From positions 1-64,000 of the forward strand of contig CANGEV010000014.1 in NCBI GenBank assembly GCA_947452995.1: a DNA stretch of 64,000 nt. Direction: 5' to 3'. Positions 1-64,000 of the stretch are shown piece by piece. Under the pieces are notes generated by a model. It had not been told where the DNA came from and ran no database searches. It was given only the letters and a program-made list of their open reading frames with translations. Made by a program: the position numbers and the translations under genes. The DNA comes from Chitinophagales bacterium. GTDB lineage: Bacteria; Bacteroidota; Bacteroidia; Chitinophagales; CAIODY01. Positions within the stretch are counted from its first letter, which is position 1, and the number at the start of each line of letters is the position of its first letter.

Positions 1-1
1 T

Positions 2-43
2 GGGGCGATGCAAGCGCAGCTTGTAGTAGCACTAGAAAAATAA
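2..43 (+). CDS. 3' end of a gene cut by the window edge (tentative)
   Basis: Frame 2 from the left edge reads GAMQAQLVVALEK followed by TAA at 41-43. The residue mix is protein-like and codon use matches the neighbours. A strong hairpin plus T-run follows at 137-169, so a plus-strand gene probably ends here. Frame 1 is also open to 114, but its product is Arg/Cys-rich and less natural. Too little is left to name a family. Confidence 0.35.
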   Translation, partial: GAMQAQLVVALEK

Positions 44-136
44 AAGTGAGTGGATTCCGCAGGAAGACACGGACTTGCGCAATCCACTGCACGTCGATAC
101 CGGAAGAACTTTAATCCAAACGGGATCACAAAAAAG

Positions 137-169
137 ACCCCTGCACGCAAGCGTGACAAGGGTGTTTTT
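137..169 (+). terminator. Rho-independent terminator
   Basis: Hairpin with arms acccctg-cacgc (137-148) and gcgtg-a-caagggt (151-163) around a two-base aa core, followed by gttttt. One mismatch/wobble in the outer arm and one bulged a. An A-run lies upstream (130-135), so it could work in both directions. It would end the plus-strand gene that enters from the left edge. Confidence 0.7.
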
Positions 170-176
170 AATTAAG

Positions 177-330
177 AATGATGAATTAATAATTGGGGGC
201 CCGCCCCGTTTCGTGTCTTCACGAAACGGGAAATTAAAATGTCACCCTGCCCTGCGGCAGGGTTTAAAATCATGTCCCTGCATTTATTGCTATGTACATG
301 CCGCCCTGCTTGAAATGCAGGGCTTTATTT
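177..330. repeat. Dispersed repeat family A, copy 1
   Basis: About 150-bp unit repeated almost identically at 347-499. It holds three consecutive hairpins: cccgtttcgtg/cacgaaacggg (205-215/220-230, loop tctt), accctgcc/ggcagggt (244-251/256-263, loop ctgc) and gccctgc/gcagggc (303-309/317-323). The flank starts with an AT-rich gaattaataattg segment. A diverged copy lies at 55651-55779. No coding potential is convincing; the plus-strand frame 75-332 runs through these hairpins. It could be a REP/MITE-like non-autonomous element or a family of 3' untranslated structures. Confidence 0.85.
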
Positions 331-346
331 GAAGAATCACTATAGG

Positions 347-499
347 AATGATGAATTAATAATTGGGGGCACCGCCCCGTTTCGTGTCTTCACGAAACGG
401 GAAATTAAAATGTCACCCTGCCCTGCGGCAGGGTTTAAAATCATGTCCCTCCATTTATTGCTATGTACATGCCGCCCTGCTTGAAATGCAGGGCTTTAA
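347..499. repeat. Dispersed repeat family A, copy 2
   Basis: Second copy of the unit at 177-330, offset by 170-171 bases, with one inserted a after gggggc and a g-to-c change before catttattgc. The same three hairpins are intact. Its right end merges with the tandem ttcttaatt motif at 500-522, which contains the stop codon of the minus-strand glucosaminidase gene, so on that strand the repeat forms the gene's 3' untranslated region. Confidence 0.85.
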
Positions 500-516
500 T
501 TCTTAATTCACAATTC

Positions 517-942
517 TTAATTACATGAAAACTCTTTCCCCAACTTCACTTTCCGTAATAAAGCAGGATAGCCCGCACTCGCGTAATGAACGCGTACTAA
601 AAAATGATAATAATCTTCCTTAGGATCGAGATAACGTTTGTCTTGCCAACGCTTATAATACTCCACCCCTTCCTTCCAGGTGGCGAAGCTAAGATAGGTT
701 TTGTAACGAAAGCCAAAGAAATTCCGCTTCGTCATCAAATTTTTATTGCTAAACCAACCCGTCTCACAAACAACTTGCCGGATTACAATATCGGGATGCG
801 CTATCTTCAATTCACACAGATAGGCAAACACCGAATCCAGCAATACCCTATCCGCTGCGGATTGGGCCTTCAAATCTTGTTTCATACCCAGCAGTCCCAA
901 ACAAAAAAAGAAGACAAAGAAAAACCTAGAAAGCATTTTCAT
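517..942 (-). CDS. Small secreted glucosaminidase-domain protein
   Basis: 141 residues. An N-terminal signal peptide (about residues 1-26, hydrophobic FFFVFFFCLGLLG, ending near LKAQ) leads into one short domain resembling the glucosaminidase/FlgJ-Bax peptidoglycan hydrolase fold: AHPDIVIRQVVCETGWF (around 48-64), where the Glu of CETGW is in the place of the catalytic acid, then NFFGFRYKTYLSFATWKEGVEYY. Inferred to cleave cell-wall glycan in the periplasm or outside. Two in-frame ATGs (942, 936) are possible; agga sits at the right distance for the second. The stop codon lies inside an AT-rich tandem motif next to repeat family A. Transcribed away from the sterol-desaturase-like gene. Confidence 0.75.
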   Translation of the reverse strand: MKMLSRFFFVFFFCLGLLGMKQDLKAQSAADRVLLDSVFAYLCELKIAHPDIVIRQVVCETGWFSNKNLMTKRNFFGFRYKTYLSFATWKEGVEYYKRWQDKRYLDPKEDYYHFLVRVHYASAGYPALLRKVKLGKEFSCN

Positions 943-1012
943 CCTTTTAAGTTAAGGATTTTTTAGGAAGATCACAATGAGCAGTATCCTTGCCAAAAAC
1001 TTCGACAATTAT

Positions 1013-1020
1013 TATCTTTG
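1013..1020 (+). promoter_or_regulatory. Bacteroidota -7 promoter box
   Basis: tatctttg fits TAnnTTTG. A ttg at 990-992, 20 bases upstream, fits the -33 element. The hydroxylase ATG is 19 bases further downstream. Confidence 0.6.
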
Positions 1021-1039
1021 CAACGATTAAATTTCAAGC

Positions 1040-1924
1040 ATGCAAAACTTTTCAGAATTTGGATTCGTCGCCACCATCGTGCCTATCTATGCGGTCGTGA
1101 TTGGTATTGAAATCCTCCTAAGCTCGATTCGTCATCAACCTGTTTATACCTTCAAAGATACGCTCACCAATATCTACCAAACTTTGCTCAATATGGGTTT
1201 GGATATTGCCTTTCGTACTTTTTACCTTTTCATATTAGGCTATTGCTTTCAGCATGCTATTATACAGATAGAAAATAAATACCTCTATTGGACGCTCCTC
1301 TTTGTCGCGGAAGATTTCGTCTTTTATTGCATGCACTTGCTTGAACATCGGAGCCGTTTGTTTTGGTCGGTGCACTTCACACATCATAGCTCTTCCACCT
1401 ATAATCTAACGACGGGCTTTCGATCTTCGGTATTTCAACCGATGTATCGGTTCATCTTCTTCTTACCACTCTCCTTCCTAGGTTTTAAAGCGCTCGACAT
1501 ATTTTTGATGTACTCTATCACACAGATCTATGGCATCTTAGTACATACGCAGATGGTCGACAAGCTTGGCTTTTTAGAATATGTTTTAATTACACCTTCT
1601 CATCATCGTGTGCATCATGCCAATAACGAACGTTACCTTGATAAAAATATGGGGATGTGTTTAATTATCTGGGACAAAATCTTCGGCACTTTCCAAGCTG
1701 AATTGCCTGAAGAGTCGGTGGTATACGGACTTGCACACAATGATATGAATCCAAACAATCCAATTGATCTAGTTTTGCATGAACCGATTAAGTTGGGTAA
1801 AATTTGGTTCAGTGGATTATCTTTGAGCCACAAGATAAAATACACCTTTAGAGCTCCAGGATGGAGTCATGATGGCAGTACAAAAACGGCAGCGGAGCTT
1901 CAAAAAAATATAAAAAATAGTTGA
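1040..1924 (+). CDS. Sterol desaturase / fatty acid hydroxylase family membrane protein
   Basis: 294 residues with several hydrophobic segments (about 10-30, 50-75, 88-100, 135-160). The di-iron histidine boxes of the superfamily are present in order: HLLEH (HxxxH, near residue 106), HFTHH (HxxHH, near 118) and HHRVHH (near 195). This marks it as an integral-membrane non-heme di-iron oxygenase, nearest in style to bacterial alkylglycerol-monooxygenase-like enzymes. The substrate is unknown; it probably modifies a lipid. It is followed after one base by the DUF2147 gene, so both are likely co-transcribed from the promoter at 1013. Confidence 0.85.
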   Translation: MQNFSEFGFVATIVPIYAVVIGIEILLSSIRHQPVYTFKDTLTNIYQTLLNMGLDIAFRTFYLFILGYCFQHAIIQIENKYLYWTLLFVAEDFVFYCMHLLEHRSRLFWSVHFTHHSSSTYNLTTGFRSSVFQPMYRFIFFLPLSFLGFKALDIFLMYSITQIYGILVHTQMVDKLGFLEYVLITPSHHRVHHANNERYLDKNMGMCLIIWDKIFGTFQAELPEESVVYGLAHNDMNPNNPIDLVLHEPIKLGKIWFSGLSLSHKIKYTFRAPGWSHDGSTKTAAELQKNIKNS

Positions 1925-1925
1925 T

Positions 1926-2348
1926 ATGCGTAGATTTTTACCGATTTTTATTCTTTTGATTAGTATAGGCTTCACTACAATAATTGCAGCCTCTAATGTA
2001 GGAGGTGACTCAATCGTAGGGGTTTGGATGGATGCCACCAATCAAACTAAAATTCGTGTATATAAATCAAATGACAAGTACTATGCAAAACTTTTATGGG
2101 TAGAAAATGAATCACATCCGGGTAAACCACTCAGTCCTGCGCATCAAAAGTGGATTAACATGACTGTAATGCACGACTTCAAATGGAATGGCAAAGAATG
2201 GGCAGATGGCTACATTTATCAGCCTAAAACAGATAAAACCTACACTGCCTTCATCACGCCCATAAATGCGAATAAAATGGAGGTAACAGGTTACGTTATG
2301 TTTCGTTTTTTAAGTGAGTCAGCCTTATTCCATCGTGTAGGCAACTAG
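1926..2348 (+). CDS. DUF2147-type exported protein
   Basis: 140 residues: signal peptide (about 1-22, ending near IIAAS), then one domain beginning SIVGVWMDATNQTKIRVYKSN and continuing KYYAKLLWVENE, the pattern of DUF2147 proteins (small, probably lipocalin-like barrel, periplasmic or secreted). The typical closing features (an overall W..GKEWADGYIYQPKTDKTY segment and a final GYVMFRFL) are there and length is normal. Function is unknown in the family. It starts one base after the upstream hydroxylase stop, which suggests a shared transcript and perhaps a lipid-linked role. Confidence 0.75.
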   Translation: MRRFLPIFILLISIGFTTIIAASNVGGDSIVGVWMDATNQTKIRVYKSNDKYYAKLLWVENESHPGKPLSPAHQKWINMTVMHDFKWNGKEWADGYIYQPKTDKTYTAFITPINANKMEVTGYVMFRFLSESALFHRVGN

Positions 2349-2352
2349 TCAA

Positions 2353-2496
2353 TTACTTCCGTTCAAACCAAGCTGTAAAGTGCCCTAAAAATTTAGGTTC
2401 TTTTACAATTGTGACACCTTTCGAAGAACTTCTTTCTTGCATAATTTTTTGAAATGATTCAATGCGCTATTCTTGATTACCATTTGCATAAAGACG
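2353..2496 (-). pseudogene. Possible decayed gene remnant, C-terminal piece
   Basis: On the minus strand one frame reads RLYANGNQE, an in-frame TAG (2467-2469), then 37 natural-looking residues starting RIESFQKIMQERSSSK and ending EPKFLGHFTAWFERK before TAA at 2353-2355. No ATG precedes it and a TAA lies just upstream (2497-2499). The composition and amphipathic look are protein-like, unlike chance frames in this AT-rich DNA, so it may be the tail of an inactivated gene. The family was not recognised. It ends 4 bases from the DUF2147 stop, tail to tail. Confidence 0.4.
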
Positions 2497-2605
2497 TTAT
2501 AGTGTAATACGCATAAAGAACAATAAAATCTATAAATGTACCTTCAACATTTTATTAAAACAGCGCTTTCATAAATCACGAAAACTAGCGACGAAAAATC
2601 GATAT

Positions 2606-3472
2606 TTAATACTTCTTAGCGAATGAATAGATATTAAAATCACTATCAGATGATACACGAGAAACGTCGTCGTATAGGGCACTACGATCAATATCGCGCA
2701 TTCGTGATTTTTGAATTAAACGATAGGCTTTTTCAGTGAGGAGCCAATTCCGTTTTTGATTGATATGTCCGTTAGCAATGTAAGTAGCAATCGCATCGCC
2801 TAAAACATCGACACCTTTATTTTCGGTAGCTACTGTTTTCAAAACAGGTACTTCACGATCTTGTTCGTGCAAATGACGAATCAAATTAGCGGAATAGCCT
2901 TCGGCATGAGGACGATCTGCTTTGTTCACCACAATCATATCGGCAATTTCCATAATGCCTGATTTCATACTTTGAATATCGTCGCCTCCATCGGGCGTCA
3001 AGACAACAATCGTCATATCCGCCAAGCCAGCAATTTCAACTTCACTCTGCCCTACTCCCACCGTTTCAATCAAGACATAATCAAAATCACTCGACTTCAT
3101 CACATCACTAATCTCGACGATTTTTTCACACAAGCCACCGAGTGAGCCACGCGTGCCGACACTTCTTATGAACACTTGTTCTTGGTTGAAATGAGCGGCC
3201 ATACGCAAACGATCCCCTAATAATGCACCATAATTGAATGGCGAAGTAGGATCTACGGCTACGATACCAATCCGCTTTCCTTGCGTAAGCCAATGCGTAA
3301 TCAACGCATTCACCAAAGAAGATTTACCAGCACCAGGTGCGCCAGTAATGCCTATCAATGGCGTCTTCGAAGGAGTTAGTCCTTCCAAGATTGCCAGATA
3401 GTCGTCACTTTCATTTTCAACTTTTGTGATGCGACGAGCGAGATCCTTAACGCGAGCGAAGTGTTCGTTCAT
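2606..3472 (-). CDS. meaB: Methylmalonyl-CoA mutase-associated GTPase (MeaB/ArgK family)
   Basis: 288 residues. G1 P-loop GAPGAGKSS at about 44-52, then GIVAVDPTSPF and GALLGDRLRM (switch I region), FIRSVGTRGSLGG, ETVGVGQSEVEIAGLADM (switch II, with the E-T-x-G-x-G-Q motif) and VVNKAD (G4) near 183. This is the standard MeaB layout, slightly short at both ends. MeaB loads and protects the adenosylcobalamin cofactor of methylmalonyl-CoA mutase in the cytoplasm. The mutase genes are not in this window. It is divergent from the O-antigen ligase gene with a 51-bp gap. ATG at 3472 is the only sensible start. Confidence 0.92.
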   Translation of the reverse strand: MNEHFARVKDLARRITKVENESDDYLAILEGLTPSKTPLIGITGAPGAGKSSLVNALITHWLTQGKRIGIVAVDPTSPFNYGALLGDRLRMAAHFNQEQVFIRSVGTRGSLGGLCEKIVEISDVMKSSDFDYVLIETVGVGQSEVEIAGLADMTIVVLTPDGGDDIQSMKSGIMEIADMIVVNKADRPHAEGYSANLIRHLHEQDREVPVLKTVATENKGVDVLGDAIATYIANGHINQKRNWLLTEKAYRLIQKSRMRDIDRSALYDDVSRVSSDSDFNIYSFAKKY

Positions 3473-3523
3473 AAAGTATAAAGTGACTAAATTAAACTGT
3501 AAATTGCAAGAAAATTAATCCAC

Positions 3524-4753
3524 ATGAAGTTTTGGCAACAATTAAGCCGATACTATCCTGCCGTTCGCCTTCTCGCCTTCGGCGGCATTTTGTTTAGCTT
3601 ACTGTTTTCGAAATTTTTACTGAGTGTTGGGATGATTGGTTTGGTATTAATGGCACTTTTACATCCGGATGTCAAGTCGCATGTGAAACGTTGGTGGAAT
3701 GAGCCTTTCAACCGAATTTGGTTGTTATTGCCTTTGGCGTTTTTAGTCAGCGGTTTAATCTCGGCCGATACTGCTAGCTTTACGTTTGTATGGAGAAAGA
3801 AGTCGCCTTTCCTATTCTTGCCCCTAGCATTCACTGCATTGGAAGGATTTAAACGCAAACAGTTTTATTATTTATTGAGTGGTTTCGTTGCACTCATTTG
3901 TATCGGAGCACTTTACTCACTAACACAATACGCCATACACTTCGAAAGTATTAATAAGGGTTATGCCTATGGCCATGTCATGCCGACTCCGACAGATCAT
4001 ATCCGCTTCAGTTTATTAGTGGTGATGGGCATTATCATCGGCCTACAAACTTATAACTACTTCAAAAAAGAGTCGAAAAAATACTTGGCGAATTTAGCGA
4101 TCGGAGCAAGCATTTTCTTGACACTCTTCCTACACTTGTTAGCAGTACGTAGTGGCTTGCTAGCCTTCTATTGCGTTGTTGTTTATAGTATATTAGATCT
4201 TATCATTCGACGTAAGCGCTATAAGGAAGCCGTCATTGGCCTGCTCACGTTTGGTATCTTGTGTATTGGGGCGTATCAATTATTACCAAGTTTGAAGACG
4301 AAGATTAATTATATGCGCTATGATATCGAACATTTACAATCCGGAGATGCTGCCAATAATAGCGATGGCGGACGTTTTTTGTCGATGCAAGTAGGCTGGC
4401 AATTGGTGAAGGAGAATCCCTTGCTAGGTGTTGGTGCAGGCGATTTGGAAAAAGAGATGAAGACTTTTTACGCACAGCACTTTCCAAACGTTCCTGAAGA
4501 AAAGCGCTTTATACCACACAATGAATTCATTTATGCATGGCTCGCGGCAGGCATTTTAGGTTTTATTGCGTTGCTCTATTTATGCATTCAATTATGGCGC
4601 TTGACGCCAACGCACTTGCATTGGCTATTTCGTAGCACACTGCTTATTAACTTTATTGCATTGCTTATTGAACCTTCCTTAGAAATGCAGGTAGGTGCAG
4701 CGATATTCGTTTTCTTTCCCTTATTTTTTTACTACCAACCAGCAGAAGATTAA
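3524..4753 (+). CDS. O-antigen ligase family (WaaL/Wzy-like) membrane protein
   Basis: 409 residues, with about ten hydrophobic helices across the chain. The Wzy_C/O-antigen ligase hallmark lies in a long loop before the last helices: GGRFLSMQVGWQLVKENPL followed by GVGAGDLEKEM and FIPHNEFIYAWLAAGILGF (about 282-345), with the conserved His of PHNEF. Inferred to join or polymerise an undecaprenyl-linked glycan at the outer face of the inner membrane. Its stop codon shares the four bases ttaa (4750-4753) with the convergent glycosyltransferase gene, so these two genes overlap tail to tail. Confidence 0.85.
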   Translation: MKFWQQLSRYYPAVRLLAFGGILFSLLFSKFLLSVGMIGLVLMALLHPDVKSHVKRWWNEPFNRIWLLLPLAFLVSGLISADTASFTFVWRKKSPFLFLPLAFTALEGFKRKQFYYLLSGFVALICIGALYSLTQYAIHFESINKGYAYGHVMPTPTDHIRFSLLVVMGIIIGLQTYNYFKKESKKYLANLAIGASIFLTLFLHLLAVRSGLLAFYCVVVYSILDLIIRRKRYKEAVIGLLTFGILCIGAYQLLPSLKTKINYMRYDIEHLQSGDAANNSDGGRFLSMQVGWQLVKENPLLGVGAGDLEKEMKTFYAQHFPNVPEEKRFIPHNEFIYAWLAAGILGFIALLYLCIQLWRLTPTHLHWLFRSTLLINFIALLIEPSLEMQVGAAIFVFFPLFFYYQPAED

Positions 4754-5511
4754 GCACTTTCTTGCCAACGTTTTTTCAACTTAACATACTTCAAATACGT
4801 TGCGTAAGCCGAAATGCGTGCGATGCGCCATCCGTTGATTCCATCGAGAAATCCGAGTTTAAAAATAAAAGCAGATAAAAATTTCAACGCAGGATTGAAG
4901 GTTAGTTTGACGAAGTTCGCCTTCATTCCTTTTTCGTAATATGCTTTCGAAGCGATGTTGGTGAAATACTCCACTTGCTTATAATGATCAGCAAGCGAAT
5001 AATAGCTATAATGTAAAATATCTCCTTTTAATACTTTTGTGTTCGCATCTCCGGCAAATAATTCATAACGGTCATGCGGATTGATACCTGTCCATTGGCC
5101 CTTCGTACTATCCCACAAACGCAATTTGCGATCCGGGTACCAGCCCGAATGTTTAATCCACTGTCCGCAATAATTTGTGAGGCGATTCATGTAATATCCG
5201 TCGCAAGTTTCTTCTAGCTTCGCTGCTCGAATAGATTTTATCAACGTTTTATCTAAAGCTTCGTCCGCATCCAAGGATAATATAAAGGGGTACTTCGCTT
5301 GCCTAATGGCAAAGTTTTTTTGTTCGATATGCCCGTCGAATTTATTTTCAACGAAACGAGCTCCGTTACGTAAGCAGATTTCTTTGGTGGCATCGGTGCT
5401 GAAAGAATCTACTACGACAATATCATCTGCGATGTCTTTCACAGAAGCTAAACATCGTTCGATATTTCGTTCTTCGTTAAACGTGATGATGACAACAGAA
5501 AGTAATCGCAT
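4750..5511 (-). CDS. Family 2 glycosyltransferase (WaaE/KdtX-like)
   Basis: 253 residues. GT-A start MRLLSVVIITFNEERNIERC, then DIVVVDSFSTDATKEI (nucleotide site), and the DxD-type motif SLDADEAL near residue 92. The following YYMNRLTNYCGQWIKHSGWYPDRKLRL is typical of the WaaE/KdtX-like group of lipopolysaccharide-core glucosyltransferases. Cytoplasmic or membrane-associated sugar transfer is inferred; donor and acceptor are unknown. It lies 19 bases downstream of the radical SAM gene on the same strand, so they may share a transcript. Confidence 0.85.
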   Translation of the reverse strand: MRLLSVVIITFNEERNIERCLASVKDIADDIVVVDSFSTDATKEICLRNGARFVENKFDGHIEQKNFAIRQAKYPFILSLDADEALDKTLIKSIRAAKLEETCDGYYMNRLTNYCGQWIKHSGWYPDRKLRLWDSTKGQWTGINPHDRYELFAGDANTKVLKGDILHYSYYSLADHYKQVEYFTNIASKAYYEKGMKANFVKLTFNPALKFLSAFIFKLGFLDGINGWRIARISAYATYLKYVKLKKRWQESA

Positions 5512-5530
5512 GTTTAAAAATACAAATTAA

Positions 5531-6556
5531 TTAATCGCCCCAAACTTTAGTGCCATCACTACAGTTTGCACAGATGTCAATATTCTTACGCGAGGCGACC
5601 AGCTTCGCCCTAAAATCATTATAGGCAGGACTTTTCCAAACTTCTCTAAAACTTTTATTTTTTAAATCTCCTAGTTGATGGGTTGCATCTTTATCAAAGC
5701 AACAAGGTACAACGAGTCCATCCCACGTGATAACACAAGCATGTGCCATTTTCCAACAATGATTCGAAAGCTCATTTTTAATAGTATACGTTCCATCGGC
5801 TTGCAACGCATAACGAGAGTACTTATCAATGGTTGGAATTAAAGGATTACCTTTTTCGTAGTCGTAGATTTGAGCGGTTTTAAAGCGAATATCATCGACG
5901 CCTATTTCTTTGGCTAGCTGACATGCATCTTCAATTTGATGTTCGTTTGGCTTTACTACTAAGAACTGAAAAAAGACATAGGGCGTTTTACTATTGAGTT
6001 CTTTTTTCCATTTAACGATATTACGTGCGCCTTGCAAAACCTTCTCGATGTCGCCACCGATGCGGTACTGCCGGTAGACGTCGTTCGTCGTTCCATCTAA
6101 AGAAATGATTAAGCGATCTAAACCAGACTCAACAGTTTTTTTAGCATTTTCATCGGTGAGGTAATGAGCGTTCGTACTTGTTGCTGTATAGATTTTCCGA
6201 TCGGAGGCGTATTTCACCATCTCTAAAAAATCAGGATTTAAATAAGGCTCGCCTTGAAAATAAAAAATAAGATACAGCAATTCTGGCGCTAACTCATCGA
6301 TCGTGGTACGGAAGAAATCTTTGTTCAACATTCCAGTAGGACGAGTAAAGGCTCGTAAGCCACTCGGACATTCTGGGCAACGTAAATTGCAAGAAGTCGT
6401 GGGCTCAAATGAAATACTCAGAGGCATTCCCCATTGAATAGGCCGACCACTTATTCGCGTGATATAATAGCTTCCCAACACAAGGCCTGCATTCCACAAT
6501 TTGCGTATGCTGAGCTTTGAAAAAAGATTTAAAGAATCACGTAGGTTAAAAGCCAT
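5531..6556 (-). CDS. Radical SAM protein with SPASM-type C-terminus
   Basis: About 341 residues from the ATG at 6556. The [4Fe-4S] motif CNLRCPEC (CxxxCxxC) sits near residue 57 after SFEPTTS. GGDIEK and other TIM-barrel strands follow, and a C-terminal cysteine set (CWKMAHACVITWDG, VPCCFDKD, ICANC) marks a SPASM domain with auxiliary clusters. Such proteins modify peptides or small molecules; the target here is unknown. The longest frame starts at a GTG (6571) that lies inside the promoter box at 6561-6568, so the ATG is preferred. The likely partner is the adjacent GT2 gene. Confidence 0.85.
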   Translation of the reverse strand: MAFNLRDSLNLFSKLSIRKLWNAGLVLGSYYITRISGRPIQWGMPLSISFEPTTSCNLRCPECPSGLRAFTRPTGMLNKDFFRTTIDELAPELLYLIFYFQGEPYLNPDFLEMVKYASDRKIYTATSTNAHYLTDENAKKTVESGLDRLIISLDGTTNDVYRQYRIGGDIEKVLQGARNIVKWKKELNSKTPYVFFQFLVVKPNEHQIEDACQLAKEIGVDDIRFKTAQIYDYEKGNPLIPTIDKYSRYALQADGTYTIKNELSNHCWKMAHACVITWDGLVVPCCFDKDATHQLGDLKNKSFREVWKSPAYNDFRAKLVASRKNIDICANCSDGTKVWGD

Positions 6557-6560
6557 ATTA

Positions 6561-6568
6561 CAAAGGTA
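6561..6568 (-). promoter_or_regulatory. -7 promoter box of the radical SAM gene
   Basis: Minus-strand tacctttg matches TAnnTTTG exactly and ends 4 bases before the ATG at 6556. If used, the mRNA would be leaderless or nearly so. The GTG of the longer frame overlaps it. Confidence 0.5.
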
Positions 6569-6570
6569 CA

Positions 6571-6609
6571 CAAAAAAGAAAAAGCGTCCTCCCTTTCGAG
6601 AAGACGCTT
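6571..6609 (-). terminator. Terminator of the heme-uptake operon
   Basis: Arms aagcgtc (6582-6588) and gacgctt (6603-6609) with further partial pairing inside; on the minus strand the hairpin is followed by tttttcttttttg. It lies 24 bases after the T9SS HmuY-like stop and directly upstream of the radical SAM promoter box. Confidence 0.75.
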
Positions 6610-6632
6610 CGTTTTTGTCAACATCAAGCCTC

Positions 6633-7856
6633 CTAGTTCTTGATGAAACGAGTTGCCGTACCTTTATCTACTTGAACAAAATATATTCCATTCGCTAATT
6701 CACTTACGTCTACTGCATTTACAATTGACGCTGCCGCTTGTGTTTTAACTATTTGCCCTACTTGATTCAAGATCGTAATTTGACGTGCATTTTCTGCGTG
6801 TACCACATTAATCGTATTAGTAGCCAATGTAGGATATAGATAACAATTAGCAGTTTGGATAGTGTTCATACCAATATTGGTGAGCACTTGTTCTTTAGAG
6901 AATTTAATTTTGCCATTCGAACTACCGCCGAAGCCAGTAAAGATTACTTTCCAAATTGCATTATTTCTGTCTTGTACAAAATATACAGTTGAATCAGCTA
7001 ATACCCATGAATTCGTATTCATATCGAAGCTTTTCCATTCATACCCAATTGTATTAATAAGATGATTGAAATTAGCTGGATTATACGTCATCGTAGCAGT
7101 ATCTACTGGATAAACCTTTTGTGCAAGTACACCTTCATTTTGAAGAACTCCGACCACTTTATATGGAATTGGAGTAACTGCGAAATATTGTTGGAAAGCG
7201 AGATCCCATGTTGTTTTTAGAGGTTCGCGTGTTAAGGCTGAATCCGCAGCAATTGAATAATAGCCAAAATTTTGATTGGTATAATTTGCCTTGTTCACCA
7301 TTGCATCAACTTGGTTAGTCCCATCCAAATTAGCATAGCTAAACAAGTACATTCCGCCTGCTAGTGCATGAATCCAAAGTTTCTTTACCGTGCCATTGCC
7401 TAATTGCAAGAAGTAGAGTGAATCGCCTACAACAGCGTGTGTGTTCATATCATAAACACCCCATCCTAAATCAAAAGGATTCGATAAATCAATACCCTGG
7501 TTAAATGCACCACGACGCCATGAAGTGTCTGAATTTAAACACTGATTCATTGGAGTCATCAAGCCTGCTGTATCGGCAGCTGTGATAGTCGACCAATGCG
7601 TAGTATCCTTTTGTGCGTTGAACAGTTTCGTATTATTTTTTCCATTCACATAAATAGCAGCTTCAAAGCCACTTACTTGAAAAGCCAATTCCCAATTCGA
7701 GTTGCTAACGGATGAAACTTTTGAAGAAGACAAGTCATAAAAAATCTGGTTGCTATACCCTGGATTAATGACTACTGAATCATTTGCGCGTGTTTGTGCA
7801 AATACAGTGCTGCCGATAGTTAAGGCAGCAAAGAATGAGAGTAAACCTTTTTTCAT
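6633..7856 (-). CDS. HmuY-like protein with T9SS sorting domain
   Basis: 407 residues. Signal peptide (1-20, ending STVFAQ), two HmuY-like half domains, and a C-terminal type A T9SS sorting domain (about 335-407, YLYPTLATNTINVVHAEN to GIYFVQVDKGTATRFIKN). The body resembles the lipoprotein encoded just upstream along its length: both carry an FY(N/D)-x-W/G-x-LAF opening, an AIY(L/V)NG strand and a closing GY-W-K-(Y/S)-(Y/F)-D segment with a YF(I/V)Q strand. Inferred: a secreted or surface-attached heme- or iron-chelate binder. Third gene of the receptor operon, 4 bases after the HmuY gene. Heme ligands are not certain. Confidence 0.75.
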   Translation of the reverse strand: MKKGLLSFFAALTIGSTVFAQTRANDSVVINPGYSNQIFYDLSSSKVSSVSNSNWELAFQVSGFEAAIYVNGKNNTKLFNAQKDTTHWSTITAADTAGLMTPMNQCLNSDTSWRRGAFNQGIDLSNPFDLGWGVYDMNTHAVVGDSLYFLQLGNGTVKKLWIHALAGGMYLFSYANLDGTNQVDAMVNKANYTNQNFGYYSIAADSALTREPLKTTWDLAFQQYFAVTPIPYKVVGVLQNEGVLAQKVYPVDTATMTYNPANFNHLINTIGYEWKSFDMNTNSWVLADSTVYFVQDRNNAIWKVIFTGFGGSSNGKIKFSKEQVLTNIGMNTIQTANCYLYPTLATNTINVVHAENARQITILNQVGQIVKTQAAASIVNAVDVSELANGIYFVQVDKGTATRFIKN

Positions 7857-7860
7857 ATAA

Positions 7861-8850
7861 TTACAATTTTTGTTGTTCTAAAGAGATTGTACCTTTCGTT
7901 CCTTTATTATCGTAGAAATCGAGGATTCGCATTTTATAAATCAAGCCATTTGTACATTGAATGAAATAATATTGATCGGGACGAATCACGTATTTATTTG
8001 CATTGAAATCATAATATTTCCAATCATAGCCTGGTATATCTGCTCGATCAGACATCCCCACTTGCAAGGCATACCTAGCATCTGCTTCCGTGAAGGCTTT
8101 ATAATTAATCATCCCTTTCCGCATTTCTTGACCGCGTACGCCCTTCCAAATATTCAAAACACCTCCTACAACTGCATAGTTTCGATACGGTGTATTCCAA
8201 GGTTGCTCTTCAAAGGTGGTTGTATAACGGGTGAAGCAGATGTCCCAGTCTTTTGATTTCGGAGCCGGATAGACTAAGCCTTTTGTATCGAAGGAATAAT
8301 ACATCAAGGAATAACTTGTATCTCTAGGTATGCGAGCTGTATTAATTTGTACGCTATCGTACCATTGCCATTCCAATTCAAAAGCGGTACCACTTACACT
8401 TTTCAATCGAAATTTAACGATGCGTTTAGCGGCCGTGGAATAGGATTTACCACGATCTAATAACATTATCTCGCGGGTAGTAAAATCAGTGCCGAAAGCG
8501 AGAGAATCGCTCTGCAAGCCATCTCCATCTGCTAACCAATGATGAGCATTCGTTGTATCGGCAGATGTAAAACTAGTGTCAGTGCTATGTTGTAGTAATT
8601 CTATTCGAGCTCCGTTAAGATAAATCGCGTTAAATTTCGTTGCGAAGCCAAGGTCATAAATTCGATTATCAGACGTAGTTATTTTTCCGGTAGCGATGTT
8701 ATAAAATTCTTGCACATCGTATGTGCTTCCTAGCACTCCGCTTGCGACGCTAAGATTCCCATTAGTAGGTGGTAGAACAATTGCTTGATCTTTTTTTAAA
8801 CAAGCACTTAACGAGCAGAACAATGTCGCTATAAATAAATATTTTCTCAT
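7861..8850 (-). CDS. HmuY-family lipoprotein
   Basis: 329 residues. Lipobox LFCSLSAC with Cys at 17. The mature chain has the HmuY pattern: YDVQEFYNIATGKI, a DLGFATKFNAIYLNG strand, then DWDICFTRYTTTFEEQPWNTP, GYDWKYYDFNANKYVI, DQYYFIQCTNGLIYKMRILDFY near the C-terminus. HmuY proteins bind heme at the cell surface and pass it to a TonB receptor. A His pair in NAHHW (about 96-97) is a ligand candidate. The start codon overlaps the receptor stop (ATGA at 8847-8850), showing translational coupling. Confidence 0.82.
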   Translation of the reverse strand: MRKYLFIATLFCSLSACLKKDQAIVLPPTNGNLSVASGVLGSTYDVQEFYNIATGKITTSDNRIYDLGFATKFNAIYLNGARIELLQHSTDTSFTSADTTNAHHWLADGDGLQSDSLAFGTDFTTREIMLLDRGKSYSTAAKRIVKFRLKSVSGTAFELEWQWYDSVQINTARIPRDTSYSLMYYSFDTKGLVYPAPKSKDWDICFTRYTTTFEEQPWNTPYRNYAVVGGVLNIWKGVRGQEMRKGMINYKAFTEADARYALQVGMSDRADIPGYDWKYYDFNANKYVIRPDQYYFIQCTNGLIYKMRILDFYDNKGTKGTISLEQQKL

Positions 8851-10916
8851 TTATTTTGCCAGTTATAGGTTAAACGAATAAAGGCGGTACGACCCGTTGC
8901 TATCAAAGCAGAATTGCCCGAGTTATGTATCGAAGCGGTGTTTACACCCGACAAATTCATACTTTGCACATTCAACATATTCTTCGCACCGATACTGACA
9001 TTAAATTTGCCACGATGAAAAGATTTATTAATACTTGCATCCAACCAATGATAAGCAGGACGTACTTGTGCATCAACCATTCCATTTGTACTAGAGAAAA
9101 AGTATTGCTTACCTGTTATTTTATAATCAACCGCAGCAACTAAATTTATACGCGAAATTTTATAGGTAAGATTGCTACTAAGTTCCCATTGATTTTGCCA
9201 GGGTAATGCGTTCTCCGTACTAAAAGTATTCTGCACTTTAGTATAATTAACTCCAATACGCGTAGTAACTATTGCACTTGAAAAATCGATATTTAGTGCG
9301 GCTCCTGCATTTCGAATCTGTTGCATATTGAAATAAGAATACAACAGCAAGTTATTTTGATCTTGCGTTAAAGTAATAGCATTTTGGATCTGCGTTCCAA
9401 AGAACCGTGCTTCGACACCAAAAGCATCTTTACTAGTCAAACGTCCTGTCCAATTATATTGCAAGGCAATGGTCTTCGCTAGCTCAGCTTTCAGGTTAGG
9501 ATTACCAACCAAATCATGATTGATATCAACGAAATATAAATAACGTTCCTTAATAGAAGGTGCGCGATACGCTTCTGCCACTTGAAAATTCAAATGATGA
9601 TTTTCATTTACATAATAATCCACCACCATTGCCGGAGTGGTAGCGGAACCATAATCGGTGGCTTGCGTTGCACGAATCATCGGCGAGAAGCGCCATTTTT
9701 TGTTTGCTTGTAAAATGAGAGCTGCGAAAACACCATTGTTAAAATAGTTCTTATTGCCTGCGTTGACGCGCTTGCCGGCAGCAGATTCAGCCAGACATTC
9801 ATCACCCAACATCCAACTCCATTTTTGATTCGCACTAACACCCGAAAACCTAATCTGTAAAGCATTTTCATGTAATAAAGTCGTATCCTGCAAACTCGCG
9901 TCAGCAGCGATTTCCTTTTGCAAGCTAAGCATATCCTTACGATAGGTTGTTTTGATACGTAGATAGTCATTCTTGTAGGCGCGTATCCATAATTGGCGAC
10001 GAGGTTTTAACTTGATATCAGCCCAAGCGGTATGCTGCATGCGCAACGTGTGATGATATTCGTCGAATGCATAGGCGGTATAAGGTGTAATTTGCGTTTC
10101 ACCTAAATTATATATCCAATCAGATAGATAATTACCACTCAAACCGGCACTTAATTTCTCATTGACATATTTTATAGAAGCGGTTCCTGAATAGGTTTCA
10201 CGCGGTTTCCAAAGTTGATGACGCGAGGTATCTTTCGGCGACCAGCCGTCAAAGAAATTTCTACCGGCACTTATATCGAGCGTAAGATTTTTGTGATTGT
10301 GTTGTACAGAGCCCTGTACCTGATAATTAGCTATTGGATCATAATAGGTATTGAAAGAGCCACTCCATGGGCTTTTCAACTTGTTACCTGTGATAATATT
10401 AATAACGCCTCCTATTGCATCTGCACCATACAAAATGCTCATTGGCCCTTTAACAATTTCGATACGCTCAACATTTTGTAATGGAAGCTGATTCATATCG
10501 ACGAAGCCGTTCATTCTACCTAAAATCGGAACACCGTCGATCAATACTTTAACATATTGCCCTCCCAAGCCATTGATACTTAAGTTAGCGCCCAAGGTCG
10601 GATCTTGCGTAACTTGCAGGCCGTTCATTCTACTTAATAACTGCCCCATATCCGCAGCGGAAGAACGTTGAATAATCGCCTTATTAATAATCTGTGGCTT
10701 GATAATATCAATCTTAGAGAGGCTACTAATACGACTTGTTACAGAAACCGTATTCAAATCCTGACCGTAAAATTTTACGTACACCTTTGCAGTGTCAATT
10801 CGATTGCTATCCACTACGATTCGAAAACCGCTCCTGTGAGAAGAAGAGTTACCTTGGGCCACTGCTGACCCAAGGCCTACTGTTATCGCTAAAACAAACA
10901 GAATTACTTTCTTCAC
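8847..10916 (-). CDS. TonB-dependent outer-membrane receptor (HmuR-like)
   Basis: About 689 residues from a GTG at 10916: VKKVILFVLAITVGLGSAVAQ is a clean signal peptide, whereas the longer frame from 10994 adds a poor 26-residue leader. Plug domain about 70-180 (LLSRMNGLQVTQDP, LIDGVPILGRM, VERIEIVKGPMSILYG, GGVINII), then a 22-strand type barrel ending TGRTAFIRLTYNW. Energy comes from TonB-ExbBD, not encoded here. The coupled HmuY gene makes heme or another metal-porphyrin the likely substrate. No N-terminal carboxypeptidase-regulatory domain is present. Confidence 0.9.
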   Translation of the reverse strand: MKKVILFVLAITVGLGSAVAQGNSSSHRSGFRIVVDSNRIDTAKVYVKFYGQDLNTVSVTSRISSLSKIDIIKPQIINKAIIQRSSAADMGQLLSRMNGLQVTQDPTLGANLSINGLGGQYVKVLIDGVPILGRMNGFVDMNQLPLQNVERIEIVKGPMSILYGADAIGGVINIITGNKLKSPWSGSFNTYYDPIANYQVQGSVQHNHKNLTLDISAGRNFFDGWSPKDTSRHQLWKPRETYSGTASIKYVNEKLSAGLSGNYLSDWIYNLGETQITPYTAYAFDEYHHTLRMQHTAWADIKLKPRRQLWIRAYKNDYLRIKTTYRKDMLSLQKEIAADASLQDTTLLHENALQIRFSGVSANQKWSWMLGDECLAESAAGKRVNAGNKNYFNNGVFAALILQANKKWRFSPMIRATQATDYGSATTPAMVVDYYVNENHHLNFQVAEAYRAPSIKERYLYFVDINHDLVGNPNLKAELAKTIALQYNWTGRLTSKDAFGVEARFFGTQIQNAITLTQDQNNLLLYSYFNMQQIRNAGAALNIDFSSAIVTTRIGVNYTKVQNTFSTENALPWQNQWELSSNLTYKISRINLVAAVDYKITGKQYFFSSTNGMVDAQVRPAYHWLDASINKSFHRGKFNVSIGAKNMLNVQSMNLSGVNTASIHNSGNSALIATGRTAFIRLTYNWQNK

Positions 10917-11065
10917 GAATGCAAAGGAAAGATGAAAATAAACGAATGAATTATGAAAACAGAAAATGTACTTATCCTTTCGGGAAAAATTCAATGGATG
11001 AATTATCTTATGTTGAAGAAATCAAAGAATCATTCATTATCTTGTTATACAAATACCACCTTTCT

Positions 11066-14000
11066 ATGAAACGTCTTTTATCAGGAGTAGTTATTATACT
11101 TCTTTTACAGTGTCATTTCTCTGCGAGAGCAATCAATTATATCAGTAATCCACAAGCTTTCGTCAATCCGTTTATAGGAACAGGCGGACACGGACATACT
11201 TTCCCTGGTGCCACTGCACCCTTTGGAATGGTACAACTATCTCCGGATACGCGTATAGACGGCTCATGGGACGGTTGTGGTGGTTATCATTATGATGATA
11301 AAACAATTTATGGATTCAGTCATACTCACCTCTCCGGTACAGGCTGTAGTGACTATGGCGACATCGCTTTTCTACCTTACCTAAATTCAGAATACGAAAA
11401 GCTTAACCCTAAACAAAAACCAAGTTTAGCATTAGACCATACATTAGAAGATGCAAAAGCGGGTTACTATCATATTGGTTTTGAAAAATTGGCTTGTTCA
11501 GTAGAGTTAACTGCTACCGAACGTTGTGGTATGCAACAATATACATTCAACAAGGAAGAAGATATTGTAATTCTACTTTTATTAGATCATCGCGATGTTC
11601 AGCTAGAAGGTAAAATTGTTGAGGAAAGTAGGACACATATTTTAGGAATGCGTCGTTCAAAAGCATGGGCAGAAGATCAGCATGCGTATTTTGATACTAA
11701 ATTTTCAGTCCCTTTTACCAAAGCAGAATATCGAAGCAACGGATCTGGCACAACGCTAGGCATTTTTCATTTTCATGTTACAAAAGGTCAACATATTACG
11801 ATAAGCACTGGTATATCTTGTGTAGATGAAAAAGGAGCTTTGCAAAATAGAGAAGCTGAAATGGCGGAATACAAAGACTTTGCAGGCATTCTTAAATCAA
11901 CTCAACAAAAATGGAATGACCAATTAGGAAAAATTCAAATTGAAGTCGATAAGCAAAAAGGAACTTCGATAGATAATATCGACCAGGCCATTGTCTTTTA
12001 CACCGCTTTATACCACGCTTGCGTGCACCCTTCTTTAGCAAGTGATGTCGACAATCGTTATCGCGGTCGTGATAATAAGATACATACTACCGAAGGTAAG
12101 TTTAAGTACTATAGTGTTTTCTCACTTTGGGATACCTACCGTGGTCTGCATCCTCTCCTAACAATCATAGACCAAAAACATACAAACGATTTTATTAATA
12201 CGTTTTTATGCCAATACCAGCAAGGAGGCTTGCTGCCTGTTTGGGAATTAAGTAGCAATGAAACGAATTGTATGATTGGATATCATTGTGTACCTGTGAT
12301 TTGGGATGCTGTAAATAAAGGCATTCACGACTTCGACATGAAACTCGCACTTGAGGCGATGTTAGCTAGTGCGAATCAAAATCAAAAAGGCCTTGAAGAA
12401 TACCGTAAAGACGGTTTTGTGCACTCGGAGACAGAACACGAAAGCGTTTCGAAAACATTAGAGTATGCGTATGATGATTGGTGTATCGCACGTATGGCAG
12501 AACGTTTAGGTGAAAAGACAACAGCCAAAGAAATGTATAAACGTTCTCTCGGCTGGAAAAATTTACACGATACCTTAACAGGGTTTCTACGTGCTCGTCG
12601 CAATGGCGGTTTCATCGAGCCATTCGTGCCGGCGCAAGTCGATCAAAACTATACGGAGGCGAATGCTTGGCAGTATTGTTTTGCGCAAGCGCGATTCCTG
12701 CAGAAAACGTATGGTACTAATGACCAAGCATTACTTGAAAAAATGTTCTTGGCCAACAGCGCGTTGGAGGGTCGTCAGCAAGCAGATATCACAGGATTGA
12801 TTGGTCAGTATGCACAAGGGAATGAACCTTCCCATCATATTATTTATCTGTTAGAGAACGATCGCTTGCGTAATGAATATCTGTCGCAGGTGATGAATAA
12901 TTTCTACCTCAACAAACCCGATGGTTTGATAGGCAATGAAGACTGCGGACAAATGTCAGCGTGGTATGTACTCTCCGCAATGGGCTTCTATCCGGCGATT
13001 CCGGGCGATGAAATGGAAATCGCATATCGTATCGGCGTTCCATTATTCAAGCATGTATGTATACATTTCGAAAATAATCGCTCCCTTACTTTAACAAATG
13101 ACGTGGCTGAACAAGCAGGAGCTTACGATATCGAAGGCGCTTCATTCCCTGGTTATTTGAGCCATATCACCATGATGAGCACACCTGAATTGCATTGGAC
13201 AAAAAAGCCATTCGGCAATACGAAACTTCAATTCAATAGTTATAGAAATAATTTATTTAGAAGCTGCATAGAAAAGTATTGTGTTGCGCCAGTTATTCGT
13301 GCCGATAGAATTTCCTTTAGCGGTAAGTTGAAAGTTCGTGTGACACCTTACCCGAACCTTACGAAGAACGAAACTTATACCAGTATATTGTTCACGGATC
13401 CAAGCAAACCAAATGCAGCACCAGCTTATACAATGATCAGCGATACGAGTACCATTCTAACAATCACAGAAAGCTGTAGTGTAGAAGCTTATACCAAGGC
13501 TGAAACGATTATTTATGAAAATGGATATAATGGCGATCCTAAACATTCAATGCTTGGCTACCTTCCTACAACGACAGTTGCTGCAAAATATGTAGCCTTA
13601 CCTGCTGGTAGAAGTATTAAAAATCTAAGCCAATATGATAATCAATACACTGCTGGTGGTCCGGAGGGTATGATAGATTTATTACGTGGCCAGAAAGATT
13701 GGCGTATTGGTGGATGGCAAGGTTATCATGGCAAAGATTTCATGGCGTTGGTGGATTTAGGCAGTGTACAAAAAGTGAAGCGACTTGGATTAGGCTGCAT
13801 TCAAGAATCGAAGCCATGGATTATGATGCCGAAGGAGATTGTATTTGAGGTGAGTGCAGACGGTATTAATTATCATGCATTAAAAACAATTACACCGAAA
13901 GAAGATGCGCATGCAGAAGAAGCAATCGTAAAGGATTTATATACCGACTGTCAAGAAGAGGTCCGTTATATCCGCGTGAAAGCCTTACGCTATGGCGCTT

Positions 14001-14071
14001 TGCCGGAGTTGCATATTAGTGCCGGAGAAGAAAGCTGGTTATTTGTGGATGAAATTTTAATCGAGGAATAG
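11066..14071 (+). CDS. GH92 alpha-mannosidase with C-terminal discoidin-like domain
   Basis: 1,001 residues from the ATG at 11066, which opens a signal peptide (MKRLLSGVVIILLLQCHFSARA). GH92 hallmarks: NPFIGTGGHGHTFPGATAPF near 34, GFSHTHLSGTGC, SLWDTYRGLHPLL, SVSKTLEYAYDDWCIARM, and GNEDCGQMSAWYVLSAMGFY near 640. GH92 enzymes are calcium-dependent exo-mannosidases cutting N-glycan or yeast mannan linkages. After the catalytic part comes an F5/8-type C-like domain (about 860-1000; DFMALVDLGSVQKVKRL, EIVFEVSADGINYH), probably carbohydrate-binding. The reading frame continues upstream to 10736 but that part covers the divergent receptor gene and is not coding. Divergent from the heme operon; GNAT gene follows by 2 bases. 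Confidence 0.9.
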   Translation: MKRLLSGVVIILLLQCHFSARAINYISNPQAFVNPFIGTGGHGHTFPGATAPFGMVQLSPDTRIDGSWDGCGGYHYDDKTIYGFSHTHLSGTGCSDYGDIAFLPYLNSEYEKLNPKQKPSLALDHTLEDAKAGYYHIGFEKLACSVELTATERCGMQQYTFNKEEDIVILLLLDHRDVQLEGKIVEESRTHILGMRRSKAWAEDQHAYFDTKFSVPFTKAEYRSNGSGTTLGIFHFHVTKGQHITISTGISCVDEKGALQNREAEMAEYKDFAGILKSTQQKWNDQLGKIQIEVDKQKGTSIDNIDQAIVFYTALYHACVHPSLASDVDNRYRGRDNKIHTTEGKFKYYSVFSLWDTYRGLHPLLTIIDQKHTNDFINTFLCQYQQGGLLPVWELSSNETNCMIGYHCVPVIWDAVNKGIHDFDMKLALEAMLASANQNQKGLEEYRKDGFVHSETEHESVSKTLEYAYDDWCIARMAERLGEKTTAKEMYKRSLGWKNLHDTLTGFLRARRNGGFIEPFVPAQVDQNYTEANAWQYCFAQARFLQKTYGTNDQALLEKMFLANSALEGRQQADITGLIGQYAQGNEPSHHIIYLLENDRLRNEYLSQVMNNFYLNKPDGLIGNEDCGQMSAWYVLSAMGFYPAIPGDEMEIAYRIGVPLFKHVCIHFENNRSLTLTNDVAEQAGAYDIEGASFPGYLSHITMMSTPELHWTKKPFGNTKLQFNSYRNNLFRSCIEKYCVAPVIRADRISFSGKLKVRVTPYPNLTKNETYTSILFTDPSKPNAAPAYTMISDTSTILTITESCSVEAYTKAETIIYENGYNGDPKHSMLGYLPTTTVAAKYVALPAGRSIKNLSQYDNQYTAGGPEGMIDLLRGQKDWRIGGWQGYHGKDFMALVDLGSVQKVKRLGLGCIQESKPWIMMPKEIVFEVSADGINYHALKTITPKEDAHAEEAIVKDLYTDCQEEVRYIRVKALRYGALPELHISAGEESWLFVDEILIEE

Positions 14072-14073
14072 AG

Positions 14074-14634
14074 ATGTTAGTATTTAATTTCAATCCGTTT
14101 CCAGTTATTGAAACCGAGCGACTTATTCTAAGAAAACCCGTCCCTGAAGACATTCCAGCTTGGTTTAAAATGCGGAGTAATGAAGAGAATATGCGATATA
14201 TTGGTCGGCCACCGGCAAAAGATATTTCAGAAGTCGCCTCACTATTTCAGTTAGTCATTGCAGATATCGAAGCCAATAAACATATAGGCTGGGTAGTGGC
14301 TGAAAAATCGAAGGCAAGCGGCTTTGTTGGTATGATTGGATTTCATCGTATCAAGCCCGAACATCACCGAGCGGAGGTCGGCTATATGATTGAAAAAGAA
14401 TATCAAGGGAAAGGCTATGCAGCAGAAGCGGTACGTGCGATTATAAAATATGCTTTTAATGAAATGAAAATTCACAGCATAGAAGCAGATATCGACAAAG
14501 ATAATATCGCTTCGGAGCGACTCTTACAAAAACTCGGGTTCCGGAAGGAAGGGCATTTTAAAGAATCCTTCTACTTCGAAGGAACCTTTATTGATAGCGT
14601 GACTTACAGCTTGTTGAAAAGCAATATTCGGTAA
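14074..14634 (+). CDS. GNAT acetyltransferase, RimJ/RimL type
   Basis: 186 residues. Opens IETERLILRKPVPEDIPAWF, the common start of RimJ/RimL N-acetyltransferases. The acetyl-CoA loop motif is VGYMIEKEYQGKGYAAEAVRAI (core QGKGYA) near 105-125, then NIASERLLQKLGFRKEG. Could acetylate a ribosomal protein or a small amine; substrate unknown. It starts two bases after the GH92 stop and is presumably co-transcribed, though no functional link is evident. Confidence 0.85.
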   Translation: MLVFNFNPFPVIETERLILRKPVPEDIPAWFKMRSNEENMRYIGRPPAKDISEVASLFQLVIADIEANKHIGWVVAEKSKASGFVGMIGFHRIKPEHHRAEVGYMIEKEYQGKGYAAEAVRAIIKYAFNEMKIHSIEADIDKDNIASERLLQKLGFRKEGHFKESFYFEGTFIDSVTYSLLKSNIR

Positions 14635-14993
14635 TCGCGATATGCGAATTGGAATACGCGATATGTAATCTTAGTTAATAAAAAATTAGGTAATTGCAAC
14701 TTGAATTAAAGTATTCAAACCTGTATTTAAAATTTGCCCCAATAGAAAATGATGCGTTTAAAATGGAGTTAATGTGAAGCATTAAAGCGAACGATCCCGC
14801 TCACGAAGTGAGCTTTGTTCGCTTGCGAAAACATTACGAACATTTTAGCATCAGATTCTCCTGGGGCGTCCCGATTTCGGATTTCTATAACTAAACTCGA
14901 TATCGGGATTTTACTCCTCCCGATTTCGGATTTATATATCCAACCTCGATATCGGGATTTTGGGAAAAAGTGGAAAGAGAAATTTTAAACCTC
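14635..14993. other. Intergenic region with hairpins and a tandem inverted motif
   Basis: No gene is seen. A nested hairpin lies at 14787-14822 (outer arms gcgaac/gttcgc, inner arms gctcac/gtgagc with loop gaa). At 14869-14912 and 14918-14961 a 44-base motif is repeated with a 49-base period; each copy starts tcccgatttcgga and ends tcgatatcgggatttt, so each can fold back on itself. The cccgat...atcggg theme recurs at 53652-53667 and 56158-56180. Confidence 0.6.
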
Positions 14994-15455
14994 TTAACAA
15001 CAAGCGCCTTCGCTACAACAGCTCGAACACGAATAATAAAAAATAGTCGCTGTAATCGCACCAGCAATCAAATGATAAACCAAATCGATCAAGGTTGCTT
15101 TCAATGGTTTCATCAAGAAGTTATTATGCAAAGCACTAGAGCCTCCAATTGCTAAAACACTTACGACCATCGAGCGAAGAATGACAGACATCAAACCCAT
15201 CTCTCCATCGCAGGCAGCAGCATTACCCCAACAGAAAACGAGACATTGCGCAAATACAATAAATAGCGAGAAGATAAAGGCACGAATCAAGAAAGGTGCC
15301 AACGGAGGGCGGTTGTTTTCGTCGGGCATACTTAGATTATTCGCCTTCATCCATGCGGTGCCAATTACTTTTGGAGAGTACCAAATAGCGCCAAGGATAA
15401 AATAAGCAGCATTTGCTACCAGCATTTGCCACCAACATTGTGTGATACAGGTCAT
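14994..15455 (-). CDS. DUF1761-type membrane protein with cysteine-rich tail
   Basis: 153 residues with four hydrophobic segments. The opening VANAAYFILGAIWYSP followed by GTAWMKAN is the DUF1761 signature. Central helices (about 52-70, 88-110) and a last helix (LVYHLIAGAITATIFYY) follow. The C-terminus is unusual: CSSCCSEGACC, six cysteines in the last eleven residues, with two more Cys near the N-terminus (MTCITQC). The family has no known function; the tail could bind metal or form disulfides. Its own short transcript, convergent with nothing near and divergent from fumC. Confidence 0.75.
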   Translation of the reverse strand: MTCITQCWWQMLVANAAYFILGAIWYSPKVIGTAWMKANNLSMPDENNRPPLAPFLIRAFIFSLFIVFAQCLVFCWGNAAACDGEMGLMSVILRSMVVSVLAIGGSSALHNNFLMKPLKATLIDLVYHLIAGAITATIFYYSCSSCCSEGACC

Positions 15456-15512
15456 AGTAGTTTAGTTTTGGGGTTTTATAGCTTTAATTTATAAAAAATT
15501 CATCGGAGTGCG

Positions 15513-15520
15513 TACTTTTG
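15513..15520 (+). promoter_or_regulatory. -7 promoter box upstream of fumC
   Basis: tacttttg matches TAnnTTTG; fumC ATG is 33 bases downstream. No clear -33 TTTG, so only the -7 element is supported. Confidence 0.5.
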
Positions 15521-15553
15521 CAACGCATTTTTCAACCATAAAAAATCATCGTC

Positions 15554-16954
15554 ATGGAATTCCGCAAAGAAAAAGACACCATGGGTGTCGTAGAAGTGCC
15601 TGCCAACGTTTATTGGGGTGCACAAACACAACGTAGTATCGACAATTTCCGTATCGCGCAAGACATCAATAAAATGCCGAAGCCGATCATCCGTGCTTTT
15701 GCTATTTTGAAAAAAGCAGCTGCAATAACAAATTTCGAGGCGGGTGTTCTTCCAAAAGAAAAATGTGAGTTGATTGGTCAAGTATGTGATGAAATTTTAG
15801 CTGGGAAATTGGATGATCAATTTCCATTGGTAGTATGGCAAACCGGCTCCGGCACACAGTCGAATATGAACGTTAACGAAGTAGTAGCATACCGTGGTCA
15901 TGTCATGCAGGGCGGATCATTATTGGATGAAAAGAAATTCTTACATCCGAATGATGATGTAAACAAATCACAATCATCCAACGATACCTTCCCTACTGCA
16001 ATGCACATTGCAGCATATCAAATCCTTATAGAAACGACTATTCCAGGTCTAGAGCAATTGCGTAATACCCTTGCTAATAAAGCAGAAGCATTTAAGAAAG
16101 TGGTTAAAATTGGGCGTACCCATTTCATGGATGCTACACCATTGACACTCGGACAAGAATTCTCAGGATATGTATCACAACTTGATCACGGCTTACGTGC
16201 GATTAAAAACACCTTGGCGCACTTAAGTGAATTAGCCTTGGGTGGTACTGCTGTCGGCACTGGTATCAATACACCAGAAAACTATTCTGAAAACGTAGCA
16301 AAACATATCGCAGCACTTAGCAATCTTCCTTTCGTTACTGCAGAAAATAAATTCGAAGCATTAGCTGCCCACGATGCAATCGTAGAAGCACATGGTGCTT
16401 TGAAAACTGTCGCTGTTAGCTTGATGAAAATCGCAAATGATATTCGCATGCTAAGTAGCGGGCCACGTTCTGGTATCGGAGAAATCTTCATCCCAGACAA
16501 CGAACCAGGATCTTCAATCATGCCAGGAAAAGTAAATCCTACGCAATGTGAAGCCCTAACAATGATCGCTGCTCAGGTAATGGGTAACGACGTTGCTATC
16601 GGCATCGGCGGTTCTAATGGTCATTTTGAATTGAACGTATTCAAACCGATGATGATCTACAACTTCCTACACAGCGCTCGTTTGATTGGAGAAGGTTGTG
16701 TGAGCTTTGATTTAAAATGTGCACAAGGAATCGAACCTATTCAAGAAAATATCAACAAACATGTAAACAACTCATTGATGTTGGTAACGGCTTTGAATAC
16801 AAAGATTGGTTATTATAAGGCTGCTGAAATCGCGCAAACTGCCCATAAGAATGGTTCTACTTTAAAAGAAACCGCTATCGCTTTAGGATACCTTACTGCA
16901 GAAGAATTCGACGCATGGGTGAAGCCGGAAGAAATGGTTGGCAAAATCAATTAA
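15554..16954 (+). CDS. fumC: Fumarate hydratase, class II
   Basis: 466 residues, the usual length. [30 protein letters not shown] is the class II start. Substrate and catalytic motifs in order: [14 protein letters not shown] (about 97-110), [21 protein letters not shown] (about 130-150), [20 protein letters not shown] with the catalytic His (about 187), and the superfamily signature [15 protein letters not shown] (about 317). Catalyses reversible hydration of fumarate to L-malate in the TCA cycle, cytoplasmic, iron-independent. Nine bases separate it from the next membrane-protein gene, so they are likely co-transcribed. Confidence 0.97.
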
Positions 16955-16963
16955 TCTATCACA

Positions 16964-17482
16964 ATGGAAGAGCATATCTCAATTAATCGGAATCAAGTAT
17001 TGGGACGTATCCTGGGAGCAACAGTCTTTGTTGCTCTCGGCATATGGCTTTTCTTTTTTACACCCGCTACAGAAAATCTTTGGATCAAAAATCCGCTCAT
17101 TGTAAAAGCCATTGGCGCCGCAGCGGTCCTATTCTTCGGCTATGCAGGCTTTGTCTTACTCAAACAGCTCAGTAATAAAAACAACGGACTTATCCTTTCT
17201 AAAGAAGGTATCACCGACCACTCCGGTGCCGTTAACGCTGGTCTGATTGCATGGAAAGACATTAAAAGTGTAAAACAAATCGAAGTAAGTAAAACTCCTT
17301 TCCTGATTCTATTTGTAAACAATCCCGACGAATATATTGAACGTCAACAAAGCAAATTCCAAAAGAAATTGCTTAAGATGAATATGAATACCTACGGTTC
17401 TCCAATATGTATCAGCGCTAGCAATTTAGCAATTAGTATAGCTGATTTACAAAGGAAAATCGAAGCAAGAATTAGCAACTAA
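16964..17482 (+). CDS. STM3941-like membrane protein
   Basis: 172 residues. Two hydrophobic helices (about 15-33 and 45-67), then a soluble PH-like half: NGLILSKEGITDHSGAVNAG, IAWKDIKSV, FLILFVNNPDEYIE. This arrangement matches the STM3941 family of unknown function, probably anchored in the inner membrane with the soluble part in the cytoplasm. Follows fumC by 9 bases. Convergent with smpB across a 26-base AT-rich gap holding an attcataattcttaatta motif also seen at other 3' ends in the window. Confidence 0.7.
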   Translation: MEEHISINRNQVLGRILGATVFVALGIWLFFFTPATENLWIKNPLIVKAIGAAAVLFFGYAGFVLLKQLSNKNNGLILSKEGITDHSGAVNAGLIAWKDIKSVKQIEVSKTPFLILFVNNPDEYIERQQSKFQKKLLKMNMNTYGSPICISASNLAISIADLQRKIEARISN

Positions 17483-17508
17483 TTTATAATTCATAATTCT
17501 TAATTAAC

Positions 17509-18024
17509 CTACCGTCTCTTCAACTCTCGATCCATCTCGCGTCTCGCGTCTTTCTCTTTGATAGAGTCTTTCTTGTTGGCAACATTTTTACCTTTCGCTA
17601 AGGCAATATCGAGCTTGATATAGCCACTTTCTGAAAGATACAAACGAACAGGCACAATCGTATAGCCGCGTTCCTTCACCTTGCCTTGGAGCTTTTTCAG
17701 CTCTTGACGCGTTAATAATAATTTACGCTCGCGTAAGGGCTCATGGTTAAACTGGTTCGCACCAGAAAATTCTGAAATATGCAGCTGTTTGATGTATAGC
17801 TCCTTGCGCAAATGCTCTTCAGCAGTAGATTTAATTTGCTTCTTCCCCTTGCCAGCAGCCTTCGGAACGCGCTTTACCGTAAAATAACAATACGCATCAC
17901 TTAAATTCGCCTTTCCTGCACGGATCGACTTCACCTCCGAACCAGTAAGCTCTAGTCCTGCAGTGTACGTTTCCATCAACTGATAATGAAAACTCGCCGA
18001 TCGATTAATTATCTCTGTAAACAT
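17509..18024 (-). CDS. smpB: SsrA-binding protein SmpB
   Basis: 171 residues from ATG at 18024. NRSASFHYQLMETYTAGLELTGSEVKSIRAGKANLSDAY is the canonical SmpB core; HISEFSGANQFNHEPLRERKLLL and GYTIVPVRLYLSESGYIKLDIALAKGKN follow. The C-terminal tail (KKDSIKEKDARREMDRELKRR) is the basic helix that enters the ribosome with tmRNA in trans-translation. A longer frame starts with a TTG at 18033 that sits in the promoter box, so the ATG is preferred. There is an insertion rich in Lys/Ala (about 52-75) compared with enteric SmpB. The ssrA gene is not in the window. Confidence 0.95.
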   Translation of the reverse strand: MFTEIINRSASFHYQLMETYTAGLELTGSEVKSIRAGKANLSDAYCYFTVKRVPKAAGKGKKQIKSTAEEHLRKELYIKQLHISEFSGANQFNHEPLRERKLLLTRQELKKLQGKVKERGYTIVPVRLYLSESGYIKLDIALAKGKNVANKKDSIKEKDARREMDRELKRR

Positions 18025-18030
18025 CGTGTA

Positions 18031-18038
18031 CAAAAGTA
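18031..18038 (-). promoter_or_regulatory. -7 promoter box of smpB
   Basis: Minus-strand tacttttg, an exact TAnnTTTG, ends 6 bases before the smpB ATG. A leaderless or very short-leader mRNA would result. Confidence 0.55.
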
Positions 18039-18092
18039 CGTGCTTTTATCCAAATAAACGTCTTTCTCGCCTATCCTTTCATTCTATTTTTG

Positions 18093-18100
18093 TACATTTG
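18093..18100 (+). promoter_or_regulatory. -7 promoter box of the aminopeptidase gene
   Basis: tacatttg fits TAnnTTTG, 25 bases before the ATG at 18126. A second match, tatttttg, overlaps its left side at 18085-18092. Confidence 0.5.
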
Positions 18101-18125
18101 TTAGATACGCTTAAACTATAATAAA

Positions 18126-19571
18126 ATGGGAAGCACGTCAATAATTCATGCTAGCAAAGCATTAGCGAAAGTCGCAACGATTCATTTGGTATCCGGCGAC
18201 GCAAAACCTTCTATCAATAATCTTTCTAAAGATTTAGTCTCTTTCATCGACACGCAGATTAAAGCGAAAAATGGTCAATACTATTTTCAACATGATGGCA
18301 CTTTGCACATCGTTGTTAAAGTAGAAGCGCATAAGTCGAATAGCAATTACACAAACGAAACTTGTCGTAAGGCTGGTCACGGTGTTTGTGGATTGATCAA
18401 CAAAATGAAAGTAGCTAAGGTACAGGTGTTGAACGAAACTACCCTAACGCAAGCGGGGCTTTACTTCGCTGAAGGCTTAGCTTTATCGAATTATCAATTT
18501 ATAAAATATTACAAAGACACTTCTAAAAAGTATAATAGCCTAAGCACTATCACAGTTGTTGCTGACGCGAAGTTGAAAAAGGATATTGATCAAATGAATA
18601 TCGTTTGCGCAAGCCTTTATACTGTTCGTGATATGGTGAATGAGCCTGTTGCTTCTTTCAATTCTGTCGACTTAGGCAAGCTTGTTCAAAGCAGCGCGAA
18701 GAAATATGGTTTCAAAGCAGAAGTGTGGGATAAGAAAAAAATTCAAGCGAAAAAATTCGGTGGTTTATTAGCCGTTAACCAAGGCAGTAATATCCCTCCG
18801 ACATTCTCTATCCTTGAATGGAAGCCTGCAAAAGCAAAAAATAAAAAGCCAATTGTATTAGTTGGTAAAGGCGTTGTTTACGATACAGGTGGTCTTAGCT
18901 TGAAGCCGACTGGCAATAGCATGGACTATATGAAATGTGATATGACAGGCGCCGCAACGGTACTTGGAACTTTCATCGCCATTGCGCAAGCGAAGCTCGA
19001 TTTACATGTAATCGGATTAATTCCTTCTACAGACAATCGCATCAACGGTAATGAATACACTCCTGGCGACGTAATTAAAATGCATAATGGTCTTTTTGTA
19101 GAAGTATTGAATACCGATGCAGAAGGTCGTATGATCCTTGCAGACGCGCTTTCGTGGGCTGACAATTACAATCCAGAATTAGTAGTAGATATCGCAACAC
19201 TTACCGGTGCTGCTGCTCGCGCTATCGGACATTTCGGTCATGGCCTAATGGGCAATGCCGATGAAAAAGTATTGAATGAATTCAAACAAGCTGGCGAAGA
19301 AGTATACGAACGTTGCGTAGAATTGCCTTTCTGGGATGAATATGGAGATTTAATGAAATCATCCATCGCCGACCTTAAAAACGTTGGTGGAGCTGATGGT
19401 GGGGCCATGACTGCTGGTAAATTCTTAGAACACTTTACCAAAGCACCTTACGTTCACAACGATATCGCTGGTTGCTCATTCGCGCATAGCGAAGTTAATT
19501 ATCGCGGCAAAGGTGGTACCGGTTACGGCATGCGTTACCTTTTCCAATTCTTGAAAAATCGTGCTAAATAA
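18126..19571 (+). CDS. pepA: Leucyl aminopeptidase, M17 family
   Basis: 481 residues, two-domain M17 layout. The C-terminal catalytic domain shows the two-metal site: LVGKGVVYDTGGLSLKP (metal-binding Lys and Asp, about 243-259), YMKCDMTGAATVLG (about 267), and the family signature NTDAEGRMILADALSWA (about 331-347). It removes N-terminal residues from peptides in the cytoplasm as a hexamer. The N-terminal domain is weakly conserved as usual. pdxA follows after a 16-base gap on the same strand. Confidence 0.95.
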   Translation: MGSTSIIHASKALAKVATIHLVSGDAKPSINNLSKDLVSFIDTQIKAKNGQYYFQHDGTLHIVVKVEAHKSNSNYTNETCRKAGHGVCGLINKMKVAKVQVLNETTLTQAGLYFAEGLALSNYQFIKYYKDTSKKYNSLSTITVVADAKLKKDIDQMNIVCASLYTVRDMVNEPVASFNSVDLGKLVQSSAKKYGFKAEVWDKKKIQAKKFGGLLAVNQGSNIPPTFSILEWKPAKAKNKKPIVLVGKGVVYDTGGLSLKPTGNSMDYMKCDMTGAATVLGTFIAIAQAKLDLHVIGLIPSTDNRINGNEYTPGDVIKMHNGLFVEVLNTDAEGRMILADALSWADNYNPELVVDIATLTGAAARAIGHFGHGLMGNADEKVLNEFKQAGEEVYERCVELPFWDEYGDLMKSSIADLKNVGGADGGAMTAGKFLEHFTKAPYVHNDIAGCSFAHSEVNYRGKGGTGYGMRYLFQFLKNRAK

Positions 19572-19587
19572 ATAATCTCAGGGTGCT

Positions 19588-20649
19588 ATGAATATGATGC
19601 GTATTGGTATTTCGATTGGTGATTTAAATGGCATCGGGCCAGAAGTTGTCCTTAAGACATTCTCTGAACCTGCCATCCTTAAACATTGCATTCCTATTGT
19701 GTATGCTTCGACTAAAAGTATGTCGTGGTGGCGTAAACAACTTCATCTCGATCACTTCAACTTCGTAACATTAAAACCCGGCGACAAAATTATCCCTGGT
19801 CATTTATATGTTGTAGATGTCTGGGAAGAAGACCTGAATCTAACACCCGGAAAAGAACTCCCCGTTACTGGTCAATATGCTGTAAAATCATTGAACGCCG
19901 CGTGTAACGACTTAGAAGCAGGTAAAATAGATGCTTTGGTGACTGCGCCTATTAGCAAGAAGAATGTAAAAAGCAATGAATTCCCGTATACCGGTCATAC
20001 GGAATACTTAGCTGCGCGCTTCGGCCAAAACAAATCACTCATGATGATGATTAGTGATGAATTGAAGGTGGCTTTGGCTACAGTACATATTCCTGTACAA
20101 GAAATTTCAAAAAACATCAGCACCGATGGTTTATACCGTCGTATAGAATTATTACACCAAACCTTACGTCGCGACTTTGCTTGCACTGCTCCGAAAATAG
20201 CTGTTTTAGGCTTAAATCCGCACGCTGGTGAAGGCGGACAAATTGGTAAAGAAGAACAAGAAATCATCCTTCCTGCTATCCAAAAAGCGAAAGAAAACAA
20301 AATCTTAGCGATGGGTCCTTTTGCCGCAGATGGTTTTTTTGGTACAGGTCAATACAAGTATTTCGATGCTGTTTTAGCCATGTATCATGATCAAGGTTTA
20401 GTGCCATTTAAGACGCTTGCGTTCGACGAAGGGGTGAATTATACTGCTGGATTAAATGTGGTACGAACTTCTCCTGATCACGGAACGGCATTCGATATTG
20501 CGGGTAAAAATGAAGCGCGTGAAGACAGCTTCCGTTCTGCCTTATTTGCTGCCATGGATATTGCGCGCAGTCGTAAAGCTTATGACGAAGCAGCTGCCAA
20601 TCCCTTAAAACGTAATTCACAAGAAGCAGAACGCGGTTCGGTCGTTTAA
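19588..20649 (+). CDS. pdxA: 4-hydroxythreonine-4-phosphate dehydrogenase
   Basis: 353 residues. RIGISIGDLNGIGPEVVLK at the start, ALVTAPISKKNVKSNEFPYTGHTEYLA (substrate and metal His), VLGLNPHAGEGGQIGKEE and AMYHDQGLVPFKTL with the conserved metal-binding His residues are all PdxA signatures. The enzyme oxidises 4-phosphohydroxy-L-threonine in the DXP-dependent route to pyridoxal phosphate. Three clustered ATGs (19588, 19594, 19597) are possible starts. Probably shares a transcript with the aminopeptidase gene; strong terminator 40 bases past the stop. Confidence 0.95.
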   Translation: MNMMRIGISIGDLNGIGPEVVLKTFSEPAILKHCIPIVYASTKSMSWWRKQLHLDHFNFVTLKPGDKIIPGHLYVVDVWEEDLNLTPGKELPVTGQYAVKSLNAACNDLEAGKIDALVTAPISKKNVKSNEFPYTGHTEYLAARFGQNKSLMMMISDELKVALATVHIPVQEISKNISTDGLYRRIELLHQTLRRDFACTAPKIAVLGLNPHAGEGGQIGKEEQEIILPAIQKAKENKILAMGPFAADGFFGTGQYKYFDAVLAMYHDQGLVPFKTLAFDEGVNYTAGLNVVRTSPDHGTAFDIAGKNEAREDSFRSALFAAMDIARSRKAYDEAAANPLKRNSQEAERGSVV

Positions 20650-20688
20650 ATTTTAAACATAACTAGCTTATTTATATTTTATATAAAG

Positions 20689-20722
20689 TAAAAAGCCTCC
20701 GTCTTTGACGGAGGCTTTTTTA
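20689..20722. terminator. Bidirectional rho-independent terminator
   Basis: Arms aaaaagcctccgtc and gacggaggctttttt with a ttt loop form a near-perfect 13-14 bp hairpin flanked by A- and T-runs. It sits between the convergent pdxA and GDP-mannose 3,5-epimerase genes and can serve both. Confidence 0.95.
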
Positions 20723-20746
20723 TAACTTATCTAAGTGAAATGAATG

Positions 20747-21715
20747 TTAAGCTTTCGTATTTTTCACTTGTTCTGTAATCCAAGCATAGGTCTTTTTCAT
20801 TCCTTCTACCAAAGGTTGAGAAGGCGCCCATCCCAATTTTTCTTGAATCAACGCATTGTCAGAATTACGACCACGAACGCCGGTAGGACCAGTGATATTT
20901 TTAATAGAAATACTTTTACCAGAAATGTCGATGACCATTTTAGCGAAGTCGTTAATGGAGATCATTTCTTCACTTCCAATGTTTACCGGACCAGAAAAAT
21001 CAGAGCGAGTAAAACGCAAAACACCTTCTACACATTCATCGATGTAAAGGAATGAACGTGTTTGTAAACCATCTCCCCAAATTTCTATGACACCGCCTTC
21101 TGGGCATTCAGCAACCTTACGACAAATAGCAGCTGGTGCTTTTTCTTTACCACCTGTCCAAGTACCTTCAACACCGAAGATATTATGAAAACGTGCCACA
21201 CGAACTGTCAAATTATAATTACGTTGATACGCTAGATACAAACGCTCGCTAAATAACTTTTCCCAACCATATTCACTATCCGGAGCCGCAGGATATGCAG
21301 AATCTTCAGAACATTTTGGATTGGTCGGATCTTCCTGATTGTACGCTGGATACATACATGCGGAAGAAGAATAAAACACACGTCCTACTTTATGAATATT
21401 ACACAAATGGCAAATGTTCAAATTGATGATTGCTGAGTTATGCATTACGTCAGCATCGTGCTCGCCAGTAAAAATATAACCCGCACCACCCATATCGGCA
21501 GCTAATTGATATACTTCATCAAAATGACCATCCAAAACACTTTCACAAACATCCTGACGACGTAAATCTCCAATTACAAAATCATCAGCCGCCGTAGGCG
21601 AAAAATCAGGGTGTTTCAAATCAACACCACGAACCCAGAAATTTTCTGACTTCAATTTTTTTACTAAATGACTTCCAATGAATCCTCCTGCGCCTAATAC
21701 TAATGCTTTTTTCAT
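20747..21715 (-). CDS. GDP-mannose 3,5-epimerase-like NAD-dependent epimerase
   Basis: 322 residues. Rossmann start KALVLGAGGFIGSHLV, then ADMGGAGYIF, SSSACMYPAY with the Ser and the Cys used by plant GDP-mannose 3,5-epimerase, YGWEKL (YxxxK catalytic pair), RFHNIFGVEGTWTGGKEKAPAAICRK, WGDGLQTRSFLYIDECVEGVLR, and GVRGRNSDN. The run of these motifs fits GME better than other short-chain epimerases. Expected product is GDP-L-galactose and/or GDP-L-gulose. Start overlaps the flippase stop (ATGA), so it is the last gene of a glycosyltransferase-flippase-epimerase operon and probably supplies a rare sugar. Confidence 0.9.
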   Translation of the reverse strand: MKKALVLGAGGFIGSHLVKKLKSENFWVRGVDLKHPDFSPTAADDFVIGDLRRQDVCESVLDGHFDEVYQLAADMGGAGYIFTGEHDADVMHNSAIINLNICHLCNIHKVGRVFYSSSACMYPAYNQEDPTNPKCSEDSAYPAAPDSEYGWEKLFSERLYLAYQRNYNLTVRVARFHNIFGVEGTWTGGKEKAPAAICRKVAECPEGGVIEIWGDGLQTRSFLYIDECVEGVLRFTRSDFSGPVNIGSEEMISINDFAKMVIDISGKSISIKNITGPTGVRGRNSDNALIQEKLGWAPSQPLVEGMKKTYAWITEQVKNTKA

Positions 21716-23175
21716 TTAAAGAGTTGGGGTATTTGAGCTTTTAGTCTTTGCTCGATTTGGTATTTTTTCGAGAAATAAAAATACAATAAAATTGAGTATC
21801 CTAAAAATATTCCAAGCCTAAAGATAAAACCAAGCCAATATCCTTGAATTGGGACATAATACAACAAGCTCAAAGCAAAAATAAATCCTGCCGCAAGCCA
21901 CATACGTAAGACAGGCATTCTACGCTCCTTTTCAAGTCGTAAATTCAATATCAAGGACACCAATAACTGAGCAGTATATGCCAAAACTTTTACTATTGTC
22001 AAGCCCATCAACCCATATTTAGGAATAAACCAATAATCGCCTAACACATTCACCACTAATGAAACAATCGTGATGATCACAAAATATCGTACAATCTCAG
22101 CTTTTAACATTAACGAAGTGTTGACTAGCTGACTTACAAAAATCATTAGTAAGCCTCCTACCAATAAAGGAATAAATCGCCTTGCCTCCACCAGCTCTTT
22201 ATTGCTCGATAACAAGCTAATCACTTCTGAATTAAACATCGAAATTCCTATGGCAAAAAAACCGATTAAATACAAGACGTCTAATACAACCTTACTAGTT
22301 TGCGGACTTAACTCGCCCTTTTTATTTAAATTATAATAGTAAGGTGTGAAGGAAGAAAGAAAAGATTCTTTTATAAATGAAAATATACCTGCAAAAGTGG
22401 TAGCGATATAAAAAATACCTAAGGAATCTGCCCCTGAATATTGATTCAAAAAGAAGTTATCCGCATATTCTGCAAGTCCGCCTAAAACAATAAAAGGAAA
22501 AAGGCCCAATGAAATTTTATAAAGCTGCTTTAAAATATCAATACTGAAATACTTGATAACGCGCTTATAGAATACCTGAAAAGCGTGCATCGCCATGATG
22601 ACGTTCGCAATGAGTGTTGAATAGATTAAACCAATTACATTGGTGTGGAGAGCTACCACAAAAAAGAGATTGAATCCAATATTGAGAAGGAAGTAAACGT
22701 TCTCCGTTACGAAAGCCACTTTACCCTTCTGCATAAATTTTACATAAGATATATATATGCTATATATCGTTTGCAATGGTACATTAATGATTGTAAAAAG
22801 TACGTACGGATAAAACGAAATGTCACCTAGATAAGGCTTTAGCAGCCATTTACTCAAGCCTATCACAGCCAAACTCAAAAGCGTTGAACAAGCAACTCCG
22901 GCAACAAGTACACTGCCAACTACTTTGTACAAATGCGTTCGATCTTTTTCTGCTGCACTATACAACATTCGTCCCATCGCACGCGGCAACTCCACCAAAG
23001 CAATGATTAAAAGTAGGCTCCCTAAGCTATTGGTATAGGAGAGAATTCCATAATCCTGCTTCGTTAGATATGCAGTGAATATCGGAAATAAAATAATAGA
23101 GCTAGCCCTTTGTAAAACCGAGCTAAAGGAATACAACAAACCATTTTGAAATAAGCCTTTCAAGCCTTGTGCCAT
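21712..23175 (-). CDS. Oligosaccharide flippase (Wzx/polysaccharide biosynthesis family)
   Basis: 487 residues with 12-14 predicted membrane helices. The opening LLYSFSSVLQRASSIILFPIFTAYLTKQDYGILSYTNSLG is characteristic of the MOP superfamily polysaccharide exporters. Inferred to flip a lipid-linked sugar repeat across the inner membrane. The first four bases of the next gene overlap its stop, and its own start overlaps the preceding glycosyltransferase stop by one base (TAATG), so translation of all three genes is coupled. Confidence 0.9.
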   Translation of the reverse strand: MAQGLKGLFQNGLLYSFSSVLQRASSIILFPIFTAYLTKQDYGILSYTNSLGSLLLIIALVELPRAMGRMLYSAAEKDRTHLYKVVGSVLVAGVACSTLLSLAVIGLSKWLLKPYLGDISFYPYVLFTIINVPLQTIYSIYISYVKFMQKGKVAFVTENVYFLLNIGFNLFFVVALHTNVIGLIYSTLIANVIMAMHAFQVFYKRVIKYFSIDILKQLYKISLGLFPFIVLGGLAEYADNFFLNQYSGADSLGIFYIATTFAGIFSFIKESFLSSFTPYYYNLNKKGELSPQTSKVVLDVLYLIGFFAIGISMFNSEVISLLSSNKELVEARRFIPLLVGGLLMIFVSQLVNTSLMLKAEIVRYFVIITIVSLVVNVLGDYWFIPKYGLMGLTIVKVLAYTAQLLVSLILNLRLEKERRMPVLRMWLAAGFIFALSLLYYVPIQGYWLGFIFRLGIFLGYSILLYFYFSKKYQIEQRLKAQIPQLFK

Positions 23176-24335
23176 TAGCCGTTCAATTTTTTAATTGAAA
23201 ACAAGGCCAATAACTGCTTATAATTTTCATCTATGCTATAATTATCCAAAATCAACTTACGACCAGTTCTACCCAATTTCTCGCGCAAGGTGATATCATT
23301 CACTAAGGTATTAAATGCCTCCTGCCAATCTTCATCCTTCTCCGCAACAAGCAAATGTTCGCCATTAACTGCTCCTTCAGCCAATCCATAGGGCACGCCT
23401 ATCATCGGTAATCCCGCACTTAGATAGTCCATTACTTTCATGGCCGACTTACCCTTCGCATGAACCGTATTTCTTTCAGGATAGATTCCAATATCAGCTG
23501 TTTCTAACAATTCATAAAAAGTATTCTTCTTCCACTCGTGATGTTCAACAGGTATACTCGTAAACGCTGGAGCAGCCTTTCCTATTACTACCAATACTAG
23601 TGGATGTACCTGATGTACTTTTGCTAGTATCGCTTCTATATAACTTAAATTAACTAAGTTGTGGGGTTGTCCAGTCCATACAATTCTAATGGGTGAATGC
23701 AATTGATAATCCGTCTTTGCACGATATGTGCTTAAATCGATAGACACATTAAACGGTAGTACATTGGAATGATGTGCGGTGAAAAATTCCATTAAAAATT
23801 CGTTTGAAACACTTACTGCTTTAGCATACTTCAAACTTTGCACGGTTAGCTTTTCTTGCTTCACAAAAACAGAATCCCAAAAATCTAAAACAATATTCTT
23901 GTTAAATGCATATAATGTCTTTTCTAGGACTGGATTTTCTAAATCAAAGTAAACAGGCCACATACCACGTTGTATGAAAACATGTTCATAACGCAAGGCG
24001 TAAGTAAGCTGGAAAATTCTGCGATAAAAAACATAAATCAACAACAAATATCGCTGTGGCATTCCTTGCTCATATTGCGCATGTGCCTTTTTGTGATCCA
24101 TAACCGTACACACATGAAATGGAATATTGTCCTTTTCTAAATAAGGTAGAAATTGATTGATCCTTCTATATTCTCCATCCGTACCGATAAAGGCATACGG
24201 ATAAAAAACAACGCCTTTCCGTTTTATAAAAAGACTTGCTACAGGTAATATCAACCTGAACAAAAACAAAATAAAATAACCTATATATTTTGCGATTAAG
24301 AAACATAAATAGGCTAACTTATCAATCATTCGCAT
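23175..24335 (-). CDS. Glycosyltransferase, GT4-like (GT-B fold)
   Basis: 386 residues. N-terminal hydrophobic stretch (about 8-38) suggests membrane attachment. C-terminal half carries GT4-type elements: IRIVWTGQPHNLVNL (nucleotide-side strand), DIGIYPERNTVHAKGKSAMKVMDYLSAGLPMIGVPYG, with the E/K-rich donor loop replaced partly, and LREKLGRTGRKLILDNYSID. Donor sugar is unknown. First gene of the flippase/epimerase operon. Two ATGs (24335, 24329) are possible. Confidence 0.8.
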   Translation of the reverse strand: MRMIDKLAYLCFLIAKYIGYFILFLFRLILPVASLFIKRKGVVFYPYAFIGTDGEYRRINQFLPYLEKDNIPFHVCTVMDHKKAHAQYEQGMPQRYLLLIYVFYRRIFQLTYALRYEHVFIQRGMWPVYFDLENPVLEKTLYAFNKNIVLDFWDSVFVKQEKLTVQSLKYAKAVSVSNEFLMEFFTAHHSNVLPFNVSIDLSTYRAKTDYQLHSPIRIVWTGQPHNLVNLSYIEAILAKVHQVHPLVLVVIGKAAPAFTSIPVEHHEWKKNTFYELLETADIGIYPERNTVHAKGKSAMKVMDYLSAGLPMIGVPYGLAEGAVNGEHLLVAEKDEDWQEAFNTLVNDITLREKLGRTGRKLILDNYSIDENYKQLLALFSIKKLNG

Positions 24336-24430
24336 GCTTCAATTTGCTTATACCCAAAAATATAAAAAATTTATGGAAGCTTGATGAAAATGCCTTCTAA
24401 CAAGTATCTACAGCATAGCACCAAATGACA

Positions 24431-24462
24431 AAGGCCTCAAATTGAGGCCTTTTCAATTAAAC
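24431..24462 (-). terminator. Terminator after the metalloprotease gene
   Basis: Arms aaggcctcaa (24431-24440) and ttgaggcctt (24443-24452) make a strong hairpin; on the minus strand a short tttgtcattt follows. It lies between the metalloprotease stop and the next gene's start. Confidence 0.7.
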
Positions 24463-24471
24463 TATTTTGTA

Positions 24472-26778
24472 TTACTGTTTTACAAATCTTGCACTTCCAA
24501 GATTTCCATTCGCGCCAAAGCGAATCATATATGCTCCGACAGATAATTCAGCAACAGAAATACTCGCACTCGTCTTGTCATGAACAGCAATTTTACCACT
24601 CGCTACTACCTGTCCTAAGGTGTTCAATACTTCATATGTTGCATCCACATACTCAGCTCCACTCATATTCACTTGTAAATTCTCCGTTGCAGGATTAGGA
24701 TACAACATCCACTGCATAGCGTTTTGCTTTAAACTAATCACTCCCATTGCTGGCAGATCAGGATTAAACGTAATAGTAAAATTCGCATCACTCACATCAA
24801 AGAAATAATTGTCTTCACAAACAACCATAAAACGAACGGTTGTTGTTGTTGGGATATTAGGCGTCGTGATGCTATAAGTTCCATTATTAGCAACATGCGA
24901 TGCAATCAAAGTTGGATAGCTAACACCTCCATCTATCGACATATAAATATTTACAAATTGGCAATTCACCGTTGCATTGGTTGTCGAAGCGACATTCCAA
25001 GTTACTGACTGCGTAGAACCTCCTGACCAGAACTCGCCTCCGTTAGGCGCCGTTTCTTTGAACGGACCAGCACTCGCATCAATACCCACTGAGAAGGCAG
25101 CTGTAGAGGAACAACCATTACCACCAGTAGCTACGCCACCACCACCAGTACGATTATCACGCACTGTCAGACGGAATTTCATAGTACGACCAACCGTTGG
25201 TAATGTCTCTCCTTTCAAGCCTGCCATCGTTGCGGTCGGATTGGCTGGATAGTTTGCATTGATCACCGCTAAGTCAGGGAAATAACGTGTCCCAGAGGTT
25301 TTTGGAATGCGCGATTTAAATACCGGAGCGGTAGTAGAACTTGCGCCGCCATTCCAAGTGGTAGAAGCGCCTAAATCATACTCTTCCCAGTCATACGTCA
25401 ACGCATCACCATCCGGATCTATTGCAGATCCTTTCAACATAAACGGAGTCCCTTTCGGAATCATTTTTCCAGAAGTCGGCATTGTAACCGCTGGGGGATT
25501 ATTTCCTGTTTGTGTTGTAACAGGACAACTGTTGCCGCCACTTGCTAAATGCGTATAGGCAACGATTTCATCGAAGCTACATGTGTGGAAATAAGGATCA
25601 GAATGCGGTTGAATATCATCATTACCACAAATACCTGCATACGCCATAATTGTAGTCCCAGAACCAGGTTCGTATGCCGCATTCGTCGAACGATTACCAG
25701 AACAAGAACCTAAATTAGAATTGAAAGTATGATTACCACCGAATTCATGTCCCACTTCATGGGCAACATAGTCGATATCATAACCATCGCCCGTTGGTGT
25801 CGGACTTCCGGTAATACCACGTGCTTTCGTAGAAGTCTTACAAACACAGCCTAACTGTGCTAGTCCACCGCCGCCAGTGCTAAAGGTATGTCCAATATCG
25901 TAGTTGGCTGAACCGATATTAGCATCAATGACAGTTTGACTTTCATTAATCAAGGTGTTCGCGTTATTATTTCCGGTATAAGGATCTGTGGAAGCACTTG
26001 TATAAACGATGTTTGATTCGGTAGCAACTAAAACTAAACGAACCGCAACTTCTGTTTCATACACTCCATCGACACGATTAACTGTAGTAGTGATTGCGCT
26101 CAATACGGCAGATTTTGCAGGATTTGCTCCAGCAACCGCTACTGCATATTCACCCGTACAACCTACCGCAAGACGGTATTTACGCAACTCCGAACCAATA
26201 CATGTTCCAGCTGCAGCGCTTTTCACCGGCTGATAGCCATCCGTCAAAACACCGTATTCTTCAAATTTTGCCTTCGCTGCGTTATAGTAATCGTGTTTGA
26301 AATAAGAAATATAATCGGTTGTATTGGCCTTAGAATAAGGATCTACGAATACCACACCATAAGGAGAAATAATCATAGCATGAAAACCCCAATCCGTAAA
26401 ATCAACTTTAATTGAAGAATAAGGATCATCTATGCCTTGTCCACCATAAGTCTTCAATTGCGGATATTCATCTGCCAAACCCTTTTCCATAATCGGGGCT
26501 TCTACCATAGCAAAACGTTGTAAAGTGCCGTTTGGCATTGGTATTTGAACAATCAAAGGCATTGTACGTGCAGCATTGGTAAACTCCATCGGTGCTTGCT
26601 CATAATGCTTTTTCATTTTTTGAATATCCAATTGCCACGCAGTATAACGCTGTGGCACAATCTCACGTGTACTGTGAATCATTTCATAACTCTCACTTAA
26701 AGGCGACCAAAAAGTTTGAGCAAAAAGCGATGCTTTAACGAAGCACAACGCTAAAAAAAGAAGTACTACTTTTTTCAT
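24472..26778 (-). CDS. Secreted M12B/reprolysin-like metalloprotease with T9SS sorting domain
   Basis: 768 residues. Signal peptide (1-20, KASLFAQ), propeptide (about 21-190), then a metzincin catalytic domain with HEVGHEFGGNH near 342-352 (HExxHxxGxxH zinc motif) and a Met-turn candidate TIMAYAG near 378. Further on are a Fn3/PKD-like part (PDGDALTYDWEEYD) and an Ig-like part (FWSGGSTQSVTWNV). The last ~75 residues (MLYPNPATENLQVNMSG to SARFVKQ) are a T9SS type A sorting domain. Inferred to be exported and digest extracellular protein. Several homologs of this layout are known in Bacteroidota. Confidence 0.9.
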   Translation of the reverse strand: MKKVVLLFLALCFVKASLFAQTFWSPLSESYEMIHSTREIVPQRYTAWQLDIQKMKKHYEQAPMEFTNAARTMPLIVQIPMPNGTLQRFAMVEAPIMEKGLADEYPQLKTYGGQGIDDPYSSIKVDFTDWGFHAMIISPYGVVFVDPYSKANTTDYISYFKHDYYNAAKAKFEEYGVLTDGYQPVKSAAAGTCIGSELRKYRLAVGCTGEYAVAVAGANPAKSAVLSAITTTVNRVDGVYETEVAVRLVLVATESNIVYTSASTDPYTGNNNANTLINESQTVIDANIGSANYDIGHTFSTGGGGLAQLGCVCKTSTKARGITGSPTPTGDGYDIDYVAHEVGHEFGGNHTFNSNLGSCSGNRSTNAAYEPGSGTTIMAYAGICGNDDIQPHSDPYFHTCSFDEIVAYTHLASGGNSCPVTTQTGNNPPAVTMPTSGKMIPKGTPFMLKGSAIDPDGDALTYDWEEYDLGASTTWNGGASSTTAPVFKSRIPKTSGTRYFPDLAVINANYPANPTATMAGLKGETLPTVGRTMKFRLTVRDNRTGGGGVATGGNGCSSTAAFSVGIDASAGPFKETAPNGGEFWSGGSTQSVTWNVASTTNATVNCQFVNIYMSIDGGVSYPTLIASHVANNGTYSITTPNIPTTTTVRFMVVCEDNYFFDVSDANFTITFNPDLPAMGVISLKQNAMQWMLYPNPATENLQVNMSGAEYVDATYEVLNTLGQVVASGKIAVHDKTSASISVAELSVGAYMIRFGANGNLGSARFVKQ

Positions 26779-27078
26779 TAATCAGTGTGGGTTTAGTGTG
26801 GTCTTTAAACAGGATAATAAATATAGCTTTTTTAATCATTTCTAGATAATAAAATCTAGAAACCTGTGCTAAACGCGGATAGGCCTTCAAGATGCACGAA
26901 TTAATTCGTGCATCTTGTAAGAACGCCAAAACCACAAAAATTATTATATCCTAGGAACAATTCTTAATATACTCCCTTTGCTACGCTCCCGAGGAGTCGG
27001 GACGGGATCATTATTCATTATTCATTTTTGAATTCCTGTCCACTTTTTTCAAGACAAGACAAAGACAATTCATAATTA
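26779..27078. other. Intergenic region holding a perfect 30-bp palindrome
   Basis: No gene is seen. A perfect 30-bp inverted repeat lies at 26888-26917 (arms caagatgcacgaatt and its complement). A second hairpin-like element, cccgaggagtcgggac (26987-27002), resembles the cccga-type hairpins elsewhere. Attattcattattcatt and aattcataattattaatt motifs precede the nadE stop. Confidence 0.6.
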
Positions 27079-28707
27079 TTAATTATTAAATATCTTTCCA
27101 ACCACCGGCAATCTTCTGCCGTAGCCAAAAGCCTTACTCGTAACGCGTAAGATCGGTGCCGCCTGAAAACGTTTCCATTCATTGTTATTCACCATGCGCA
27201 ATACACGTTCAACCAAAGCCTTGTCAAAACCCTTATTAATAAGTGTTTTCGGCCCTTGCTCCCCTTCTACATAGGCTTCCAAGACAGCATCTAAAACAGC
27301 ATAGTCAGGCAGGCTATCGCTATCTTTTTGTCCGGGACGTAACTCCGCTGACGGCGCTTTCGTTAATATGTTTTCTGGAATCACTTCCTGATCTATATTT
27401 ATCCATTCACATACCGCATAGACCTGTGTCTTGTAGACATCCCCCAAAACAGCTAAGCCGCCACACATGTCGCCATATAAGGTTCCATAGCCCACCGCCG
27501 CTTCACTTTTATTTGTTGTATTCAAAAGGATATAGCCAAACTTATTGGAGAAGGCCATCAATAAAACGCCACGTGTACGAGCTTGTAAATTCTCTTCGGC
27601 CAAACCAAAAGGTAAGTCTTTAAAGAATGGAGCAAGTGTTTGCTGAAAACTGTCAAAATTCGACTGGATAGGCACTTCATCATACTTGCAACCTAGATTG
27701 ATAGCAAGTGCACGCGCATCACTCAAGCTATGTTCTGTGGAGTAAGCACTAGGTAACAATAATGCATGCACATTCTCCGCACCGAGTGCGCGTTGTGCCA
27801 AAACCATTACCAACGCTGAATCTACCCCTCCACTTAAACCTAGAATCGCCTTCCTGAAGCCCATCTTGTGGAAATAGTCGCGTATGCCTAACACCAAAGC
27901 ATCATGTATTAAAGCTGACGCAGGAAGTATATTTTGACACTCACCTTTCTTTTCATGCTGCACCAAACGAATGCTTTCTTCGAAATAAGGCAACTCTTCT
28001 ACTAAGCTACCATCCGCATTCATAACCAAACTGCCGCCATCAAATATCAACTCCGTTTGAGCGCCCACTTGATTGCAATAATAAATGGGTAATTGATAGG
28101 CTTTCGCATTCGCGGCTAATACACGCTTTCTATCGTCCGCATGTTTAAAATCAAATGGAGACGCCGCAATATTTAACATCAAATCAGGCTGTAACTTTTT
28201 CAACTCTTCCATCGGGCAATGCCTATATAATGGGTTTTGTTGATCAAGGTTCCACAAATCTTCGCAAATAGTGATCGCCAAACGCTTCCCCTTATATTCT
28301 ACTATTTCGAAGACGGTATTCTCTTCAAAATATCTATGCTCATCAAAGACATCATAGGTTGGCAACAAGGTCTTTTTAATCACTTGTTGCACCTTGCCAT
28401 CGGCCATAAAATAAGCGCTGTTAAACAAAGGCTTTCCAGGCACTTGCGGATTACGCATCGGTGCCCCAACGAGCGCTGCAATACCGACACACGCTTCTGC
28501 AATACGCTGCATCGCCTCTTCGCAACGATCGATAAACTCCGCATAAAATAAAATATCTCGCGGAGGATAACCGCATACGGCAAGTTCTGAAAAAAGTACT
28601 AGCTCAGCACCTTTCAACTTCGACTCTTCAATCGCATCAATGATCTTCTGTGTGTTCGTCTCTAAGTCGCCGACAATATAATTCAACTGCGCAATAGCTA
28701 TTTGCAT
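27079..28707 (-). CDS. nadE: Glutamine-dependent NAD+ synthetase
   Basis: 542 residues. The N-terminal nitrilase-type glutaminase (about 1-255) has the Glu of LFSELAVCGYPP, the Lys of IKKTLLPTYDVFDE and the nucleophile Cys in TICEDLWN. The C-terminal NAD synthetase half shows LGLSGGVDSALVMVLA (PP-loop, about 288-303) and NTTNKSEAAVGYGTLYGDMCGG. It amidates deamido-NAD using glutamine and ATP. The start ATG gives a good nitrilase opening (MQIAIAQLNYIVGD). surE lies 13 bases upstream on the same strand, so both may be co-transcribed. Confidence 0.96.
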   Translation of the reverse strand: MQIAIAQLNYIVGDLETNTQKIIDAIEESKLKGAELVLFSELAVCGYPPRDILFYAEFIDRCEEAMQRIAEACVGIAALVGAPMRNPQVPGKPLFNSAYFMADGKVQQVIKKTLLPTYDVFDEHRYFEENTVFEIVEYKGKRLAITICEDLWNLDQQNPLYRHCPMEELKKLQPDLMLNIAASPFDFKHADDRKRVLAANAKAYQLPIYYCNQVGAQTELIFDGGSLVMNADGSLVEELPYFEESIRLVQHEKKGECQNILPASALIHDALVLGIRDYFHKMGFRKAILGLSGGVDSALVMVLAQRALGAENVHALLLPSAYSTEHSLSDARALAINLGCKYDEVPIQSNFDSFQQTLAPFFKDLPFGLAEENLQARTRGVLLMAFSNKFGYILLNTTNKSEAAVGYGTLYGDMCGGLAVLGDVYKTQVYAVCEWINIDQEVIPENILTKAPSAELRPGQKDSDSLPDYAVLDAVLEAYVEGEQGPKTLINKGFDKALVERVLRMVNNNEWKRFQAAPILRVTSKAFGYGRRLPVVGKIFNN

Positions 28708-28720
28708 CGAAAGTATCGTA

Positions 28721-29497
28721 TTAGGATAATAATTGATTAATATGACTCATTGCATGATGTGCGGTTAAATCGAATTGAACCGGCACCACCGACACAAAAT
28801 TATTAGCCAAAGCCCATTCGTCCGTATCAATACCTGCATCTTCATTTTGAAAACGCCCGGTCATCCAATAATATTTTTTACCGCGCGGGTCTAAACGCTC
28901 TTCAAATTCTTCCACCCATTTCGCTTGGGCCTGCCGACAAACACGCATTCCCTTTATTTCTGACAAAGGCAATTTAGGAAAATTCACATTCAACAATGTC
29001 TTCTCTGGCAAACCGTTGGCTAAAACTTTTATCGCCAATTCACGTGCATAATGTTTTGCTGCGCTAAAATCAGCTTCGAAAGCATAATCCAACAAGGAAA
29101 AACCTATGGCCGGAATCCCTTCTATAGACGCTTCTACAGCGGCCGACATCGTTCCTGAATAGATTACATTAATGGATGAATTACTGCCGTGATTCACTCC
29201 ACTCACACATAAATCAGGATGACGATGTAATATTTTATCTACTGCCAGCTTCACGCAATCTACTGGTGTGCCGCTACATTGATAAGCCTCTACGCCAGGG
29301 ATAATATCCGTTGACTCTAATCGTAAAGGACTCCCGATCGTAATCGCATGTCCCATACCAGATTGCGGTTTATCCGGTGCTACCACTACTACACGACCTA
29401 ATCCATGCATTGCCTCGACAAGTGCGCGGATACCTGGTGCAGTAACCCCATCATCATTCACTACCAATATCAATTTTTCAGTATTCATATTCAACAT
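28721..29497 (-). CDS. surE: 5'/3'-nucleotidase SurE
   Basis: 258 residues. LILVVNDDGVTAPGIRALVEAM carries the paired metal-binding Asp residues; VVAPDKPQSGMGHAITI and VSGVNHGSNSSINVIYSGTMSAAVEAS complete the active site; YQCSGTPVDCVKLAV is also conserved. SurE dephosphorylates nucleoside monophosphates and is often a survival factor. MNTEKL (29488) is an alternative start three codons in. Precedes nadE, a tidy pairing for nucleotide/NAD turnover. Confidence 0.95.
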   Translation of the reverse strand: MLNMNTEKLILVVNDDGVTAPGIRALVEAMHGLGRVVVVAPDKPQSGMGHAITIGSPLRLESTDIIPGVEAYQCSGTPVDCVKLAVDKILHRHPDLCVSGVNHGSNSSINVIYSGTMSAAVEASIEGIPAIGFSLLDYAFEADFSAAKHYARELAIKVLANGLPEKTLLNVNFPKLPLSEIKGMRVCRQAQAKWVEEFEERLDPRGKKYYWMTGRFQNEDAGIDTDEWALANNFVSVVPVQFDLTAHHAMSHINQLLS

Positions 29498-29507
29498 CGT
29501 TTTAATT

Positions 29508-29548
29508 AAAAAGCCGGAGTCATCGCTGATTCCGGCCTTTTTTTATTT
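29508..29548 (-). terminator. Rho-independent terminator
   Basis: On the minus strand aaaaaggccgga...tccggcttttt with an apical loop atcagcgatgac; one bulged g. It ends the transcript of the repetitive lipoprotein gene before surE begins. Confidence 0.8.
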
Positions 29549-29558
29549 TCAAAAAAGA

Positions 29559-30389
29559 TTAATTATCGTCCTCATCACTTTCCTCCTCTTCTTCCGCTGC
29601 TTTAGTCGTTGCAGGCTTTGCTGCCGGAGTAGGTTTTGCCGCTGGCTTTGCTTCTTCTTCGTCTTCTTCATCCGCTTCTACTTTTGCCTTAGCAGCTGGT
29701 GCATTACCCGCTTTCACTTCTGCTTTTCCACTTGCTTTTGAAGGAGTCGGTTTTGAAGCAGGTTCCTCATCAGCTTCCTCTTCATCTTCGTCAACTTCAA
29801 CCTTTGCTTTTACTGCAGGTGCACCTTCTACTTTCACTTCTACCTTACCACCCGTTTTAGCGGTGCTAGGCTTCGCTTCAGCAGCGTCTTCGTCTTCTTC
29901 ATCCGCGTCTACTTCCACTTTGCTCGCAGTACCGGTAGTTTTTACTTCACCTTTATTTGAAGTAGTGCTTGCTTTTGCTGCAGGTGTAGGCTTAGCATCT
30001 TCTTCATCCGCTTCATCTTCATCCGCTTTCTTAGTTTTGCTTGCTGGAGCTGCTTTAGAAGCAGGGGCCGCTGCAGGTTTTGCTGCAGGCGTTGCATCAC
30101 TGTCTTCATCTTCTTCAGAAGCTTCTTCTTTTTTCGGAGCTGCCTTTGTCGTTGATGTGGCAGGCTTTGCTTTCGCAGCAGGCTGTGCCTTTTCGGTGTT
30201 CGACTTCGCTGCCGGAGCAGTGCTCATCCCAACTACTTGGAAGGTACCATGCTTTTCTGTTGGCATTACAGCCATGTGACCACCAGCTAAAGAACCATAC
30301 ATTGGTCCACTAGATCCACCACAGCTAGTCAATACCAGCAATAAAGCCATTACAGCACAAAGCGAGAGACTATTTAAATATTTTTTCAT
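29559..30389 (-). CDS. Repetitive Ala/Lys/Glu/Asp-rich lipoprotein
   Basis: 276 residues. Lipoprotein signal LLLVLTSC with Cys at 23, followed by GGSSGPMYG. After residue ~55 the chain is almost only Ala, Lys, Pro, Glu, Asp, Thr and Ser: blocks such as KAKVEVDEDEEEADEEP and KAKVEADEEDEEEAKPAAK recur with a spacing of about 45 residues, alternating KxEVK, APA(V/A)KAK and acidic runs. Function is unknown. It may be a surface-exposed, disordered spacer or a metal-binding or charge layer. Its codons are GC- and A-rich, giving an open shadow frame on the other strand. Own terminator downstream. Confidence 0.8.
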   Translation of the reverse strand: MKKYLNSLSLCAVMALLLVLTSCGGSSGPMYGSLAGGHMAVMPTEKHGTFQVVGMSTAPAAKSNTEKAQPAAKAKPATSTTKAAPKKEEASEEDEDSDATPAAKPAAAPASKAAPASKTKKADEDEADEEDAKPTPAAKASTTSNKGEVKTTGTASKVEVDADEEDEDAAEAKPSTAKTGGKVEVKVEGAPAVKAKVEVDEDEEEADEEPASKPTPSKASGKAEVKAGNAPAAKAKVEADEEDEEEAKPAAKPTPAAKPATTKAAEEEEESDEDDN

Positions 30390-30441
30390 CAGAATTCAAT
30401 TACGTTTTGGATTGACGTATACGAGTGTGCAAGATAATAAA

Positions 30442-30464
30442 AAAATCGCAGATTTTTCGATTTT
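30442..30464 (-). terminator. Weak AT-rich terminator candidate for the TPM operon
   Basis: On the minus strand aaaatcg...cgatttt with a run of seven T follows directly at the stop codon of the first TPM gene. The hairpin is AT-rich, so strength is doubtful. Confidence 0.4.
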
Positions 30465-31254
30465 ACCAGGAGCCGCCGGCACCGCCGCCGCCGCCAGAGC
30501 CACCACCAAACCCTCCGAATCCGCTATCACCGCCGCCACCAAATCCTCCGCTACCTCCTCCCCATCCACCGCGACGAGAGCCAATCATACTACCCCAAAA
30601 CAAGGCTTCCGCGGCACCACTCGAGACGTGCATCCCACCTCTTCCATTATTATTGCGGCCAAAGAATATAAAAATCAGGATGAAAATGATGAACAATAAC
30701 ACGACCCAGCCCTTTGTCTTTGGATCTTTCACACGTTTGTCATGATACTCACCTTTCGAAAGTTGCATAATTGCATTAACCCCATTCAAAACCCCTTCGT
30801 AGTAATCTTTATGTTTGAAGGACGGCGTAATCTCGTGATCAATAATCTGACCAACCGTAGCATCCGGCAATACCCCTTCCATGCCATAACCGGTGGTGAT
30901 AAAAACCCGATGTTGCTCCGGACAAATTAATAGTAGCACACCACTGTTCGTCTTTTTATTACCGATACCCCATTCTCGTAAGAGAGCTATCGCGTATTCA
31001 TCGACTTCATAGCCGTTGAGGTCGTCGTAAATAACTACCGCGAGCTGAATGCCGGTACTATCATCAAAAGCGACTAAACGACGTTCAAGATCGGCCTGTT
31101 GACTAGCCTCTAGCAAGCCTACATAGTCATTCATCAAACGAGGTGGCGAAGAGGGCTTTGGAAATTCCATCTTAGCCTGGGCAATGCCACACCACGTAAG
31201 TAGAAATAAGACAAGCTGTAGGATTGAACGCTTCACGTTAAACTTTTTAATCAT
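30463..31254 (-). CDS. TPM-domain membrane protein, YgcG family, glycine-rich tail
   Basis: 263 residues. Signal peptide (ending GIAQAK about 27), then a TPM domain (VGLLEASQQADLERRLVAFDD, GIQLAVVIYDDLNGYEVDEYA, LREWGIGNKKTNSGVLLLI, HRVFITTGYGMEGVLPDA) and one membrane helix (VVLLFIIFILIFIFFG near 187-202). The end is very rich in Gly and Trp (GGWGGGSGGFGGGGDSG). The layout fits the YgcG/TPM group, anchored in the membrane with the domain outside the cytoplasm. The role is poorly known; TPM domains have been linked to phosphatase activity in chloroplasts. Third gene of the LemA-TPM-TPM operon. Confidence 0.85.
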   Translation of the reverse strand: MIKKFNVKRSILQLVLFLLTWCGIAQAKMEFPKPSSPPRLMNDYVGLLEASQQADLERRLVAFDDSTGIQLAVVIYDDLNGYEVDEYAIALLREWGIGNKKTNSGVLLLICPEQHRVFITTGYGMEGVLPDATVGQIIDHEITPSFKHKDYYEGVLNGVNAIMQLSKGEYHDKRVKDPKTKGWVVLLFIIFILIFIFFGRNNNGRGGMHVSSGAAEALFWGSMIGSRRGGWGGGSGGFGGGGDSGFGGFGGGSGGGGGAGGSW

Positions 31255-31265
31255 TATTATTTCTA

Positions 31266-31724
31266 CTATAAAATCACCACTTCGTCAGGAAGCTCATTTT
31301 TATCATCTGTTTGACGAGGGAAATGCTCCTGTAAAGAACGACCACAAGTCATTATCGCTTCACAAAGTCCATCGCAAAGCTGTCCTTGCGAAAAATGTCG
31401 ATGCATATCTTGCTTTAAAGTATTCCAAAATTCCTGCGTCACTTTCTCATGAATCCCTTTATCGCCTAAGATGGCATATAAACGTTCTCCGTAAGCCATA
31501 TAAATTAATACCGCATTACGTTCTGCCGTTTCATGCATCTTTAATTTCTTAAAAACCATCGCAGCACGATCTAATACATCATACCCATTCGTACGACGCT
31601 CCACCACCAAACGAATCTCGCCTGAAGTGAATAGCTCAGCGGCCTGAATCGCCGATTTAATACGACCCAATTCTTCCGTTGTAAAAACAGAAGCTGCGGG
31701 TTTCGATTTAAAAAAGCTAAACAT
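31266..31724 (-). CDS. Second TPM-domain protein
   Basis: 152 residues, no signal peptide. It carries a TPM domain with the expected pattern: TTEELGRIKSAIQAAELFTSGEIRLVVERR, then AVLIYMAYGERLYAILGDKGIHEKV and a C-terminal helix region ILCDGLCEAI. This resembles YgcG-family paralogs (the TPM domain that lacks a membrane anchor). It lies 11 bases upstream of the anchored TPM gene and 2 bases after the LemA stop, so the three are one unit. Presumably works with the partner at the membrane. Confidence 0.8.
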   Translation of the reverse strand: MFSFFKSKPAASVFTTEELGRIKSAIQAAELFTSGEIRLVVERRTNGYDVLDRAAMVFKKLKMHETAERNAVLIYMAYGERLYAILGDKGIHEKVTQEFWNTLKQDMHRHFSQGQLCDGLCEAIMTCGRSLQEHFPRQTDDKNELPDEVVIL

Positions 31725-31726
31725 GA

Positions 31727-32335
31727 TTAGTTAGTATCGAAAGCGTCCTTAGAAACTTTCGGTGCAGCACTAGCACCTTGTTCGGCAGCGAAGTATCCTT
31801 TCTCCTTAAAACCAAACATCCCACTATACAAAACTGCAGGGAATGCACGTATGCGAGAATTATAATCTTGCGTCGCCTCATTGAAATCACGACGTGCCGT
31901 CGCAATACGGTTCTCCGTGCCACTCATCTCACGTTGCAAATCCGTAAATTGCTGACTCGCTTTCAAATCAGGATAGCTCTCTACCACTTGCATCAAACGA
32001 CCTAAGGCAGCTCCTAACTGACCTTGATTACGTTGGAATTGCTCGATTTTTTCAGGACTCAAATCGTCTGCATTGACCGTCATTTTCGTAGCACTTGCAC
32101 GTGCTTCAATGACTGCTGTCAAAGTTGATTTTTCAAATTTCGCATAACCTGCTACCGTATTAACCAAATTACCGATAAGGTCGTTACGACGTTGATATTG
32201 TGTCTCTACTTGCGACCATGCACTTTTAACCGCCTGGTCTTGACGAACCATGCCGTTATAAGAACTGATTAAAGCGAAGATTAAAATGGCAATGATTGCT
32301 ACAATGCCGATACGAACTAAAAGTTTCGTGTTCAT
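31727..32335 (-). CDS. LemA family protein
   Basis: 202 residues from ATG at 32335 (a longer frame to 32395 adds an unconvincing leader). One N-terminal membrane helix (LLVRIGIVAIIAILIFALI), then the LemA coiled-coil helical bundle: AWSQVETQYQRRNDLIGNLVNTVAGYAKFE, SPEKIEQFQRNQGQLG, ESYPDLKASQQFTDLQREMSGTENRIATARRDFNEA. LemA proteins are membrane-anchored with the helical part outside. The conserved order LemA-TPM-TPM is found in many Bacteria and suggests a joint membrane role. Confidence 0.9.
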   Translation of the reverse strand: MNTKLLVRIGIVAIIAILIFALISSYNGMVRQDQAVKSAWSQVETQYQRRNDLIGNLVNTVAGYAKFEKSTLTAVIEARASATKMTVNADDLSPEKIEQFQRNQGQLGAALGRLMQVVESYPDLKASQQFTDLQREMSGTENRIATARRDFNEATQDYNSRIRAFPAVLYSGMFGFKEKGYFAAEQGASAAPKVSKDAFDTN

Positions 32336-32521
32336 GTTGATTAAATTAATAATTGAAATTAATGCTTTCCTCGCAATGTGCAAATGAAATACCAATCTCC
32401 CTTTCTGCCATATTGCCGTCTATTTCAGCCATTCCGTCCTGACGAAAAGACGAATCCTTTCCAAATTTCGAACATTAACGCTTCTTTTAGTGTTTTCTTG
32501 TATAGTCAGCAAGGAATACAT

Positions 32522-32529
32522 TAAATTTG
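32522..32529 (+). promoter_or_regulatory. -7 promoter box of the NifU-type gene
   Basis: taaatttg matches TAnnTTTG; a ttg 21 bases upstream may be the -33 element. ATG is 19 bases further on. Confidence 0.55.
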
Positions 32530-32548
32530 CACTTACAAAAGAACAAAC

Positions 32549-33127
32549 ATGGAAGACAATAGCACCCAAGCTCCGATAGATCTATACACCGAAGCCACTC
32601 CGAACCCGGAGACGCTTAAATTCGTTTTGAATAAAATGTTGTACGCTTCAAAGAGCGTCGACTACCCTACGCTTGAATCAGCAAATGGATCGCCATTAGC
32701 GATGGACCTTTTTGGCTTCCCATTTGTAAAAGGTGTTTTTATCATGAATAATTTCGTGACCATCACCAAACATCCAGAAATCGTTTGGGAAGATATCACG
32801 CCTTCATTAAAAGCCTTCATTAAAAAATACGTTCAAGATGGTCGTCCGATTGTTATCGACGCTCCTGAACGCCCAATTGCTACGGGTGATACCAATGCAA
32901 TTATCGAAAAAATTAAAGAAGTGCTTGAGAATTACGTAAAGCCAGCTGTCGAAATGGATGGTGGCGCTATCGCTTTCAAATCCTATGAAGAAGGTGTTGT
33001 TAGCGTACTATTACAAGGTAGCTGCAGTGGCTGTCCTAGCTCTACCATCACTTTAAAATCAGGTATCGAAAACTTGATGAAACGCATGGTGCCAGAAGTT
33101 ACTTCTGTCGTTGCGGAAGGAATGTAA
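32549..33127 (+). CDS. NifU/Nfu-type iron-sulfur scaffold protein
   Basis: 192 residues. N-terminal Nfu_N-like domain (TEATPNPETLKFVLNKM, AMDLFGFPFVKGVFIMNNFVTITK) and C-terminal NifU domain with VKPAVEMDGGAIAF and the CxxC cluster-binding site GSCSGCPSS (about 163-166). Nfu proteins hold a [4Fe-4S] cluster shared between subunits and pass it to target enzymes in the cytoplasm. The gene stands alone; the 3' end leads into a CT-rich repeat tract. Confidence 0.9.
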   Translation: MEDNSTQAPIDLYTEATPNPETLKFVLNKMLYASKSVDYPTLESANGSPLAMDLFGFPFVKGVFIMNNFVTITKHPEIVWEDITPSLKAFIKKYVQDGRPIVIDAPERPIATGDTNAIIEKIKEVLENYVKPAVEMDGGAIAFKSYEEGVVSVLLQGSCSGCPSSTITLKSGIENLMKRMVPEVTSVVAEGM

Positions 33128-33157
33128 AATAGTGAAAGGGTAATGGTGAATGGTTAA

Positions 33158-33333
33158 CACCTTTCCCTTTTCCCCTTTCACCTTTCACCTTTCACCTTTC
33201 ACCTTCCCCTTTTCACCTTTTCCCCTTTCCCTTTTCACCTTTCACCTTTCACCTTTCCCTTTTCCCCTTTTCCCCTTTCCCTTTTCACCTTTTCCCCTTT
33301 CACCTTTCACCTTTCCCTTTTCCCCTTTCACCT
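33158..33333. repeat. Purine/pyrimidine heptamer tandem tract
   Basis: About 175 bases made almost only of variants of tttcacc and tttcccc(t), e.g. three perfect ttcacct repeats in a row at 33178-33202. On the minus strand it reads gtgaaagg/ggaaaagg repeats that begin exactly after the ABC-transporter TAG. Frames across it (e.g. a 76-residue one) are not genes. It resembles the short tandem repeats of 7 bases known from cyanobacteria; origin here unknown. Confidence 0.85.
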
Positions 33334-35167
33334 ACAAGGTGTTCCCTCCCATACTCTGCAGTTCTACCAACTTACGGTAGAATCCATTATCGAGTTGCAT
33401 CAAGGCTTGATGGTGTCCTTTTTCAATGATACGGCCTTTTTGCATCACCCATATCTCATCGGCATGTTGAATCGTACTCAAGCGGTGTGCAATTACGATA
33501 GACGTGCGGTGTTGCATCAACTTATACAAGGCATCTTGCACTAATTTCTCACTTTCCGTATCCAAGGCTGAAGTCGCTTCATCCAAAATTAAAATCGGCG
33601 GGTTTTTCATAACTGCACGCGCTATGGTTAGACGTTGTCTTTGTCCGCCACTTAGCTTACTGCCTCGCTCTCCAATGATTGTATCGTAGCCGTTTTCTAG
33701 CTCCATGATAAAATTGTGTGCATTCGCCACTTTCGCCGCAGCAATCACATCCTCCTTCCTTACATCATTCAAGCCAAACGCGATATTATTCAATACAGAA
33801 TCATTAAACAAAATCGCCTCTTGTGATACAATCCCCATGTGCTGGCGAATATCATGCAGCTTCAGTTCTTTCACATTGTGCCCATCAATACAAATCTCAC
33901 CACTTTGAACATCCCAGAAACGAGGCAATAAATCAACAAACGTAGATTTTCCACCACCACTTGGTCCGACCAATGCAATCACCTTTCCTTTCTCTATCGT
34001 AGCCGTGATACCATTCAATACAGGCTCGCCTTGATAGGCAAAACTGACGTTCTTATATTCGATTTTTTGTTCGAAGCTCGGCAATGCTTTTGCATTGGTA
34101 CTTTCATAGATAATCTCATCGGCATGCAATAATTCATTGACACGATCTAATGCGGCCAATCCTTTTTGAATATTGAAATAGGAATAGGAGATCGACTTCA
34201 TCGGCGAGATTAACTGCGAGAAGAAAAGCATATATGCAATAAAACCAGAGGGCGTAAGGTTGCCATGATGACTTAACACAATCGAACCACCCAGATAAAG
34301 AACGGCCGCAACAGCGCCGATACCTAAGAACTCACTCATTGGAGAAGCAAGATCGCGTAGACGTATCATACGATTGTTGATCTTATACATTTCCTGGTTT
34401 ACATTCACAAAGCGGGTACGCTGAAACCCTTCTCCGTTAAAGGCTTTCACGATGCGGATACCAGAAATCGTCTCTTCAATAAAGGACAATAAAAAGCCAT
34501 AGTGCGTAAGGCCACTCTTCCCTTGACGCTTCAACGGTTTACCCACCGAGGTAATAATCAAGGCGCTTATCGGTAAAATAATAAAGGCAATGATAGTTAA
34601 CTTCGGGCTATTATAAATCATCCAACCGAGATAGATACAAACCTCCAATGGATCTTTGATAAAGTTCTCCAAAAGATTCATAATGCCGGAATCCACTTCA
34701 TTCAAATCATTGGTGATGCGCGACATCAAATCGCCTTTACGTTCATTGGAAAAATAAGAAAGCGGTAGGCGCATCATTTTGCCGAACATTTCATTGCGGA
34801 GGTCGCGAATCACCCCATTACGTACCGGAGCAAGGAAATAAATCGCTAACCAGCGAAATAGATTTTTAAAGAAAAAGACAATAACAACCGCAATACAAAC
34901 CATCGCTAAAGCTTGAATCTGACCATAGCGCGCGATTACATCACTCATGAAAAAATTAAAGCCATCTACCCAAGTCGTAACGCTCCACGTAACGACTGGC
35001 TTTTGCGTCACCTTAGGTGTGAGTCCAAAAAGGATATTCAAAAAAGGGATAATCATCGTCAAGGAGAATACCGAGAAGATGATAGCAAAAATATTACAGA
35101 CGATATTTAATACGACGTTTCTCCAATAAGGACGGAGGGCAAGACGCAGTTGTTTGAATGATTTCAT
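33332..35167 (-). CDS. ABC exporter, permease fused to ATPase (MsbA-like)
   Basis: 611 residues from ATG at 35167 (the longest frame begins with TTG at 35179, inside a promoter box). Six membrane helices (about 17-300), then an ATPase domain: [10 protein letters not shown] Walker A (about 386-395), [16 protein letters not shown]-loop, [15 protein letters not shown] signature, [13 protein letters not shown] Walker [11 protein letters not shown]-loop. This is the single-chain homodimer layout of MsbA/ABCB exporters, probably for lipid or lipopolysaccharide-like substrates. The final codons run straight into the purine tandem tract. Confidence 0.92.
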
Positions 35168-35176
35168 AAGCAAAGA

Positions 35177-35184
35177 CAAAAGTA
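35177..35184 (-). promoter_or_regulatory. -7 promoter box of the ABC exporter gene
   Basis: Minus-strand tacttttg matches TAnnTTTG and ends 9 bases before the ATG. The G of the box and the TTG start of the longer frame coincide. Confidence 0.55.
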
Positions 35185-35188
35185 CAAA

Positions 35189-35839
35189 TTAGTTAGTCAG
35201 CGGACGAACAAAAGGATTATGCGCCTTTTCAGCACCGATTGTTGTGGTAGGACCGTGTCCGCTTAGCACTTGTGTTTCATCGGCTAGCGGATATAATTTA
35301 CGTTGAATATGCTGTTCCAATAGCTCAAAACTTCCTCCTGGAAGGTCGGTTCGTCCGATACTTCCTAAAAACAAAACATCACCGCTAATCAGGATATTAT
35401 TATTCTTATTGTAGTAACTAATACTTCCAGGCGAGTGACCTGGTGTAAAGAATACCTCGAACACTTCATCGCCTAAACGCAAGGTATCACCTTCGTTTAA
35501 GAATTGTGGTGCACGCGTAACAGCGGCGCAGTATAAGCCATAGCGCTCACCTACTTCCGGCGCAGCTTGTAATACTGGCAGTTCATCCGCATGCATATAA
35601 AATGGGACTTCTGGAAAGTGCTGCAGGAAATCATTCAAACCAAAGACATGATCGAGATGAGCATGCGTCAGCAAAACCTTTGTAGGACGGAGTTTCTTGC
35701 CTTCAATAAATTTCAACAAGTCGGCACCTTCTTCTGGACCGTAATAACCTGGATCTACGACCCAACATTCCCCACTTTCGTTATGAAGGAGATACGTATT
35801 TTCAGAGAATGGGTTAAATATAAAATTCGTGATCTGCAT
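35189..35839 (-). CDS. MBL-fold metallo-hydrolase (glyoxalase II-like)
   Basis: 216 residues starting MQITNFIFNPFSENTYLL, the common start of this family (the longer frame from 35860 overlaps the previous gene). Zinc site THAHLDHVFG (HxHxDH, about 60-65), then FFTPGHSPGSISYY, ISGDVLFLGSIGRTDLPGG and LSGHGPTT supplying further His/Asp ligands. Typical of glyoxalase II-like hydrolases such as persulfide dioxygenases or thioesterases; the exact substrate is open. It follows the GNAT gene by 5 bases. Confidence 0.85.
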   Translation of the reverse strand: MQITNFIFNPFSENTYLLHNESGECWVVDPGYYGPEEGADLLKFIEGKKLRPTKVLLTHAHLDHVFGLNDFLQHFPEVPFYMHADELPVLQAAPEVGERYGLYCAAVTRAPQFLNEGDTLRLGDEVFEVFFTPGHSPGSISYYNKNNNILISGDVLFLGSIGRTDLPGGSFELLEQHIQRKLYPLADETQVLSGHGPTTTIGAEKAHNPFVRPLTN

Positions 35840-35844
35840 CTTGC

Positions 35845-36348
35845 TTAGTTTGCGCTCCATTTCATAACAAAATCGTTCATCACAAAGTTATTTCCAATTT
35901 CAAAATCAGCGACGCGTTCAATGTGGAAGCCTAGTTTAAAATAAAAATTAATCGCCTTAAAGTTCTGGCGATTGACAGTCAGACGAATGCACGTAACGCT
36001 TGGATTTTCACGCAATAAGCGTTCAAAAGCAGCAGCGCCGAGTCCTTTCCCTTGGGCCTCAGGGCTCATATAAAACTTATGAAGAAAGGCTTCATTTTCA
36101 TCTAATACACTGAGGGAAATAAACCCTTGCGGGTTACTATCTTCTTTGCCAAAGAGATAAAAATCTTGTCCCTTATCCAGCTGTTCTTTCAATGCTTCAT
36201 CATTATAAATCAAGTCCAACATATAACGAATTTGTTCTTCGCTGATAATACTCGGATAGTGATGCCACCAACTTTTTTCTGCCAGTGCTCGGATGCTTGG
36301 GATATCGGCCAAAAGGGCCTTTCTGAAAGAGAGATCTGAATAGCGCAT
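35845..36348 (-). CDS. GNAT-family acetyltransferase
   Basis: 167 residues. Starts SFRKALLADIPSIRALAEKSWWHHYPSI. The acetyl-CoA motif is KFYMSPEAQGKGLGAAAFERLL (QGKGLG, about 98-105), followed by IRLTVNRQNFKAINFYFKLGF. Resembles ribosomal-protein or small-molecule N-acetyltransferases. The start ATG overlaps the upstream lipoprotein stop by one base (TAATG). Substrate unknown. Confidence 0.85.
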   Translation of the reverse strand: MRYSDLSFRKALLADIPSIRALAEKSWWHHYPSIISEEQIRYMLDLIYNDEALKEQLDKGQDFYLFGKEDSNPQGFISLSVLDENEAFLHKFYMSPEAQGKGLGAAAFERLLRENPSVTCIRLTVNRQNFKAINFYFKLGFHIERVADFEIGNNFVMNDFVMKWSAN

Positions 36349-36773
36349 TAATGAGAAGCGTTCTCGCTCACGTAAATTGTTTTTTCTGCTTGTTTATCAC
36401 TCGACACGTTCGTGGTGGTGAACGTTACACCACAATTGCCTTTTACACTTGCTTGCACGATTGGATCGTACCCTTCCGCATACAAATAACCACTCCCATA
36501 AAGCAAGGAATCGAAGCGCACATAGCCATTCGCATCTGCCGTTGCATGATAGTCGTATAGACTCGTATCAGCTCCGGGATAAGTATTGCAAATAAGTTTA
36601 TAATGAACGCGAATGTGCGCAATCGGATAGGTGTGATGAAGCGCCTGCACATACAGAGTGATAGGGCCTTTCATCTTTTGGGTAGTGGTAATAATGGTAG
36701 TGTCCTTCGTTGTCTTCCGACAGGCGAGCAGCAGTAGCAGCAACGACAATATGGAAAGGTTTTTAAAGGACAC
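36348..36773 (-). CDS. Small lipoprotein of unknown function
   Basis: 141 residues. Likely GTG start at 36773 (no in-frame ATG upstream of the lipobox). LSLLLLLLAC with Cys about residue 18. The mature part has a beta-rich look with a carboxypeptidase-regulatory-like feel: GPITLYVQALHHTYPIAHIRVHYKL, YDYHATADANGYVRFDSLLYGSGYLYAEGYDP. No family name is safe. It is followed by the GNAT and MBL genes in an overlapping series, and preceded by a large T9SS protein gene 17 bases upstream. Confidence 0.7.
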   Translation of the reverse strand: MSFKNLSILSLLLLLLACRKTTKDTTIITTTQKMKGPITLYVQALHHTYPIAHIRVHYKLICNTYPGADTSLYDYHATADANGYVRFDSLLYGSGYLYAEGYDPIVQASVKGNCGVTFTTTNVSSDKQAEKTIYVSENASH

Positions 36774-36790
36774 TACATTAAATTATTTTA

Positions 36791-39700
36791 TTAGTGACTA
36801 ACAACGAATTTGCGATTCAAGACTTGTTCGCCTTGACGCCAAACGGCCATATAGATGCCATCATTCAATTTAACAGGAATCACTGTATGACTTTGTGTCA
36901 ATGGATAACTTTGCATTAAAGCTCCATCAGCCGTATAAAGATACAGGGTCGCATTTAGGCTCAACTGATCTACGATAAGTGTTTTTTCCTCGTTAGCAAA
37001 GTGAATTGCTGCCGGAGTTGCTTTATCTAGGTTATTAACCGCTGTCGGCCAGTTTACACTGATTGTGTCGCAGAACTGATTCGAGCAGAAGCCATTCGTT
37101 GCCAACAAACAAACTGCGTAGTTGCCAGGGGCTGAATATGCGTGAATCGGATTCGTTAATGTGCTATTGAAGTTATCAGCACCAGACCATGTATATGAAG
37201 TAGCGCCTGAGCTTTGGTTTGTGAAGGAAACAAGTAAACCAGGATTCACTGTGTATTTGAATTTACTTACAGGAATACCATTGACTACTAAGTTGAAATT
37301 ACTTGGGTATGACACACAACCATTTTGTGTAACTATCAATGTAATTGGTTGCGTACCAGCACTCGGCCATGATACGTTATAAGGACCTTGACCTGCTCCG
37401 CTATTCACGATGCCGCCGTTAAAGCCCCACGTATAGCTAGCTGATGTGTCCGCGTTACCAGTATAACTTACAATACTTCCAACGTTCACGCAAACAGGAG
37501 AGATCGCATTGAAGGAAGATGTTGGCGTTTGGTAAACCATAACGGTGTCTACCTTAGTATTAGCGCCGCTGAAGTTGGCAACGGTAAGACTGATAATATG
37601 AATACCAGGTGTGCTAAAAGTAACCACAGGATTTTGAACATTGGATGTAGCAGGGATTGCGCCGCTGCCGAAGTTCCAGGTCCATGATGTTGGTACATTC
37701 AAACTTGAATCTGTAATGGCAACCGCAGAACCTGTACACCATTTTGCGCTGCCGTAGCCGAAATTGGCAAACGGAGTTCCACAATTATTCGGTGTAACAG
37801 CAACAGGCGTAGCCGTTTTAGAACAACCATACTGATCTGTAATGGTAAGTGTAACGTTGCCCGGAGCAAGGCTATTCCAAGCCACTTGATAAGGCCCCGC
37901 GCCATTACCACTATAAACAGTTCCACCACCCCATGTCCAAGCAAAGGTAGGTGTTGGAGGAGGGAACGAAGAAGGTGAGCAAGTGATCGTTACAGGCTGG
38001 CCTAGGCAAGGAGACGTATTCCCTACTGAAATAGTGATTGCAGGAGGATTTCCTACTGAAACGATTACTGAATCAGTTGAGGTACAGCCCGCAATAGGTT
38101 CTGTTACTGTTTCATAATAGGTTGTTGTAGCAGTTGGTGAAACGCTTGGATTAGCAGAATTTGCATTTGGCGTCAGACCAGCACTAGGGAACCAGTGATA
38201 GGTATTACCAGGAGTTGCGCTACCACCTAAAGAAACAACTGTAGAAGTCCCTGCGCAGATTGTGTCATTTGCTGCAACGTTATTGGAAGGATGACCGATA
38301 ACGTTAATCGTGATATACGCGGTATCATAACCAGCACCATCGCCAACAATCAAAGAAGCAATAAAGCTTCCGGTAGCCGCATATTGATGGAATGCGTTCG
38401 GAGCATAATCATGTGCTGAACCATCACCCCAATTCCAATCCCAGGTGATTACACCATTGTTACCACCATAAGATACATCCACTAATGTATCTACTTCTCC
38501 AAAACATTTGCTTAAAGTCGGTCCTTGCGGATACATCGCAGCTGTTAATGGAATAGGGTTACAGTTGATAATAGTAATTTGCTGTGACATGGTATTTTGA
38601 TTACCCACAGCATCTGTCAATGTTTCTGTGGCTGTATAAATACCTCCCATAGGGTAGTTCACTGCATGTGGTCCAGGGCCTGAAGCTGTTGCAGGAACAG
38701 GTACTGCTGGTCCACCGCCGAATGTCCATGAATAGGAAACAATCGGTACAATAGACATCATAGAGCTATCCGAATAGTAATAATTTACGCCATTGCAATA
38801 GGTAACAGGCGTTGCAGCACCTGGAGCCGCTGAAACTTTAGGCGGGAAGAAATAAGCTGTCGGAGCGCAATTCTGCGCATAGATTGGAGGAAAAGGATTC
38901 GCAGTTGAAGGACATTGACCAGCAGGATTACTAGCAGTAACAGAAACGTTTACCGTTCCTTGTGTATTAGGCAACTGAAAATAAAAGGGCCCTTGATTAG
39001 ATGCACTGCCAATATAGGTTGCAGCGCCATAATTCACATTATAAAGCATCCCTGAAATAGGGTTGTTCAAGGTCAAGGTATCGATTTCATTAGAGCAATA
39101 GGACCATGCTTGTTGTGAAACCGTAAAGGCTGCACTAGGCTTCGGATAAACCACAAATACATACGACTGACTATCCGCATTGGTGCCATAAACTGGAGGC
39201 AAGCCATTTGCTACCGCAAGGCCTGCAGTGATAGTGATAGGTGTTGATCCTGTATTGGAATAAATCGCTGAGATCGGACCAGCAGCAGACGACTGATGAC
39301 CAGTACCACCAACGATAGCACCAGCGCCAGTATTAGTAGCGTCAACATCCCACGCATAGGTCGTTGTGCCACCTGTGCCAGTTGAGGTATTATTAAAAGT
39401 TACCGTATCCCCAGAACATAAATACGTGAATGATGCGTTGTTACGTTTCATGTTGAAGTTAGCTACCGGAGCGGTAGAAGAGCCTGAACCAGGTGTCAGG
39501 ACTACTGAAGTAGTATAGACATGGTCGCCAGAATTGCTTGCGTTATTGTTTCCAGCGACACCTGCCGCATAGAAGGTGATATTACCTACGTTAGTAGCAG
39601 GAGGCGTCCAGTTGAACGTAAAAGTGTGGAATAGAGTTGATGTAACGCCGATAGAATGGGAAACATAGGTACGTCCACCACTCGTATTAAGGACAGTTCC

Positions 39701-40042
39701 GATACCGGCAGTAAGTGTTCCGATATTAAGATTACTCGGATCTAATGCAACTAATTGGAAGCCAAAACGTGTCATGCTCGCGTCAGATACTGTAACAGTA
39801 ACAGGTATCGAGGCCCCACCAGGAGAATAGGATGTAGCACCGCTATTTACAGATATCGCAGCTCCGCCACCCCCGCCATTCACGGCAGTCCCTGTATGAC
39901 AAGATCCACAATTGCTATTTCCAGGGGCTCCCGTATTCGCTACCGGAGGCGCTCCTGTAGTACCGTTGGAATAGAGATATTGCGTGCTCAACAATAAACC
40001 AAGCGTAGTAGCAATGGAAAGAAGCGCAATTTTTAGTTTCAT
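36791..40042 (-). CDS. Secreted PKD-repeat protein with CxxCH heme motif and T9SS tail
   Basis: 1,083 residues. Signal peptide (about 1-26), then NSNCGSCHTGTAVNG near residues 42-56, a single c-type heme-attachment motif (CGSCH). A beta-rich domain similar to the choice-of-anchor V type follows (about 60-190; FGFQLVALDPSNLNIG, GGRTYVSHSIG). Next come PKD-like modules with aromatic closing strands (e.g. YAWDVDATNTG, VSYSWTFGGG, WDWNWGDGSAHDY, PTFAWTWGGG, TSWTWNFGSG, YTWGFNGG), and a T9SS sorting end (NLDKATPAAIHFANEE to RKFVVSH). Probably a large surface or released adhesin-like protein, possibly heme-bearing. Confidence 0.82.
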   Translation of the reverse strand: MKLKIALLSIATTLGLLLSTQYLYSNGTTGAPPVANTGAPGNSNCGSCHTGTAVNGGGGGAAISVNSGATSYSPGGASIPVTVTVSDASMTRFGFQLVALDPSNLNIGTLTAGIGTVLNTSGGRTYVSHSIGVTSTLFHTFTFNWTPPATNVGNITFYAAGVAGNNNASNSGDHVYTTSVVLTPGSGSSTAPVANFNMKRNNASFTYLCSGDTVTFNNTSTGTGGTTTYAWDVDATNTGAGAIVGGTGHQSSAAGPISAIYSNTGSTPITITAGLAVANGLPPVYGTNADSQSYVFVVYPKPSAAFTVSQQAWSYCSNEIDTLTLNNPISGMLYNVNYGAATYIGSASNQGPFYFQLPNTQGTVNVSVTASNPAGQCPSTANPFPPIYAQNCAPTAYFFPPKVSAAPGAATPVTYCNGVNYYYSDSSMMSIVPIVSYSWTFGGGPAVPVPATASGPGPHAVNYPMGGIYTATETLTDAVGNQNTMSQQITIINCNPIPLTAAMYPQGPTLSKCFGEVDTLVDVSYGGNNGVITWDWNWGDGSAHDYAPNAFHQYAATGSFIASLIVGDGAGYDTAYITINVIGHPSNNVAANDTICAGTSTVVSLGGSATPGNTYHWFPSAGLTPNANSANPSVSPTATTTYYETVTEPIAGCTSTDSVIVSVGNPPAITISVGNTSPCLGQPVTITCSPSSFPPPTPTFAWTWGGGTVYSGNGAGPYQVAWNSLAPGNVTLTITDQYGCSKTATPVAVTPNNCGTPFANFGYGSAKWCTGSAVAITDSSLNVPTSWTWNFGSGAIPATSNVQNPVVTFSTPGIHIISLTVANFSGANTKVDTVMVYQTPTSSFNAISPVCVNVGSIVSYTGNADTSASYTWGFNGGIVNSGAGQGPYNVSWPSAGTQPITLIVTQNGCVSYPSNFNLVVNGIPVSKFKYTVNPGLLVSFTNQSSGATSYTWSGADNFNSTLTNPIHAYSAPGNYAVCLLATNGFCSNQFCDTISVNWPTAVNNLDKATPAAIHFANEEKTLIVDQLSLNATLYLYTADGALMQSYPLTQSHTVIPVKLNDGIYMAVWRQGEQVLNRKFVVSH

Positions 40043-40100
40043 AGAAGGACAGTTTTAAGTCTTATATCGTGGAAAATTAAGGAATTTCTTCCATATTCCC

Positions 40101-40149
40101 AAAAAGCAAAAACCCTCCCCCTTCGCCGTAAAAAACGAAGGGAAAGGGT
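40101..40149 (-). terminator. Rho-independent terminator
   Basis: Arms accctcccccttcg (40112-40125) and cgaagggaaagggt (40136-40149); on the minus strand a ttttt-rich run follows the stem. It ends the transcript of the 1,096-residue T9SS protein gene, which lies to its right. Confidence 0.75.
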
Positions 40150-40171
40150 CTTTTTATGATAAATCGTCTGA

Positions 40172-43100
40172 TTATTCTTTAACCCACTTGGCAATACCAA
40201 TGGCACGACCCTGTGCGTCATAAACACGAATCAAATAAATGCCTGAACTCAAGCCAGTTCCATCAATTTCATTCGTATTAGGTTCGCTGATTAAAACACG
40301 TCCACTCAAATCTTGCACTTCGTAACGAGCCGCTTTCAAACCAACGATTTGTGTCTTTTGTTCGCTCGGATTTGGTTGCAAATTGAAATGAAGTGTATTC
40401 AAACTAGCCATACCATCAGCAGCAACAAAATACTCACTTGTATCTGAGCAACCGATGCTATTTGTTTGAACTAATGAAACAGAACAAGGTCCTTGGTTCC
40501 AAGTGATGTTCACCGTATCGGTATTTTGACCTTGATTGATCGTACCTCCATAGACAATCCATGTGAACGTCACATTCGGGTCTGGGCTAGAAGCATAATA
40601 GCTATAGGCATTACCAAAAACGATGGTTGCTTGACCCACCACCACACCATGTGTCGGAGCAGGAAGTGCGGTAATAACGATACTTACTGGTGTCGCCTTA
40701 CAACCATAAACACTTGTCGCGTTAGCAGTATAAACGTTGCTTGCTGTTAGCGGGAAGGCTGTATTATTCACCGCGCCATTATCCCAATAGATAGAATCGT
40801 TAACACCCGCTGTGCTAGCGCTTAATGTCAACCATGCATTTGCACAAATCGTATCATTCGGCATAGCCATCGCAGTTAACGTCGGATTTTGATGAAGCAC
40901 TACTTGCACTGCCGTGTCTGTACCAACACAACCATTGCTGCTATTTGCATTCAAATTATAAGCACCTGCTTGCGTTGTAGCATAGGTTAAGCTTGTTGCA
41001 CCAGGAATTTGGAAACCGTTGCGTGTCCAGTTGGTAGTTGTTCCACCCGTAACCGTTGCAGTAAAAGTAATCGTATCACCAGGACAAAGATCCGGAGAAC
41101 GAGAAGTAGTGATATTTACGATTGGCGAAGGTTGAACATTCAATGTTACAGAATCAGAGACGCTACAACCAGCAGCATTTTTCACCACTACATAATATAA
41201 TGCTGTTCCAACGGTAGGATAAACAGTATCATTACGTGTTAAGGCTCCATTACTCCAAGTATAGGTATAACCGTTTCCAAAAGGGTTTCCACGCATGATA
41301 ACCATATTACCAGCACAAGCATTCGCGCTACCGCTGATGAAAGTGATTGCTTGTTTTGCTGGGTTAGTAGAAATCAAAACAGGTATACTTACTGAGGTAG
41401 CACAAGCGCCATTGCTCGCGGTAGCAACATAGGTTACCGTACTATTGTTTGCTCCGGTAGGAATTACCACAGCCGTATCGCCATTTGTACTTAATGTATT
41501 TGGATTTGGCGACCAAGTAAGTGAGGTAGTGTTTGTTGCAGACGCAATTAAAGTAACGGCAGCACCACTACAAGAAGTCGCTGAAGAAGGAGTTACCGAC
41601 AAGGTTGGTGGATTACCTGGAACAACCGTGATTGGCATAGTATCTTTCACGCTACAACCACCCGCAGTAGCTACAGTTACGATATAAAGGCCGCTTGCTG
41701 TCGGTGCGATCGTATCGTTACGTGTAGCAACGCCATTACTCCAAGTATAAGTATAACCAGTACCTGTTGGGTTACCGCGTAAGATGATGGTTGTGCCGGA
41801 GCATACAGTATCATTACCTGATAAAATAGTAATCGGCGATTTAGTTGGTGGCGTATTGACCGTTACCGTTACAGTAGCTGTGCCCGGACAAGCACCATTG
41901 GAGCCTGTAACAGTATAGTTTGTTGTTCCAAAAGGAGAGGCGAAAACAGTATCACTTGTTGTAGTATTCAAACCTGTAGCAGGTGTCCATGAATAAGTGC
42001 TAGCACCTGAAGCAACCAACATTAAAGGTGTTCCTACGCAATAGGTTCCCGCAGCAGGTGACACAGTTATTAAAGGGACACTTCCTGTATTAACTACAAT
42101 AGTGATCGTATCGGTATTCGAACATCCTGAGGTAGTGCTAGTTACTGTTACGCCATAAACCGTAGTTACGGTTGGTGCTACTGTATCACGGCGTGTTGTA
42201 TGTCCATCTGTCCACGAATAAGTAACCGTGCCACCTGTAGGAGCTGTAAGAATAACGGTGCTACCGGCACAAATTGTATTGCCAGCAACGTTAGAGGTAA
42301 TGGTTGCATTCGGAGCTGTACGAACTGTCAAAGTAATATTACCAGTACCTTTACAGCCATTCGCATCCGTACCAACAATTGTATAATTCGTTGTAGTCGT
42401 CGGGGCAACGTAAACAGAATCTGCGTTAGCATTTCCACTCACAAAAGCTGGTGTCCAAGTATAGGTTAAGGCACCTGTAGCGGTAATGAGTGTGTTACCA
42501 GCGTTCGAACAAACAGGGTTAGCTGCTGCTGTCGCTGTAACAGTCGGATTAGGGGTTGCAATTACAACCACCGAATCAACGGGCGTAAGATAAGTCAAGC
42601 CTGAAGCGGAGCAGGTTACAGTACATTGATAATAGGTCGTTGCAGTGATTGTACCTGTTGTCGCGGTGGCACTATTAGTACCGAAATTAGTAAACGGACC
42701 AGCAATAGTACTTGCAGAAGCCCATTGATATGAAATACCGCCTACGCCGCTAATTGGAGCAGTAAGACTTAAATTAGAAGATCCAGTACCTCCACAAATT
42801 TTAGTTGTGCTCAATACAATTGAACCAACATTCGGTGTACCGGTACATTGATTTGGATAAGTATCCCATTCTACATCATCAATATAAATACGAACGCCAC
42901 CACGACAAGTACCACGGATGATTACATAGTTTGTTGCGCCTGTAAAGCTTGCAGGGAAATTGAAGCTATATTGCGCCCAACGGTTTGTAGCCTGGGTATC
43001 AGGAATATTTAAAAAACGATTACGTGCTACGGTACCAATCTTCGTCGCGTTCACCGTATCTGCGCTTGTATTCACAAATACATCAATACTGTCTACGTTC

Positions 43101-43462
43101 GCCAACAAGGTACTGTCGCGGTACATCCAAAAGCGGATACCTGCGCTGTTTGTTGAACGGTTGCTCAGATCAAAAACTGGCGTAATCATCGCTTGTTGCG
43201 TTCCGATAGCTGTACCGGTGGAACTCGAGCGATAAGAAGCCATGCCCGTACCTGAATGAGGTAACAAAGCGCCATTCGGAGCAACGCCATTGGTACGGCG
43301 TGTCCATACGGCCTGACTAGCAGTAGTGGCAGGGTAAAGCACCCAACCAGCAGGAGCAAAGGTCGCTCCGTCAAAGCTTTCCGTCTTAACAGTTACTTGC
43401 GCATCAGCTGAAGAAGCAAGCAATAATAGGAAAGCAAAAAGAATAGTAAATAATTTTTGCAT
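40172..43462 (-). CDS. Large secreted Ig/PKD-like repeat protein with T9SS tail
   Basis: 1,096 residues. Signal peptide (1-21, SSADAQ). N-terminal choice-of-anchor J/MAM-like domain (about 25-205; ESFDGATFAPAGW, FDLSNRSTNSAGIRFWMYRDS, YIDDVEWDTYPNQC). Then about nine Ig-like modules of ~85 residues with recurring phrases such as GYTYTWSNGVATRNDTIAPT and GYTYTWSNGALTRNDTVYPT and CSGTTIILRGNP, showing recent internal duplication. The end has a T9SS type A sorting domain (LQPNPSEQKTQIVGLKAA to GIAKWVKE). Its place on the surface and binding partner are unknown. Single-gene transcript with its own terminator. Confidence 0.85.
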   Translation of the reverse strand: MQKLFTILFAFLLLLASSADAQVTVKTESFDGATFAPAGWVLYPATTASQAVWTRRTNGVAPNGALLPHSGTGMASYRSSSTGTAIGTQQAMITPVFDLSNRSTNSAGIRFWMYRDSTLLANVDSIDVFVNTSADTVNATKIGTVARNRFLNIPDTQATNRWAQYSFNFPASFTGATNYVIIRGTCRGGVRIYIDDVEWDTYPNQCTGTPNVGSIVLSTTKICGGTGSSNLSLTAPISGVGGISYQWASASTIAGPFTNFGTNSATATTGTITATTYYQCTVTCSASGLTYLTPVDSVVVIATPNPTVTATAAANPVCSNAGNTLITATGALTYTWTPAFVSGNANADSVYVAPTTTTNYTIVGTDANGCKGTGNITLTVRTAPNATITSNVAGNTICAGSTVILTAPTGGTVTYSWTDGHTTRRDTVAPTVTTVYGVTVTSTTSGCSNTDTITIVVNTGSVPLITVSPAAGTYCVGTPLMLVASGASTYSWTPATGLNTTTSDTVFASPFGTTNYTVTGSNGACPGTATVTVTVNTPPTKSPITILSGNDTVCSGTTIILRGNPTGTGYTYTWSNGVATRNDTIAPTASGLYIVTVATAGGCSVKDTMPITVVPGNPPTLSVTPSSATSCSGAAVTLIASATNTTSLTWSPNPNTLSTNGDTAVVIPTGANNSTVTYVATASNGACATSVSIPVLISTNPAKQAITFISGSANACAGNMVIMRGNPFGNGYTYTWSNGALTRNDTVYPTVGTALYYVVVKNAAGCSVSDSVTLNVQPSPIVNITTSRSPDLCPGDTITFTATVTGGTTTNWTRNGFQIPGATSLTYATTQAGAYNLNANSSNGCVGTDTAVQVVLHQNPTLTAMAMPNDTICANAWLTLSASTAGVNDSIYWDNGAVNNTAFPLTASNVYTANATSVYGCKATPVSIVITALPAPTHGVVVGQATIVFGNAYSYYASSPDPNVTFTWIVYGGTINQGQNTDTVNITWNQGPCSVSLVQTNSIGCSDTSEYFVAADGMASLNTLHFNLQPNPSEQKTQIVGLKAARYEVQDLSGRVLISEPNTNEIDGTGLSSGIYLIRVYDAQGRAIGIAKWVKE

Positions 43463-43645
43463 GAATGGTAGTTTTATAAGTCCCGAATATGCTAAACTTT
43501 AGTCAAGTTTTATACTATAATCGGTGAAAAAGAAGCAATTACCTTCAATTTTTAAATTTTAACAGATCGTTGTGCTTGAACCGGATTAAAATCATACATT
43601 TTCCAACAATAGTGTACTACATTTAGGCTCTTATAATTGAATGCT

Positions 43646-44959
43646 ATGCGCATCCTCCTTTGGATATCCTTATTATGTAGTTCTGTTAATTTATTCGCGC
43701 AGAACAGCCTTGTTATCTCAGACTTGCAAACCCTGAAAAATTACGCAGAAACGCATTCAGCTAATTTTAAAAATGCCAATGAAAGTGTTTTGCTAGCAAC
43801 GTATACGCGCATCGCTTCTCAATGGGGCGTGGTCAATCTAACAGGTAATGCAAACGCCTCCCTATTAGATAATGCGAACCTGCCACAGAGTTTTATACCG
43901 GCAGAATTTTTCGGCGGAAAGCCAGGGACATTCAAAACAGTAACTTTTGGGCAACAATACGTTAGTAATCTTACACTCAATCCGCAACTAGATATCGTCA
44001 ACCCTAGTTTGTGGGCGCGTATCCAAACGGCCAAAGCGAATGAGGCTTTAAGTAAAGCAAATCGACTTATCACAAAAAAAAATCTTTTAGAAAGCGTGGC
44101 TGCAGCCTATTATAATGTGCTCAGTTTACAAGAGCAATTAAAGTCAAGTCGTACGTTATTAGGCAATAATGATACGCTTGTTGGTATTATTACTTTCAAA
44201 TACAACGAAGGAATACTTCGCGTTCAAGACCTAAACAATATTCAAGCCAATCAACTTTTAATTAGCGACAAAGTACAACAGCTCGAAAAACAATTACAAA
44301 TCCAAATTGGGATTCTAAAAGGATTATGTGATATTCCTATGAATACGGAGCTACAATTCGATGAACAGCTTTCATTACCCTATGCAAATGTCGTTGATCC
44401 TATAAAAGCGACTGCTAGCCTACTCACGCTTCAAGGTAGGATGCAAGAAAAATATCAGCAGCAAATACTAAATGCCGATAAACTTTGGTTATTACCAAAT
44501 ATCAGTTTGGTAAGTAATTTTATGGTTCAACAAAACACAAACAATCATTTCTTTGATGAGCAAAAAGTATATTTCTCCAATTATTATGGCTTACGTTTGA
44601 GTATGCCAATTGTCCCGGATGTCAACAAAATTGCGAATGTACGTAACGATAGAATCAATTGGCAGATGGCTCGTAACAACGCACAGCACGCAGCTTTACA
44701 AGACAGCATTAATAATCGTCAACTAGAGTTAGAATATGATAAGGCGTTCAATACATGGCGGAATACCCTACTTATCGAACGATTAAAGGAAGATAGCTAT
44801 CAACGCAATCTAACTATTTACAAGGAGGGAATTTTTTCGTCCTTCGAACTAATTAGCTCACTCAACGAATGGCTAAATGCAAAACTAAATACAGAGAGCG
44901 CTGCAGCTGCCTTTCAGTATGCAAAAGCACGCATCATACTTCAAAACTCGATTCAATAA
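43646..44959 (+). CDS. TolC-family outer-membrane efflux protein
   Basis: 437 residues from the ATG at 43646; the longer frame starts at a TTG (43637). Signal peptide MRILLWISLLCSSVNLFAQ. Two TolC repeats of coiled-coil helices and barrel strands: AETHSANFKNANESVLLATY, LTLNPQLDIVNPSLWARIQTA, VAAAYYNVLSLQEQLKSSRTLL, then NDRINWQMARNNAQHAALQDS and the ELISSLNEWLNAKLNTESAAAAFQYAKARI repeat. Outer-membrane exit duct of a tripartite efflux system. First gene of a five-gene plus-strand operon. Confidence 0.85.
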   Translation: MRILLWISLLCSSVNLFAQNSLVISDLQTLKNYAETHSANFKNANESVLLATYTRIASQWGVVNLTGNANASLLDNANLPQSFIPAEFFGGKPGTFKTVTFGQQYVSNLTLNPQLDIVNPSLWARIQTAKANEALSKANRLITKKNLLESVAAAYYNVLSLQEQLKSSRTLLGNNDTLVGIITFKYNEGILRVQDLNNIQANQLLISDKVQQLEKQLQIQIGILKGLCDIPMNTELQFDEQLSLPYANVVDPIKATASLLTLQGRMQEKYQQQILNADKLWLLPNISLVSNFMVQQNTNNHFFDEQKVYFSNYYGLRLSMPIVPDVNKIANVRNDRINWQMARNNAQHAALQDSINNRQLELEYDKAFNTWRNTLLIERLKEDSYQRNLTIYKEGIFSSFELISSLNEWLNAKLNTESAAAAFQYAKARIILQNSIQ

Positions 44960-44963
44960 ACAC

Positions 44964-46055
44964 ATGAAAAAATATACTTTCCTACTCGGTGCGAGCATCT
45001 TCCTAATGGCTTGCGGCACAAAAGTAAAAAGCATTCATCCAGAAAAGAAAGACATCACCGAAATGGTCTTTGCTTCTGGTGTTTTAGAAGCGGATGACCA
45101 ATACAATCTTACGGCACAAACCGATGGCTATATTTCAAAATTGAATTTTCAAGAAGGTGATATTGTAAAAGAAGGGCAATTGATGGTGGTGATCGATAAT
45201 TCACAAAATATCGTCAACGCAACGAATAGCGAAGCCTTACATCAAATTGCGCGCGATAATACTTCCGAGAAAGCACCACAGCTACAACAAATTGAAGCAA
45301 ATCTACAAGCTGCGATAAAAAAGACACAGGAAGATAAGTTACAAGCACAGCGTTACGAACGTTTATATTATCAACGGAGTGTTTCTAAAGTTGAGTTTGA
45401 AAATGCACAGTTGGCTGCTAGTACTTCACAAGCAAATGCAGACGCCTTACATCATCAATATGAAGCATTAAAAGTAAGCGCCCGTCAACAGGAAATTGCA
45501 CAACGAAATAATAGTCGACTAAGTGCTATCATTCAAGATCAAAACAATGTACGAGCTTTGTCGAATGCGCGTGTATATGAACGTCGTAAGCAGTTGGGTG
45601 ATTATGTGCGCAAAGGTGATATCATCGCTGTTTTGGGAAATCCGCAATTAATTTATGCGAAGGTGAATGTAGATGAAACAAGCATGAGTAAGGTGAAAGA
45701 AGGACAAAGCTGCGTAATACGTTTGAACACGAATAAAGAAAAAACATATCACGCGAGCGTGCATCAACTCATGCCCAAATTCGATCAGAGCTCATTGAGT
45801 TATATTGTCAAACTTTATTTCACCGATAGCCTCGACTTTCCTTTGGTGGGGACACAGTTAGAGGCGAATATTATTGTAGGTGAACGAAAACAAGTGCTCA
45901 TCATTCCTAAATCATATCTCGACTACGGTAATAAAGTAACCTTGGCAAAAGATAAAAAACAAATCGTTGTTAAAACAGGACTGCTTTCAAACGACTATGT
46001 AGAAGTAACAGAAGGATTAAGTGAATCGGATGAGTTAGTAGAAAATTTAAAATAA
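44964..46055 (+). CDS. HlyD-family periplasmic adaptor, lipoprotein
   Basis: 363 residues from ATG at 44964 (the longer frame overlaps tolC). Lipobox IFLMACG, Cys about 15. Lipoyl/barrel-sandwich half (GYISKLNFQEGDIVKEGQLMVVID), an alpha hairpin rich in Gln (APQLQQIEANLQAAIKKTQED), the second lipoyl half (ARVYERRKQLGDYVRKGDIIAVLG), a beta-barrel domain and a final membrane-proximal part. RND/MacA-type adaptor linking the inner-membrane pump to TolC. It begins 4 bases after the tolC stop. Confidence 0.9.
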   Translation: MKKYTFLLGASIFLMACGTKVKSIHPEKKDITEMVFASGVLEADDQYNLTAQTDGYISKLNFQEGDIVKEGQLMVVIDNSQNIVNATNSEALHQIARDNTSEKAPQLQQIEANLQAAIKKTQEDKLQAQRYERLYYQRSVSKVEFENAQLAASTSQANADALHHQYEALKVSARQQEIAQRNNSRLSAIIQDQNNVRALSNARVYERRKQLGDYVRKGDIIAVLGNPQLIYAKVNVDETSMSKVKEGQSCVIRLNTNKEKTYHASVHQLMPKFDQSSLSYIVKLYFTDSLDFPLVGTQLEANIIVGERKQVLIIPKSYLDYGNKVTLAKDKKQIVVKTGLLSNDYVEVTEGLSESDELVENLK

Positions 46056-46060
46056 ACCGG

Positions 46061-47308
46061 ATGCAAAAAAAGTATCAACATCCGGTCAGTAGCGAGATAT
46101 CACTCACCTATATTACGTCGAAGAAGCGACTAACGATCGTAGCTGCGCTTGGGGTTACGATTGGTATTGCTATCTACATTTTTTTGAATTCCATGATGAT
46201 GGGATTTAGTCGTTTTTCGGATAATATGATTTTCAAGAGCATTGCGGATGTACGTATTTATCGCGATGATGAAATCAGTAAGCCTCTGATTCCACAAGAA
46301 GAGAATGGACACTTGAATCTCCTAGCGAACCCAAACATTGTCCCTAACGATAAAACGATTGTCAATCCACATGCTATCATGGATTTACTACGTAAACAAG
46401 AGGGCGTAACAATGGTGAGTGCACAAGTAGCGAGTCCAGTATTTTATCATAAAGGAGAATCAGAATTCTCTGGTGCGACAATTGGCGTAAATATCGATGA
46501 GGCAGATCGCTTATTCGATCTTCAAAGTACGATGGTGGCGGGAAATCTGCACGACTTAAACACGACTACGAATGGCGTTATCATCGGTGTTGGCGTGGCA
46601 GAAAAATTAAGTGTGAAAGTAGGTGATAATATCAGTTTAACATCTCCAAAGAATGTCCCTAAGGTACTTCGCGTAGTAGGTCTTTTCAAGACAGCCAACG
46701 CTGCAGTCGATAAGTCGCGTTCTTATATGAATATTGCAACAGCGCAGCAAATACTTTTGAAAGGACCAGAATATGTGAGTGATATCAATGTGAAAATTGC
46801 AAACCACGATTTAGCGCCGAAATATGCAGCCAAGTTTTCAGTGATGACCGGTTATAAAGCAGAGGATTGGCAAACGGCGAATGCAACCTTCGTCTCCGCT
46901 AGTAAAATGCGTGCTGTGATTTTAGGGACTATTTCATTCACAGTATTGATTGTGGCTGCCTTCGGGATTTACAATATCTTAAGCATGACGATTAGTCAGA
47001 AAATGAATGACATCGCGATATTGAAAGCGATGGGCTTTAAAGGACGTGATGTAACGCGCATCTTTGTGCAGCAGGCATTAATCATCGGTGCTATCGGTGT
47101 TTTGTTCGGTTTAATTTTAGCGACGCTTCTGATCTATCGCATGTCGAAAGTATATCTCGGAGGCGATATCGGCTATTTCCCTATTCAATTTGAGTGGACT
47201 GTTTATTTACGCGGTGCAATCATTGGTATTTTAGTCACCTTCTTTGCAGGATTGATTCCCGCACGTAAAGCGGCAAACGTTGATCCAGTAAGTATTCTAA
47301 GAAAATAA
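46061..47308 (+). CDS. FtsX/MacB-type ABC permease
   Basis: 415 residues. First membrane helix near 23-42, a periplasmic MacB-like domain (about 45-285; TMVSAQVASPVFYH, GVIIGVGVAEKLSVKVGDNI), then three helices at the end: MRAVILGTISFTVLIVAAFGIYNILS with the FtsX pattern MNDIAILKAMGFKGRDVTRIFVQQA, a second (IIGAIGVLFGLILATLLIY), and a last GAIIGILVTFFAGLIPARKAANVDPVSILRK. Works as a dimer with the ATPase encoded next. Six bases after the adaptor gene. Confidence 0.9.
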   Translation: MQKKYQHPVSSEISLTYITSKKRLTIVAALGVTIGIAIYIFLNSMMMGFSRFSDNMIFKSIADVRIYRDDEISKPLIPQEENGHLNLLANPNIVPNDKTIVNPHAIMDLLRKQEGVTMVSAQVASPVFYHKGESEFSGATIGVNIDEADRLFDLQSTMVAGNLHDLNTTTNGVIIGVGVAEKLSVKVGDNISLTSPKNVPKVLRVVGLFKTANAAVDKSRSYMNIATAQQILLKGPEYVSDINVKIANHDLAPKYAAKFSVMTGYKAEDWQTANATFVSASKMRAVILGTISFTVLIVAAFGIYNILSMTISQKMNDIAILKAMGFKGRDVTRIFVQQALIIGAIGVLFGLILATLLIYRMSKVYLGGDIGYFPIQFEWTVYLRGAIIGILVTFFAGLIPARKAANVDPVSILRK

Positions 47309-47311
47309 CAC

Positions 47312-48004
47312 ATGGGAGAAATAATTTTAGAAACGAAAGGTGTTGGCAAATACTTCTACGAACCGGAGAAGTTTCGCGTTTTGGATGATATCAGTTTTGA
47401 TGTACGCCGTGGAGAATTTGTATCCTTGATCGGTAAGTCGGGCAGTGGAAAGTCGACTTTGCTATATATTCTATCCACTATGGATACGGAGTATGATGGG
47501 CGCTTAATCATCGACGGGCAAGACGTTACGGGGAAGAAGCAAAATGAGTTGGCCGATATCCGCAATGAAAAAATTGGTTTTGTTTTTCAGTTTCACTATT
47601 TGCTGCCGGAGTTCTCTTGTTTACGCAATGTCATGATTCCTGCGTTGAAGTTAGGTCGTTATAGCAAGGAAGAAATCGAAGCACGCGCATACGAAAAGTT
47701 GAAAGCACTCGATCTTGCAGATCAGGCCTTGAAGCCTGCTTCGAAGCTCTCAGGCGGACAACAACAGCGTGTGGCGATTGCACGAGCTTTGATTAACGAT
47801 CCGCTGATTATCATGGGTGATGAGCCGACCGGTAATTTGGACTCAAAAAATGCAAATATCGTTTTTGATACGTTTAAGGAGTTAGCGCATGTGTATGGTC
47901 AGACTATCGTAGCGGTAACACATGATATCGACTTCGCAAAAAGATCAGATCGCGTGATTGAATTATTAGATGGTAAAATATTAACGACGAACAAAACGTT
48001 TTAA
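47312..48004 (+). CDS. ABC ATPase of the LolD/MacB type
   Basis: 230 residues. Walker [10 protein letters not shown] (about 42-50), Q-loop [11 protein letters not shown], signature [16 protein letters not shown], Walker [16 protein letters not shown] and the [11 protein letters not shown]-loop. LolD/MacB-like ATPase that powers the FtsX-type permease in mechanotransmission rather than transport through the membrane. Starts 4 bases after the permease stop. Together with tolC and the adaptor it forms a MacAB-TolC-like exporter; the substrate may be a peptide, lipoprotein or small molecule. Confidence 0.95.
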
Positions 48005-48039
48005 AGCGTGCATATCCACGGCATTGTTTATTTTTGGGT

Positions 48040-49830
48040 ATGATTCGTCGATGGCTTTTGTCCTTTCTCTTTTTACTCCTTGTGCTTCCGTCATTAGCAC
48101 AGGTGCGTATTAAATGGCATGGCCTCTTCCCTATCGAAAATACGGGAGGCAAGCGATTACCGTATACGGCACTCGATTCTTCAGATGCAAGCAAGCAAGT
48201 ACTACAACAGTTCAAACGTTGGCAAGAAAAGGGTTATTTATTGGCGCAATGCGATTCTATTAAATATGCGAATAAAACAAAACTGTTCGATGTTTATTTT
48301 ACAACCGGAAAAGCATTTAGCTGGACGAAGGTCAAAATTTCAGATAAAGATAGATCTTGGCTACAAGGAGTGAATGCAGCCTTACCGATTGTAGAAAATA
48401 CGCGTATCCGACCGAAAGCGTTTAGCAACTTCAAAGAGGATGTTTTAACCTATGCAGAAAACCACGGTTATCCATTTGCACAGATTGGACTAGATAGTAT
48501 TTATATCGGAGACGGAACCTTGAGTGCACATTTAGATTTTCATACAGGTCCTTTTATCGTTTTAGACAGCATCATTCAAAGAGAAGCCGTACAAGTACAA
48601 TATCCCTTTTTGTATCGGTATTTAGGCTTACAAGCCAATAAGGCGTATGATGAATCTGCTATAAAAGCGGTGAATAATAATTTGAAGAATTTGAGCTTCG
48701 TTAAAGTAGCACAGCCCGCGGAAGTACTCTTCTTGGATGGACATAGTTTGTTATATGTTTCGCTACTACCGAAACAGTCGAATCGATTTAATTTCATCAT
48801 TGGTTTTGTGCCAGCTAATACTAGCACTGTCGGTGTTAGAAGCAATGTGCAATGGACGGGCGATGGGGAATTTCACTTGGAGAATATTAATAAATCAGCC
48901 AATGAATTTAATACGACGTTTAAGTTGAATCCAGATCAAACGAAGTTCTTACATGTCGACTATACGCATCCTTATCCCTTTAAATTGCGATTTGGATTGA
49001 AAGGTAGCTTAGATATAAATAAATATGATACCAGCAGTTTGAATGTTCTAACGCAAGCGGGTGTTATGCAATGGTATAAAGGGAATAATACGATACAATG
49101 GTATTATAAATCGTTTCGAACAATTCTTTTGAATGTAGATACCGTAGCAATTCTTGCTGCACATAAATTACCTGCGCAAATTGATGGTCGGACGCAGAGT
49201 ATCGGAGCGGAGATGAAATGGCGTACGACGGATAATTTAATTGCACCACATAAAGGCTGGGAAGCGCGATTAAACCTTAGCAGCGGCTTGCGTAAGGTGT
49301 TTTACAATAATCAGATCATTGCGTTAGATTATCATTATGATTCAATCAATAGCTTTCGAGCGATGTATGATACGTTGAATAAAAATCAGTGGATGGCTTC
49401 ATTACAATGCCAGGCAGCGGCGTATATTCCTTTTTCAGAACATCTTGTAATGAAGTTTGGTTTGAGAGCATCGAAGCGATGGGGAGTACAAGCATTCGAT
49501 AATGAAGTAGAGCGTATTGGTGGATTTAAAACCTTGAGAGGCTTTAACGAATTAACGTTCCCTCTTACTGGCTATAGCATTCAGACAGCTGAATTGCGTT
49601 ATATATTGGAAGGCAATTCATTCGTCTATCTGTTCATGGACCAGGCGTATACGGAGCTCTATACCTATACCCAACATGTCACGCAACATCCGCTCGGTTT
49701 CGGAGCGGGACTAGCCTTTGAAACGAAAGCAGGTATATTTCAGGTTTCCTATGCCTATGGTAAAACCGATCAAACGCCCGTGCAATGGCGTTCTGCGAAA
49801 ATACATTTTGGTTATTTGGTGCAGTTTTAA
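48040..49830 (+). CDS. Omp85-like outer-membrane barrel with POTRA-like domains
   Basis: 596 residues. Signal peptide MIRRWLLSFLFLLLVLPSLAQ; start at ATG 48040, since the longer frame begins with TTG at 48034 inside tatttttg. POTRA-like parts about 25-250 (GYLLAQCDSIKY, NFKEDVLTYAENHGYPFAQI, FIVLDSIIQREAVQVQYPFL, AVNNNLKNLSFVKVAQPAEV), then a barrel with the RIGGFKTLRGFNELTFP segment that holds the (V/L)RG(F/Y) motif of Omp85 proteins. Ends in aromatic KIHFGYLVQF, a barrel-sorting C-terminus. Resembles TamA/FhaC-style partners. Distance to the ATPase gene is 35 bases, so it is likely in the same transcript. Confidence 0.75.
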   Translation: MIRRWLLSFLFLLLVLPSLAQVRIKWHGLFPIENTGGKRLPYTALDSSDASKQVLQQFKRWQEKGYLLAQCDSIKYANKTKLFDVYFTTGKAFSWTKVKISDKDRSWLQGVNAALPIVENTRIRPKAFSNFKEDVLTYAENHGYPFAQIGLDSIYIGDGTLSAHLDFHTGPFIVLDSIIQREAVQVQYPFLYRYLGLQANKAYDESAIKAVNNNLKNLSFVKVAQPAEVLFLDGHSLLYVSLLPKQSNRFNFIIGFVPANTSTVGVRSNVQWTGDGEFHLENINKSANEFNTTFKLNPDQTKFLHVDYTHPYPFKLRFGLKGSLDINKYDTSSLNVLTQAGVMQWYKGNNTIQWYYKSFRTILLNVDTVAILAAHKLPAQIDGRTQSIGAEMKWRTTDNLIAPHKGWEARLNLSSGLRKVFYNNQIIALDYHYDSINSFRAMYDTLNKNQWMASLQCQAAAYIPFSEHLVMKFGLRASKRWGVQAFDNEVERIGGFKTLRGFNELTFPLTGYSIQTAELRYILEGNSFVYLFMDQAYTELYTYTQHVTQHPLGFGAGLAFETKAGIFQVSYAYGKTDQTPVQWRSAKIHFGYLVQF

Positions 49831-49857
49831 GGATGTAAATTTCTTCTTTCTGCCATG

Positions 49858-50047
49858 TTTCGTGTCTTCACGAAACGCACCAAATAATAATCGGAGTTCG
49901 ATTAGCTTCTAAATTGCTGTGGGAAGACTCAAAGCAAAAAGGAATCCTTTGCTAAATAAAAACTTCGAGTCTTTAGCCCTTTGTGTCTTCGAACACTTGT
50001 TCAAATAAAAATCGGAGTTCGATTACCATCGCAACCGCACTCCGATT
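49858..50047. repeat. Dispersed repeat family B with family A-type hairpin at its start
   Basis: tttcgtgtcttcacgaaacg (49858-49877) is the same hairpin as in repeat A. It is followed by the family B unit: aatcggagttcgattagc (about 49891), an aattgctgtgggaagactc core, ggaatcctttgctaaataaa, and a tgtcttcgaacact end. A terminal element at 50010-50047 has arms aatcggagt and actccgatt. The same units return at 55847-56150. No coding potential seen. Confidence 0.8.
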
Positions 50048-50094
50048 ATTCATTGTTCACTATTCACCTTTCACTATTAACTATTAATTATTCA

Positions 50095-52608
50095 TCAATC
50101 CTTAAACATATGCGCCCCTGGTGTCGGACCTTCATCAATTTCAATTTGACGATACATATTCAAATGAATACTCTCCACGCCGGGCTCTTCACTCAGTAAT
50201 TTGAAGTCCCTTAAAAATGCAGCATCGAGCAATGGTTTATAATAGCTAGCATGATAATAATTAGAAGCATAGCCTTCTGCCCGTACAGCTTCGAAATGAT
50301 GTTTCTTTATCAAAGCTTGGGCTGCCTCATTCCGCATATTATAATTTACCTGTACAAAAATACTATGATCAGCATACCAGCCATGCAGACTATCTTCTCC
50401 AATCATAAGCGATAAAGCACGCACAGAAGGCTCTTTCAATAAATTATTCACGGCATGAGCCACTCTAAGAGAGTCATACTGAATTGCAACTAAATGATAC
50501 GTAAAGCTGTGCCGCGAGCCTTCAATGCGCATGCGGAACATCGGATACTTCTTATTCAAACGCTCCCACTCCCGATTCAAAAACGTTTCAGCTGTAGCAT
50601 CCTTTTGCTTTTGCAAATATTCTGTGTTCCACAAAAGTGCATATTCTCCCTTACGAAATGGAATCGGTGTTTTTAAACCTCCCGTGTAATAATTAAATTG
50701 GCCCTCCTTCACCCATTGCAAATTAACCATGTGACGGTTAGACAATTTCTCAAAGCTAAATCGAAACTCCGCAGTTAAATCACTTCCATAGCTAAAACGA
50801 ATTGCACGTGCCGAAGAATCAATATAGGTATTAAACAGAGTTTGATTAAGCGCATACGGAAGCTTTACCCACTGTGAACGCCCATCAATAGAATGTTTGA
50901 GGATTTCTACTTTTAACAGTTCCTTGTTTTTTAAATCAACTTGCGTCGCGCCAACTTTATCATACAAAAACATAAACTGCAACAGCTTATCATATTGCAC
51001 ATTCTGCTGTTCGGCTTGCGTTTGATTCGAATACTGATAATAAATCCACTGCCCTACTTTGCGTCCATTACTTCGTAATAGTTTTCCATAGCTCACTCCA
51101 CGCCCCTTCTCATCAACATACAAACGCATCAAACTAAGTGAATCCGCTTCATACATTTCATAGTACGCTATTCGACTATTAGTTGAATCGTAACGCTTCG
51201 TATTGGCACCGGCCACATAAAATTCATAAGTGAGCGACTGCCCATAATCCGAAGCCGTTTTTAAATAGAGATGTCGATCTACTTTGTAAATACCATTTGG
51301 ATTGACCGCCACTTGATCATTATATGTAAGGTAATTTGTTTCATGTGCAGCCCAGCGCTTCCCTAGTAAAAAGGCCTTCTGTTCGGCACTTCGCAGTTCT
51401 TCTAACACGACGGCTTCATTACAATGATTGGTAATAGGAAAGCTGTCACGGACCGAAACATAATAAGCATTCGTACCTGTCGGACATTGAACAGGCAGTA
51501 AAAAATAATTTTGTTGTAGCAATACACAATTCTTTCCGGCAAGCGGATGCTGAACAGGCGGTGGTGGTGGCTTGCGTTCTACTGTATGACGATAAGGGCG
51601 CCATGCATTATCATGTAAACTATAGAAATCAATATACTTGTTTTGCGCATCCTCACTTATCCAATAACGAATTGGGATGGAATCCGTCAGCATGACATTT
51701 GCATAATCACTCATCAGTGCATTTCTGGTATACGCCTGTTTTAGGCTATCCCACAGCCAATAGTCGTGATGTATCTCTGGAAAATACTCTTTACCATGAT
51801 ACTCCTCTCCGGTGAGGATCACCAAATCAGAAATAGCAGGAACGGGGCGACGCGCCATTGCATTTCGTTCCATCACGGACTCTTTCAAATGCGTTGCATA
51901 GAAATAATGTCGCTTCGAAGGTTTAATGGTTTGAACGATTTGTAAGGATTCAAAGTCGATCACCTCAATTCTATCTACAGTAATTTTTGTATCGATAGAT
52001 CTCGATCCAGCCAAGGTATCATAGTAATATCGATAAATCAAACGTCTAAGGGGCGTTGTAAGTGGCGTTGATAGATTTGGCTTTTGCAAGTTGACATCTA
52101 TCGCATGAAATTTCTTTCCATTTACTTGCTTCAACTGCTTCACATATCGACGTTCACTTTTGCTGTCGAAGAGATGATTCTGACAAACATTCAGACTACG
52201 ATTCAGATCAAGACGTACACGAATCGTTTGTCCTTTAAAACTTAATTTGGCAATATAGACAGGCGCTTTGTGCGCAGGCAGATGTGAATTTATTACTATA
52301 TAATAGTTTTCTCCAATATCCGCTATTACTCTTCCCTCTTGATTGAACGCAAATTCTAGCGGCACGTCCTGCAGTACGGCAGATTCGTATTCATGTACCC
52401 CAGATAAGACTTTCCTCGTATAGGCTTTGTCGTTTTGGTCGACCAAGGTGATGCGTAAATTTTTAACGACAGCCGTATCCTCTTCGAGATGTGGATGAAT
52501 AACAAAAACATATAAAAAGTCTTGATCGCCACAGACCTGCGCATGCAGACTGCCGGAGAACGCAAGAAAAAGTAGGATCGAACTAAAAACAAGTAAGAAA
52601 CGTGACAT
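50095..52608 (-). CDS. Large secreted protein of unknown function
   Basis: 837 residues. Signal peptide (1-24, SGSLHAQ), no membrane helices. The family was not recognised. Visible elements: beta-rich N-terminal half with a short Cys pair (VCGDQDF, LNVCQNHLF), a mid region with a MORN/YwqK-like motif (YVDEKGRGVSYGKLLRSNGRKVGQWIYYQY, about 490-520), and a C-terminal part with the phrase SGEDSLHGWYADHSIFVQV-like alternating strands. No T9SS tail, so probably periplasmic or exported by another way. Divergent from the nucleoside phosphorylase gene; 3' end is in AT-rich repeats. Confidence 0.7.
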   Translation of the reverse strand: MSRFLLVFSSILLFLAFSGSLHAQVCGDQDFLYVFVIHPHLEEDTAVVKNLRITLVDQNDKAYTRKVLSGVHEYESAVLQDVPLEFAFNQEGRVIADIGENYYIVINSHLPAHKAPVYIAKLSFKGQTIRVRLDLNRSLNVCQNHLFDSKSERRYVKQLKQVNGKKFHAIDVNLQKPNLSTPLTTPLRRLIYRYYYDTLAGSRSIDTKITVDRIEVIDFESLQIVQTIKPSKRHYFYATHLKESVMERNAMARRPVPAISDLVILTGEEYHGKEYFPEIHHDYWLWDSLKQAYTRNALMSDYANVMLTDSIPIRYWISEDAQNKYIDFYSLHDNAWRPYRHTVERKPPPPPVQHPLAGKNCVLLQQNYFLLPVQCPTGTNAYYVSVRDSFPITNHCNEAVVLEELRSAEQKAFLLGKRWAAHETNYLTYNDQVAVNPNGIYKVDRHLYLKTASDYGQSLTYEFYVAGANTKRYDSTNSRIAYYEMYEADSLSLMRLYVDEKGRGVSYGKLLRSNGRKVGQWIYYQYSNQTQAEQQNVQYDKLLQFMFLYDKVGATQVDLKNKELLKVEILKHSIDGRSQWVKLPYALNQTLFNTYIDSSARAIRFSYGSDLTAEFRFSFEKLSNRHMVNLQWVKEGQFNYYTGGLKTPIPFRKGEYALLWNTEYLQKQKDATAETFLNREWERLNKKYPMFRMRIEGSRHSFTYHLVAIQYDSLRVAHAVNNLLKEPSVRALSLMIGEDSLHGWYADHSIFVQVNYNMRNEAAQALIKKHHFEAVRAEGYASNYYHASYYKPLLDAAFLRDFKLLSEEPGVESIHLNMYRQIEIDEGPTPGAHMFKD

Positions 52609-52707
52609 AGAATAAAGATGCGAAAAAGAAAGAATTTCACACCAAGTGCGTATAAATTTTTAAGCACGCCCTTTGATTAGTATCTTTAAATTTACAAAAA
52701 ACAGAAC

Positions 52708-53532
52708 ATGGAATTATTAGTTCAGATAGAAGAAACAAAACAATACATTTTAGAAAATACGCAAGGCTTTTTACCCGAAGTGGGGATTATTTTAGGAACA
52801 GGCTTAGGTGGCTTGGTGAAAGACATCGACATAAAATACAGTTTAGACTACACGTTGATACCGCATTTTCCGGTATCAACCGTAGAGAGTCATAGTGGTC
52901 GATTGATTTTCGGTTATTTGGAAGGCAAGCGCGTGATAGCGATGAGTGGTCGTTTTCATTATTATGAAGGATATACGATGCAGCAGGTTACCTTTCCGGT
53001 GCGTGTGATGAAAGCCTTGGGGATTGCGCGTTTGTTGATTTCGAATGCGAGTGGTGGTTTGAAGCCCGATGAGCAGCAGGTGGGTGATTTGATGATTTTG
53101 AATGATCACATCAATTTACTACCGGAGCATCCTTTGCGTGGAAAGAATGAAGCGAGCTTAGGACCGCGTTTTCCGGATATGATATTTACATACGATCAAG
53201 CGATGATCAAGAGCGGGATGGAGATAGCGCAGGCAGAAGGGATTCGTTGTCATGCGGGCGTATATGCGGCGGTACAGGGTCCTTGTTTAGAGACGCCAGC
53301 GGAGTATCGTTGGTTGAAGATTATCGGTGCGGATGTTGTGGGGATGAGTACAGTACCGGAGGCGATTGTGGCGCATCACATGTCATTGCCAGTGTTTGCG
53401 ATTAGTGTGATCACCGATTTAGGTAACGTCGCGGATCCACACGAGGTGAGTATCGAAGACGTGATCAGGGCTGCTACTATTGCGGAGCCGAAGATGACGA
53501 GGGTTATAAAACGGTTAATAGGGAAAGGTTAA
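52708..53532 (+). CDS. punA: Purine nucleoside phosphorylase
   Basis: 274 residues. VGIILGTGLGGLVKDI (phosphate loop), VESHSGRLIFGYLEGKRV, GRFHYYEGYTMQQVTFPVRV, LLISNASGGL, MILNDHINL, GVYAAVQGPCLETPAEYRWLKIIGADVVGMSTVPEAIVAHH and VITDLG match the trimeric PNP family, with the purine-site Glu in the LETPAEYR segment. It splits inosine/guanosine with phosphate. The last codons (RLIGKG, stop at 53530) are already inside a purine-rich tandem tract. The bases tatcttta at 52681 are one off the -7 consensus. Confidence 0.95.
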   Translation: MELLVQIEETKQYILENTQGFLPEVGIILGTGLGGLVKDIDIKYSLDYTLIPHFPVSTVESHSGRLIFGYLEGKRVIAMSGRFHYYEGYTMQQVTFPVRVMKALGIARLLISNASGGLKPDEQQVGDLMILNDHINLLPEHPLRGKNEASLGPRFPDMIFTYDQAMIKSGMEIAQAEGIRCHAGVYAAVQGPCLETPAEYRWLKIIGADVVGMSTVPEAIVAHHMSLPVFAISVITDLGNVADPHEVSIEDVIRAATIAEPKMTRVIKRLIGKG

Positions 53533-53630
53533 AGGGGAAAAGTTAAAAGGGAAAAGTTAAAGGGGAAAAGGGAAAAAAGTTAAAAGTTAAAAGGGAAAGG
53601 GGAAAAGGGAAAGGTTAAAAGGGAAAAAGG
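53521..53630. repeat. Purine-rich tandem tract after the nucleoside phosphorylase gene
   Basis: About 110 bases of ggttaaa/ggggaaaa/gggaaaagttaaa variants on the plus strand, starting in the last codons of the upstream gene. Same type as the tract at 33158-33333 but read on the opposite strand there, in both cases purine-rich on the coding strand and beginning at the stop codon. Confidence 0.85.
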
Positions 53631-53679
53631 AATTATCATTCACCATTCACTCCCGATTGCATCGGGATCACCCTTCACC

Positions 53680-53758
53680 CCAATGTCCTGGTTCGTGTCC
53701 TCACGAAACAGAATAATACCAATGTCCTGGTTCGTGTCCTCACGAAACAGAATAATAC
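53680..53758. repeat. Two direct copies of a 39-bp hairpin unit
   Basis: The unit ccaatgtcctggttcgtgt...aataatac occurs twice (53680-53718 and 53719-53758) with a 39-base period; its middle is the cgtg-tcct-cacgaaac hairpin of families A and B with one mismatch. Two tandem copies only, so not a CRISPR array. Upstream at 53652-53667 is a cccgat/atcggg hairpin. Confidence 0.8.
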
Positions 53759-53759
53759 G

Positions 53760-53892
53760 AAACAGAATTTGGTTGACGCAATAATTCCGACTTCTCTGCG
53801 TTATATAATACAAGGTTTTAAGAAAGTAAAAACACCTTCAATCATTTGCGTGGTTAAAAATAAAAAAAGTTCTAAATATTGATATTTACCCC
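53760..53892. other. Gene-poor stretch before hipB
   Basis: AT-rich, no convincing gene. It contains the extra acgaaacagaat fragment and leads to the hipB promoter region. Confidence 0.4.
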
Positions 53893-53900
53893 TAAATTTG
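53893..53900 (+). promoter_or_regulatory. -7 promoter box of hipBA
   Basis: taaatttg matches TAnnTTTG, 37 bases before the HipB ATG. Confidence 0.5.
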
Positions 53901-53917
53901 TATCATATTTCATACAA
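53898..53917. promoter_or_regulatory. Candidate HipB operator
   Basis: Inverted repeat ttgtat-N8-atacaa overlapping the -7 box. E. coli HipB binds tatcc-N8-ggata, with the same 8-base spacing. A second palindromic atac-N8-gtat element lies at about 53951-53966, just inside the HipB reading frame. Binding by this HipB is inferred, not shown. Confidence 0.45.
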
Positions 53918-53937
53918 TAAGACAAAATTATAGTGTT

Positions 53938-54285
53938 ATGAATGATTTATCATACAATATTTGGTATTCTATGAGCGATAAAGCGCTTTCAGAACATATT
54001 GGTCGTTTTATCAAAGCAAAACGAATAGAGCAAAACAGAACACAAGAGGCGCTTGCTCATGCAGCAGGCATCAGTCGTTCTACATTGAGTCTTTTAGAGA
54101 AAGGTGAAACAGTGACGCTTGCGACATTGCTTCAAGTCTTGCGCGTAATTGAACAGCTAAACGTGTTGGAAGTATTTTCACTACAGCCGCTTATTAGTCC
54201 GATGCAATTGGCAAAAGCATCCCTAAAAAAACGAAAAAGAGCTAGCGGGAATGATCATACATCTTCCACAAAATCAGATTGGTAA
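53938..54285 (+). CDS. hipB: HipB-like helix-turn-helix antitoxin/repressor
   Basis: 115 residues. XRE-type HTH: LSEHIGRFIKAKRIEQNRTQEALAHAAGISRSTLSLLEKGETVTLATLLQVLRVI. Basic tail KKRKRASG. It is followed directly by hipA (2-base gap), the usual antitoxin-toxin order, and likely represses its own promoter. The ATG at 53938 gives 11 residues before MSDKALSEH; homologs often start at the second Met (53971), in which case the second palindrome would lie in the leader. Context of repeats on both sides suggests a mobile history. Confidence 0.8.
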   Translation: MNDLSYNIWYSMSDKALSEHIGRFIKAKRIEQNRTQEALAHAAGISRSTLSLLEKGETVTLATLLQVLRVIEQLNVLEVFSLQPLISPMQLAKASLKKRKRASGNDHTSSTKSDW

Positions 54286-54287
54286 AA

Positions 54288-55598
54288 ATGAATAGTGCAT
54301 TCGTGAAAATATGGGGCGAAGTCGCTGGGGCAGTTGTATGGGATGAGCGAACAAATTTGGCAACGTTCGAATATGACTCCTCTTTCAAAAAATTGAATTG
54401 GGACTTATCACCACTGAAAATGTCCGTTCAAAGCAAGTACTCCATTTATAATTTTCCAGAACTGAAGCAAGGCAGAAATGATTTATACGATACCTTTAAA
54501 GGCTTGCCAGGCCTGTTGGCAGATGTATTACCCGACAGATATGGAAATCAATTAATCAATAGCTGGTTGGCGCAGCAAGGTCGTCCGCAAAACAGCATGA
54601 ATCCTGTAGAAACGCTTTGCTTCATTGGTACACGCGGAATGGGCGCGATGGAATTTGAGCCGGCTCATTTCACAGAAAACAAACGTGCTTTTGCCATTGA
54701 AATGGAGAGCTTGGTAGACATTGCTAAAAAATTGCTTTCACAAAAAGCAAACATTAAGAGCAACTTGAAAAAAGTAAAAGAGCAGGCACTCTTGGAAATT
54801 TTAAAGATTGGAACGTCTGCTGGTGGCGCTCGACCAAAAGCAGTAATTGCCTATAACGAAAAGACGGGAGAGCTTCGATCTGGACAAACCAATACGCCTA
54901 AAGGCTATGCACATTGGTTATTGAAATTAGATGGAGTGAGTGACGTTCAACTGGGTGCGAGTGAAGGTTATGGCAGAGTTGAAATGGCTTATTATAATAT
55001 GGCTATTTCATGTGGTATAGAAATGATGCCTTCTCGACTTTTGGAAGAAAAAGGTAGAGCGCATTTTATGACCATGCGTTTTGACAGAGAGCAACATAAT
55101 ATAAAACATCATATCCAAACATTTTGCGCCATCCAACACTTTGATTATAATCAAATAACGAGCTTTAGTTATGAGCAGTTGTTTCAAACCATGCGTGAGT
55201 TAAGACTAAGTTATGCAGCGGCCGAACAAATGTTCCGTAGAATGGTATTCAATGTAATTGCAAGAAACTGCGATGACCACACAAAGAATTTTTCTTTCCG
55301 TCTAAAAAAAGATAGCAGTTGGGAGTTGGCCCCTGCTTACGACCTATGCCACGCGTTCAAACCAAATCATCAATGGGTGAGTCAACATGCACTCAGCATA
55401 AATGGCAAGCGAAGCGGTATAAGTAAAAGTGATCTGCAAGTAATTGGCAAGTCGATTAAATGCAAACAAGCATCAGCGATAATTGATGAAATTGAAACGA
55501 CAGTGATGAACTGGAAAAAGTTTGCAAATGAAGTTGGTGTTTCTGCCAAACTTCGAGATGCCATTTATAAGACTATTAAGGAAAGGGATCAATGGTAG
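54288..55598 (+). CDS. hipA: HipA-family serine/threonine kinase toxin
   Basis: 436 residues from ATG at 54288 (the longer frame's TTG at 54279 overlaps the hipB stop). N-terminal subdomain (AFVKIWGEVAGAVVWDE, DVLPDRYGNQLINSWL), then the kinase-like core: GTSAGGARPKAVIAYN nucleotide loop, HWLLKLDGV, FNVIARNCDDHTKNFSF catalytic loop with the Asp, and LAPAYDLCHA metal-binding motif. Full-length HipA in one chain, not split. In E. coli HipA phosphorylates glutamyl-tRNA synthetase and triggers persistence; the target here is inferred at most. Confidence 0.88.
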   Translation: MNSAFVKIWGEVAGAVVWDERTNLATFEYDSSFKKLNWDLSPLKMSVQSKYSIYNFPELKQGRNDLYDTFKGLPGLLADVLPDRYGNQLINSWLAQQGRPQNSMNPVETLCFIGTRGMGAMEFEPAHFTENKRAFAIEMESLVDIAKKLLSQKANIKSNLKKVKEQALLEILKIGTSAGGARPKAVIAYNEKTGELRSGQTNTPKGYAHWLLKLDGVSDVQLGASEGYGRVEMAYYNMAISCGIEMMPSRLLEEKGRAHFMTMRFDREQHNIKHHIQTFCAIQHFDYNQITSFSYEQLFQTMRELRLSYAAAEQMFRRMVFNVIARNCDDHTKNFSFRLKKDSSWELAPAYDLCHAFKPNHQWVSQHALSINGKRSGISKSDLQVIGKSIKCKQASAIIDEIETTVMNWKKFANEVGVSAKLRDAIYKTIKERDQW

Positions 55599-56243
55599 AT
55601 AATGAATGATTAAAAATGAAAAATTGTAGAGAGTTGCATACTAACCCTCCCGCCCCGTTGTGTGTCTTCACGAAACAATAAATTAAAATGTCACCCCGCC
55701 ATGCGGCAGGGTTTAAAATTTTGTCCCTGCATTTATTTCTATTAGCATGCCGCCCTGCTCTTCAAGCAGGGCTTTATTTGAAAATGAAAAATGTATAACG
55801 AATAATTAATAATTGGGGACACCGCCCCGTTGCGTGTCCTCACGAAACGCACTGAATAATAATCTGTGTACGAAAACTTTCCAAATTGCTGTTGGAAGAC
55901 GCTAAGACTCAAAGCAAATAAGGAATCCGTTGCTAAACAAAACCTTCGTGACTTTTATCCTTAGAGTCTTCGAACACGTATATAATTAATAATCGGAGTT
56001 CGATTAGCATTTGAATTGCTGTGGGAAGACTCAAAGCAAAAAAGAAATCCTTTGCTAAATAAAAACTTATTGTCTTTCCGCCTTCGCGCCTTCGAACACT
56101 ACTTCAACTAATAATCGGAGTTCGATTAGCATCGCAACCGTACTCCGATTATTCATTCCCGATATGAAGCTATCGGGATCATTCCTACATTATTCACCTC
56201 TACCCATTCACCAATTTTTCCCTTTTCCCCCTTGACCATTTAG
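55599..56243. repeat. 645-bp repeat cluster: families A and B
   Basis: Contains one complete diverged copy of family A (55651-55779, hairpin gccctgc/gcagggc intact at about 55752-55772), a truncated family A start at 55801-55851, and family B units at about 55847-55976 and 55988-56100, closed by the aatcggagt/actccgatt hairpin at 56113-56150. A cccgata/tatcggg hairpin follows at 56158-56180. No gene seen. Confidence 0.8.
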
Positions 56244-58208
56244 TTATTTGTTCTTCACAAAGGTCACATGCTTCGTTCCAACCACAAGCATATAATTACC
56301 TGTTGCAAGATTGCTGATATCTTGTGAAGTGTTATTCGACTTCAACTCCCCTATTAAGATTGTTTGTCCGAGTTCGTTAAGAATCTTATAGCCTACAGGA
56401 TAACGAGCGGCATTGCTTACAATATTGATTTGATTGCTGGCCGGGTTTGGATAGATGTTGATTGCTTCTGCATGTAATTGGTTGATGCCATTTCCTTGAC
56501 TAACAGTTAAAATAGCGTAGTTACTAGTATCTGAGCAGATTCCATTGGTAGCGATGCAACGATAATAGTTGTTAGACAAACCAAGATTGACATTCGTTAT
56601 AATTAAAGAATCCGTTGATGTGCCATTGTAACTTCCTGCATTCATTAAATTTTGATACCCGGTTCCGTTGTTCACTTGCCATTGATAATGAGCAGCGTTT
56701 ATTGCACTAGATTTGAAATAAGTGGTTGAGCCAATAGTAGCACTTACGTTTTGCGGCTGGATTTGAAAAAGTGGAATTTGATAATCTGTGATACGAACTT
56801 TATTACTAATAACACTATTAGACGAAACGCAAAGTGTATTCGGATTTACATCACACCACACGGAATCATTGTTATTTAGGCTGGATAAGCTGATGGAGGT
56901 AGTGTTTAAACCTAAAAGGTTATTGTTCTTATACCAATTATAAATTGGACTACTACCTGCGTTGGTGGCGGTACAAGTAAAATTAACAGCAGTGCCTTGA
57001 CAGATAGTGTCGGAGGAGACGTTTACAATGTTAATGTAAGGAGTAAAGGTGCCTTCTCTATATTCGGCAACATAGTACTTTCCTTGAGAGTTTGTAAATT
57101 TTCCTGCTGCAAAAGCTTGAATAAGTCCAGAAGAATTTAAACAACTTAGGCTATCAACAATTAAACTAAGAATTTCTCCATTTGCATTGAGTGGAGCCAT
57201 AGAATTAAACCCTAATTCTGTTAAGCTTAACGGATTAAAGCTGTAGTTACATGTCGCCACATAATGCATTCCTAAATTATTGGTAAAATTACCTGCAAAT
57301 ATATGGGCGCCAGCGTCACAGGCTCTTATACGTCCATTCAAATTAAAATTCGAATATCCTGAGTAACTGTGAATATCATAAAAAGTATTTGTATTTGTAA
57401 AATGTCCTCCACAAACAAAATCACCACCATATTCATCGAACGTAAAAATTGTTGAGTTATATTGCGTTCCGTAACTGAAATTACTTTTAAAAACAACATT
57501 AGTATTGCTCGGTGAAAATAAGCTTCCAAAACCGATCTGTTTATAATTAGGTGTTAATGGGTTAAAGAAATCCCCAACAGCAACAATATCCATAATCGAA
57601 TTTGCATTACTATTTTTAATTTCCCTTATTGGTCCATTAAAACCTACTATTAAACTATCCCAATTTGACCCATTGTACCTTGCAATATATTGCTTACCAT
57701 TTGCTAATGTAAAACTTCCAGCAACTAACAAATTATTCAAACTAACGTTAGGTTTAATCCCTTTTTTCTGAATACAATTTATCCTATTATTTGCCTTTAA
57801 AGAATTTTGTCCACCCAATTCACTCCAATAATTACCATTCCAATAAGCGACATATCTATTTCCTTGTCCATTAGTAAAATCTCCAACGGCAATAATACAA
57901 TTTGTATCAATAATCATTACATCAAGAATATTGCCATTAGCATTTAGTGAATTATTAGCGGTGCCGACCTCATGCCATTTAATACCATCCCATAATGCGA
58001 CATAACGATAGCCATTATTATTTTTAAATGCACCACCAACACACAAGTATTTGGACCCATGATAATCAAATATACGATCCATACACAAAATCGAATCATT
58101 TGCATTGAGTGCATTCGCTCCCGCGCCTAATTCATGCCAACCAGGGTTTTGGGCAAAGGCCGTTACAAAACCAAGTACAAATAGAAGTGTAGTAAGCGTA
58201 TTTTTCAT
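56244..58208 (-). CDS. Secreted repeat protein with T9SS sorting domain
   Basis: 654 residues. Signal peptide (1-19, TAFAQNP). Residues ~20-370 hold about five degenerate ~60-residue repeats around the phrases LNANGNIL/LNANDSIL, VAYWNGNYWSELGG and VGDFTN, typical of a beta-propeller-like sheet. Then a SSDTICQGTAVNFTCTATNAG Ig-like module (about 400-480), a TTYFKSSAINAAHYQWQVN module, and a T9SS type A sorting end (IYPNPASNQINIVSNAA to VGTKHVTFVKNK). Surface or secreted adhesin/sensor is plausible. Last gene of the operon below. Confidence 0.8.
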   Translation of the reverse strand: MKNTLTTLLFVLGFVTAFAQNPGWHELGAGANALNANDSILCMDRIFDYHGSKYLCVGGAFKNNNGYRYVALWDGIKWHEVGTANNSLNANGNILDVMIIDTNCIIAVGDFTNGQGNRYVAYWNGNYWSELGGQNSLKANNRINCIQKKGIKPNVSLNNLLVAGSFTLANGKQYIARYNGSNWDSLIVGFNGPIREIKNSNANSIMDIVAVGDFFNPLTPNYKQIGFGSLFSPSNTNVVFKSNFSYGTQYNSTIFTFDEYGGDFVCGGHFTNTNTFYDIHSYSGYSNFNLNGRIRACDAGAHIFAGNFTNNLGMHYVATCNYSFNPLSLTELGFNSMAPLNANGEILSLIVDSLSCLNSSGLIQAFAAGKFTNSQGKYYVAEYREGTFTPYINIVNVSSDTICQGTAVNFTCTATNAGSSPIYNWYKNNNLLGLNTTSISLSSLNNNDSVWCDVNPNTLCVSSNSVISNKVRITDYQIPLFQIQPQNVSATIGSTTYFKSSAINAAHYQWQVNNGTGYQNLMNAGSYNGTSTDSLIITNVNLGLSNNYYRCIATNGICSDTSNYAILTVSQGNGINQLHAEAINIYPNPASNQINIVSNAARYPVGYKILNELGQTILIGELKSNNTSQDISNLATGNYMLVVGTKHVTFVKNK

Positions 58209-58213
58209 ATGAT

Positions 58214-58612
58214 TTATTTACAGATAGCGTTGTGTTCCTTCGCACCCCCAGTAAATGAGAAAGATTTGGAAGACACTAAAACATTGTTATAATATATTTT
58301 ACTTGTAACAATACTACTTCCATAATATTTATAATAACAAGTGAAATTTTGACCTTCTGTGACAGCATAATCATCAGAAATATACTGTGATGTAAGGCCA
58401 CAAATCATAAGTGAAGAAGTTGTATTAGGATTCGGGTTTTTCACCATAATATCTACACCGAAACATTCAATAGTAGGAATAGCTGGACTAAAAGTTAACT
58501 CAACCCTTGCCACCCCATTCGTGACAGTACCAGTAGAATTGGTGCCTTTCTTACACGCGAAGGCTATAGGAATTAAAACAAGGACAAGAAGGACTGGAAA
58601 TAGTTTTTTCAT
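58214..58612 (-). CDS. Small lipoprotein
   Basis: 132 residues from ATG at 58612; the longer frame overlaps the upstream gene. Lipobox IPIAFAC with Cys at 20, then KKGTNSTGT. The rest (VARVELTFSPAIPTIECFGVDIMVKNP, NFTCYYKYYGSSIV, YYNNVLVSSKSFSFTGGAKEHNAICK) is beta-rich and unlike named families. It lies between two T9SS protein genes with 11- and 5-base gaps, so it may act with them at the surface. Confidence 0.7.
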   Translation of the reverse strand: MKKLFPVLLVLVLIPIAFACKKGTNSTGTVTNGVARVELTFSPAIPTIECFGVDIMVKNPNPNTTSSLMICGLTSQYISDDYAVTEGQNFTCYYKYYGSSIVTSKIYYNNVLVSSKSFSFTGGAKEHNAICK

Positions 58613-58623
58613 GATTTTTATTA

Positions 58624-61600
58624 TTATTGTAAGACAATTATTTTTTTCGCTTTGAGCTGTCCACTTAAATCTCGAATGGTAAGTGTATAAGTACCTGGAC
58701 CCGTCCAATTATTTAAGTTACAACTATGCATTTGTTGGGTAACATTGCCCGATTCAACCAATTGTCCTGCTACATTATGTACTTGGAATTGATAATTGAG
58801 CATTACATTCCAATTACTTCCAAAATTGATCATCAAATAATCATGCGCAGGATTTGGATAAACAGAAATCTGATGCAAATTCGCAGGAGGGTTTACACCC
58901 GTCAATGAGACTTGGAATTTCAAAGTATCTGTAACGGTTGTGTACAGGGTATCATAATAGTGCGTCGTATCTGTCACGGAACATTTTATGGTATCGTAGA
59001 CGAGGATGGTTTTAGACGTTGAACTGGAACAACCATTGGAATCAGTATACGAATAGTAAATATTCTTGATGCCCATTCCTGCAACAGAGGGTGAAAAAAC
59101 ATTTGATGCATTCAAGCCCACACCCGATAATGTTCCTCCACTTGGAGCTCCAAAGAGTTGAACCGGAGACGCATAATAGTTTATATAATTTAAATTAACA
59201 GGGTTAATGATTACGTTCGGATTAGAATTAGCAGTAATTAAAACAGTATCTGTAGAGCCAAAGCAGCTACTGTTAATATACACTACATTGTATGAACCAG
59301 ATTGCTTAACAACCAAGGTGTTTGTGCTTGTTGTTGCAATCAGAACTCCGTTACGATACCATTGATAATTCCCTGAACATTGAGGAGCAGTAATTGTACA
59401 AGAATCATTTCCACACCAAGTTGAATTACCTGTTACACTCAAATTCAAATTTGTAAGATAATTACCTAAACAATCCGCATCCAAATAGGCATAACCGAAA
59501 TGACCTCCTAAAGAACAATCAGATGTAATAAATTCTACTGATAAACTTTGATTTAAGTAATTTTTGAGATTTATATTTCTAGTTAACCAATTTGAATAGT
59601 AAACCCCATTTTTCAATGAATATGTGACATTGGTTAGCAACATGGCAAATGAATCACACAAGGCCGATATCAACACCCCTTGACTATTACGAACATGCAC
59701 TTTAAAATTTGGTTCGTCTGTTATACCATGGCTAGCACTATTAAAAACCAATGCAAAACTATAACTGAAGATGGAATCCGTAACTTGCATTGTATATTTT
59801 ATGGATTCAGATTGAGCTCCCGAACTATCATTGCCTAAACGAATAGAAGCAGCACCACCCCAAGGACAAAGTCTTGAAATACCAGTCCATGAATCCACAC
59901 TAGGTGCAGTTATCATTAAATGTCGAGGATTAACATTTATAGAATCAATTTTAGAAATACGATTCGTCATTGCAGATTGAAACCCTGGATTGCTACCTAA
60001 AAATCCTTGCCAATTTGTCCAATGCTTATCATTAAAATCTAAGTTATGATTAGAGCATGTTGAAGAACCCGAACCTCCTCCACTATTACACGCATTTATC
60101 GTATAAACATTTGTGGTATCAACACAAGAGCCTGCGCTAACAATAACCTTATAGGTACCAGTTTGACGTGTATTCCACCAAGTTGGCCCATTATGATTTG
60201 TCACTAGTGTACCATTATAATACCACGTGAAATTATATCCAGAGTTTGGTGTAACTTGAAGACTTGCAGAATCTGTCGGTAAACAAATAGTATTAGTGCC
60301 ATTGATCAAAATTAAGTTTGCATTAATATTCGCAGCGCTAACATTAATATAGATAGAGCCAATGCGCGGACATCCGCCATTATTAACAGAAACACTATAA
60401 TAACCTTGCTGATGTACCACAATACTGGAATCATGAATACCTGCAGTGGTAATTATATTACCATTTAGTTTCCAAGTGTAGTTATAGAGCGGTGACAAAT
60501 GTGTATTAAGTATTGTAGAATCATTGCTACACAATAAGGTCCCATTAGAGGACGACAAGTTAAAGTTTGGAATATTGGATTGATTTACTGTAACAGTAAT
60601 AATATTACTTGTATCTGTGCAAGTTCCGTTGTTAATTACAACGTAATAGTTTCCACTTTGATATACTGTGTCCGTAGTAAAATAAGGCCAGTAGCTAGTT
60701 TGAACGCCATTGTTATACCATGTATACGTATAATTAGGACCAGTAGATGCTGCACTTAAAACTACACGTCCTCCTTGACAAAAAGTAGTCGGGCCATTCG
60801 CATATATACTATCGTTGAAACCACAGTTTATTGAATTAACAGTAACAACGTGGCTTGTATTTATCTGTCCACATCCGTTAGAATAAGTATACCAAATTGT
60901 ATCAATGCCGGCAGTAATTCCTGAAACCATTCCATTGCTGTTAATTATCGCAATATTTGGATTTGAAGAACTCCAAACTCCACCTTGCGTAGAATCAGTT
61001 AATTGGATAGTCGAACCAACCAAAACAGTGCTAGGTCCTTGAATAGCAGAAATACTGTTAGGAGCTTGTGCATTTGAAGTAATATTCACAACATTACTCG
61101 TATCAGAACACCCTCCAGTTGATAATTGCACACTATAATTACCAGGTTGTCTTGCTATATAATTAGTTCCTGTTGAACCGGTGATAATATTGCCATTATT
61201 ATACCATTGGTATTGATAATTTGTTGGATTATTTGGAGATGCTATTAACATACAAGAATCTCCTACACAGATAGAAGTTGGCATTGTTGTACTCACTGAA
61301 GAATTTAGAGTTGCACATGGGCTAGCACCATTCGCACTGTAATTATTATACAGTGATAATACTTCACTAGCAGTTAAGGCCCTATTCCAAATTCCAATAT
61401 CATCCATTTTTCCTTTTACAAAACCCTGATACATTGAATTGTTAGATGAATTACGAACACCAAAGAGTAACGAATCCACATTACTAAAAAAATGATTTGC
61501 CGTGAAACCATTATAAAAGGTCACAATTGGCTGCCCATTTAAATAGGTTTGACCTACGCCATTGTTAAAAGTGGAGGTAACCATAATCCAATTGTTTTGA

Positions 61601-64000
61601 ATTGATGGTAGCGTATAATTTGAAGATTGCAAACCACCATGTCTATTTGACAACTGAAAATCGATACGATTATTTGTATTCTTGAACAAAGTATAAAGCA
61701 ATTCATAGCCACTTCCTTTATCCCATCCTCCTTTAGATATACCAGATGATAAATAATTGTTAGTGACTGTTTGAGGGTTCAAGTAAAACCATGCAGAGAT
61801 ACTTAATTGAGTCCCTGTTACATTTAAAGCACTACTATTAGGTACATATATATAATCGCTCGTACCATTAAACTGATATGCCGCGTTCGATGAACCGTAA
61901 CGATCCGTTGTAAGAATTGGACCTAAAACAACACCATTATTTGTATTTCCACTCTGATCCAACGCATTTCCACAAAATGGCCACCAGCCTATCAATCCAT
62001 TTGTTGGAATATTTGAAGGCAAACAATTATTTGCTGAACCACCTATAGCTGTTATCACAAAATAAGCGGATAAGCTTCCGCATCCATTGCTAATTGTATA
62101 ACTTATTGTATCAATACCATTAGAAATTCCTGTTACCACTCCAAATGAATTAATACTTGCAATGGAAGGATCAAAAGATGACCAAACACCACCTATCGTA
62201 GAATCAGTGAGTTGAACACTTGTACCTACCGTGACTGTTGAGGGGCCTTGAATAGATGCAACGTAACTTGGTGCAGAATTGGTGATTGTAACATTGGAAA
62301 CTGCGCTATTTACGCAGCCATTATTATCTACGCCTATAACGGTATAAGATGTATTGACGGATGGACTAGCTATAACGCTTGTCCCGGTTGCACTAGATAA
62401 AGTAGCTGACGGAGACCAACTATAACTATTAGCACCACTTGCTTGAAGAAGACCACTTCCTCCAATACAAACACTTGCACTGTTCACATAAATAGTAGGC
62501 TTAGGCAAAACTAAAACATTACAGTAAGCTGTATCCGAACAACCGGTCAAATTGTTAATTGCAACTACCTTATAATTTGCACTTGCAGGAGAATAGAAAG
62601 TAACAGTGGAGCCCGTTGTAGTATTAATCCCATAAGAAGGGGACCAATTGACCGTATAGGTCCCTGTTCCGATTACAGATGCAACTAAATTAGTACTCGT
62701 TCCTGAACAAATAGTATCGTTCGCAACATTAAGAATAGGGGTTGCCTTTACAGTGATAACTCTAGTTACTGAAGAAGAGCATCCTGTTGCTGGGTCTGTT
62801 CCTGTTATGGTATAGGTAGTAGTTATTGTTGGGCTAGCAACAACTGTTGCTCCGGTAGAAGTATTCAACCCTGTTGAAGGACTCCACAAATAGTTAAGAC
62901 TACTATAATTAGAACTTGAAGCAGTAAGGGTTGTGGAAGACCCATTACAAAGAGTCGTAGCTCCTGATACAGAAAGAATAGGAGCTACACAAGGACTAGG
63001 ACTAGACGCATTATATAAATTCGTTACTTCTTGTTGAGTTAGCACACGATTCCAAATACCTATATCATCCAATTTTCCTTTGAAATACTTGGTATCATTT
63101 TGCCACCATGCACCAAATCGTAATTGACCACCATTACAGATATCTATTCCATTTACATTAATAAAACTTGTTTGCTGTACACCATTCACATAGATTGTAG
63201 TTTTCAAGCTATCACAGACAAAAACGTAGTGTTTCCATGTATTAACATAATTATTTAAAAGAGGTTGATGATAATGCCAACCAGATGAAGGAATACAACC
63301 AGAATTATATTTTAAACTCCAGTCAAAATGTGTTCCTAACTGGCCTGTTCCAAACATCTCATTTTGAGCATTTGACCAATTTGATTTTGTAATCCAAGAT
63401 CTTGAAACTGTATCTACGGAATATACCCACACAGATATTGAAATTTTTTGTCGGGTAAACATTCCTGTTGCGTTTGTCTCGACCCTTGCAGCAGTGTTAA
63501 AATTAAAGGCTGCATTAGCATTCCCGAATCGATCATTTGTATAATTCCAACTACCGTAAGTTGTACCATTATGCCCATTTCCACTTTGATCATTTACATT
63601 ACCGCAAAATGGCCACCAACCTATTAAGCCGTTTGTAGGTAAATAACTTGGCATACAAATATTTTGGCTTACATTGATCGTGTAATAGGCGGTATCAGGT
63701 CCACAAGCCATATTTGCAATGTAAGATATCAATACTTGACCAGGTGAATTACCGGTAACAAGGCCGGAGGAATTGATTGTAGCAACATTAATATTATTTG
63801 AATACCAGGCACCTCCTGTCGTAGAATCTGTCAATGTTATTGTGTTACCGACGATTACATTATTCAGACCCTGTATTTGAGAAATGGAGGGACAAGGGAC
63901 AGACGCTGAATACAACCCTTGTATTTCCTGTAAGGTTAAACCTCTATTCCACATACCGATATCATCAATATAGGAATCGGTTACAGAAGTGAAAAGAGCA
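58624..64000 (-). CDS. Giant LamG/Ig repeat T9SS protein, N-terminus beyond window
   Basis: 1,791 residues in the window and open to the right edge: upstream of the Met at 63954 the frame continues as ALFTSVTDSYIDDIG, the end of a LamG domain. Two more LamG domains follow, each starting LPTNGLIGWWPFCGN or IPTNGLIGWWPFCGN and ending DDIGIWNRVLT or DDIGIWNRALT. Between them are BIG-2-like modules (SIQGPSTVTVGTSVQLTDST and AIQGPSTVLVGSTIQLTDST), several Ig/PKD-like modules, and a jelly-roll-like part (about 1240-1400). The T9SS tail ends the chain (YPNPAHDYLMINFGSN to KAKKIIVLQ). Probably a long surface adhesin binding glycans or proteins. Confidence 0.88.
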   Translation of the reverse strand, partial: ALFTSVTDSYIDDIGMWNRGLTLQEIQGLYSASVPCPSISQIQGLNNVIVGNTITLTDSTTGGAWYSNNINVATINSSGLVTGNSPGQVLISYIANMACGPDTAYYTINVSQNICMPSYLPTNGLIGWWPFCGNVNDQSGNGHNGTTYGSWNYTNDRFGNANAAFNFNTAARVETNATGMFTRQKISISVWVYSVDTVSRSWITKSNWSNAQNEMFGTGQLGTHFDWSLKYNSGCIPSSGWHYHQPLLNNYVNTWKHYVFVCDSLKTTIYVNGVQQTSFINVNGIDICNGGQLRFGAWWQNDTKYFKGKLDDIGIWNRVLTQQEVTNLYNASSPSPCVAPILSVSGATTLCNGSSTTLTASSSNYSSLNYLWSPSTGLNTSTGATVVASPTITTTYTITGTDPATGCSSSVTRVITVKATPILNVANDTICSGTSTNLVASVIGTGTYTVNWSPSYGINTTTGSTVTFYSPASANYKVVAINNLTGCSDTAYCNVLVLPKPTIYVNSASVCIGGSGLLQASGANSYSWSPSATLSSATGTSVIASPSVNTSYTVIGVDNNGCVNSAVSNVTITNSAPSYVASIQGPSTVTVGTSVQLTDSTIGGVWSSFDPSIASINSFGVVTGISNGIDTISYTISNGCGSLSAYFVITAIGGSANNCLPSNIPTNGLIGWWPFCGNALDQSGNTNNGVVLGPILTTDRYGSSNAAYQFNGTSDYIYVPNSSALNVTGTQLSISAWFYLNPQTVTNNYLSSGISKGGWDKGSGYELLYTLFKNTNNRIDFQLSNRHGGLQSSNYTLPSIQNNWIMVTSTFNNGVGQTYLNGQPIVTFYNGFTANHFFSNVDSLLFGVRNSSNNSMYQGFVKGKMDDIGIWNRALTASEVLSLYNNYSANGASPCATLNSSVSTTMPTSICVGDSCMLIASPNNPTNYQYQWYNNGNIITGSTGTNYIARQPGNYSVQLSTGGCSDTSNVVNITSNAQAPNSISAIQGPSTVLVGSTIQLTDSTQGGVWSSSNPNIAIINSNGMVSGITAGIDTIWYTYSNGCGQINTSHVVTVNSINCGFNDSIYANGPTTFCQGGRVVLSAASTGPNYTYTWYNNGVQTSYWPYFTTDTVYQSGNYYVVINNGTCTDTSNIITVTVNQSNIPNFNLSSSNGTLLCSNDSTILNTHLSPLYNYTWKLNGNIITTAGIHDSSIVVHQQGYYSVSVNNGGCPRIGSIYINVSAANINANLILINGTNTICLPTDSASLQVTPNSGYNFTWYYNGTLVTNHNGPTWWNTRQTGTYKVIVSAGSCVDTTNVYTINACNSGGGSGSSTCSNHNLDFNDKHWTNWQGFLGSNPGFQSAMTNRISKIDSINVNPRHLMITAPSVDSWTGISRLCPWGGAASIRLGNDSSGAQSESIKYTMQVTDSIFSYSFALVFNSASHGITDEPNFKVHVRNSQGVLISALCDSFAMLLTNVTYSLKNGVYYSNWLTRNINLKNYLNQSLSVEFITSDCSLGGHFGYAYLDADCLGNYLTNLNLSVTGNSTWCGNDSCTITAPQCSGNYQWYRNGVLIATTSTNTLVVKQSGSYNVVYINSSCFGSTDTVLITANSNPNVIINPVNLNYINYYASPVQLFGAPSGGTLSGVGLNASNVFSPSVAGMGIKNIYYSYTDSNGCSSSTSKTILVYDTIKCSVTDTTHYYDTLYTTVTDTLKFQVSLTGVNPPANLHQISVYPNPAHDYLMINFGSNWNVMLNYQFQVHNVAGQLVESGNVTQQMHSCNLNNWTGPGTYTLTIRDLSGQLKAKKIIVLQ

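Follow-up and report, generated by a model that had tools for sequence, protein, structure and literature searches.

Three adjoining genes in the window (the whole 64,000-nucleotide stretch of DNA that was analysed) quite likely form an operon for heme scavenging in an aerobic-type member of the Bacteroidota, itself probably unable to make heme. They encode a TonB-dependent receptor, an HmuY-like lipoprotein and a second HmuY-like protein with a T9SS sorting domain. The reading draws on structure models of the two binders, a conserved receptor histidine, the gene neighbourhoods of relatives and the distribution of heme-synthesis markers across 248 genomes of the order.

Organization of the locus

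The genes are read from the minus strand in the order receptor, lipoprotein, T9SS protein (Table 1). The preliminary description had an hmuR-type and an hmuY-type gene joined by an ATGA overlap and a T9SS-tailed HmuY relative beginning 4 bases past the lipoprotein stop; the coordinates, the spacing and the profile matches agree with it. A terminator-like hairpin lies past the third gene (z −2.73; equally stable in 2 of 200 shuffles). Because terminator-like sites are about as numerous as expected in the 5.8 kb (4 found, 4.7 expected), the argument from this hairpin is its position, not the number of sites. A scan limited to the sigma-70 consensus placed no site of this type just upstream of the receptor and gave 7 sites in all, fewer than the 18.1 in shuffles. 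The Rfam scan of the window returned nothing above gathering score. As described earlier, hmuSTUV is absent downstream of the operon (Pfam, window), where the next genes encode a radical SAM/SPASM protein and a glycosyltransferase.

Table 1. Features of the three-gene locus, with window coordinates.
Feature	Position	Strand	Evidence
TonB-dependent outer-membrane receptor	8847..10916	-	Plug 84.0 bits (Pfam); GTG start at 10916
HmuY-family lipoprotein	7861..8850	-	PF14064 32.1 bits; two HmuY-type sequence repeats; lipobox LSAC (by eye)
HmuY-family T9SS protein	6633..7856	-	PF14064 (HmuY) 27.0 bits, exactly at cut-off 27 (borderline), split over two stretches; PF18962 (Por_Secre_tail) 39.6 bits, cut-off 27; TIGR04183 31.3 bits, cut-off 23 (type A sorting domain); signal peptide (by eye)
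T9SS sorting domain, residues 340-407 (approximate reach)	6636..6839	-	PF18962 residues 340-402; TIGR04183 residues 341-406
Terminator-like hairpin past third gene	6581..6610	-	13 pairs and T-rich tail

The two binders

At about 300 residues, each of them comprising two HmuY-type sequence repeats, the binders are longer than solved HmuY-family chains (175–200 residues). Structure models were obtained with pLDDT 90.6 (T9SS binder) and 87.4 (lipoprotein). In VIA-align, HmuY-family chains head the matches of both models, which was the structural check proposed for their kinship. The T9SS model matches PinO with Z 13.9 (3.5 Å, 144), HmuY with Z 13.3 (2.9 Å, 132) and the mirolase sorting domain with Z 9.1 (1.6 Å, 66), and the lipoprotein model matches PinO with Z 15.4 (6.1 Å, 161) and HmuY with Z 14.6 (2.8 Å, 139), its first row outside the HmuY family having only Z 4.9. 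BfrC (Z 10.7 against the T9SS model) is missing from the list for the lipoprotein model. By structure comparison both models fold as the HmuY family, and the aligned ranges cover both repeats. Foldseek whole-model matches are weak (best E 6.4e-4 for the T9SS binder and 1.3e-5 for the lipoprotein, with low TM-scores), and the fold assignment is therefore based on VIA-align and the profiles. The C-terminal repeat by itself covers nearly the whole HmuY profile and a whole HmuY chain, whereas VIA-align stretches one solved HmuY chain across both repeats; each repeat may be a complete HmuY fold, or the pair may build a single larger, composite one. For the N-terminal repeat, a profile search against solved chains gave BfrB (8b6a) as the best match (E 1.9e-5); the other three rows have E 0.45 or worse, two of them unrelated.

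In the binder tree the T9SS and lipoprotein families each form one clade (support 100/99) and are deeply diverged, which identifies the two binders as old paralogs; a recent local duplication was ruled out by the tree. When the host genome was searched in six frames with the HmuY family, the lipoprotein was the only gene listed; the lipoprotein-family profile recovered both binder genes, with no further one at E 1e-10.

No His-His/Met-Met pair of the kind present in known HmuY proteins was identified in the alignments of either binder, and this counts against our reading. No His or Met other than Met1 is fully or almost fully conserved in the lipoprotein alignment (36 rows). His140 of the T9SS binder is kept in 30 of 40 alignment rows and, as we read the alignment, would lie only near the position of HmuY His166. 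Heme binding by HmuY proteins that lack ligands to the iron has been reported (PMC12106395). We infer that both binders bind heme.

The proposed division into a T9SS-exported and a lipid-anchored binder is supported by the sorting-domain scores and by the lipobox Cys17, which all 36 lipoproteins of the alignment share. C-X-K-(D/E)2 directly after the lipidated cysteine is described as a surface-export signal of lipoproteins (PMC5080379). It is matched by 12 of the 36 (0.16 expected), in favour of surface-anchored heme uptake; the window lipoprotein, with C-L-K-K-D, carries a partial signal only, which counts against it. The lipoprotein is probably surface-exposed.

The receptor

The receptor carries YRAP...NH...NPNL (window sequence YRAPSIKERYLYFVDINHDLVGNPNL); the meaning of FRAP/NPNL with a histidine as a heme-receptor motif was taken from PMC6449446. 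The His467 column, between the FRAP-like and NPNL-like motifs, is histidine in 103 of 105 linked receptors. Another column is histidine in 49 of the 105 and isoleucine in the window, and its correspondence to HemR His128 is putative. A contig scan with the receptor as sole query found no relative.

The motif also occurs in 3 of 13 other TonB receptors of the loci, all three in loci fetched through HmuY-type matches, which counts against our reading. The top NCBIfam profile for the receptor is the vitamin B12 receptor TonB-B12 (TIGR01779; 124.9 bits, under the cut-off of 599.7), ahead of the heme/hemoglobin receptor (TIGR01785; 102.4 bits, under the cut-off of 316.85). Both scores are far below cut-off, and their order was counted against the heme reading.

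Host genome and distribution in the order

The host genome is 99.96% complete. Searches of it for HemB, ferrochelatase, HemS and FecCD gave no match to any; two COX1 oxidases were found, and T9SS machinery was assigned on SprA alone (2507.8 bits). From this gene content the host is probably unable to make heme. Within its family, both binders are present and the heme-synthesis markers absent in the three genomes of its genus; the three of the sister genus show the reverse.

Across the 248 genomes of the order, HemB and HemH (ferrochelatase) were used as heme-synthesis markers; the ferrochelatase match of G007 is below cut-off and was scored absent. The T9SS binder was counted as present at a best E of 1.2e-22 or lower, with the weaker G003, G024, G037 and G050 added and G125 excluded, its match being the lipoprotein; the query was a single protein, so diverged binders may be missed. 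The lipoprotein was counted at E 2.2e-71 or lower, with contig-edge matches in G051 and G074 added; nine genomes with weaker HmuY-like matches (G034, G100, G167, G216, G220, G222, G235, G236 and G242) stand outside this count.

Both markers are missing from 93 of the 248 genomes: from 53 of the 66 with both binders versus 40 of the 182 others. Within-family permutations reached 53 in 15 of 20000. Stratified tests gave p 0.0005 by family and p 0.005 by genus, the latter on few informative strata. Counted against our reading are the correction of the association tests for family only, the 13 of 66 two-binder genomes that keep a marker and 33 high-quality genomes that have neither marker and do not have both binders. 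Of 95 genomes with the T9SS binder, 29 lack the lipoprotein; of 69 with the lipoprotein, 3 lack the T9SS binder.

Gene neighbourhoods

The search for the same three-gene set elsewhere, suggested in the preliminary description, found the contiguous form in 36 genomes of the order, 31 of which are without both markers. In other relatives HmuT, HmuU, HmuV and HemS lie between the T9SS binder and the receptor; Acidiluteibacter ferrifornacis has, in a row, T9SS binder, HmuT, HmuU, HmuV, HemS, receptor and lipoprotein (L166). None of the 11 genomes with this HmuTUV form is without both markers (three-gene versus HmuTUV form, Fisher 2.5e-7), although 10 of the 11 belong to one family, which counts against our reading. 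For these classes L051 was moved from 'alone' to the three-gene form (its map is T9-TB-LP; a long gap broke the run rule), L097 was placed with T9SS binder plus receptor, and L038 with the HmuTUV form despite a following lipoprotein; L075, L079, L082, L092, L113, L123 and L125 were dropped (contig ends or split loci), and G007, G148 and G196 each fall in two classes.

The T9SS binder and lipoprotein share an operon for 35 of 97 T9SS-binder genes. The T9SS binder and receptor stand without an adjoining lipoprotein at 13 loci, with 2 more at contig ends, and also in the HmuTUV form. Relatives with heme-synthesis markers have an ABC transporter and HemS beside the T9SS binder. G185 has HmuU-HmuV-HemS near the T9SS binder and receptor yet has neither marker, which counts against our reading.

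Cobalamin was considered first as the ligand, from the TonB-B12 score and ABC-like neighbours, and was dropped when a neighbour proved to be HemS and neither the window nor 15 related regions gave a cobalamin riboswitch at gathering score. In these related regions, no riboswitch family of any kind is among the Rfam matches above gathering score.

Proposed mechanism and alternatives

Because of the receptor histidine and the HmuT-HmuU-HmuV-HemS genes of related loci, heme appears to be the likeliest ligand. One HmuY-like protein would be exported by the T9SS and would pick up heme on the outer face or in the medium; the lipid-anchored second protein, probably surface-exposed beside the receptor, would load the receptor, which would carry heme into the periplasm. 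There heme may be used chiefly as an oxidase cofactor and less as a source of iron. We infer the surface display, the direction of transfer and the use of whole heme.

Heme uptake, the HmuY kinship and the T9SS/lipid split of the preliminary description find support in the models, the receptor histidine, the HmuTUV-HemS neighbours and the missing markers; the T9SS protein is modelled with the HmuY fold, and the receptor is not clearly one for another substrate. For the missing downstream genes, host metabolism is a better explanation than the relay, because marker-bearing relatives have the ABC transporter and HemS and the three-gene form is mostly marker-less. More broadly, and as a tentative proposal to which we give somewhat less than even weight, environmental Bacteroidota that have lost heme synthesis may live on a dedicated two-stage surface hemophore system wired by the fate of heme. 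A T9SS-exported HmuY protein would pass heme to a lipid-anchored one on the heme receptor. HmuTUV and HemS would accompany the system where degradation of heme supplies iron, and would be missing where the nutrient is heme as a whole. If this is true, the system would count among the unrecognised means of heme uptake in heme auxotrophs that live outside hosts.

A possible, if rather doubtful, alternative to such a hand-over is that the binders work in parallel, each delivering heme to the receptor on its own and perhaps drawing on different sources or forms (free heme, heme proteins). The deep divergence of the two families fits this, as do the loci with T9SS binder and receptor and no adjoining lipoprotein. 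The genomes with a T9SS binder and no lipoprotein fit it too, and from them it follows that a relay hand-over is not obligatory everywhere. The rarity of the lone lipoprotein and the frequent shared operon, however, suggest that the two binders act together. It is unlikely that heme is only an iron source here and that its link to missing heme synthesis is a matter of ancestry. In favour of this, HemS, whose family name points to hemin degradation, belongs to the HmuTUV form, and one family accounts for nearly all of the contrast in architecture; yet the link is kept in the stratified tests, and the host, with two COX1, has no match to HemB, ferrochelatase or HemS. Reuse of the HmuY fold for another ligand (cobalamin or another metal complex) is very improbable: although TonB-B12 is the top receptor profile, HmuY axial ligands are not evident in the binders and the host is without FecCD and HemS, HemS occurs in the same gene runs of relatives, the receptor has the histidine motif, the Rfam scans gave no riboswitch family, and the binders are linked with missing heme synthesis.

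Comparison with known systems

A survey of freshwater and marine heme auxotrophs reports no known heme receptor in 60% of 192 genomes, suggests that unknown heme receptors exist and places most Bacteroidota heme auxotrophs in Bacteroidales, with a minority elsewhere (PMC11139205). The order studied here is another, with 93 of 248 genomes without both tested markers. The three-gene module is a concrete candidate, in one phylum, for such unrecognised receptors, and its design is testable: two surface binders, one T9SS-dependent, with named relatives. No published account of the two-binder set, or of an association of this set with heme auxotrophy, was found.

An HmuY with a T9SS tail has been described before. 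Flavobacterium columnare C6N29_01035 has an HmuY domain and a Por_Secre_tail and is called T9SS-secreted by its authors; the passages describing it mention no lipoprotein partner, and the deletion mutant grew without a defect in the media that the authors used (PMC9618737). The hfpR-1813-hfpY operon of F. psychrophilum resembles the window operon as a small receptor and HmuY operon without hmuSTUV, and HfpY binds heme; it differs in having one HmuY-like gene and a middle gene of unknown function (PMC9331221). Porphyromonas species likewise have several HmuY paralogs per genome (two or three homologs), and in some hmu loci a figure legend indicates a gene whose product has a T9SS tail and is not said to be HmuY; the species with HmuY homologs differ in being host-associated (PMC12106395). 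HBP35 of P. gingivalis is also a T9SS-exported heme-binding protein, but not the same one; the title of a cited paper gives it thioredoxin activity (review PMC10202324). A further parallel is HmuY/HmuR (hmuYRSTUV) of P. gingivalis, where an HmuY-fold surface binder adjoins a TonB-dependent heme receptor. As described, that operon has a single, shorter HmuY lipoprotein and runs on with hmuSTUV, whereas the window operon has two double-repeat binders, one of them T9SS-tailed, and no further transport genes.

Operon structure and surroundings

The coupling of receptor to lipoprotein through ATGA, with the T9SS paralogue placed four bases on, had been proposed in the preliminary description and was borne out by the gene coordinates.

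Features of the operon region
Feature	Position	Strand	Remark
TonB-dependent receptor	10916-8847	minus	GTG start
HmuY-family lipoprotein	8850-7861	minus	ATGA common to receptor end
HmuY-family protein with T9SS sorting domain	7856-6633	minus	start 4 bases past lipoprotein stop
Terminator-like hairpin	6610-6581		directly 3' of third gene

Scanning of the operon region gave four terminator-like sites against 4.7 in shuffled sequences, i.e. no excess, and no family reached its gathering score in an Rfam scan of the window. Downstream, on the same strand, lie genes for a radical SAM/SPASM protein and then a glycosyltransferase. A divergent GH92 glycoside hydrolase gene (10919-14071) lies upstream and looks unrelated.

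Folds, repeats and divergence of the two binders

Structure models of both binders were predicted from alignments of relatives. The models of the T9SS protein (40 rows; pLDDT 90.6, pTM 0.75) and the lipoprotein (36 rows; pLDDT 87.4, pTM 0.80) are both confident predictions. When the models were compared with HmuY, as had been suggested, HmuY-family chains were the best matches for each. In VIA-align the T9SS protein matched PinO (Z 13.9, 3.5 Å, 144 aligned), HmuY (Z 13.3, 2.9 Å, 132) and five further HmuY-family chains (Z 12.0-12.9), followed by BfrC (10.7); its tail aligned with the sorting domain of mirolase (Z 9.1, 1.6 Å, 66). The lipoprotein matched PinO (Z 15.4, 6.1 Å, 161), HmuY (Z 14.6, 2.8 Å, 139) and five family chains (Z 13.2-14.3), the next row being unrelated (4.9). 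Foldseek also placed HmuY-family chains near the top for both models, but with weak scores.

The two HmuY-type repeats (N and C) of each binder were compared as profiles, each E-value being that of a single comparison. Equivalent repeats of the T9SS protein and lipoprotein matched at 1.8e-21 (N with N) and 2.6e-38 (C with C), non-equivalent ones at 1.1e-9 (T9SS N with lipoprotein C) and 3e-7 (T9SS C with lipoprotein N). The T9SS repeats matched each other at 1.7e-9; the alignment of the lipoprotein repeats spans just 23 columns. With 40 sequences of the T9SS protein and 36 of the lipoprotein in one tree, a single branch separates the two kinds (100/99; 200/200 bootstrap trees), so the paralogous pair is old and did not arise by a recent local duplication. 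The window lipoprotein diverges strongly from its relatives: it is 74% identical to its counterpart in the congeneric locus L032, with which it shares a long branch (1.74), and 19-31% identical to the remaining 34 in the alignment.

Conserved linkage

The sample comprised 248 genomes of the order Chitinophagales. The T9SS protein gave matches at E 1e-3 in 175, with 95 accepted as the protein itself. Architectures were counted for 97 T9SS-binder genes in 101 regions: 35 lie with receptor and lipoprotein, 11 with HmuTUV, 13 with a receptor only (plus two at contig ends), one with a lipoprotein only and 30 alone (plus five at contig ends). T9SS-receptor-lipoprotein is the commonest gene order among the loci. 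The order of the window, receptor-lipoprotein-T9SS, recurs in L032 and in a Flavobacteriales MAG (L175). With gene starts set mechanically, the receptor-to-lipoprotein gap is below five bases in 28 of 38 cases.

Among loci from named records, which probably overlap in part with the 248-genome sample, 48 of 51 contain the T9SS binder; in 11 of these 48, including two Crocinitomicaceae MAGs, T9SS binder, receptor and lipoprotein are strictly consecutive in this order. The HmuTUV form occurs in the Neolewinella and Membranihabitans loci, and all seven genes are consecutive in Acidiluteibacter ferrifornacis.

DUF6607 (PF20311) recurs inside or beside heme-type loci (L035:4724-6089, 353.7 bits; L042:2709-4076; also L060, L128, L129, L161-L163, L165 and L171), followed in some by a small ORF of ~140 residues, and is a candidate heme-linked unknown family.

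Heme as the likely ligand

One related locus (L052) has Peripla_BP_2, FecCD, ABC_tran, HemS+ChuX_HutX and a TonB receptor as neighbours. HemS+ChuX_HutX was seen again in L038, where the genes run T9SS-HmuT-HmuU-HmuV-HemS-receptor-lipoprotein. A review (PMC6449446) states that heme receptors conserve FRAP, NPNL and two histidines, the histidines not being conserved in other receptors. The window receptor carries YRAP...NH...NPNL, with histidine at that column in 103 of 105 linked receptors; against the NCBIfam receptor families it scored above cut-off for none. The heme ligands of Porphyromonas gingivalis HmuY are given as His134 and His166 in PMC9331221. In the T9SS N-repeat, 30 of 40 rows share a histidine a few residues past a conserved tryptophan, and in the solved HmuY chain a tryptophan stands five residues ahead of the histidine counted as His166. 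By sequence, the two histidines might correspond in place, which we take as a lead only.

Link with heme synthesis

The host genome (99.96% complete) gave no match for HemS, ferrochelatase, FecCD permease or HemB; identical searches gave matches in 1, 9, 13 and 11 of 14 control genomes, respectively. SprA is present in the host and in none of the controls. The host has two COX1 matches. Across the sample, 243 of 248 genomes, and all 202 of high quality, contain COX1; heme should therefore be needed throughout.

Heme-synthesis status was judged from HemB (146/248 genomes) and ferrochelatase (above cut-off in 143/248) alone. Neither marker was found in 53 of 66 two-binder genomes versus 40 of 182 others (high quality, 41/49 versus 33/153); genomes with the T9SS binder and no lipoprotein showed no enrichment (10/29). 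The link held when stratified by family, both for all genomes (chi-square 12.2, p 0.0005) and for those of high quality (7.9, p 0.005), and by genus (p 0.005 and 0.004, from few informative strata). Permutation within families reached 53 in 15 of 20000 trials, and with one vote per genus among high-quality genomes the counts were 15/20 versus 18/87. Within the window's family, the three genomes of its own genus all combine both binders with the absence of the two markers; the three of the sister genus all show the reverse.

Against the link, 13 two-binder genomes keep at least one marker, and both markers are missing from 33 high-quality genomes that do not have the binder pair (21 in family f17, nine in f20 and one each in f3, f21 and f22). 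The 30 in f17 and f20 include six of genus g61.

By architecture, neither marker was found in 31 of 36 genomes with the contiguous three-gene form, 10 of 14 with T9SS binder and receptor, 16 of 29 with the T9SS binder alone and 0 of 11 with the HmuTUV form. This contrast is partly one of ancestry, because 10 of the 11 HmuTUV-form genomes belong to f17. One genome (G185) runs counter to it, with HmuU-HmuV-HemS near T9SS binder and receptor and yet neither marker.

Proposed mechanism and comparison with known systems

Most likely, the T9SS binder would be displayed on or shed outside the cell, where it would pick up heme and hand it to the receptor, directly or via the lipoprotein. The motif C-X-K-(D/E)2, described in PMC5080379 as the optimal signal for surface export in Capnocytophaga canimorsus, occurs in 12 of 36 lipoproteins (0.16 expected); the window lipoprotein has C-L-K-K-D. 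In literature whose coverage mostly excludes subscription journals and preprints, no published description of the set of T9SS-HmuY, receptor and lipoprotein-HmuY was found, nor any paper combining HmuY with Saprospiraceae. A T9SS-secreted HmuY has already been published (PMC9618737); this was the sole paper found with both HmuY and Por_Secre_tail.
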